A stretch of 36,790 nucleotides of DNA from Aquificales bacterium (lineage in GTDB: Bacteria; Aquificota; Aquificia; Aquificales; QOAS01), in the NCBI GenBank assembly GCA_027035985.1, contig JALVTI010000081.1, positions 1-36,790 of the forward strand. The letters are read 5' to 3'. The notes beneath the pieces were generated by a model. It searched no databases and had not been told where the DNA came from. It saw only the letters and a program-made list of their open reading frames with translations. The translations under genes were made by a program, and so were the position numbers. Below, in pieces: positions 1 through 36,790 of this stretch; the stretch's first letter is position 1, and each line of letters opens with the position of its first letter.

Positions 1-2
1 CT

Positions 3-401
3 CAAGAGCTTGGAATGGAAGTTAAAGAGGTAGATGAAGCTTACACTTCTAAAACCTCTCCCTTTGCGGATATTTTCAAAGTTAGGAAGACCAAAAACGC
101 TAAACTCTGCTTAGGGGAAAGGAAAAGGAACATTTTTAGGGATTTTGTAAGCGGAAAAGTTTTTCACTCTGATTTGGTTGGGGCATTAAACATTCTTAGA
201 GTGGGAGCAAAGCTCCTAAAACTTAGTTTCTACAACAGCTTAAAAGTTTTGTTTGTAAAGCTGTGCAATCCGAGAAGGTTTAAGCTAATGGAGTTTTTCT
301 ATAAGGTATCCCCCGAGTCCCTAATAATAGGGATAGGGGGTAGTAGGCAGGCTTTAAAGCCTGCAGGGGTGGACGGAGAAAGGGTTTTTACTATCAACTG
401 A
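3..401 (+). mobile_element. tnpB: TnpB (IS200/IS605 OrfB) C-terminal fragment, continuing off the left edge
   Basis: Frame is open to the window edge (QELGMEVKEVDEAYTSKTSPFAD...FHSDLVGALNILR). VDxAYTSKT and HSDLVGALNI match the RuvC-III/C-terminal region of TnpB. The 3' end carries palindromes such as GCAGGCTTTAAAGCCTGC (347-364). Confidence 0.75.
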
Positions 402-627
402 AACATTTCTTCAAGTTTTTGCCCTTTCTCCGTTCCTTCTTAGCCGAATTCGACGGACCCCGGAGGAGAAAGGTTATTGTTACCTTGGTGGGAGAATAAT
501 TTTCCTTACCAATCCTATTAGTGGACTTTTTAACCCCACTTTTAAGGAAAGACTTTAAATCTGTAATTTCTACAAAATCACCCATCAGTTTCGGGACATA
601 TAGGGAGGTGAGGGGAGCCTTATTTTA

Positions 628-765
628 TTGTTGTTATTTACGCCCGCTATTGGCAGGTATGTTAAGCTTTTAACTTGAAAATTTTTCAACCCTTTCGGGG
701 CGGGCTGTAACCCCCTATCTATGATAGGGGGTTTTTGCCTGCAAAATTTTCTATAAAGGTGAATA
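628..765 (-). repeat. Structured repeat element, copy A (inverted homolog of 8653-8795)
   Basis: Shares TTGTTGTTATTTACGCCCGCTAT, TATGTTAAGCTTT, CCCTTTCGGG, the ATCTATGAT hairpin core and TTTCTATAAAG with the reverse complement of 8653-8795. Confidence 0.8.
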
Positions 766-967
766 GCAACAGTTTTAATTTAAATGGATATTCTTTCTCT
801 TTACGTAGCTCCTTTAACTAATTCGTCTAATTTTTTTAATAGACTATGAAGTTAGAGCTTGCGATGTAAAACTAAAGTAGGTTCCGTCTCGGAAAATTTA
901 ATCCTTGCCAACAGGTGCTTTTAATTTTTATTTTTTTATCAAAACCTTAAAGGGGAGGTATGGGAAG

Positions 968-1393
968 ATGCCCTCAAGTGGTGCTTTGGTTGCCTTTAGT
1001 AATGAAAAGAGCATTCTTATCATACTAAAGACTTGTGAAAATGCTAAAAAATTGTTGGAAAATCAAAATGTGAAAGATTTTATCAAGTTCTCTAATGAGT
1101 TATTGGAACATATAGAAAACCCTACAGATATTTTGGACTACTATACCCATGCAAAAATGCTGTATAGGCTTATAAAAGAACGCTTGGGAACAGAAAAAGT
1201 AGGCTTTTACGTATATGATTTAGAAGTTTCCTACCCCATAAGGGGCAATACTCCCGAAGAACTCGAGCAGGCTATTGAAAATGAAGCCATGATAGACAAG
1301 CCTATACTTGCTTACTCCAGATGTTTTGAAGATGTTCCCATACTTCTTATTGCAGATTTGGATTCTTACAAAACCTATGAAGTAAAAAGATAA
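968..1393 (+). CDS. Hypothetical protein
   Basis: ORF track 905-1393. ATG at 968 preceded by GGGGAGGT at suitable spacing, so 968 is the preferred start. Confidence 0.6.
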   Translation: MPSSGALVAFSNEKSILIILKTCENAKKLLENQNVKDFIKFSNELLEHIENPTDILDYYTHAKMLYRLIKERLGTEKVGFYVYDLEVSYPIRGNTPEELEQAIENEAMIDKPILAYSRCFEDVPILLIADLDSYKTYEVKR

Positions 1394-1430
1394 CTTTTGT
1401 ACTCCTTTTATTTATTAAATTTTTCTTTCG

Positions 1431-1652
1431 ATGCTCGTTAAGGTTAAGGCTAAACCCCGTTCCAAAAAGGAGGGTGTAAAAAAACTTGCCGAAAACTACT
1501 TCGAGGTGAGGGTTAAACAACCTCCCGAAAAGGGGAGGGCTAACGAGAGAATTGCCGAACTTCTGGCGGAGTATTTTGACATCCCCAAATCCCGCGTGAG
1601 GTTGGTAAGGGGTGAAACCTCGAAGGAGAAAGTTTTCGAAATAGACCTCTAA
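1431..1652 (+). CDS. DUF167/YggU family protein (UPF0235)
   Basis: KVKAKPRSKKEGV...VRVKQPPEKGRANERIAELLAEYF is the family signature. Confidence 0.85.
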   Translation: MLVKVKAKPRSKKEGVKKLAENYFEVRVKQPPEKGRANERIAELLAEYFDIPKSRVRLVRGETSKEKVFEIDL

Positions 1653-1661
1653 GGGGAATGT

Positions 1662-2009
1662 ATGAATAAAGGGAAACCCTTTGAGGACTTGGTCTTTCAA
1701 TTTTTGACCCTTAAGGAGTGCGAAGTTTTGGCGAGAAACTACCGCTCCCGCTATGGGGAGATAGATATCGTCGCCCTCTGCCGCAACAGGCTTTTAATAG
1801 TGGAAGTCAAGGGTTCTTTTAAAAACGAAAACCCCGCTTTGCGGGTGGATTGTACCAAGGTTAGGAGGATTTACAAAACCTATTTAAGGTTTTTATCGGA
1901 GTTTCCCCAGTATAGGGATTTCGAAACCCTATTTCTGGTCGCCTCCGTAAGGGGAAACCAAATCGATTGGAAACCGGTAGAGGTAGGGGATTGTCTGGAT
2001 ACCTTGTGA
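1662..2009 (+). CDS. YraN family protein (UPF0102, endonuclease-like)
   Basis: G..FEDLVFQFL...LARNYRSRYGEIDIVA....LLIVEVK core. Confidence 0.85.
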   Translation: MNKGKPFEDLVFQFLTLKECEVLARNYRSRYGEIDIVALCRNRLLIVEVKGSFKNENPALRVDCTKVRRIYKTYLRFLSEFPQYRDFETLFLVASVRGNQIDWKPVEVGDCLDTL

Positions 2010-2055
2010 AGGTCTTCGAGGGGTTTCAACCCGCGGGGGTATAATTTGCAAACTT

Positions 2056-3201
2056 ATGAAAATCACCTTGAGCGTTATTAAAGCGGACATAGGCGGTTGG
2101 GTCGGACACTCCTCCACCCATCCCGAGGTTGTAGCCGCGGTTAAGGAGTTTGTAGATACCAAGGTAGCCGACGGAACCCTCATAGACGCCGACATACTCA
2201 CTTGCGGTGACGATATCGCCATCGTCATGACCCACACCCACGGGGTCGACGCCGAGGTAGTCCACAAGCTCGCCTGGGACGCCTTCGAAACCGGAACAGA
2301 GGTTGCCAAAAAGCTCAAGCTCTACGGAGCCGGTCAAGACCTCCTAGCCGAGGCGTTCTCCGGAAATATCAAGGGTTTGGGTCCCGGCGTCGCCGAAATG
2401 GAATTCGAGGAGAGACCCTCCGAGCCGGTTATCGTCTTCTTTGCCGACAAGACCGAACCCGCCGCTTGGAACTTACCCCTCTACGAGATGTTTGCCGACC
2501 CCATGAAGACCGCCGGACTGGTCATAGACCCCAAAATGCACCAAGGTTTCACCTTCGAGGTGCTAGACCTAATAGAGGGTAAAAAGGTTAAGATTTCCTG
2601 CCCCGAGGAGCTTTACGACCTGCTAGCGCTAATCGGAACCACCTCCAGATACGCCGTTAAAGCGGTCTACAGAAACTACGACGGCGAAATAGCGGCTGTA
2701 GCCTCCACCCAAAGGCTCAACTACATCGCCGGTAAATACGTGGGTAAGGACGACCCCGTTCTCATAGTAAGGGCTCAAAGCGGCTTCCCCGCTGTCGGTG
2801 AAATTCTGGAACCCTTCGCAAACCCCTGGATAGTTGCCGGTTGGATGAGGGGTTCCCACAACGGTCCCCTAATGCCCGTATCCTTCGAAGATGCGAGACC
2901 TTCCCGCTTCGACGGACCTCCCAGGGTTATCGGTGCCGGTTATCAAATCGCCGAGGGTAAACTTGTAGGTCCCGCCGATATGTTCTACGACCCCGCCTTC
3001 GATAAGGCTCGCCAAATCGCAAACGAGATGGCTTACATGATGAGGCGTCACGGCGCCTTCGAACCCCACAGGCTTCCCCCCGAAGAGCTCGAATACACCA
3101 CCCTTCCCAAGGTTCTCGAAAAGCTCAAAGACCGTTGGGAGGAGGAAAAGCAGGAGCAACTCTCCGAGGACAAACAGCGCGAACAAGGAGAGGTCGAATA
3201 A
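2056..3201 (+). CDS. Fructose-1,6-bisphosphate aldolase/phosphatase (bifunctional, archaeal/type V)
   Basis: MKITLSVIKADIGGWVGHSSTHPEV...DDIAIVMTHTHG...GSHNGPLMPV; strong family recognition. Confidence 0.95.
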   Translation: MKITLSVIKADIGGWVGHSSTHPEVVAAVKEFVDTKVADGTLIDADILTCGDDIAIVMTHTHGVDAEVVHKLAWDAFETGTEVAKKLKLYGAGQDLLAEAFSGNIKGLGPGVAEMEFEERPSEPVIVFFADKTEPAAWNLPLYEMFADPMKTAGLVIDPKMHQGFTFEVLDLIEGKKVKISCPEELYDLLALIGTTSRYAVKAVYRNYDGEIAAVASTQRLNYIAGKYVGKDDPVLIVRAQSGFPAVGEILEPFANPWIVAGWMRGSHNGPLMPVSFEDARPSRFDGPPRVIGAGYQIAEGKLVGPADMFYDPAFDKARQIANEMAYMMRRHGAFEPHRLPPEELEYTTLPKVLEKLKDRWEEEKQEQLSEDKQREQGEVE

Positions 3202-3333
3202 TTTAAACCACCTGTGGGGAAAGATAAATTTTCTCTTTTCCACCTTTTGTTTTTCCTCATATCAAATAACCCTTGTAAGTTTCTACCAAAACTTATTTTC
3301 CTTTGGAGGGTAAACTACTAACTTTTTAGAACG

Positions 3334-6315
3334 ATGATTGGTTGGTTAATCAAAAAAATCATAGGTTCAAAAAATGAGAGGGAAATAAAAAAACTCAAAC
3401 CTTTTGTGGAAAAGATAAATTCCCTCGAAGGGGAATTGGATAACCTCTCCAACCTCCAACTCAGGGAGAGGGCTCAAAAACTCTTTGAAAAAATCCGCTC
3501 CTCGGATGAGATAAAAAAGGCTTTCGAAAGGGGTGAGATTACTCCCGAGGTTATAGAGGGATTTGCCCTCGTCCGCGAGGCGGCTAAGAGAACCCTCGGA
3601 ATGCGCCACTTCGACGTTCAGCTCATAGGCGGTTTGGTTCTCCACCAGGGAAAGATAGCGGAGATGAAAACCGGTGAGGGTAAAACCCTGGTAGCGAGCC
3701 TCCCCACAGCGGTAAACGGCTTTACCGATATGGGGGTTCACGTCGTCACGGTAAACGATTACCTGGCTAGAAGGGACGCCCAGTGGATGGGTGCTATCTA
3801 CAAATTCCTCGGACTGGATGTGGGGGTGATAAACTCCGACAACAAAACCTACGTGGTCGAGTGGGTTGACCCCGAGCTCGCCGAGAGGGCTATAAGGGAG
3901 GATTGGAGGGTTTGGCCTAAGGGTTATAGGGGCGAAACCCTTGAGGATACGTCCGTAAACGTCGAGGCTAAAAAGGCTTTCTTTACGCAGCTGGTGGAGG
4001 TTCCCGAGAGAAGGAGAGCTTACGAGGCGCAAATCACCTACGGAACGAACTCCGAATTCGGTTTCGACTACCTGCGCGACAATATGGCGATAGACCTCTC
4101 GCAGGTCGTGCAGGTGAAAAACCACTACTATGCGATTGTGGACGAGGTCGACTCCATACTGATAGACGAGGCGAGAACACCCCTTATAATCTCGGGACCC
4201 GCCGATATTGACCCATCGATATACTTCACCGCCGACCAAGTGGTTAGACAGCTCGAAAGGGATAAGGATTTCGAGATAGACGAAAAGAATAGAACCGCCT
4301 ACCTCACCGAAGAGGGGGTTAAAAAGGTCGAAAAAATCTTGGGAATAGAGAACCTATACGCCCCCGAGCACGCGGAGTTGGTTCACGCAATACTCCAATC
4401 CCTGAGGGCTCACCACATTTTCCAGAAAGAGGTTCACTACATCGTAAGAAACGGGGAGGTTTTAATCGTCGACGAGTTTACCGGTAGGGTCTTGCCGGGA
4501 AGGCGTTGGAGCGACGGACTCCACCAGGCTATAGAGGTCAAGGAAGGTGTAGAGGTAAAACCGGAAAACCAAACCCTCGCCTCCATAACCTATCAGAATT
4601 ACTTCAGGCTCTACAAGAAACTCGCCGGTATGACCGGAACGGCAGAAACCGAAAGCGTCGAATTTAAGGAGATTTACAACCTCGACGTGGTGGTAATACC
4701 CACCAGAAAGCCGGTTGCCCGTATAGACCACCCAGATTTGGTCTTTAAAACAAAGAGAGCCAAGTGGAAGAGGGTGGTCGAGGAGGTTTTAATCAACTAC
4801 CTCATAGGTCGCCCGGTGTTGGTGGGAACGGTCTCCATAGAGGACAACGAACTCCTATCCTCCCTTTTGAAGAATAAAGAGTTAATCAGACAAATAGTTA
4901 ACAGGGAGGATTTCAAGAAACGTTTGGGGGAACTTATAAAGAAACACAACCTATCGGAGGAAGAGGTTAAGAAGAAACTCCAGAGGGTGGTAAACTTCGG
5001 AGTTCCCCACAATGTGCTAAACGCCAAGCATCACGAGCAGGAGGCGCAAATAGTAGCCCAAGCGGGTAGGCTCGGGTCGGTAACCATAGCAACCAATATG
5101 GCGGGTAGGGGAACCGATATCCTCCTCGGAGGAAACCCCGAATATCTGGCTAAAGAGATACTCAAAAAACGCGGTTTCGAAAATCCCGAGGAGGCGCCCG
5201 AAGAGGAGTGGAAGAAAGCCCTTGCGGAGGCTATAGAGCAGACATCCAAGGAAAAGGAAATAGTAAAAAAACTTGGCGGTCTATACGTGATAGGGACGGA
5301 AAGGCACGAAAGCCGTAGGATAGACAACCAGCTAAGGGGTCGTAGCGGAAGGCAGGGCGACCCGGGAGAAACGAGATTTATTATTTCGCTTGAAGATAAT
5401 CTCATCCGACTTTTTGGTGGGGAGCGGGTTCAAAGAATGATGGAAATGCTAAACATCCCTGAAGACGAACCGCTCGAGAGCAAACTCGTTTCCAAGGCTA
5501 TAGAGAACGCTCAAAAGAGGGTCGAAGCCCAAAACTTCCAAATAAGGAAACGTATCCTCGATATGGACGACGTTATGAATGTCCAGAGGAACGTCGTTTA
5601 CAAACTCCGCCGCCAACTCTTGGAGGGTAAAAAATTAAAGGAAACAATTGAGGAGTTTATGGAAGATGTGGCGGACATGCTCGTGAGCCGCTATGCGCCC
5701 GCCGACGAACCGGAGCTTTGGGAGATAGAGAGAAATATCCCCGAAGGGGAGAGGGATAAGAGAGATTACCTCGAGAAGAAATTCCTCGAGCTTACCGGTG
5801 AGAGAATTGAAATTCCCGAAAGCGTCCGCGACAGGGAAGAGCTCAAGAAGTTTCTCGTGGAGAGGATGAAGGAGATTTACCAACGGAAGGAAGAATTCTT
5901 CGGCAAGGGACTCATGAGGGAAATTGAAAAAATGATAACCCTCCAAATACTGGATTTACTCTGGAGGAGACATCTACACCACTTGGATAGGCTTAGGGAG
6001 GGTATATACCTACGCGGTTACGCGATGCGCGACCCGATAACCGAATTCAAAAAAGAAGCCTATCAGATGTTTGAAAATTTCCTAAACGAGTTCAAATATG
6101 GTGTTCTTCAATCCCTGTTCAGGGTAGAATTTGCACCCCAGGAGGAAGTTCAAACCATACCTCCCCATGTTGATGAGTTGAAGGATGAAAATGTAAAGGA
6201 ATCCCAATTAGGGGTTTCTCAAAATATTCCCCCGCAAATGGAGGAGAAAAAACCTAGGGTTCCCCAGCCGAGGAAGCTAAAGGATAGGTTGAAAAACAAA
6301 GGAAGGAATAATTAA
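3334..6315 (+). CDS. secA: Protein translocase subunit SecA
   Basis: MKTGEGKTLVASLP, YGTNSEFGFDYLRDNM, TNMAGRGTDILLGG, RQGDPGETRFIISLEDNL motifs; 993 aa. Confidence 0.98.
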   Translation: MIGWLIKKIIGSKNEREIKKLKPFVEKINSLEGELDNLSNLQLRERAQKLFEKIRSSDEIKKAFERGEITPEVIEGFALVREAAKRTLGMRHFDVQLIGGLVLHQGKIAEMKTGEGKTLVASLPTAVNGFTDMGVHVVTVNDYLARRDAQWMGAIYKFLGLDVGVINSDNKTYVVEWVDPELAERAIREDWRVWPKGYRGETLEDTSVNVEAKKAFFTQLVEVPERRRAYEAQITYGTNSEFGFDYLRDNMAIDLSQVVQVKNHYYAIVDEVDSILIDEARTPLIISGPADIDPSIYFTADQVVRQLERDKDFEIDEKNRTAYLTEEGVKKVEKILGIENLYAPEHAELVHAILQSLRAHHIFQKEVHYIVRNGEVLIVDEFTGRVLPGRRWSDGLHQAIEVKEGVEVKPENQTLASITYQNYFRLYKKLAGMTGTAETESVEFKEIYNLDVVVIPTRKPVARIDHPDLVFKTKRAKWKRVVEEVLINYLIGRPVLVGTVSIEDNELLSSLLKNKELIRQIVNREDFKKRLGELIKKHNLSEEEVKKKLQRVVNFGVPHNVLNAKHHEQEAQIVAQAGRLGSVTIATNMAGRGTDILLGGNPEYLAKEILKKRGFENPEEAPEEEWKKALAEAIEQTSKEKEIVKKLGGLYVIGTERHESRRIDNQLRGRSGRQGDPGETRFIISLEDNLIRLFGGERVQRMMEMLNIPEDEPLESKLVSKAIENAQKRVEAQNFQIRKRILDMDDVMNVQRNVVYKLRRQLLEGKKLKETIEEFMEDVADMLVSRYAPADEPELWEIERNIPEGERDKRDYLEKKFLELTGERIEIPESVRDREELKKFLVERMKEIYQRKEEFFGKGLMREIEKMITLQILDLLWRRHLHHLDRLREGIYLRGYAMRDPITEFKKEAYQMFENFLNEFKYGVLQSLFRVEFAPQEEVQTIPPHVDELKDENVKESQLGVSQNIPPQMEEKKPRVPQPRKLKDRLKNKGRNN

Positions 6316-6379
6316 TACTTCAAACTTTTTAAGGTCAGGGAATATCCCCCTTTTGGGGGACAATCTTTTCCTTTTAGTA

Positions 6380-7693
6380 ATGGAAAAGGCAAGGGTAGCC
6401 GTTATCGGGGGAGGCCTCGCCGGCGTCGAGGCGGCAAACAGACTGGCAAAAGAGGGTTTTAAGGTCGACCTCTACGAGATGCGCCCCAAAAAGATGACTC
6501 CCGCCCACAAAACGGGAAATCTGGCGGAATTGGTTTGCTCCAACTCCCTCGGTGGAAGGGGGATAACGACTGGTAGCGGTCTCCTAAAGGCAGAGATGGA
6601 AAGGCTCGACTCCATCGTCCTCGAGGCGGCTAAGAAAGCCGAGGTTCCCGCCGGCGGGGCGTTGGCGGTCGACCGAAATATCTTCAGCGAATACATCACT
6701 CGCAAATTGGATGAAAACCCGAATATCAACCTTATAAGGGAGGAGGTAAAGCAGATACCCTTAGAGGATTACGACGTTGTAATAGTCGCTTCGGGACCTC
6801 TCACCTCCGAAGCGCTGACGGAAGATATAAGGAAAAAGCTGGGAGCGGATTACCTCTACTTTTACGACGCCATAGCCCCCATAGTGGATGCCGAAACGGT
6901 CGATTTCTCCAAAGGTTGGTGGGGAAGCCGCTACAACAAGGGGGGTGCCGATTACTTCAACTGTCCCCTAACAAAGGAAGAATACGAAAAATTTGTTGAG
7001 GAACTACTAAAGGCGGAAAAGGTAATTCCCAAAGACTTCGAGGGTGCCTGTTACTTCGAGGGTTGCATGCCTATAGAGGTGATGGCGGAAAGGGGTAAGG
7101 ACACCCTCCGGTATGGACCGATGAAACCGGTCGGTCTTATCGACCCTCAAACCGGTAAAGAGCCTTACGCCGTCGTTCAACTCCGCAAGGAAAACAAAGA
7201 GGGAACCCTCCTATCCCTCGTTGGGTTTCAGACGAAACTCACCTACCCCGAACAGAAGAGGGTTTTCAGACTGATACCCTGTTTGAGGAACGCCAAATTC
7301 ATCCGTTTGGGGTCTATTCACAGAAACACCTTCCTTCAAAGCAACAAACTCCTAAAACCGACCCTGCAGAGTAGGAAGTATCCCAACCTCCTCTTTGCGG
7401 GGCAGATTACCGGCGTTGAGGGGTATGTAGCCTCCGCCGCAACGGGCATTTTGGCGGGTATAAACGCCGCAAGGCTTCTAAGGGGTGAAGAACCCCTAAC
7501 CTTCCCCAAGGAAACCATGCTGGGGGCTTTGGTAGACTACATAACCTCCAAAGAGGGGGAACTTCAACCGATGAACCCCGTTTTCGGACTACTCCCACCC
7601 CTCCCCAAAAGGGTAAAAAACAAAAAACTCCGCAAGGAGTTGATGGCAAAGAGGTCTTTGGAGACCCTCGAGAGGTTTATAGCGAAAAAATAA
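6380..7693 (+). CDS. trmFO: Methylenetetrahydrofolate-tRNA-(uracil-5-)-methyltransferase TrmFO
   Basis: VAVIGGGLAGVEAANRLAKEGFKVDLYEMRPKKMTPAH...LAELVCSNS...QITGVEGYVASAATG. Start moved from 6353 to 6380. Confidence 0.95.
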   Translation: MEKARVAVIGGGLAGVEAANRLAKEGFKVDLYEMRPKKMTPAHKTGNLAELVCSNSLGGRGITTGSGLLKAEMERLDSIVLEAAKKAEVPAGGALAVDRNIFSEYITRKLDENPNINLIREEVKQIPLEDYDVVIVASGPLTSEALTEDIRKKLGADYLYFYDAIAPIVDAETVDFSKGWWGSRYNKGGADYFNCPLTKEEYEKFVEELLKAEKVIPKDFEGACYFEGCMPIEVMAERGKDTLRYGPMKPVGLIDPQTGKEPYAVVQLRKENKEGTLLSLVGFQTKLTYPEQKRVFRLIPCLRNAKFIRLGSIHRNTFLQSNKLLKPTLQSRKYPNLLFAGQITGVEGYVASAATGILAGINAARLLRGEEPLTFPKETMLGALVDYITSKEGELQPMNPVFGLLPPLPKRVKNKKLRKELMAKRSLETLERFIAKK

Positions 7694-7706
7694 ATAACTA
7701 ACGGCA

Positions 7707-8656
7707 ATGTATGAAAAATTCTTTAAAAGTATATTTATAACCTTAGTTACTTTAACTTTATTGGAAAATTATTATGTATTACCCTTTCTAAAAAAGCTTT
7801 ATCAGGAATTAGTAGAATTTTTAAAGTTTTTCCTTCAATGGAAAAGAAGATATCTCCTTTACTTCTCAATAATAATTTTAGCTATACATTTAGTATATAA
7901 ATAATTTTAGGTTGGCTTAACGAATCCATTTCTTTTGCCTTAACATTAGATATCCTTTGGGCTTTTATTTATGCCTGCTTCGGCGATTTGAATTCTGGTT
8001 TTTGGAAAATTGTAGCATCTAGTATAATTTTCTAGTATAATTTTTGCGCTTATTGCAGAATTTTCCTATTTTAAGAAAGAGAGATCCAAAGGTCTTGTCT
8101 TAAAAATTATGAGTTTAATCTATTTTGGAGCGTCCATTTTACTAATAGTAATTATATCTTTTTAGCCTACATAGCTCGTACTATGTTTTTTATAAGGATT
8201 TTCCTTTACAAAACACCATATATATGTCTATCTTTTCTATTTTAAAGAACTTTTTTAATTAATAGTAATCATCTGGTTTATGCTTATAAAACTGATAAAA
8301 AAGATATTCTTTTATTAGTAGGAGCGAAAATCTATAAATTCTCCAACATTGCTAAATATTTAAGTAAAGAAAACAAAGAAGTACTATGTATGGCTTTAAA
8401 AACGAATTATCCTGAAGACTTTTATTGGATTATAGTTAAAGAAAGTTTTGAGAAAAAAACGTTTAAAAATACAAAAAATAAAAAATCTAATAATATGGGT
8501 AATAATACACTTTCTCCTAAACAACCAGTAGTTATTTATACAATACCTGTTTTCTTCTTACTTAGGATTTCATATCCCGTAGATTACATTACTAACTTTC
8601 AGCTTTCCCCACTAGATGAAAAAGTTTTACAAAAAATACACAAAACAACTTTATAG
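7707..8656 (+). pseudogene. Decayed multi-TM membrane protein gene, broken by three small indels
   Basis: Consecutive open segments in shifting frames: 7707-7898, ~7901-8031, 8032-8255, 8258-8656. Breaks fall at a TA-rich site, a 13 bp tandem duplication (8019-8031/8032-8044) and a T6 run (8251-8256). Confidence 0.65.
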
Positions 8657-8795
8657 AAAAAATAGCGGGCTAAAACCCCGTATCTATGATGTGGGAATAC
8701 AGCCTGTCCCGAAAGGGGTGAAAAATTGAAGTTCTGTTTTAAAATTTAAAGCTTAACATATCCGCTTATAGCGGGCGTAAATAACAACAATCAGC
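8653..8795 (+). repeat. Structured repeat element, copy B (inverted homolog of 628-765)
   Basis: GGGCTAAAACCCCGTATCTATGATGTGGG...CCCGAAAGGG...AAAGCTTAACATATCCGCTTATAGCGGGCGTAAATAACAACAAT. Confidence 0.8.
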
Positions 8796-9008
8796 CCGCT
8801 ATACCAACAGCTAAAGGCGGGTATGTAGGTGTAGTGCGTTAACCCCCGCTTACGCGGGGTGCTATTGTAAAAGTAGCTCCGCTATTCCGCTATATAGCGG
8901 GATAGGTAGGAGTAGGGGGAGTGTGAACCTCCCTGTGGTGGTAAGACACTCCATATCGGGAGTGTAAACCCACCCGAAGCCTCGCATCTTTGATGCGAGG
9001 TAGTTCAC
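8796..9008 (+). ncRNA. Candidate omegaRNA / IS605-type end remnant: hairpin-rich noncoding segment
   Basis: Successive stems CCCCGCTTACGCGGGG, CCGCTATATAGCGG and CCTCGCATC-TTT-GATGCGAGG followed by TAGTTCAC, resembling TnpB-element right ends. No supported ORF. Confidence 0.4.
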
Positions 9009-9010
9009 CC

Positions 9011-9541
9011 TTATAAAATTCGCTTGTATTTTTCGTAATAAATTTTTAGCCTCCAGCCGAACCAGAGTGCAAATACTCCGTCCACCAATAGGCTAATGCC
9101 TATTAAAAGTCCTATCAGTTGAGCCAAAATTTTGGGTTGACCCATAAAGTAAAGCAAAATTCCCGCCAAAATAAGGTCTACTATTCCGTTTAACAGCATT
9201 AAAAACCAACTTGTGAGACGGCTTTTATACTCTATAGCCAGGTAAAGGTTTGCAAAGGCATCTATTAACAGGTATAGGAGTAAAAAAGCGGCTATAACTA
9301 TCAGACTTTGTTCGGGAAAGAATATCAAGAGCAAACCCGTTAAGGTTAATATAAAGGGTTTTAGCCAACCTCCCGCACCTCGGTGGCGACTGTTGAGATT
9401 GTAAAATGCCCACATCAAGCCGGCTGTAAGCATTAAAGCTCCGAAAAATACAACCGACCCGAGAGCAAAATAGTAAGGTGCAACAATTCCTAAAATCCCT
9501 AAGAGGATTAGAATTAATCCCCAAACCAGTAGTAGGTTCAT
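9011..9541 (-). CDS. HdeD/DUF308 family membrane protein
   Basis: Repeated TM segments with the GILLILLGIxxIxxP pattern typical of DUF308. Confidence 0.75.
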   Translation of the reverse strand: MNLLLVWGLILILLGILGIVAPYYFALGSVVFFGALMLTAGLMWAFYNLNSRHRGAGGWLKPFILTLTGLLLIFFPEQSLIVIAAFLLLYLLIDAFANLYLAIEYKSRLTSWFLMLLNGIVDLILAGILLYFMGQPKILAQLIGLLIGISLLVDGVFALWFGWRLKIYYEKYKRIL

Positions 9542-9588
9542 AAGTAATGAAATAAAAAACCAAAAAAGGTATTTGTCAAATTTTGAAA

Positions 9589-9912
9589 TTAAGCCATCAT
9601 CTGTTCGATGGGGTGGGTTATTTTGAGTCTTTCAACCGGCTCGCCGCCGAGGATGTGTTTTTCTATAATTTCTTCAACATCTTCCGGTTTGACGTTTCCA
9701 TACCATACCCCGTCGGGGTAAACGACTACAACGGGTCCCATTTCGCACGCACCGAGACATCCGGTTACCGATACGAGGACGTTCTGCAATCCCCTTTTCA
9801 TAACCTCTTCCTGAAATTTCATAGCGATTTGGTCGGAACCTTTTGCACCGCAAGAGGGCATCATGGGATTGGGTTTTCTAGCCATACAGACTAAGACATG
9901 CTTGAACTTCAT
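9589..9912 (-). CDS. Thioredoxin-like [2Fe-2S] ferredoxin
   Basis: HVLVCMARKPN...SCGAKGSD...VTGCLGACEMGPVVVVYPDGVWYGNVKPEDVEEIIEKHILGGEPVERL. Confidence 0.92.
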   Translation of the reverse strand: MKFKHVLVCMARKPNPMMPSCGAKGSDQIAMKFQEEVMKRGLQNVLVSVTGCLGACEMGPVVVVYPDGVWYGNVKPEDVEEIIEKHILGGEPVERLKITHPIEQMMA

Positions 9913-9979
9913 AAGGTCTTAATAAAGCAGAAAAACCTAAAGGGTTTAAAGGGTTTTTATGTCAAGTTTTCGTTTGTTT

Positions 9980-10651
9980 TCAAATTTTTAATATCCACTT
10001 ATGGGGAAAAGTTAAATTCTTTTTCTGTCGGCGAGCCCACTTTCGGAGTATCTCCTTTATTTCTTCCAAAGAGAGTTGGGGTTTGTCGTAAAGACCTTTA
10101 AGGGAACGCTGGCGTTCCGCCTCGTAGAGGATGACGGCTGTTGCAACCGAAACGTTTAAACTCTGCGCCATTCCATACATGGGTATAACGACGTTGTAAT
10201 CGGCTACCGATGCGACCTCTTCGCTCACCCCTTCGAGTTCATTCCCGACTACCACCACGGTGGGTTTTGTGTAATCGACTTCCCTAAAGTGGACGGAATT
10301 TCCCACCAATCTGGTAGCCACTACTTGGAACCCTTTTTCCTTTAGACCTTTTAGGGTTTCGACCGCATTTTCCACCTTGTGGAGGAAAACCCATTTATGG
10401 GAACCCATCGTTATGTGTTCGTTGTAAATCTTTGTTTTGTTCCCGTCGTAGGTGTAGTAAATGTTTAATACCCCAACGGCGTCGCAGGTTCTTATAATTG
10501 CCGAAAAGTTGTGTTCGTTTTTGACATTTTCCGAAAAGAGGATTAAGTCCTTTTGCCTCCTTAGGAGTATCTCCACCAATTTCCTAAGCCTCTGAAGTTC
10601 TACGAGGTAGTTTTCCCCCTCGAGGGCTTTTAAAACCTCTTCCACATTCAT
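9980..10651 (-). CDS. trmH: TrmH/SpoU family RNA 2'-O-methyltransferase (tRNA Gm18-type)
   Basis: NFSAIIRTCDAVGV, VVVVGNELEGVSEEV, VIPMYGMAQSLNVSVATAVILYEAERQR. Confidence 0.9.
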   Translation of the reverse strand: MNVEEVLKALEGENYLVELQRLRKLVEILLRRQKDLILFSENVKNEHNFSAIIRTCDAVGVLNIYYTYDGNKTKIYNEHITMGSHKWVFLHKVENAVETLKGLKEKGFQVVATRLVGNSVHFREVDYTKPTVVVVGNELEGVSEEVASVADYNVVIPMYGMAQSLNVSVATAVILYEAERQRSLKGLYDKPQLSLEEIKEILRKWARRQKKNLTFPHKWILKI

Positions 10652-10870
10652 AGGTATCTAAATTTTGTTTAACCTTACGGCGGTCGACATTTGAACGGTA
10701 TTTCCCTCTTATGGAAAGTCAAGCATATCTTCCATTCCTGCAAAAGTTTTGAATTTTTCCAACACTTTTAAAGTGAAAGGTGAAATTTTATGAACTTTAT
10801 AAGGAAAAGTGTTTGCTCGGACTTTCATAGGTTTTAGGGGTTTAGGAAACAAAATTAGGTGAAATTTTGT

Positions 10871-11684
10871 GTTAATCCCTTATAGGGACATAACAACTGC
10901 AAACCCCTATTTTAAGACTTATCTACGAAAGGGAGTTTCAATCCCTTATAGAGACATAACAACGCAAATTCAGACCTGCCTTTCATCACTTGGATTATGT
11001 TTCAATCCCTTATAGGGACATAAAAACACTTTTGCCCGTTTTGACTGCGGGATACCTTCAAGGGGTTTCAATCCCTTATAGGGACATAAAAACGGAATTA
11101 TCACAATTTTTGAAAAAGGTAAGGAAGATTTGTTTCAATCCCTTATAGGGACATAAAAACTCAAATAAATTCTCGGGCGTGGAAAAGATTGTTGATGTTT
11201 CAATCCCTTATAGGGACATAAAAACTATTTTTCAAGACAAAAAATAGAAGAAGTATAATGGGTTTCAATCCCTTATAGGGACATAAAAACGCGACAACAG
11301 ATATATGAACAACTGAAACAACAGTTGTTTCAATCCCTTATAGGGACATAAAAACCCTTATCTATAGCCTCACTTAGATGGTTTAAAATTAGCGAGTTTC
11401 AATCCCTTATAGGGACATAAAAACAATTTGAGGCAGGAGTTGAGGGAATGGAGGAATAAGTTTCAATCCCTTATAGGGACATAAAAACATTGGAATATGT
11501 TTTTCCAGAAGTTAAAGGCACATAAGTTTCAATCCCTTATAGGGACATAAAAACGCTTAAAACTCGGTATATGTTCCAATACAAATTTTGGTTTCAATCC
11601 CTTATAGGGACATAAAAACATTTTTCCGAAAGTTATACCTACGACTACATAACTTGTTTCAATCCCTTATAGGGACATAAAAAC
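10871..11684 (-). CRISPR. CRISPR array 1: 13 repeats of 29 nt, 12 spacers of 35-40 nt, transcribed on the minus strand
   Basis: + strand repeat GTTTCAATCCCTTATAGGGACATAAAAAC. Starts: 10871 (degenerate), 10935, 10999, 11065, 11132, 11197, 11262, 11327, 11396, 11460, 11526, 11591, 11656. Degenerate repeats at the left end and a leader on the right. Confidence 0.98.
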
Positions 11685-11945
11685 AAAGGTGAGCCCAACC
11701 TTATTAAGTTGTCAAGGAACCTAACCACTACTTGGGTTTAAAGAATATCAAACCAACCTTAAAAGGTCAAGCAAAAGTTGAACTTTTTGGTCAACCCTAA
11801 GTGGACATTAATTCCTTGGGGTGTGCCATTTTGTTGGAACTCTAAGCCAAAACGCAATCCTGCAAAGTATTTTTGTCAAGTTTCAATCCATTATTTGACA
11901 TAAAATCTTGAGTCTGACCTTGTAAAGGTTAATAAAATTTGCTTA
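11685..11945 (-). promoter_or_regulatory. CRISPR leader of array 1
   Basis: Inverted homolog of 27296-27553. Minus-strand TTGACC (11765-11770), 17 nt, TATTCT (11742-11747); CTCACCTTT abuts repeat 1. Confidence 0.9.
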
Positions 11946-11998
11946 CTTCCATAGGTTGGGAAATTATTCCAAACCCGAAGGAGTAGAAGAAGAAAGAT

Positions 11999-13321
11999 TT
12001 ACCCCTCGGGGAGTTTGGAGAGGAAGTTTACGCTCTCTATGTGTGCCGTCTGGGGGAAGAGGTCTATAACGTAGGCTTTGTCGTATCTGTAAATCCCCCA
12101 CGAAAGGATTTTCCCCAAATCCCGCGCGAGGGTGGAGGGGTTGCAGGAGACGTAGACTATTCGGTCGGGCTGGAGTTCTTTAAGCACCTCTAGGTCTCGC
12201 CTGTCGAGCCCCGAGCGCGGGGGGTCGAATAGGACGGTATCTATCTCCTTGTCGAGGTGGCGTTTCATGTGCTGGGAGGGGGTAGCCCTCAAAAAGAGGG
12301 TGTTGGGTCTGCCGTTTATCTTCGCGTTGTAGTTGGCGTCGGCAATGGCGTAGTGGTTCATATCGCTCCCCTCCACAAAGAAGGCGTGTTCCGAAAAGGG
12401 TATGGTGAAAAACCCTATCCCGCAAAAGGTGTCGAGGCAGTATCCCCTCCGCTCCCCGGGAAGGATTGTTTCTATAAACCTGTCCCAAAGGAGGTAGTTG
12501 TTTTGAACGAAACTTTCGGCGGTAACCCTGTAGGTGAACCCCTTTGCGGAGATAAAGGTGTAATCCCTACCCACAAACTCCTGGCGGATTAGTTCCCTTC
12601 CGATCCTCTTGTAGGAACCCACTCCCACCACCCAGGGGGGGAGAAAGCCGTTTTTCACCCTGTGGAGGTCTTGTTTCGTTAACCTATCCTCCGCAATGAG
12701 TTTTATAAGAGCCTCGTCCCTGTTTGGGGAGTAGGTTATATGCACCTCTCGGAGGTTTCTGTATTCGACCGAAACCCTCTTTAGGTCGGGAATGAGTTCG
12801 TTTATCCTCGGGTGGAGAACGGGACAGGTCTCTATGTCGACGATATCGCCGTAACCCTTTATCTCCCTTAGGGTCTCGTCCTCGACAAAGCCGAGTTTGC
12901 CGCTGTCGACATGAAACTGCGCCCTTATCCTATACCCGTAGGGTTGGGGTGAGGGTATAGCCTCCACCGGTGGGAGTTCCTTAACCTTTCCCACCCTTTG
13001 GAGTTGCTCCTTAAATATCTCCACCTTTTGGCGGACCTGCTCCTCATAACTTATGTGCTGGAGCTGACAGCCTCCGCAAACCCCGTAGTGGGGGCACACC
13101 GGTTCCACGCGGGAGTTTGAGGGGATTATCACCTTTAGGAGTCTTCCCTCTCCGTAATCCTTCTTTTCCTTTATGACCTCTATTTCAACCAGCTCATTGG
13201 GGGCGGTGTATTTGACGAAATAGACCTTGTTCTCGTGCCTGCCCAACCCATTACCGCCGCTTACCAGTTTGTCTATCTTCAGTTGCAAAACCTTCTTTTG
13301 GTCGTTCTTTTTCTCCTCCAT
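11999..13321 (-). CDS. RumA/RlmD-like class I SAM-dependent RNA uracil-5-methyltransferase with TRAM domain
   Basis: LVSGGNGLGRHENKVYFVKYTAPNE (TRAM), CPHYGVCGGCQLQH, VLFDPPRSGLD, IVYVSCNPSTLARDL. Start likely MEEKKN at 13321. Confidence 0.92.
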   Translation of the reverse strand: MEEKKNDQKKVLQLKIDKLVSGGNGLGRHENKVYFVKYTAPNELVEIEVIKEKKDYGEGRLLKVIIPSNSRVEPVCPHYGVCGGCQLQHISYEEQVRQKVEIFKEQLQRVGKVKELPPVEAIPSPQPYGYRIRAQFHVDSGKLGFVEDETLREIKGYGDIVDIETCPVLHPRINELIPDLKRVSVEYRNLREVHITYSPNRDEALIKLIAEDRLTKQDLHRVKNGFLPPWVVGVGSYKRIGRELIRQEFVGRDYTFISAKGFTYRVTAESFVQNNYLLWDRFIETILPGERRGYCLDTFCGIGFFTIPFSEHAFFVEGSDMNHYAIADANYNAKINGRPNTLFLRATPSQHMKRHLDKEIDTVLFDPPRSGLDRRDLEVLKELQPDRIVYVSCNPSTLARDLGKILSWGIYRYDKAYVIDLFPQTAHIESVNFLSKLPEG

Positions 13322-13386
13322 TGCAAGGGAAATTAATCTTAAGGTTCCAACCTTTGGAGGGTTTAGAACAAATTGGGGTGGCAATT

Positions 13387-13935
13387 ATGGGGTTCCTACT
13401 GAAGGAAAAACACCTTCTGAGGTATACGGTTAAGGATTACGAACGGTGGCAGGGTGATTGGGAGCTTATAGAGGGCATTCCTTACGCCCTGGCGAGTCCG
13501 AGTTTTAAACACCAACGGCTGGTGTTAATATTGGCTATGTTTTTGGAATTGCAGTTGGAGAGTGATGAGGCTTGTAAGGACTGCAAGGTGGTTATAGATA
13601 CCGACTACGTCGTAAACGAATACACCGTTTTGCGTCCCGATATAGCGGTTGTATGTGACCACAAAGGGGACAAAATAACCAAACCTCCGAAGGTTGTGGT
13701 TGAGGTTATATCCCCTTCCACCAAAAAGGTCGACGAGGAGATAAAACCCCTTATCTACGCCCAAGAGGGGGTTAAATATCTGCTCCCAGTATACCCCGAA
13801 AGGGAGAAAATGGTTTGTCTCGTCCTAAAGGGGGAAAGGTACGAAAGTGTCCCCTGTGGGGAGGAAATAGAAATTTCCCCAAAGGGGGATTGCAGGTTGA
13901 GGTTATCCGCCAAAGGGGTGTGGAATAGGGTTTGA
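13387..13935 (+). CDS. Uma2 family endonuclease-like protein
   Basis: W.LIEGIPYALASPSFKHQRL...LRPDIAVVCD...PPKVVVEVISPST. Start MGFLLKEKHLLRYTVKDYE at 13387. Confidence 0.85.
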   Translation: MGFLLKEKHLLRYTVKDYERWQGDWELIEGIPYALASPSFKHQRLVLILAMFLELQLESDEACKDCKVVIDTDYVVNEYTVLRPDIAVVCDHKGDKITKPPKVVVEVISPSTKKVDEEIKPLIYAQEGVKYLLPVYPEREKMVCLVLKGERYESVPCGEEIEISPKGDCRLRLSAKGVWNRV

Positions 13936-13948
13936 TAATAACCTCAAA

Positions 13949-14878
13949 ATGGTTCTTAAACTGGATTTTCCACGCCCGAAGTGGTTGCAAAGGTTTCTTT
14001 TCAAAAAAGGGGAAAAGGTAAGGATTAATTTCGGTGGGAAGGTTTATATAGGGTTCACCATATTGGTCGGTCTCGCCGCCGTTAATACGGGAAATAACAT
14101 CCTCTACATACTCCTCTCCTTTCTTCTCGCCCTTATGGGGGTTTCCGGTTTCTTCTCCAGATACAACCTCAAAAAGGTTAAGGTTCGCCTCATTCCTCCC
14201 AATGAAGTTTGGTGTTGTAAATCCACTCCCTTTAAGGTGGTTGTTGAAAACCGAAAGGTATTTCCCGCCTTTTTGATAGAGGTTTTCGAAAGAAATATAG
14301 ACCTAAAAAGGGATTTTCTGATGGTCGAGAAATCCGCCGAAGGGGAGGTGAAGTTAAATTTTCCCAATAGGGGGGTGTATAAATCTAAAGCCCTCGAGGT
14401 GAGGAGCACCTTCCCCTTTGGACTTTTTGAGAGGAGTTTTTCAGTTCCCCTCGAGGAGGAAATTCTCGTCTATCCCAAACCCATAGAGGTGAAGGTCAAA
14501 CCTCCTCTTTCAAAACCTCGAAGGGAAAAGGGAGAAAGTTTTCTCCACTTTAGGAGGAGCGGAGAGGGTGCCGTCGAGGGGATAAAGGAATACGCCGGCG
14601 AGGGTATGAGGCTCATCCACTGGAAGGCTTTCGCTAAATGGGGAGAGCTCTATGCCAAAGAAGTTGCCGAGGAAAGCTTCCTACGGGAGGTAATTATCGA
14701 TATGGATAAAATCCCCGCTTCGGATAAGGAGGAGCGCATATCGAAGGCTACCTATCTGGTCTTACACTTTTCCCGCCTCGGCTACGCCGTCGGTTTGAAA
14801 TACGGGGAAAAGGAAATCCCGCCTTCGGCGGGGAGGGAACATTTAAGGGAACTTTTGAAATTTTTAGCTTTACTTTAA
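13949..14878 (+). CDS. DUF58 domain-containing protein
   Basis: Two N-terminal TMs, then FPFGLFERS and the GIKEYAGEGMRLIHWKAFAKWGELYAKE motif. Confidence 0.85.
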   Translation: MVLKLDFPRPKWLQRFLFKKGEKVRINFGGKVYIGFTILVGLAAVNTGNNILYILLSFLLALMGVSGFFSRYNLKKVKVRLIPPNEVWCCKSTPFKVVVENRKVFPAFLIEVFERNIDLKRDFLMVEKSAEGEVKLNFPNRGVYKSKALEVRSTFPFGLFERSFSVPLEEEILVYPKPIEVKVKPPLSKPRREKGESFLHFRRSGEGAVEGIKEYAGEGMRLIHWKAFAKWGELYAKEVAEESFLREVIIDMDKIPASDKEERISKATYLVLHFSRLGYAVGLKYGEKEIPPSAGREHLRELLKFLALL

Positions 14879-14885
14879 GCTTTTT

Positions 14886-15488
14886 ATGCGCCTCTTTCTC
14901 CTGCGCCACGCCCAGTCGGAGGGCAACAGACGGGGGATTTTTCAGGGGAAGTTAGACCTCCCCCTATCGGAGGAGGGGATAAAACAAGCCCAAAAGGCGG
15001 GCGAGTTTTTAAAGAGATTTTCCTTCGACGGGATAATAACCTCCCCCCAACTGAGGGCAAAGCAGACCGCCGAGATTGTCGCCGATATTTTAAACCTACC
15101 CCTCGAGGTGGACGAAAGGCTTAGGGAAATCTCCTACGGGGTCTTGGAGGGAAAGAGACACTCGGAGGTGGAAAATTGGGAACCCTACCAAAGGTGGTTG
15201 GAAGACCCCGTTAAGAACCCCCTCGAGGGTGTGGACGACTTTGGCGACCTTCAAAGGAGGCTTGAGAGCTTTTTAAGAGACCGTTACAGGGAGGAAAGGA
15301 GTATTCTCGCCGTCACCCACGGGGGGATAGTTAGGGCTTTTATATGCCTTGTAGGGGGTTTGGGATTTAGCCGCATGTGGAGGTTTTCGGTTGGAAATGT
15401 CTCCCTCTCAATGGTGGAGGTGAAAGAAATAGAACCCCCGAGGGGAAAGATAAAGTTTGTAAACCTCCCGACGGTCGAACTCCTTTAA
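14886..15488 (+). CDS. Histidine phosphatase family protein (phosphoglycerate mutase-like / possible phosphoserine phosphatase)
   Basis: LFLLRHAQSEGNRRGIFQGKLDLPLSEEG...LAVTHGGIVRA. Confidence 0.9.
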   Translation: MRLFLLRHAQSEGNRRGIFQGKLDLPLSEEGIKQAQKAGEFLKRFSFDGIITSPQLRAKQTAEIVADILNLPLEVDERLREISYGVLEGKRHSEVENWEPYQRWLEDPVKNPLEGVDDFGDLQRRLESFLRDRYREERSILAVTHGGIVRAFICLVGGLGFSRMWRFSVGNVSLSMVEVKEIEPPRGKIKFVNLPTVELL

Positions 15489-16516
15489 ACTATCGAGGGG
15501 ACTAGGTGTTTCAGTCCCTCCCCTTCGTCGTATCCGAGCATTAGGTTCGCGTTTTGGAGCGCCTGACCGCTGGCACCCTTTAGGAGGTTGTCTATCGCGC
15601 ATACAACGACGGCGGTTTCCGTTCTTTCGTCGTAGGCGGGGTAGACAAAGGCGAAGTTGGTGTTTGCCACCTCCTTACTCTTGGGCGGTTGGTCTACAAC
15701 CCTAACGAAGAATTCGTCCTTATAAACCTCCCTATAGAGGGAGGCGATATCGAATTTTTTAGACCTAACATAGACGGTCGATATCATTCCCCTATCTATC
15801 GGCACAACGGTGGGGGTAAAGCGGACTTTCCACCCCTTTGGGGAAACCCTGTTTGCAACGAATTCCATTTCCGGTATATGTCTGTGTCCCACAACCTTGT
15901 AGGGGAACATGTTGTTTGCCATTTCCGGGAAGTGGAAGTGCTGTTTTAGACCCCTACCCGCTCCGCTCACGCCCGACAGGGCGTGGACTACAATTACATC
16001 GTCCAAAATGAGGTCGGAAGCCTCCCTTAGAAGGGGATAGAGCGCCAGAAGTGTGGCGGTCGGATAGCAACCGGGGTTTGCCACCAGCCTGGCTTTTTTT
16101 ACCTCTTCCCTAAAGAGTTCGGGAAGTCCGTAAACCGCCTCCTCCAGTAGGTCGGGGTATTTGTGTTCAAACCCGTAAAAGGTCTTAAAGTCCTCCAAGT
16201 TTTTGAACCTGTAAGCCCCCGAGAGGTCTACGACTTTGTAACCCTTCTCCAAAAGGCGGGGTGCAATTTCCATAGACACCTCGTGGGGGAGAGCCAAAAA
16301 TAAGAGTTCCACATCGGGTGGGATATTTTCGTAGTCCTCAAATTGGAGTTTTCCGACCTCAAAGGGCTCCAAAAAGGGGAACACTTCGGAAACCCTTTTC
16401 CCCTTGTGGGTGTTGGAACCGAGGTAGGCGATTTCCATTTTGGGGTGGTTTACGAGGAGCTTTACGAGTTCCAAACCGGTGTAGCCGGTCGCTCCCAATA
16501 TGCCGACCTTACCCAT
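15485..16516 (-). CDS. argC: N-acetyl-gamma-glutamyl-phosphate reductase
   Basis: VGILGATGYTGLELVKLL...VVDLSGAYRFK...LVANPGCYPTA. True start MGKVGIL at 16516. Confidence 0.95.
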   Translation of the reverse strand: MGKVGILGATGYTGLELVKLLVNHPKMEIAYLGSNTHKGKRVSEVFPFLEPFEVGKLQFEDYENIPPDVELLFLALPHEVSMEIAPRLLEKGYKVVDLSGAYRFKNLEDFKTFYGFEHKYPDLLEEAVYGLPELFREEVKKARLVANPGCYPTATLLALYPLLREASDLILDDVIVVHALSGVSGAGRGLKQHFHFPEMANNMFPYKVVGHRHIPEMEFVANRVSPKGWKVRFTPTVVPIDRGMISTVYVRSKKFDIASLYREVYKDEFFVRVVDQPPKSKEVANTNFAFVYPAYDERTETAVVVCAIDNLLKGASGQALQNANLMLGYDEGEGLKHLVPSIV

Positions 16517-16550
16517 CAAAGGTTCAATTTTCCTTTTAATAGACCTATTG

Positions 16551-17072
16551 ATGGCGAAGATTATTAAGTTCAACCCCCGCGGGGAGGAACCGGAGAAGAG
16601 ACCCAAAAGGGGTGGGGAAGAAAAGGAAAAACCCAAAGGGGAAAAGACTATAAAAGTCCCCGCAAAGGGTGAAAAAAGGGAGAGTCCCCTTAAGGGGACT
16701 TTGGAAAATGCGAAACCCCTCACGCAGGAGGATTTCGACAAACTCTTCGAAGCCCTAAGGGAGGGTTTGAAAAGGCTCTACCCCTCGCAGGTGGAGGACG
16801 TTCTCGGCTTTACCGGTTTGGGCGAAAAGAACGGAAACAGAGCCTTTGCGGTGGGTCTTGTAATTTGGAAACGCTACGGGGTCGAGCACCCCTACACCTC
16901 CACGGCTGTTTTGCTCTTTGAAAACAACGAACTCAAAAAGGTTTCCTTCTTGGAGGCTAAAAACAACTATTGGGATTGGAGAACGATGATAAAACTCCAC
17001 AAGGGGGAATTTCACACGGAGGAGATATTCAACCGCTTTATGGAGCTGGTTAGGGGTCAGTTTAGGGTTTGA
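16551..17072 (+). CDS. Hypothetical protein with a charged, Lys/Pro-rich N-terminal segment
   Basis: MAKIIKFNPRGEEPEKRPKRGGEEKEKPKGEK... then a globular-looking C-terminal half. Divergent from argC. Confidence 0.65.
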   Translation: MAKIIKFNPRGEEPEKRPKRGGEEKEKPKGEKTIKVPAKGEKRESPLKGTLENAKPLTQEDFDKLFEALREGLKRLYPSQVEDVLGFTGLGEKNGNRAFAVGLVIWKRYGVEHPYTSTAVLLFENNELKKVSFLEAKNNYWDWRTMIKLHKGEFHTEEIFNRFMELVRGQFRV

Positions 17073-17252
17073 TTAATCCTCATCCTCCAAGGGGAACTTT
17101 TCCACCCTTCCCCTCTCGAGGTCTTCGAGGGATTTTTCCAATTGGGGTGGAATTCTTTTTAATTCGTGCCTCTTTGAGGTTAGAAAGTTGTCTTTCATCT
17201 TTAGGAGGCTACTCCCTTTTTCTCCCTCAATCGCCTTTGTGAATTTTCCCAT
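17073..17252 (-). CDS. Small hypothetical protein (59 aa), absent from the ORF track
   Basis: My translation of the minus strand: MGKFTKAIEGEKGSSLLKMKDNFLTSKRHELKRIPPQLEKSLEDLERGRVEKFPLEDED*. Fills the intergenic gap with local codon style. Confidence 0.5.
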   Translation of the reverse strand: MGKFTKAIEGEKGSSLLKMKDNFLTSKRHELKRIPPQLEKSLEDLERGRVEKFPLEDED

Positions 17253-17322
17253 AAAAGGATTAATTGAACGAAAGAAAGAAACCCCTCAATAAACCCCTTT
17301 AAGAATCCTTCCAAAGGGTTTT

Positions 17323-18168
17323 TCAAACCTCCGCCCCCTCGAGGGTATTTTCACACTCGCAATTCCACACTTTGGTGCCGTAAATCTTCTCTACCGCCGA
17401 GAGGAGTATATCCTTAATTTCCTCCTCCTTTTGTTTCATCATTTCGATAACCTCCTCCGAGGTAAGGCGGTAGCCGGCTATTCCCGCGGCGGGATTGGTT
17501 ACAACGCAAAGACCCGCATAGTGGAGTTCAAGTTCCCTCGCGAGAACCACCTCGGGAACCATGGTCATACCCACCACGTCGCCCCCGAGGAGGGAAAAAG
17601 CCCTTATCTCCGCCGCGGTTTCCAAACGGGGACCTTCGGTGGCTACATAGGTTCCCCTATCGAAAAATCTAACCCCCTTTTTGGTCAGGACTTCTTCCAA
17701 AATCCCCCTAAGGGTGGGGCAGAAGGGTTCGCTCACGTCGATGTGGACGACCCTCTTTTCCGCCAAGAGGCGTTTGTGCTTTTCATTCCCTTCATAGGTG
17801 TAGTCGGGAGAGAAGCTACCCTCGTAGAAGGATTGGGGTCTCGACTTTGTGAAGTCCAAAAATTGGTCTACTATTACGAAGTCCCCCGGACGGAGGAGTC
17901 GGTTTATTCCGCCGACGGCGTTTATTCCGAGAACGTATTTAACGCCCAGTTCTTTAAGAGCCCACAGGTTTGCCCTGTAGGGGACGCGGTGGGGTGGGAA
18001 GGCGTGCTCCCTGCCGTGCCTCGCCAAAAAGAGAACGGGAAAGCCCCCGTATTCCGCCCTAACTATTGGGGAAGAGGGTTCCCCGAAGGGGGTTTTTATC
18101 TCTATCTCTTCTAAAACCTTTAGTCCATCAACGCGGTAAAGTCCGCTTCCGCCTATGACCGCCAGCAT
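17323..18168 (-). CDS. mtnP: S-methyl-5'-thioadenosine phosphorylase
   Basis: AVIGGSGLY...[29 protein letters not shown]...[11 protein letters not shown]...VGMTMVPE. Confidence 0.95.
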
Positions 18169-19088
18169 TAGGTTCTAATGGTAGCCAGCGCCAACTCTTT
18201 CCAACATTCGAGCCACTTAGGGTGGAGGTGGGGAATTTTGACCCTCCTAAAGGAGTGGTATCCCAAATTTTCCGCCAACTGTCGGTAGTTTAGGTCTATC
18301 TCCTGAAGGGTTTCGGTATTTTCCGAAACGAAACTTATGGGGATAACAACCAATTCTTTAACCCCATCCTTTCGGAGTTTTTTTAACGCTTCCTCCGTAG
18401 TGGGTTCGAGCCATCTAATGGGTCCCAACCTACTTTGATAGGAAACCTTATAGGGAAGTTCCAACCTTTGGGCGATAAGTTTGGCACTCTCTTCCACCTG
18501 TTTGGGGTAGGGGTCTCCGTATTTCCTAACGAGGTAGAGGGGAAGGCTATGTGCCGAAAAGAGGAGGAAGGGTTTTTCCAACCCCTTTAGGGTCTTTTCT
18601 ATCGCCTCCACCCATCCGAGGATAAAGTTTTCGCAACCGTAAAAGGGTTTTGCAAATTTGACCCTCCCCTTTAGGGGGGACTTTTCGACAACCCTTTCCA
18701 CACTCCCCCATGTGGCGACCGAGTATTGGGGAAAGAGCGGAAGGACGACGATATTCTCAAACCTCTCGGGGTCTATATCCCTAAGCACTTCCTCCAGCAA
18801 GGGGTCGGAGTAGCGCATCGCCACCTCAATCTTCCAACCTTCCAAAAGTTTCCCGAGGGCTTTAGCCTGCTCAAAGGTTTGTTTTAGAAAGGGACTTGTC
18901 CCGCCTACGGCGGAGAGTATTTCGGCGGTCTCTCCCCTGCGGAGCAGGGCTACCAAATTTCCCAAAAGCCACCTAAGGGGTGCGGGGAGGGGAAAAACGG
19001 CGGGGTCGGAAAACAACCTTTTTAAATATTCCCCCTCCTTCCCCCTTTGGGGACCTCCGTAATTTACAACCAAAAGGAGATTTTGCAT
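18168..19088 (-). CDS. hemH: Ferrochelatase
   Basis: [11 protein letters not shown]...VGGTSPF...VLPLFPQYS...LLFSAHSLP...[14 protein letters not shown]...[16 protein letters not shown]. Confidence 0.95.
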
Positions 19089-19138
19089 TAAAGGGAAAGA
19101 TTTTCCCTTTAAGGTGGGTCTTAAACTTTAAAAACCTT

Positions 19139-20881
19139 ATGGAGGAACAAATTAGGGAGCAGAAAGTCCAAAAATTAAGGGAAATGGGAATAAACCCCTA
19201 CCCCCATAAGTTTGAGGTCACCCATCAAATATACCAAATAAGGGAGGAATACGAAAGAGACCCCGAAGGGGAAGAGGTTGTTATCCGTGCAAAGGTCAAA
19301 AGGGTTTCCAACTACGAGGGTAGGAAACTTTTAAGGCTTACCGACGATAGCGGTCTCGAAATTTTGGCTATAACCGATAGGGGGGATATAAAGCCGAATG
19401 AAACCTATACCTTTAAGGGGAAACTGGTAAGACACGAGGGAAAGCTCACCCTAATGGACGCCGATATCACCGAAGAGCCCCCCGAAACCACGATTGCCGA
19501 AATAAAGCACACCTACGACTTTGACCCCAAACGGGAAGAGGTTGCGGTCGCCGGGCGTTTGGTGGCCTGGCGCCCGATGGGAAAGGCTATTTTCGGACAC
19601 ATTCAAGACCTCCTTGGGAAACTGCAAATCTATATAAGGAAAGACCTCGTAGGGGAGGAGAAGTTTAAATTCATAAAGGAGTTTGTAGACCTCGGCGATA
19701 TCGTGGGGGTTAAGGGAAAGCTCTTTAGGACGAATACCGGCGAGCTGACCGTCGAGGTGGAAGACTTACAACTGCTATCAAAATGCCTCCACCCCCTACC
19801 GGAGAAGTGGCACGGGATTAAGGATGTGGAGGTCAGATACCGCCAGAGATATTTGGATTTAATAGCCAACCCGCAGGCGAGACAAATCTTTTTGATGAGG
19901 AGCCGCCTGCTCGCCGAGATTAGGCGCTTCATGGTCGATAGCGGCTTTTTCGAGGTGGAAACCCCCACTTTGCAGCCGATAGCGAGCGGTGCGAATGCGA
20001 GACCCTTCGTCACCCACCACAACTATTTGGATATGGATTTGTACCTGAGAATTGCGCCGGAGCTCTACCTAAAGAGGCTTATAGTGGGCGGTTACCCCAA
20101 GGTGTTCGAGATAGGTAAAAACTTCCGAAACGAGGGCGTCGATACCACCCACAACCCCGAGTTTACGATGATGGAGTTTTACGCCGCCTACTGGGATTAC
20201 AACGACCTCATGAAGTTCACTGAAAAACTCTTTCAGCACCTCATAGACACCGTATTGGAGGGTAAAAGCGAGGTCACCTTCGAAGGGCACAGAATAAACC
20301 TAAAACCCCCCTTTAGGGTTGTTAGATACTTCGACCTTCTGAAGGAAAAAACCGGAAAGGATAAGGACTTTTTCCTGAGAGCACCTATAGAGGAACTGAG
20401 AAAATTCGCCACCGAATTGGGGGTTAAGAAGGCGGAAACCCTAACGAGGGCTAAACTTATAGACAAAATTTTTGAAAAAGTTGGAGAGCCGGAGCTTATT
20501 CAACCCACCTTCGTTATAGACTTTCCGAAAATACTCTCCCCCCTCGCCAAGGAGCACAGGGAAGACCCCGACCTGGTCGAGAGGTTCGAGCTTATCATCG
20601 GACAGATGGAGATAGGAAACGCCTACACCGAGCTGAACGACCCTAAAGACCAGTATCAAAGATTTTTGGAACAGCTCAAAGAGAAACAGGCGGGAGACGA
20701 CGAGGCTATGGAGATGGATACCGACTTTATAAGGGCTTTGGAATACGGACTCCCGCCTACCGGCGGTGAGGGGATAGGAATAGACCGCCTCGCGATGCTC
20801 CTCGCCGGTGTTAACTCTATCAGGGAGGTTATACTCTTCCCCGCCATGCGACCCGAGGAAAAGGAAAAGGGTGAAGGTTAA
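19139..20881 (+). CDS. lysS: Lysyl-tRNA synthetase (class II)
   Basis: KLREMGINPYPHKF...RYRQRYLDLIANPQ...FRNEGVDTTHNPEFTMMEFYAAYWDYNDLM...PPTGGEGIGIDRLAMLL. Start moved from 18980 to 19139. Confidence 0.97.
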   Translation: MEEQIREQKVQKLREMGINPYPHKFEVTHQIYQIREEYERDPEGEEVVIRAKVKRVSNYEGRKLLRLTDDSGLEILAITDRGDIKPNETYTFKGKLVRHEGKLTLMDADITEEPPETTIAEIKHTYDFDPKREEVAVAGRLVAWRPMGKAIFGHIQDLLGKLQIYIRKDLVGEEKFKFIKEFVDLGDIVGVKGKLFRTNTGELTVEVEDLQLLSKCLHPLPEKWHGIKDVEVRYRQRYLDLIANPQARQIFLMRSRLLAEIRRFMVDSGFFEVETPTLQPIASGANARPFVTHHNYLDMDLYLRIAPELYLKRLIVGGYPKVFEIGKNFRNEGVDTTHNPEFTMMEFYAAYWDYNDLMKFTEKLFQHLIDTVLEGKSEVTFEGHRINLKPPFRVVRYFDLLKEKTGKDKDFFLRAPIEELRKFATELGVKKAETLTRAKLIDKIFEKVGEPELIQPTFVIDFPKILSPLAKEHREDPDLVERFELIIGQMEIGNAYTELNDPKDQYQRFLEQLKEKQAGDDEAMEMDTDFIRALEYGLPPTGGEGIGIDRLAMLLAGVNSIREVILFPAMRPEEKEKGEG

Positions 20882-20946
20882 ACCCTTCCCCTTTAGGTTT
20901 CCTTTTTAAAAAATTCCTTCGATAGGTTAAGGGAAACCCGAAACCC

Positions 20947-21375
20947 TTAATGGGTTCTCCTTATCCTCACCCTCCTCCTATTTTCGTCGAGGTGTTCAAA
21001 TTCCACCACTATATCCGGTTTTAAATCCTTTAGGTAATCAGCCCACTCGATAACCAATATTCCCGACCCCTCGAAGTCGGTAAAGTCGAAGTTTTTAACC
21101 CTGTATAGGTCGGCGTGATAAACTTCCCCCCTTTCGGTCGGATAGACGTTCATAACCGCAAAGGTGGGACTGGTAACGTTTACCTCCCCTTTGGGGTTTA
21201 AAGCTTCGACTAAAAACCTCGTAAAGGTAGTCTTTCCCGCTCCCAAATCCCCTATTAGGAATATAACCTCGTTTCCCTTAAGTTCCCTCGCGAGGTCTTT
21301 TGCCAGCTTTTTTAACCCTTCGAGGTCTACGATGTATTCGCCTTCCATCAAAGGGTAGAAATTTAGACTATTCAC
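20947..21375 (-). CDS. tsaE: tRNA t6A biosynthesis ATPase TsaE
   Basis: VIFLIGDLGAGKTTFTRFLVEALN...VTSPTFAVMNVY...HADLYR...VIEWAD. Start may be MEGEY at 21348. Confidence 0.92.
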   Translation of the reverse strand: MNSLNFYPLMEGEYIVDLEGLKKLAKDLARELKGNEVIFLIGDLGAGKTTFTRFLVEALNPKGEVNVTSPTFAVMNVYPTERGEVYHADLYRVKNFDFTDFEGSGILVIEWADYLKDLKPDIVVEFEHLDENRRRVRIRRTH

Positions 21376-21377
21376 CT

Positions 21378-22307
21378 ATGAAGGTCGGTTTCGTTTACGA
21401 CGATAGGTATTTGCTCCACCACAGGGAAGGGCATCCGGAGAACAAATACCGCCTCGAGGCTATCACCGAGGGGATGGCGGAGAGGGGACTCTTTTCCAAG
21501 GTGGAGCTTATAAAACCCTTCGAGGCGGATGCGGAGCTGATAGCGCTAAACCACGACCCCCAATATATAGAAGAAGTGATATACTCCTCCCGTTCGGGTG
21601 AGGGTTGGTTCGACCCGGACACCTACTATAACGAATACACATTTTTAGCCGCCTCCCTCGCGGTCGGCGGGGTTGCGGGGGCGATAAACGAAATTCTCGA
21701 CGGGAATATCGAAGGGGCTTTCTGCGCCGTCAGACCCCCCGGTCATCACGCCGAATACGCCAAGGCTATGGGCTTTTGCATCTTCAACAACGTAGCGATA
21801 GGGGCTAGATACCTCCTGCAAAAGGGTTTCGAGAGGGTGTTTATAGTCGATTTCGACGCCCACCACGGAAACGGCACCCAGCACGCCTTTTACGAGGAGC
21901 CGCGGGTTTTTTACTTCTCGACCCACCAATATCCCTTCTATCCCGGAACCGGCTCGGCGGAGGAGAGGGGGGCAAAGGAGGGTTACGGAACAACCCTAAA
22001 CATACCGATGCCGGCGGGTACGGGGGATGAACTCTACCGCCACGCCTACGGCGAGGTTTTGGTAAGCGCGGTAAAGGGTTACAAGCCGCAGTTTCTCCTC
22101 GTTTCGGCGGGATACGACCTCCACACCGATGACCCGCTGACCGGTTTGGAGGTTTCCGACAAAGGGGTCGAGTTTATAGTCGAGACCATTTGCGGGTTGG
22201 CTAAGGAGTTAAGTATCCCCGTTCTGTTTTCCCTCGAGGGTGGATACAACCTTGACGTGCTGAAGCGGTTGGTGTCCCGAACGGTGGAGATAATGCTTGG
22301 AACCTAA
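21378..22307 (+). CDS. Histone deacetylase / AcuC-like family protein
   Basis: VYDDRYLLHHREGHPENKYRL...AVRPPGHHAEYAKAMGFCIFNNVAIGARYL...VDFDAHHGNGTQHAFY...SAGYDLHTDDPL...LEGGYN. Confidence 0.95.
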   Translation: MKVGFVYDDRYLLHHREGHPENKYRLEAITEGMAERGLFSKVELIKPFEADAELIALNHDPQYIEEVIYSSRSGEGWFDPDTYYNEYTFLAASLAVGGVAGAINEILDGNIEGAFCAVRPPGHHAEYAKAMGFCIFNNVAIGARYLLQKGFERVFIVDFDAHHGNGTQHAFYEEPRVFYFSTHQYPFYPGTGSAEERGAKEGYGTTLNIPMPAGTGDELYRHAYGEVLVSAVKGYKPQFLLVSAGYDLHTDDPLTGLEVSDKGVEFIVETICGLAKELSIPVLFSLEGGYNLDVLKRLVSRTVEIMLGT

Positions 22308-22380
22308 AAGGGGATTGGCGATTTAATAAACCTCCAAATGGACAAATGTTTATAATCCCGTTCCAATAGGAGGTTTAAAA

Positions 22381-22632
22381 ATGGACAACAGGGAACCCGT
22401 AGCGATACCTTTTGCGTTGGTCGGTTTTTTTGCCACCGATAAGCCGGTGGAAGAGGTCGTTCGCACCGATTTAACCACCGAGGAACTCGAGGAAATTCAG
22501 CAATTTTTGGCTTCCAAGCTGTTTAAAGACCCCAATGTTGCGGTCGCCATTTTCCCCGCGATAGTTCCACCCGACCAGGCTATCGAGGCAGTAAAGGAGC
22601 TCGAAAACTTCCTCTTCGGCAAGGAAGAATAA
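22381..22632 (+). CDS. Small acidic hypothetical protein
   Basis: Upstream TATAAT near 22347 and AGGAGG before the ATG; 83 aa. Confidence 0.65.
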   Translation: MDNREPVAIPFALVGFFATDKPVEEVVRTDLTTEELEEIQQFLASKLFKDPNVAVAIFPAIVPPDQAIEAVKELENFLFGKEE

Positions 22633-22676
22633 TTTCCCCTCCCCGCCCTTCGAGCGGGTTTAGAATTTAGAAATTA

Positions 22677-23921
22677 ATGTTTAAGAAAGCCCTTCCCCTT
22701 CTTCTACTTGGCGGTTTATCTTTTGGAATAACCCTTCAAGGCGCGGTAAGCTCCGCACTAAAGAATAACCTCCAACTAAAGGCTCAATATTTTCACTACC
22801 TAGGGGCGAAAAACGATTTTTACTCCCAATTGGCGGCTCGCTTCGGAGAATTAGACTTTTTTTGGAAATACCAACAGTTTAAAACCCCCCGTATAGTGGC
22901 TCCCATTAATTCCTTTCCTCCGACGGGATTGGACGACCAGGTTCGCACCTACGGGTTGCAATACAGAGTCAGGCTCTTTGACGGCTGCCAACAGTTTTTC
23001 CTCATAAAGGCTAAAAAAGACACCGCCAACCTCGAATGGGTTAATTGGGAAAAGCTATCCGAGAAGGTAAAAAGGGACGTTTCCAAGGTTTATTTCTCCG
23101 CCCTTGAGGTAAAGGCGAGACTGGAAGCGTTAAAGGAGCGCAAAAAGGAGGTTGATAGGCTCTACGAAATCGTTAAAGAGGCTTACGAGGTTGGTAAAAA
23201 ACCCCTTCTCGACCTTCTAAATGTCCGAGCGGAGAGAAAAAACATCGAAGCCCAAATATCCTTTTTGAGGTCTCAATATAAAACTCTTTTAAACCAATTA
23301 AAGGTGCTTCTAAATACCGACAAACCTCTCGAGGTGGAGGATGTACAGATTAACCCCCATAGGATAGAGGGGGATAGGCTCCTGCCGGAGTTGTTGGCTA
23401 AAAATCCAGACCTAAAAGTTGTTGCCCTTCAGAAGGTTATCGCCGACGATTACCGAAAGGTTGCCATGGCGGAATTTTCACCAAAGGTTAACTTTGTCTA
23501 CACCACCCAAAAGTATGTTTACGCCGGTAGGAAAACTTCCGATTGGTCTTATGCCGTAGAGGTAAACCTCCCCATTTTTGACTTTGGAAGGAGGTTTTTC
23601 ACTTACAGAAAAGCCCGTTCGGAAGAGAGGAGAGTTAACGAACTTTATAGGCTGGTCGAAAAAAGGGTCTTAGAAACCTATAGAAGTTTGGTAGATGAAC
23701 TCAATTCCCAAATAGAGGTTATAGAGGCAAACCGAAAAAGATTAGAATTTACAAAAGAAGCCTATAAGGTGGAAAAGAAAAAATACCTAACCGGTAAAAG
23801 CGATATATACAACCTCCTCAAGGCGGAGGCGCTCTATTACACCGCCTTGGGAGAATATAGGGCTAGCATATACAAATGGGGTCAACTCAAGGCTGAGCTT
23901 GACTACCTTTTGGGAAGGTAG
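22677..23921 (+). CDS. TolC family outer-membrane protein
   Basis: Signal peptide; long helices with VKRDVSKVYFSALEVKARLEALKERKKEVDRLYEIVKEAYEVGKKPLLDLLNVRAERKN; C-terminal YLTGKSDIYNLLKAEALYYTALGEYRASIYKW. Confidence 0.88.
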   Translation: MFKKALPLLLLGGLSFGITLQGAVSSALKNNLQLKAQYFHYLGAKNDFYSQLAARFGELDFFWKYQQFKTPRIVAPINSFPPTGLDDQVRTYGLQYRVRLFDGCQQFFLIKAKKDTANLEWVNWEKLSEKVKRDVSKVYFSALEVKARLEALKERKKEVDRLYEIVKEAYEVGKKPLLDLLNVRAERKNIEAQISFLRSQYKTLLNQLKVLLNTDKPLEVEDVQINPHRIEGDRLLPELLAKNPDLKVVALQKVIADDYRKVAMAEFSPKVNFVYTTQKYVYAGRKTSDWSYAVEVNLPIFDFGRRFFTYRKARSEERRVNELYRLVEKRVLETYRSLVDELNSQIEVIEANRKRLEFTKEAYKVEKKKYLTGKSDIYNLLKAEALYYTALGEYRASIYKWGQLKAELDYLLGR

Positions 23922-24510
23922 CGTTATCCGTTCCCAATTGGCGGTAATAATTCAATTTTTCCCTAACTTTTTCTATTACCGCATCGAGGTCTTTCACCAC
24001 ATTTAGGTAGAAACTATCGGCTATCGGTTCGGCGAGCGAAAGGTATATCGGCAGATACTCTCCCGTGGGAGGGAAATATCTCCTGAAGCGGTAGACCTTA
24101 TAACAGAGCAATTGCGGATTAGCTCCCGTCTTAAACACATAGAGGGCTAAACTTATATCCAACCTATACCCGTATCGGTAATATTTTCGGGTTCCCTCCT
24201 CCCTGTAAAGGGTAATTTTGTAAATCTTCGCCTCGGGAAAGGTGTAAAAAAAGGTTATATCGCTACCTATACCCGTCTTTAAGAGTAAAACAACCCTCTT
24301 TTGGAGGAGGTGTTCCACAAGTTTTTCCTCCAAAAGTTTGGAAATAGTCCTTAAAAATTCCGCCGTAGGTTTGTCGTATCCCTTCAGCGACCTTATCGGT
24401 TGAGTGGTATCGAAAAACACCTTTGGTGTGTAAATCAAATCCTCCCCCAAAAGGGTCGAAGCAAAAAGGGTTAGCCCCAACAGGAGTTTAGAAGTTATTT
24501 TGCTCCACAT
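23887..24510 (-). CDS. Predicted secreted/periplasmic hypothetical protein
   Basis: MWSKITSKLLLGLTLFASTLLGED signal peptide. 3' end overlaps the TolC-like gene convergently. Confidence 0.6.
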   Translation of the reverse strand: MWSKITSKLLLGLTLFASTLLGEDLIYTPKVFFDTTQPIRSLKGYDKPTAEFLRTISKLLEEKLVEHLLQKRVVLLLKTGIGSDITFFYTFPEAKIYKITLYREEGTRKYYRYGYRLDISLALYVFKTGANPQLLCYKVYRFRRYFPPTGEYLPIYLSLAEPIADSFYLNVVKDLDAVIEKVREKLNYYRQLGTDNATFPKGSQAQP

Positions 24511-25453
24511 ATTTGAGTATCTCCTCAATTTTTTTCCTAACGGGGGTGGCGGAAAGTTTTTCCTTTTTCTTTAATAGGGTATCGATAACCTTTGCGGCGC
24601 TATCGGGGTCCATTGAACTAAGGATTTCCCCCGCCTTGCGCACATTGGGGAGGTTTATAAGGATTTCCGCCGCCACCTGCGGGGGGGTTTTTGAGAGTAT
24701 CTCACCGGCACTGTCGGGGTCGGCTTTTGTTATAACCTCCAAAAGTTTTTTCACCTTTGCGTTAAGCCTCTTTTTCTGTTGATTTTCGAGGTTCATAGCC
24801 TCTTGGAGGAGTTTCTTTAACTCCTCCTCCTTTTGGAGGATAAATTTTTCCTTCTCCTCCAACTGTTTTTCCTTTTTCTCAAGGGCTTTAAAACTTTCGA
24901 GTAATTGGTTAGCCAATTTGTTGAAATACTCGCTCTGATACTCGAGATAGGGTTTTAAAAGCTTCTCTTCATAGGGTAGGGATTTAAGGGTCGAATTGTT
25001 ATCCCCGCCGAAGGCGGGAACCAAAATCATAAAAAAGAGTATTGCCGTCATAAATTTGCCGTAGCTCGAGCGGAGGAGGTTTTCGTTGGAGAGTTTTTGT
25101 TCCTCCCTCTTTTCCTCCTCTTTTTGAAAGGTTTTCCTCTTTCTATCTATGTAGGTGGAGATAACTTTTGTTTCCAAGTTAAGTTCCCTTATCTTTCTTT
25201 CCCTACTTTGGACTTCCTCTTTCAGTTTTTCCCTTTTGAGTTCCAGCTTTTTGAGTCCCTCCCTCAAAAAGGATATCTCTTTAAATGTTGTTAAACCCTC
25301 AAAGTTCCTAATTTTCTCCTCAAACATTTGGAGGTATCTCTTCCTTTCAACTTCCAACTTTTGGAGTTCTAACTTTTTATTTTCCAACTCTTGGAGTTCT
25401 ATAAGCCTTTCGAGTTCCTTTATCCGTTTTAGTTTCTCCAAGGTTTTCAGCAT
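24488..25453 (-). CDS. FliJ-like coiled coil fused to MotE/MgtE-N-like flagellar chaperone domain
   Basis: N-terminal ~120 aa charged coiled coil, internal TM (FMTAILFFMILVPAFGG), second coiled coil, then ADPDSAGEILSKTPPQVAAEILINLPNVRKAGEILSSMDPDSAAKVI. Adjacent to fliA. Confidence 0.7.
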   Translation of the reverse strand: MLKTLEKLKRIKELERLIELQELENKKLELQKLEVERKRYLQMFEEKIRNFEGLTTFKEISFLREGLKKLELKREKLKEEVQSRERKIRELNLETKVISTYIDRKRKTFQKEEEKREEQKLSNENLLRSSYGKFMTAILFFMILVPAFGGDNNSTLKSLPYEEKLLKPYLEYQSEYFNKLANQLLESFKALEKKEKQLEEKEKFILQKEEELKKLLQEAMNLENQQKKRLNAKVKKLLEVITKADPDSAGEILSKTPPQVAAEILINLPNVRKAGEILSSMDPDSAAKVIDTLLKKKEKLSATPVRKKIEEILKYVEQNNF

Positions 25454-26187
25454 CAGAGATACCTCTCCATCTCTTTAGCCAACTTTTTAAGTGCCCTCTT
25501 TTTCAATTGGGTCACCCTTCCGGGGGAAACCTCCAATATATGGGCTATATGTTGCGTTTTTAAACCTTCAAAAAATGATAACTGTAAAACCAATAGCTCC
25601 TTTTCTCCAAGTTTCCCCAAAACCTCTTTGAGTTTCTCTAAAAGTTCCCTCCTCTCAACGGTTTCCTCTACTCCCCCTTCCCTACTTTGGATGAAGTTTT
25701 CAAATCCACCCCTGTAAAGGTAGGAGCTAAAGATATCTTCCAAAGATAGGATGTAGGAGAAGGAAACCTTTTCCTCCAAGTGGCGGAGTTCCTCCACCGA
25801 CATTGAGAGTTCCTTTGCAATTTCCTCCTCGGTGGGTTCCCTTTTTAATCTCTCCATAAGGAGGTTTCTAACTGCTTCTATTTCCTTTTCCTTTTGTCGG
25901 ATATTTTTCGCCCCAAAATCGAGGGAGCGCAAGAAATCAAACATCGCCCCCTTTGCCCTTATGAGTAGATATCTCTTCGCCTGCGGGGTTAATTTGTCCC
26001 CTTTGATACTGCCGTTTTTCAGATGTTCGAAGGAGCGGAGAACCGCCAGAACACCCTCGTTGACCAAGTCGTCAAACTCAACGGAACTATTTTCCGGAAG
26101 TTGTTTGTATATTTCCGAAGCCACCCGTTTTATATCCGGTAGGAGGGAAATAACGATACGGTTCCGCTCCTCCTTCGTTACTACCAC
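25453..26187 (-). CDS. fliA: Flagellar/sigma-28-type RNA polymerase sigma factor
   Basis: FDDLVNEGVLAVLRSFEH...RAKGAMFDFLRSLDF...EREPTEEEIA-like region 3...ALxxLGEKELLVLQLSFFEGLKTQHIAHILEVSPGRVTQLKKRALKKL. Confidence 0.88.
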   Translation of the reverse strand: MVVTKEERNRIVISLLPDIKRVASEIYKQLPENSSVEFDDLVNEGVLAVLRSFEHLKNGSIKGDKLTPQAKRYLLIRAKGAMFDFLRSLDFGAKNIRQKEKEIEAVRNLLMERLKREPTEEEIAKELSMSVEELRHLEEKVSFSYILSLEDIFSSYLYRGGFENFIQSREGGVEETVERRELLEKLKEVLGKLGEKELLVLQLSFFEGLKTQHIAHILEVSPGRVTQLKKRALKKLAKEMERYL

Positions 26188-26230
26188 CTAAAACAATTTT
26201 AGAAAATTTGCTATTAAAAGTAAAAAAGGA

Positions 26231-27208
26231 TTAAGGGCGTCTTCTATCCTCGAGGAGGGCATCGCCGAGCATATTGAAGGCGAGAACCACCAAAAATATA
26301 GCCACACCGGGGGTTAAAATCCAAGGGTAGAAGGTTATAACCGTCAAACTTCGGGCGTCGGAGAGCATATTCCCCCAAGATGGATAGGGTTCCTGAATTC
26401 CCAAACCGAGGAGCGACAAAGCCGCTTCCCCAAGAATGTAGGAGGGTATTGCGGAGGTAGCCGTCACGATTAAGTAAAAGTAGGTGTTGGGAAGTATGTG
26501 CTTAAAGAGTATTCTTAAAGGGGAAGCGCCGTAGGTTTTTGCGGCGAGGACATATTCCTGCTCCCTAAGGGAGAGAACCAATCCCCTTATAACCCGCGCC
26601 AAACCAGCCCAACCTATAAAAGAGAGAATAAAAACGATAAGAAAAAATACCTCTACCGAGGACATATCGAGGGGAAAAATAGCTCTTAGGGCGAGCATTA
26701 AATAAAAGGAAGGGATAGACATCAATACCTCCGTAAGGCGCATTATCGCGTTATCGACCCAACCGCCGTAATACCCCGCCAAACCCCCGAAGAGGATACC
26801 CAACAAAAAGGTTATAGATACCCCTATGAGACCTATGGATAGGGAAATCCTCGCCCCATAGAGGAGTCTCGAAAATATATCCCTCCCCAACTTGTCGGTT
26901 CCAAATAGATAAATCCCACACTCGGGAGGGGTGTAAAAGAGTTTAAACCCGTAAGGGGTGTCTGTAAAGAAACGAACTTTGCAGATTTTGGTTTTATCCT
27001 CTTTGTAAGTTCTAAATATCGGATTTACCAACTTGTAAGGGTGAACGTAAGCTCCAATAAACTCCCCGTTGTGGAAAAAGTGAATTCTTGTAGGAGGGTG
27101 GTAGGGAGCTTTCCTATTTTGAAGGTCGTAAGGGTAGGGCGCTATAAAATCGGCAAAAATCGCCAGCAAGTAGAAAAATGTAAGAATTCCCAACGCGAAG
27201 TATTTCAT
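26231..27208 (-). CDS. OppC/DppC-type ABC transporter permease
   Basis: HLFGTDKLGRDIFSRLLYGARISLSIGLIG-like core, permease motif, ILGEAALSLLGLGIQEPYPSWGNMLSDAR. Confidence 0.93.
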   Translation of the reverse strand: MKYFALGILTFFYLLAIFADFIAPYPYDLQNRKAPYHPPTRIHFFHNGEFIGAYVHPYKLVNPIFRTYKEDKTKICKVRFFTDTPYGFKLFYTPPECGIYLFGTDKLGRDIFSRLLYGARISLSIGLIGVSITFLLGILFGGLAGYYGGWVDNAIMRLTEVLMSIPSFYLMLALRAIFPLDMSSVEVFFLIVFILSFIGWAGLARVIRGLVLSLREQEYVLAAKTYGASPLRILFKHILPNTYFYLIVTATSAIPSYILGEAALSLLGLGIQEPYPSWGNMLSDARSLTVITFYPWILTPGVAIFLVVLAFNMLGDALLEDRRRP

Positions 27209-27295
27209 TTAAAGGTCTTATTTTTTACCCCCATAGGTGGGAGAGGTTTTTAATACCTTTTAAAGGTTTTTAAAAAACCCAAATACCTTTTCGGG

Positions 27296-27553
27296 ACAAA
27301 TTCCATTAACCTTTATAAGGTCAGACTCAAGATTTAATGACAAGTTATGGGTTGAAACTTGGCAAAAACCTTTTGCAGGATTGAGTTTTTCCTTAGAGTT
27401 CCAATAAAAGGTCACACCCTAAGAAATTAATGTCCACTTAGGGTTGACCGAAAAATTCAACTTTTGCTTGACTCCATTAGGTGGTTTTGGTATTCTTTAA
27501 ACCCAAGTAAAGGTTGGGTTCCTTGGCAACTTAATAACGGTAGACTCACCTTT
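27296..27553 (+). promoter_or_regulatory. CRISPR leader of array 2
   Basis: Inverted homolog of 11685-11945. TTGACT (27468-27473), 17 nt, TATTCT (27491-27496); CTCACCTTT abuts repeat 1. Confidence 0.9.
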
Positions 27554-27978
27554 GTTGTTATGTTCCTAGGAGGGATTGAAACTTGGATAGTCCTAACGGG
27601 ATTTTAGGTGAATTAGAAGTTGTTATGTTCCTAGGAGGGATTGAAACCCGCAATCTCTAACGAGGTTGCGAATTCCTCATATCGTTGTTATGTTCCTAGG
27701 AGGGATTGAAACAAGAGAATGGAAGCCTATCAAGAGCTTGCGGGGAATGTTGTTATGTTCCTAGGAGGGATTGAAACTATAATCCATATAATTTTCTTCG
27801 AATTCTGGGAAAAGTTGTTATGTCCCTAGAAGGGATTGAAACCTATAAGGATTGCGTCGACTTTGTATTCTTTGGCTTTTCGAACGTTGTTTTGTTCCTA
27901 TAAGGGATTGAAACATGGTCTTTTTGAGGAAACCGCACCTTTGGGTCATTGTTTTATGTCCCTATAAGGGAAAAAAAC
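27554..27978 (+). CRISPR. CRISPR array 2: 7 repeats of 29 nt, 6 spacers, transcribed on the plus strand
   Basis: Repeat GTTGTTATGTTCCTAGGAGGGATTGAAAC. Starts: 27554, 27619, 27684, 27749, 27814, 27886, 27950. The last three are variant/degenerate. Confidence 0.97.
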
Positions 27979-28299
27979 AAATTCCTCAAACTTACCCCTT
28001 TATGGAACCAAAGAATTTAAAAGCCAACAGAAGATTTTTTGATTTCCCAAATTTACCCCTCTAAAGGTGTCCGCATTTAGCAATTTAAAAACCAAAGTGA
28101 GGTCTAACCCCACATTTTTACACTATAGGTTAGTGGTTTAAATCCTTTTCATACCATTCAGCGGAAGTAAAATTCACAAACCAACAAGAGTTTTTCCAAT
28201 ATCAATAAGACCTTTTGGAGAAATGTTAAATTTCCAACCCCTACAGGTCGGGTAATGAAACTTCTCTATCCCCGAAGGGGCTTATTATCTTCCTACTTG

Positions 28300-29196
28300 A
28301 TGCCGAGAAAGAGACTATACCTTTTCGATGGTTCTTCCTACATATACCGAGCCTACTACGCGTTGCCACCTCTTAAGACCAAGGGTGGTTTCCCCACGGG
28401 GGCGATATTCGGCTTTTTGAGGATGCTCCTCGCCTTTTTGAAGGAGAAAAAGCCCGCTTACGCGGGGGTTGTCTTCGATTTACCAAAAAAGACCTTTAGA
28501 AGCGAGCTATACGCCCAGTACAAAGCCCAGCGCAAACCAGCCCCCGACGACCTGAAGAGGCAGATACCGGTTATAAAAGAGCTTGTGAAACTTTTGGGTA
28601 TCCCGGTGTTGGAAAAGGAGGGCTACGAGGCGGACGACATCATTGCCACCCTCGCAAAGAGATTTTCCCAAAAGGGGTGGGAGGTAATCGTTTACACACC
28701 CGACAAGGATATGGCTCAACTGCTCTCCCTCGAGGGGGTAAAAATCGTAAACCCCCTAACGGAGGAGGAGATTACCCCCCAAAAGGTGGAGGAGAAATTC
28801 GGAGTCCTACCGGAGCAAATTCCCTCTTACCTCGCCCTCGTGGGGGATAAGGTGGACAATATCCCCGGCGTGGAGGGAATAGGTCCCAAACGGGCGAGGG
28901 AAATACTGAAAAAATACCGCTCGGTGGAGGAACTCATCGAGAATTGGGAAAAATTACCACCGAGCGTGAAAAAATACCTCTCCAAAACCTCGCCCGAGGA
29001 GTTAAAGAAGTGGCTCGAGCTGGTTAAACTCGACTACAACGTCCCCCTGGAGGTTTCGGAAAAAGACCTAAAACTCCAAAAGCCTAACTACGAAGAACTT
29101 AAGAAACGCCTTGAGGAACTGGAGATGAAAAGCCTCCTTAGGGAGCTCGAAAAAATTAGAAAAAACCACCTATTGGGGCAAAAGAGCCTTTTTTAA
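28300..29196 (+). CDS. Stand-alone 5'-3' exonuclease (Pol I N-terminal/FEN-like)
   Basis: LYLFDGSSYIYRAYYALPPLKTKGGFPTGAIFGFLRML...GYEADDIIATLA...TPDKDMAQLL...GDKVDNIPGVEGIGPKRAREILKKY. No polymerase domain follows. Confidence 0.95.
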   Translation: MPRKRLYLFDGSSYIYRAYYALPPLKTKGGFPTGAIFGFLRMLLAFLKEKKPAYAGVVFDLPKKTFRSELYAQYKAQRKPAPDDLKRQIPVIKELVKLLGIPVLEKEGYEADDIIATLAKRFSQKGWEVIVYTPDKDMAQLLSLEGVKIVNPLTEEEITPQKVEEKFGVLPEQIPSYLALVGDKVDNIPGVEGIGPKRAREILKKYRSVEELIENWEKLPPSVKKYLSKTSPEELKKWLELVKLDYNVPLEVSEKDLKLQKPNYEELKKRLEELEMKSLLRELEKIRKNHLLGQKSLF

Positions 29197-29252
29197 CCTT
29201 TTGCGGATATCCAATCTCTTAACCCTTCCCCTTTGAGGTTCTAATAAATAAC

Positions 29253-30038
29253 TTGATGTCCTCCGAAGGAAATAAAAGTTGTCCCCTCTGCGGTGGCTTG
29301 GGTTTTGTATTCACCGAAAAGGGGGCAAAGAGGTGCAGGTGCGTCTACGAGAGGTTTAACCTCGGCAAATACCTCAATATCCCCAAGAGGTTTTGGGACG
29401 CCGATATAAGGCAGGTTAGACAGACGTTGGATAGGAAAACGTTGGCAACCCTCTACGGGTATTTGAAGGATTTCAAGACCTTTTATAGGAAGGGAGTCGG
29501 ATTGCTCCTCGTAGGGGAACAAGGTGTGGGGAAGACCTACATAGTGTCGGCGGTTCTCAAATACCTCTACACCAAGTATAGGATAAAGGGTCTCTTCACC
29601 GACACTAAGGAGTTGTCGATAAAACTGCGCGAGAGCTTTGCCGAAAAGGGGGCGTCGGAGATTATCGAATCGCTGGCGCGCGTTCCCATTCTCGTATTGG
29701 ACGACCTCGGAAACGAGGTGCTAACCGACTGGTATAGGGAGATACTCACCGGTTTGATAAGCAGGCGTTACAACGAAAAAAAGGTTACCTTTATAACGAC
29801 CAACTATTACCCCTCCTACCTGGTTGGGCGGACTTCCGAAGGTCAAAGTCTGGGTAGGGGTGTAAAGGTGATAAGCCGCGCGGAGCGCGGGATAAATTTT
29901 CCGAAGTTAAACACCGTCTCCGAGGATATGCTCCTCGACAAACGTTTCGGCTCCCACATGGTGTCGCGCCTCGGCGAGATGACAATCCCAATAGTGGTTT
30001 TGGGGAGGGATAAGAGGCTCCAAAAGGTGGTTATCTGA
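29253..30038 (+). CDS. DnaC/IstB-type AAA+ helicase-loader-like ATPase with N-terminal zinc-ribbon-like cysteines
   Basis: CPLCGGLG...CRC, LLLVGEQGVGKTYIVSAVLKYL (Walker A), ILVLDDLGNE (Walker B), FITTNYYP (sensor I). Confidence 0.85.
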   Translation: MMSSEGNKSCPLCGGLGFVFTEKGAKRCRCVYERFNLGKYLNIPKRFWDADIRQVRQTLDRKTLATLYGYLKDFKTFYRKGVGLLLVGEQGVGKTYIVSAVLKYLYTKYRIKGLFTDTKELSIKLRESFAEKGASEIIESLARVPILVLDDLGNEVLTDWYREILTGLISRRYNEKKVTFITTNYYPSYLVGRTSEGQSLGRGVKVISRAERGINFPKLNTVSEDMLLDKRFGSHMVSRLGEMTIPIVVLGRDKRLQKVVI

Positions 30039-30999
30039 CCACCTTCTCAAGTTCCTCCAACAGGTTTTTCGGAAGCCTTATCTCCCTATCCAATACGAGG
30101 AGCCTTGCGTCGGTTTTCTCCCTCAGCTTGTATAGGTCTTTAAAGGTTGTTATCCAAAGAAGGGAGGGGTCTAGTTTTACCCCCTCATACCCGTAGTGGT
30201 CGGGAAATGCGAGGGTTTCCCCTATTTGGAATCCATATCTATTTGCCAAACCTTTAAGGGTGTTTTGAAAACCTTTGTTGTCCCCCACGGCGGAGACTAT
30301 ACCGACCTTTCTCCCTTTGAGGGTTTCGAAGGGAACCTCCTCCCCCTCGGGGGTTAGGAGTCTATAGCCGACCACCCCGAGGTAGCCGAATGGTTTTCCC
30401 ATTTCGAGGCATAGTCTTTCGAGCTCCCCGTGCGGTGGTGAGGTTTTCGAAAATAGACAAAAGTTTGCCCTCCAAAGGGCGGAAAGGTGTTCCCTCAACC
30501 TCCCGAAGGGCAAAACCCTATCCCTCAAATCCTTTGGGGTCAGCAGGACTATGTCGAAATCGCGCTCAATCGCCAGGTGCTGAAAGCCGTCGTCGAGCAA
30601 AATGAGGTCGGGTTTAAAGGTCTCTTCGAGGAGGCGAGCGCCCTCGCAACGCCTTTCGGCAACCGCCACCGCTACACCCTTCAGCCTAGAGGCGTATAGG
30701 AAAGCCTCGTCCCCCGCTTCCTCGACGCCCAAAAGGGGTCTATCACCCGCCGAAACTAGGAGCGCCCCCCTCGTTTTTCTCCCGTAGCCCCTTAGAAGGA
30801 TAGCCGTTTCCACGCCTCTGGAGGAAAAGAATTTTGCGAGCTCCAAGGTGGTGGGTGTCTTTCCCGTTCCGCCCACCGAGAGGTTTCCAATTGAAACGAC
30901 AACCGCCTTTGGTCGGCACCTCTTTAGAACCCCTTTGAGGTAGAGTTTCTCCCGAACCTTTACCGCCCAGAGGTAGGGATTAAAAAGTTTCCAAACCAA
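30031..30999 (-). CDS. lpxK: Tetraacyldisaccharide 4'-kinase
   Basis: VVSIGNLSVGGTGKTPTTLELAKF...AILLRGYGRKTRG...ILLDDGFQHLAIERDFDIVL. Confidence 0.95.
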   Translation of the reverse strand: MVWKLFNPYLWAVKVREKLYLKGVLKRCRPKAVVVSIGNLSVGGTGKTPTTLELAKFFSSRGVETAILLRGYGRKTRGALLVSAGDRPLLGVEEAGDEAFLYASRLKGVAVAVAERRCEGARLLEETFKPDLILLDDGFQHLAIERDFDIVLLTPKDLRDRVLPFGRLREHLSALWRANFCLFSKTSPPHGELERLCLEMGKPFGYLGVVGYRLLTPEGEEVPFETLKGRKVGIVSAVGDNKGFQNTLKGLANRYGFQIGETLAFPDHYGYEGVKLDPSLLWITTFKDLYKLREKTDARLLVLDREIRLPKNLLEELEKVVR

Positions 31000-31061
31000 G
31001 GTGGGAAAGAATTTTACTAACTCAAAAGGGTAAGAGGAGGGGAGAAACTAATTTGGGGAAA

Positions 31062-31778
31062 TTATTGACCCTCTCCCTTAAGGCGGTTTAGAAGTTCGTT
31101 GTAAACCTCCTTTAGGTCTCCCAAATCGAACCTAAAGACATCCTTGTCGAGTTTCTTTTTGGTCTTGGCGTCCCAGAGGCGACAGCTGTCGGGGGATATC
31201 TCATCGGCTAAAACGAGCTGTCCATCGGGAGTCTTTCCAAACTCCAATTTAAAGTCTACAAGCAATATTTCCCTCGCGGCGAAGAAAGCCTTCAAGACTT
31301 CGTTGACCTCGAGAGCTATCTTTTTCATCTCCTCTATATCTTCGAGGTCGGCGAGTTTTAGGAGTTCTATATGTTCGGCGCATACCAACGGGTCGTGGAG
31401 CTCGTCATTTTTCCAAAAAGTCTCCACGAGGGGTTTTTCCAATTTTGTCCCTTCGGGGATACCGTAGCGTCTCGTAAAGCTTCCCGCGGCGAAGTTTCTC
31501 ACAACCACCTCGACGGGAATAATCTCCACCCTCTTGGCGAGCATCTCGCGGTCGGAGAGTTTTTTAATGTAATGGGTGGGAATACCCCTTTTGTTTAAGA
31601 CTTCAAAAATCAACGAAGAAATAGCGTTGTTTATAACCCCCTTGCCGACTATTTCCTCTTTTTTTACACCGTCAAAGGCGGTGGTGTCGTCTTTGAAATA
31701 GATAACGACCTTATCGGGTTCGTCGGTGGCATAAATTATCTTTGCCTTCCCTTCGTAGAGCTTCTCCCTCTTCTCCAT
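31062..31778 (-). CDS. purC: Phosphoribosylaminoimidazole-succinocarboxamide synthase
   Basis: LYEGKAKIIYATDEPDKVVIYFKDDTTAFDGVKK...EVVVRNFAAGSFTRRYGI...LADEISPDSCRLWD. Confidence 0.97.
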   Translation of the reverse strand: MEKREKLYEGKAKIIYATDEPDKVVIYFKDDTTAFDGVKKEEIVGKGVINNAISSLIFEVLNKRGIPTHYIKKLSDREMLAKRVEIIPVEVVVRNFAAGSFTRRYGIPEGTKLEKPLVETFWKNDELHDPLVCAEHIELLKLADLEDIEEMKKIALEVNEVLKAFFAAREILLVDFKLEFGKTPDGQLVLADEISPDSCRLWDAKTKKKLDKDVFRFDLGDLKEVYNELLNRLKGEGQ

Positions 31779-31779
31779 A

Positions 31780-32418
31780 TTAGGGATTTCCTATTTTATT
31801 CCCGCCACAGGCGGGCACTATTTTTGAGATATCGATAATCAGATAGTTATCCTCTCCACCGAAGACCTCAATTCGCTTCGGTTTTCCATCTCTGTCGACT
31901 TCCAAGATGGCTTTCTCCACATATTGTGAGAGTTCCCCTTTGGGGATTAGAAGGTAGCGGTTTCCGTTCAATGGTTTTATTTCAAAAAGCTCTTCCAAGC
32001 GGTTTAGGTGAAATAAAACCTCCAAAATAGGATTTTTGTACTCCCTCCTATCGAGGGTTTGTTTTTCCTCACCCCTATATCCGAGGGTTATATAAAAGCC
32101 TTTAACCGAAACCTCAAAGGGTGGGTTGGTGAAATATACAACCTTCCACCGGTCTTTTGAAAATCTTTCCAAGACACCTTTGTAGTTTTCCTCCTCGCCT
32201 TGAAAAAAACCCTTTTGGGTGAAAAAAACTGTAAAACAATCCCCGTTTGGTAAAAATTTATGAAAATTAACAGCCTCTTTATTGGAAATTTCGTTTGCAA
32301 AAATGGGAATAGCAAACAAGAAAACCTTACCAAACTTGGCGATTATTTTTAGAATATTAAATCTACTATGTTTGATTTTGAATTTCATATAGCGCATGAA
32401 GTGGATAATCCTACGCAT
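31780..32418 (-). CDS. Predicted periplasmic protein, possibly LolA-like
   Basis: Signal-like hydrophobic N-terminus; beta-rich body (FTQKGFFQ..., VYFTNPPFEVSVKGFYITLGYRGEEKQTLDRREYKNPILEVL). Start uncertain: overlaps the divergent ORF. Confidence 0.5.
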   Translation of the reverse strand: MRRIIHFMRYMKFKIKHSRFNILKIIAKFGKVFLFAIPIFANEISNKEAVNFHKFLPNGDCFTVFFTQKGFFQGEEENYKGVLERFSKDRWKVVYFTNPPFEVSVKGFYITLGYRGEEKQTLDRREYKNPILEVLFHLNRLEELFEIKPLNGNRYLLIPKGELSQYVEKAILEVDRDGKPKRIEVFGGEDNYLIIDISKIVPACGGNKIGNP

Positions 32419-32955
32419 ATTTTCTTTTACAAACCGATAAATATCGGTGTAAATACCCTAAAAGTGAAGATTTTGGATAACTTCGATATAGATTTTGACA
32501 AAAGTTATCAGCTTTACCTAAATATGGGAGGTTCCAACTTTTCCTTTATAACAAAACCGTTGAAAAAAAGTTCAAATAACGAAGTGGAGCTTTTAGTTCA
32601 GGAAAGTAGAATAGAATTGCGTAAATATCCACGACTTAAAACAGAACATCTAAACGTCAAAGTATTTGTTAGAACTTTGGAAGGTATTTTGGCGGATATT
32701 TCTCTCGGCGGATGTAAGCTTAAGTTTAACAGCCCAATACCCAGCTCATTTTTTGAAAAAGGGGCAAAGGCTAAACTATCTATGGCTATCCCGGGGATTG
32801 AAAACCTTGTCGACCTTTCGGCTTACATAGTAAACGTAAACCCTAAAGAACATGCCGTTTCCTTCGCCTTTGAAACTAAGGATAATAAGGTTCTCACAAC
32901 GTATAAAACCATCTCCGACCTATTGAAGGGAAAGGGAAAGGAAATATTAAGCTAA
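32368..32955 (+). CDS. PilZ-domain protein (predicted c-di-GMP binding)
   Basis: RKYPRLKTEHLNVKVF...LADISLGGCKLKF fits the RxxxR...(D/N)xSxxG PilZ signature. Confidence 0.75.
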   Translation: MFDFEFHIAHEVDNPTHIFFYKPINIGVNTLKVKILDNFDIDFDKSYQLYLNMGGSNFSFITKPLKKSSNNEVELLVQESRIELRKYPRLKTEHLNVKVFVRTLEGILADISLGGCKLKFNSPIPSSFFEKGAKAKLSMAIPGIENLVDLSAYIVNVNPKEHAVSFAFETKDNKVLTTYKTISDLLKGKGKEILS

Positions 32956-33759
32956 TCCCCTCGCCCGTTTGTAAGCCTCCTCTATTACCTCTATAAGTTT
33001 CCCCTTTATCCCTTCCGAGTGGAGTTTCGAAAGTCCGTAAATTGTAGTCCCCGCGGGGGAGGTCACTTTATCCCTAAGCAGTATGGGGTGGTTTCCACTC
33101 TCCTCTATAAGTTGGAGTGTTCCCGTAAAGGTGTAGAGCGCTATTTTTAGGGCTTCGGGGTATTTGAAGCCGAGCTTTACCCCAGCCTCGGCGAAGGCGT
33201 CGACTATTTCGGCTATAAAGGCAGGTGCGCTTCCCGCCAAGGCGGTTATAGCATCCATCAGACTTTCGTCCAGCTCCACCACCAAGCCGGTTTTCCCGAG
33301 GAGTTCCTTAACCCTTTCCCGCTCCGCGAGGGTGAGATTTTCCGAGTAGGCGACCCCCCACACCCCCTTGCCGACGGCGACGTTTACATTCGGCATGGTG
33401 CGGACTATTTTTGAGTCTTCCCCCAAGAGGTCTTTGAGTTTTTGGAGGGAAACACCCGCGGCGACCGAAATGAAAATTTTTTCCCCTTTTTGGGGGTGGT
33501 CTTTAAAGGGCTTTACCGCCGCGGGGAGGTCTTTGGGTTTGGTAGCCAAAAAGAGGATTTGGGATTTTTCGAAAACCTCCTTGGGTGGGAGGACTTTAAA
33601 CCCCTCCTTTTGGAGTTTTTCCTTACTCTTTTCGCTCCTCACGGAGGCGAGAATCTTTTCTTTGGGAAACCCGGCGCGGGTAAGACCTTCGGCTATAGCC
33701 CTCGCCATGTTTCCAAATCCGATAAAACCCACCGTAGGTTGCATAGAGATTATTCTCAC
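32947..33759 (-). CDS. proC: Pyrroline-5-carboxylate reductase
   Basis: VGFIGFGNMARAIAEGL...VRTMPNVNVAVGKGV...GSAPAFIAEIVDAFAEAGVKLG...DKVTSPAGTTIYGL. Confidence 0.96.
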   Translation of the reverse strand: MRIISMQPTVGFIGFGNMARAIAEGLTRAGFPKEKILASVRSEKSKEKLQKEGFKVLPPKEVFEKSQILFLATKPKDLPAAVKPFKDHPQKGEKIFISVAAGVSLQKLKDLLGEDSKIVRTMPNVNVAVGKGVWGVAYSENLTLAERERVKELLGKTGLVVELDESLMDAITALAGSAPAFIAEIVDAFAEAGVKLGFKYPEALKIALYTFTGTLQLIEESGNHPILLRDKVTSPAGTTIYGLSKLHSEGIKGKLIEVIEEAYKRARGLA

Positions 33760-33762
33760 CTA

Positions 33763-34206
33763 ATGGGGGAAAGGGAATATTTCCTCTCCCTCGCGGTGGA
33801 GGAGGCGAAAAAGGCTTTCCACAAGGGGGAGGTTCCGGTCGGGTGTGTGATAACCCTAAGGGGTGAGGTAATTGCAAAAGCCCACAACCGGGTGGAGGAA
33901 CTGTCCGATATAACCGCCCATGCGGAGATGCTCGCCATTTCCGAAGCCTCCAAAAGGGTGGGAATAAAAACCCTCCGCGAGTGCGAGATATACGTCACCC
34001 TCGAACCCTGTCCCATGTGCGCGGGGGCTATAGCCTTGGCGGGGTTTAGAAGACTCTACTTTGGCGCCTACAACCCAAAGCACGGGGCGGTGGTGAGCCG
34101 TTTCTTTATAGCAGAGGAATACAGCATTCCGTGGGAGCGTATCCCCTGCGAAGAGTGTTCCAAACTGCTCGGGGATTTCTTTAAAGGATTGAGAAAGAAG
34201 GATTAA
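33763..34206 (+). CDS. tadA: tRNA-specific adenosine deaminase
   Basis: KGEVPVGCVI...HAEMLAI...VTLEPCPMCAGAI. Start MGEREYF at 33763 rather than 33442. Confidence 0.95.
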   Translation: MGEREYFLSLAVEEAKKAFHKGEVPVGCVITLRGEVIAKAHNRVEELSDITAHAEMLAISEASKRVGIKTLRECEIYVTLEPCPMCAGAIALAGFRRLYFGAYNPKHGAVVSRFFIAEEYSIPWERIPCEECSKLLGDFFKGLRKKD

Positions 34207-34208
34207 TT

Positions 34209-34232
34209 CCCGCCTTCGGCGGGGTTTGATTT
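34209..34232 (+). terminator. UUCG hairpin plus T-rich tract after tadA
   Basis: CCCGCCTTCGGCGGG at 34209-34223, then GTTTGATTTT. Confidence 0.6.
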
Positions 34233-34245
34233 TATGACGTCATAA
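34232..34245. promoter_or_regulatory. Perfect palindrome TTATGACGTCATAA, candidate TA operator
   Basis: 14 nt exact palindrome at the 5' end of a ribbon-helix-helix antitoxin gene. Confidence 0.55.
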
Positions 34246-34262
34246 TGTTAAAGTTGAGGCTC

Positions 34263-34505
34263 ATGCGAAGGGTAGCCACCACTTTACGCCTCGACGAGGA
34301 GAAAGCCCGCCTCCTGCGCGCCTTAGCGGGTTACGAAAGGAGGAGCATTAACGAGATTCTCAACGAACTTGTGGACGAATACATCGAACGCCATAAGGAG
34401 ACTCTAGAACTTCTATCCATTCCCGGTTTTTTGGAAGAGTGTAAGGAGGGACTCGAAGAGATAAGAAGGGGTGGCGGGAAAACCTTGGATGGGTTGGACG
34501 ATTAA
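34263..34505 (+). CDS. Ribbon-helix-helix antitoxin
   Basis: RVATTLRLDEEKARLLRALAGYERRSINEILNELVDEYIERH. ORF track start 34245; ATG 34263 preferred because 34245 overlaps the palindrome. Confidence 0.75.
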   Translation: MRRVATTLRLDEEKARLLRALAGYERRSINEILNELVDEYIERHKETLELLSIPGFLEECKEGLEEIRRGGGKTLDGLDD

Positions 34506-34758
34506 ACTCTCCAAAGTTGCGGAAAAGAAATACAAAAAACTCGATACGGTTACCAAAAGTGGAATTAAAGAAGCCCTCAAAGGGTTATCGGAAGTGGAAA
34601 ATCCCAAATATGGGAAGGATGTTAAACCCCTAACGGGGAAACTTAAAGGCTTCTACCGATTGAGGGTTGGGGATTTTAGGGTTATATTCGCAATCCTCCC
34701 CAAAGAGCGGATTATCGCCGTGGTGAATATAGCACCCCGTGGGGATGTCTATAAGTAG
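34489..34758 (+). CDS. RelE/ParE-type toxin
   Basis: WTIKLSKVAEKKYKKLD...PLTGKLKGFYRLRVGDFRVIFAILPKERIIAVVNIAPRGDVYK. Overlaps the antitoxin 3' end. Confidence 0.9.
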   Translation: MGWTIKLSKVAEKKYKKLDTVTKSGIKEALKGLSEVENPKYGKDVKPLTGKLKGFYRLRVGDFRVIFAILPKERIIAVVNIAPRGDVYK

Positions 34759-34764
34759 GTCTAA

Positions 34765-34784
34765 TATGCATTGATTTTTGCATA
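34765..34784. promoter_or_regulatory. Inverted repeat TATGCA-N8-TGCATA, candidate vapBC operator
   Basis: Located 22 nt upstream of the preferred vapB ATG at 34807. Confidence 0.45.
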
Positions 34785-34806
34785 CACTTTTGTAAGTATT
34801 TTTTTT

Positions 34807-35064
34807 ATGAAAACCAAAAAGGTTAGGAAAACCATAAGTGTATCTCCCGAAGTGGATAGAGTCCTTCGACTTTTGAGCAAACGGTTTAAAAAAAGTCAGA
34901 ACCAAATAATAGAAGAACTTGTGAAGGAAAAACTTAAAGAGCTCCGAAAGGAAGAGAGATTGAAAGCCTTTAAGGAGCTTGTAGAGATGACGGAAAACCT
35001 TAGGGGGGTTGTAGGAAACAAACGTATTCAGGATATTAAGGAGGAAATGGGAGGTGAACTGTAA
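34807..35064 (+). CDS. Ribbon-helix-helix VapB-like antitoxin
   Basis: VRKTISVSPEVDRVLRLLSKRFKKSQNQIIEELVKEKLKEL. Confidence 0.75.
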   Translation: MKTKKVRKTISVSPEVDRVLRLLSKRFKKSQNQIIEELVKEKLKELRKEERLKAFKELVEMTENLRGVVGNKRIQDIKEEMGGEL

Positions 35065-35494
35065 GAGAATTTTTGTAGACGCCAATGTTCTTATAGACCT
35101 CTTTGATGTAAGCAGACCTTTAAGGGAGTTTTCGATAAAAACCATCCAAACATTATTGGAAAGCGATGTAGAGATTTACACAAGTTGCGACCTTATAACG
35201 ACCGTTTATTATGTCCTAAGGAAAAAGTTCGGAAAAGAGGCTTTAGTCTTTATCGAAAGATTGTCCAAGATGTGTTCGATAGTTCCCTTTTCAAATCACG
35301 AAGTGGAAAGAGCTATAGAGCTTATGAAGCAGGATTCAAATTTTAAGGATTTAGAGGATACCATCCAATATGTTTTGGCTAAAAAGATGCGGTGCGATTT
35401 AATACTTACCAACGATAAAAGCTTTTATTCGCCGGATATTGCGGTGATTAATGTTAAAGATTTCTTAAAAAGACAAGAAAATCGGAGAAGTTAG
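35054..35494 (+). CDS. PIN-domain (VapC-like) toxin
   Basis: IFVDANVLIDLFD...DLEDTIQYVLAKKMRCDLILTNDKSFY. GTG start overlapping the antitoxin. Confidence 0.9.
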   Translation: MNCKRIFVDANVLIDLFDVSRPLREFSIKTIQTLLESDVEIYTSCDLITTVYYVLRKKFGKEALVFIERLSKMCSIVPFSNHEVERAIELMKQDSNFKDLEDTIQYVLAKKMRCDLILTNDKSFYSPDIAVINVKDFLKRQENRRS

Positions 35495-35502
35495 TGAAAA
35501 AA

Positions 35503-36033
35503 TCACTTCCCGCCTTCGGTAGGGTTTTGTTTTTCCTCTAGTTCGGCAACCTCTGCGACCGCGGCTTCGGCGAAGGTTTCAAACGCCCACACTATAAAGG
35601 TGGTGAGAGCCGCACCCCAGAAGACCGCTTCCATTAGGGTTTTCAGGTCGGCAAAGGTCGGCAGGGTGTTCACCGCCAAGGCGAAGAGCAACACTATCAC
35701 AAACCCGAAGTAGTAGGTGTAGCGGTAAGGTTCGAGCGCCGCCATAACGAGCGCCAGCGCCGCCGAAAGGGGAAGTTGCTTCAATTCCTCTTCACTCTTT
35801 CCACTCTTTTGGGCTACCTTTTGGAGGTCTTTAACCTCTCCCTTCTCCCTAAAGGCGTCGGCGACCGCCATCACGAGGGTGTAAGCCGACAGCAACCTGA
35901 AGGCGAACATGCCGAATGCCAAAGAGGCGAGCAGTATAAGACCTACCTCGGGTGAAATTATAGAAACCCCCACCCACAGGAGGACGGCTACAACCAAAAA
36001 TCCCGCCAAAAGGAGGGTAAACCAGAAGCTCAT
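35503..36033 (-). CDS. Multi-TM hypothetical membrane protein
   Basis: Four or more hydrophobic segments. Overlaps the upstream gene by 4 nt. Confidence 0.75.
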   Translation of the reverse strand: MSFWFTLLLAGFLVVAVLLWVGVSIISPEVGLILLASLAFGMFAFRLLSAYTLVMAVADAFREKGEVKDLQKVAQKSGKSEEELKQLPLSAALALVMAALEPYRYTYYFGFVIVLLFALAVNTLPTFADLKTLMEAVFWGAALTTFIVWAFETFAEAAVAEVAELEEKQNPTEGGK

Positions 36034-36560
36034 TTTTCCTCACCTCCTTTGGTGGCTTGTTCTTTTTTAGCCTCCTCAGCGGCTTTCCTCATAACCTCCG
36101 CGGGGTTTTGGGAAACCGGCTTTCCGACGGTTAGCCTATAGGTGGTGGTGTAGATTTGGGGTATGTAGGGGTAGTGGTAGACGAGCGTTCCGCTTATGAT
36201 GTCTCCTATTTGAACCTTACCCCTGCTGGACTCTTTGAGGTTAATAACCAACCTCGCGATGGTTCCACCGTCAACCTTTACGTTCGCGGGTAGATTTGCA
36301 ATGGCGTATCCGTTGCCGCTTTTGGGTTTGAATACCAATCCGGTGGTCTCGATAAAGATGGGCAATCCGCCGGGGTTAAATACATCCATAACGAGGGCAT
36401 TTTTCTTGGCGTCGTATTTTGCACCCACCACTATCGGCGCACCGGGCAGGCTTTTAACCGTCTGCACCGCCGAGGTGTAGGTGATAAATCCGCCGATACC
36501 CATTCCGAGCAGCACGCCGACGATTGTCACCAAAACGGCGACCGTCAGGGTTTTCCGCAT
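36030..36560 (-). CDS. Hypothetical protein: N-terminal TM anchor plus beta-rich extracytoplasmic domain
   Basis: MRKTLTVAVLVTIVGVLLGMGIGGFITYTSAVQ anchor; body with VMDVFNPGGLPIFIETTGLVFKP. Confidence 0.75.
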   Translation of the reverse strand: MRKTLTVAVLVTIVGVLLGMGIGGFITYTSAVQTVKSLPGAPIVVGAKYDAKKNALVMDVFNPGGLPIFIETTGLVFKPKSGNGYAIANLPANVKVDGGTIARLVINLKESSRGKVQIGDIISGTLVYHYPYIPQIYTTTYRLTVGKPVSQNPAEVMRKAAEEAKKEQATKGGEEK

Positions 36561-36684
36561 CTCCTTACCTCCGTAAGTTTTTAATAAGCACTAAAAACTT
36601 TATACGGAAAGACTAAATATTTATGACACTAAGTAGCTAAAAATTTTGATACAACGTCGGGTCTTAAACTAATTAACCCTTAAA

Positions 36685-36790
36685 ATGGCGGAGAAGGTTA
36701 AAACCGTTAGGGGTTTCAGAGACCTCATAGGGGAAGAGGCGAGGAAATACCGCTACGTGGTCGATACCGCGAGGGATATCCTCGAGAGGA
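36685..36790 (+). CDS. hisS: Histidyl-tRNA synthetase, N-terminal part (truncated by window end)
   Basis: My translation: MAEKVKTVRGFRDLIGEEARKYRYVVDTARDILER. KTVRGFRD is typical of HisS; HisZ is not excluded. Confidence 0.75.
   Translation, partial: MAEKVKTVRGFRDLIGEEARKYRYVVDTARDILER

Follow-up and report, generated by a model that had tools for sequence, protein, structure and literature searches.

A putatively repeat-derived box in the distal block of type I-B CRISPR leaders from an Aquificales bacterium and its relatives

In type I-F CRISPR-Cas systems, motifs of the leader are similar to the inverted repeats found within the I-F repeat itself. These inverted-repeat motifs of the leader are contacted by Cas2 (PMC12259127). 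In the type I-A system of Sulfolobus islandicus, a leader-distal motif is bound by Csa3a and its mutation lowers spacer acquisition, according to the available text of that report (PMC9456107). The available part of a study on Sulfolobus solfataricus indicates that the distal portions of a long leader are important for specific integration at repeat 1 in vitro (PMC5815122). How new spacers reach repeat 1 in type I systems with long leaders and no IHF site is poorly understood. Here, we describe a repeat-like box that lies far from repeat 1 in a family of Aquificales leaders.

The window, meaning the whole stretch of 36,790 nucleotides that was analysed (contig C81 of genome G000, a bacterium of hot vents), carries two CRISPR arrays that run in opposite directions (Table 1). 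The tag that ends the transcribed repeat and the decayed repeats at the far end place the leaders from 11685 upwards and from 27553 downwards. Each array is directly abutted at repeat 1 by a conserved A+T-rich leader, with decayed repeats at its opposite end. Genes for Cas3, Cas4, Cas1b, Cas2, Cas6, Cas8b/Csh1, Cas7/Csh2 and Cas5b were found beside one leader, and the system is type I-B. The first-pass annotation had reported a repeat-like box in each leader at a distance of 195 bp from repeat 1, and both boxes and both intervals (11685-11879; 27359-27553) were recovered. Since leader 2 is an inverted paralogue of leader 1, with 85% identity across 286 nt, the shared spacing is inherited and counts as one fact rather than two. 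Box 1 lies about 110 bp upstream of the -35 hexamer of a promoter-like site, which places it outside an array transcript starting from that site; one such site was found for array 1 against 0.7 expected. An Rfam search of the window gave no match, and no similar DNA was found in plasmids. Matches in a scan of viral contigs were scattered and were taken as chance. The window also holds an inverted intergenic repeat pair (627-761 and 8646-8791; 55 nt 87% and 82 nt 79% complementary) that is unrelated to the arrays.

Table 1. Coordinates of the arrays, leaders and leader elements in the window.
Feature	Coordinates	Strand	Basis and remarks
CRISPR array 1	10869..11684	-	13 repeats GTTTCAATCCCTTATAGGGACATAAAAAC; decayed repeats at far end; crRNA strand minus (tag ATTGAAAC)
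Array 1 leader	11685..11929	-	245 bp conserved; column identity in 24 aligned leaders drops sharply at 11930
Leader-proximal motif TGAGCCCAACCTTATTAAG	11690..11708	.	Partner of the motif after box 1
Array 1 promoter-like site	11742..11770	-	TTGACC, 17 nt, TATTCT; consensus match only
Conserved block GCAAARNNTTTTTGNCAA adjoining box 1	11862..11879	.	In this genome confined to leaders
Repeat-like box of leader 1	11880..11907	-	Repeat resemblance tests (single-leader and profile)
Copy TGAGTCTGACCTTGTAAAGGT of leader-proximal motif directly after box 1	11909..11929	.	Closes the conserved leader
CRISPR array 2	27554..27978	+	Repeats GTTTCAATCCCTCCTAGGAACATAACAAC on minus strand; crRNA strand plus; last repeat decayed
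Array 2 leader	27309..27553	+	Homology to leader 1
Repeat-like box of leader 2	27331..27358	+	16/29 to own repeat; alone not significant
Copy of leader-proximal motif after box 2	27309..27329	.	Alignment to leader 1 family and collinear junction test

Leaders of this type are numerous. About 13 occur in this genome on separate contigs, at least nine in the sister species G003 and two more in a co-assembled relative, and three were found in the more distant congener G002. Alignment of 24 leaders, 11 of which come from the two further assemblies of the sister species and the co-assembled relative, showed a box in every one (24/24), at a distance from repeat 1 of about 195 bp. The box is carried by all complete leaders examined from the two sister species. 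Several of the loci are orthologous between species by their flanking genes, so the box was present before the two sister species diverged. The box also predates the spread of the leaders, and to this extent the earlier proposal is supported. An apparent tandem leader on contig C136 (L053) was left out, since it borders a stretch of exactly 100 N that is probably a gap in the assembly. Two contigs filed under a Methanocaldococcaceae archaeon (L087, L090) bear these Aquificales leaders and are probably mis-binned.

One part of the original description has to be corrected. The box was thought to sit on the far side of the leader, giving the order repeat, leader, array. Mean column identity across the 24 leaders is 0.90 in the box and 0.95 in the next 22 bp, and then falls to 0.58 over 23 bp and 0.43 beyond. 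Because conservation runs to 11929 and then collapses, the leader measures 245 bp, continuing 22 bp past box 1, and the box belongs to its distal block. Its recurrence in all leaders examined from the two sister species makes the box a real part of the leader.

The resemblance of the box to the repeat was evaluated in single leaders and in the family as a whole. When each leader was shuffled by dinucleotides, box 1 clearly exceeded the null (score 32, null mean 14.2, p=0.0003), whereas box 2 did not (score 15, p=0.29). The boxes match their own array repeats at 23/29 (box 1) and 16/29 (box 2) positions and so are not identical to a genuine repeat. When the repeat was run against a profile of the 24 leaders, the peak fell exactly at position 196, with a score of 5.0 compared with about -13 at the next unrelated place (p=0.002 against shuffled repeats). 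A replication on 22 of the 24 leaders, which omitted the two window leaders that had drawn attention to the box, still peaked at position 196 (3.1; next about -13; p=0.005). As the leaders are related, this result does not amount to 22 independent confirmations. In 20 of the 24 leaders the box is the most repeat-like 28-mer. The repeat resemblance first reported for both boxes accordingly holds for box 1 alone and for the leader family, and not for box 2 taken singly.

The resemblance continues beyond the box. Leaders read TGAGTCCAACCTTATTAAG after repeat 1 and TGAGTCTGACCTTATAAAG after the box, and, with the window leaders excluded, the opening 27 bases of the leader find their best match at positions 225-245, immediately behind the box (p=0.0015). 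In a joint test that required the box and its flank to lie on one diagonal, the collinear match was attained by 0/600 shuffles. In sequence, the distal leader end with its box is a degenerate version of the repeat-leader junction. The end of the conserved unit coincides exactly with the end of this junction copy in every leader. Since the likeness runs past the repeat and into the leader start, a repeat origin of the box is favoured, though not proven.

Based on these observations, our leading reading, to which we give a probability of roughly 0.45, is that the box is a repeat-derived and retained leader-distal element of this type I-B system that would aid spacer integration. We picture it as a putative docking or organising site. 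A repeat and the start of its leader would have been duplicated upstream before the leaders spread, and the distal block may have been kept for the help that it gives to spacer integration at repeat 1. It could be bound by Cas1-Cas2 (with Cas4), or by a partner protein for which the repeat-leader junction is a second site, and DNA bending would bring this second contact to repeat 1. A role in spacer acquisition is the most likely one for the block and is suggested by the distal motifs of Sulfolobus, as given in the available text of PMC9456107 and PMC5815122, and by the motifs contacted by Cas2 in type I-F (PMC12259127). A reading in which two versions of the repeat-leader junction bracket the leader, the distal one acting as a second integrase dock and looping pairing the two so that repeat 1 is marked, seems to us quite unlikely.

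The 24 leaders of this clade contain no perfect IHF consensus; one-mismatch sites occur only in part of the leaders, and an IHF site was rejected as the meaning of the box. Leaders of the f3 relatives (e.g. L126, L129, L150) present 23 perfect IHF sites in 27 leaders versus 1 expected, mostly about 141 bp from repeat 1. One HU-family gene is present in the window's genus, versus 3 to 5 in most f2 and f3 genomes. Together, the absence of a perfect site and the single HU-family gene mean that a different architecture factor would be needed.

A neutral fossil is an unlikely explanation. Here the distal junction would be the remnant of leaders and arrays once arranged in tandem, carried along as the leaders multiplied and now decaying without a role. 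The junction resemblance of box and flank is what such a history would leave. The boxes of the three G002 leaders all fit the G000-type repeat (17-19/29) better than G002's own repeats (13-16/29), as expected of a relic; it also follows that any role can do without a match to the resident repeat. The likeness to the repeat is much greater in box 1 than in the other boxes, and random mixing of other leaders' bases rarely attained the score of box 1 (P 0 to 0.01), so that mosaic chance alone was rejected as its source; box 1 nonetheless shares with G002 four of the five bases at which it departs from the clade consensus. Lone decayed repeats also occur 230-259 bp upstream of repeat 1 in G016, G022, G008 and G040. 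Further, the box differs at 13.7% of sites at orthologous loci, near the value for the rest of the leader, and its conservation between clades (61%) is about the leader average.

Against decay, columns that are at least 95% identical make up 68% of the box and 73% of the post-box segment, compared with 51% of the whole leader. The block next to the box (11865-11879) is 93% conserved to G002, which makes it the best conserved leader part between clades, and GCAAARNNTTTTTGNCAA occurs in leaders and nowhere else in 1.42 Mb of genome. The exact stop of the conserved unit after the junction copy also argues against a fossil. Orthologous leaders of G000 and G003 (e.g. L055, L091) are 83-89% identical, versus 89-98% for the flank at 100-600 bp, and in two ortholog pairs the first 100 bp of flank are less identical. 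Since the leaders vary faster than the DNA around them, selection probably maintains the columns that stay fixed. Orthologous leaders are about as divergent as leaders at different loci, and variable columns are near linkage equilibrium. This low identity is unexplained; ectopic exchange and fast saturating mutation are candidates. The suggestion that the box is a conserved functional element thus finds support in its constrained columns within the family and none in its average divergence at orthologous loci and between clades. The G002 pattern and this average divergence are best fitted by a relic, or by a site whose reader ignores the resident repeat. Even if the box were only a relic, it would still bear witness to an earlier state in which leaders and arrays stood in tandem.

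Coincidence is also doubtful as an explanation. The distal block would then be an ordinary A+T-rich leader motif, perhaps the site of a DNA-bending protein, that resembles the repeat of this clade by chance and does so most in leader 1. Of eight leaders tested singly, box 1 alone was significant, g0C97 was borderline (p=0.0497), and the six non-window leaders gave p values of 0.05 to 0.5. An unrelated, non-homologous 28-mer in one G002 leader reached p=0.003, and single-leader p values of this size are therefore unsafe. The G002 box has lost TTTCAATCC, whereas the G002 repeats retain TTTCAAT. The corresponding region of the f3 leaders has no clear repeat resemblance in an order-wide alignment that is loose in the distal half, on which no fine claims were based. 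Chance would nevertheless have to account for a profile peak that holds without the two window leaders and for a flank match that is collinear with the box.

A role as an ectopic repeat from which a crRNA-like guide RNA is made, CreA-like or regulating the cas genes, would suit the orientation of the box, which is that of the array, the would-be seed beside it in the leader's most conserved part between clades, and the degenerate ectopic repeats known from the available text of PMC8501985 and PMC9458426, but it is very improbable given that the hairpin is absent, that neither a second repeat nor a toxin gene was seen alongside, that the adjoining block offers no target elsewhere in the genome and that no promoter-like site was found upstream of the box. 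Box RNAs fold at -0.8 and -0.6 kcal/mol, versus -8.2 and -3.7 for the repeats. Lacking the repeat hairpin and lying upstream of the array promoter, the box would not be read as a repeat. There is one box per leader, and flanks differ between leader copies.

The putatively repeat-derived distal block, present in about 24 leaders, narrows the region to be mutated to a precise 50 bp. Its likeness to the repeat-leader junction suggests a candidate protein for binding.

Several known elements invite comparison. Like the box, CreTA and other ectopic degenerate repeats are degenerate repeats outside an array in type I systems, as far as the available text of PMC8501985 and PMC9458426 describes them; they differ from the box, which has no toxin gene, second repeat or hairpin. 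Elsewhere, in f3 relatives, a lone degenerate repeat lies between cas3 and the array leader (L169:1291-1320, L168:2053-2082, L167:2274-2303), immediately followed by a Shine-Dalgarno site with a hydrophobic mini-ORF of 20 aa (MDHETYTLILIILLLKLVRE, MDQEVYTLLLLILLVRLLRE); in G040 this mini-ORF is interrupted. Similar DNA occurs in four genomes and guide matches are weak; as a CreTA-like element, this arrangement is a lead. G016 carries a cas-adjacent array that has a different distal leader half; a lone near-intact repeat with 3 mismatches (L166:1777-1806) lies upstream of repeat 1 of this array, at a distance of 230 bp.

The type I-F leader shares with our proposal the reading of leader motifs by the integrase (PMC12259127), a contact that is putative here and drawn by analogy. 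The I-F leader is bent by IHF, while the present system belongs to another subtype, with a single HU-family gene and no perfect IHF consensus in the 24 leaders. The S. solfataricus system is an archaeal type I-A system for which the available text of PMC5815122 reports no repeat-like box, whereas the type I-B leaders described here have one. The Csa3a motif of S. islandicus is, like the box, conserved at a long distance from the repeat and accompanies a leader-proximal site; it belongs to type I-A, and the available text of PMC9456107 does not present it as repeat-like, whereas the box belongs to type I-B. Distal adaptation motifs are thus already known elsewhere, in the available text of PMC9456107 and PMC5815122, and by analogy the box, fixed at about 195 bp from repeat 1 in 24 leaders and adjoined by a block confined to leaders, may be a leader-distal motif of the same adaptation type.
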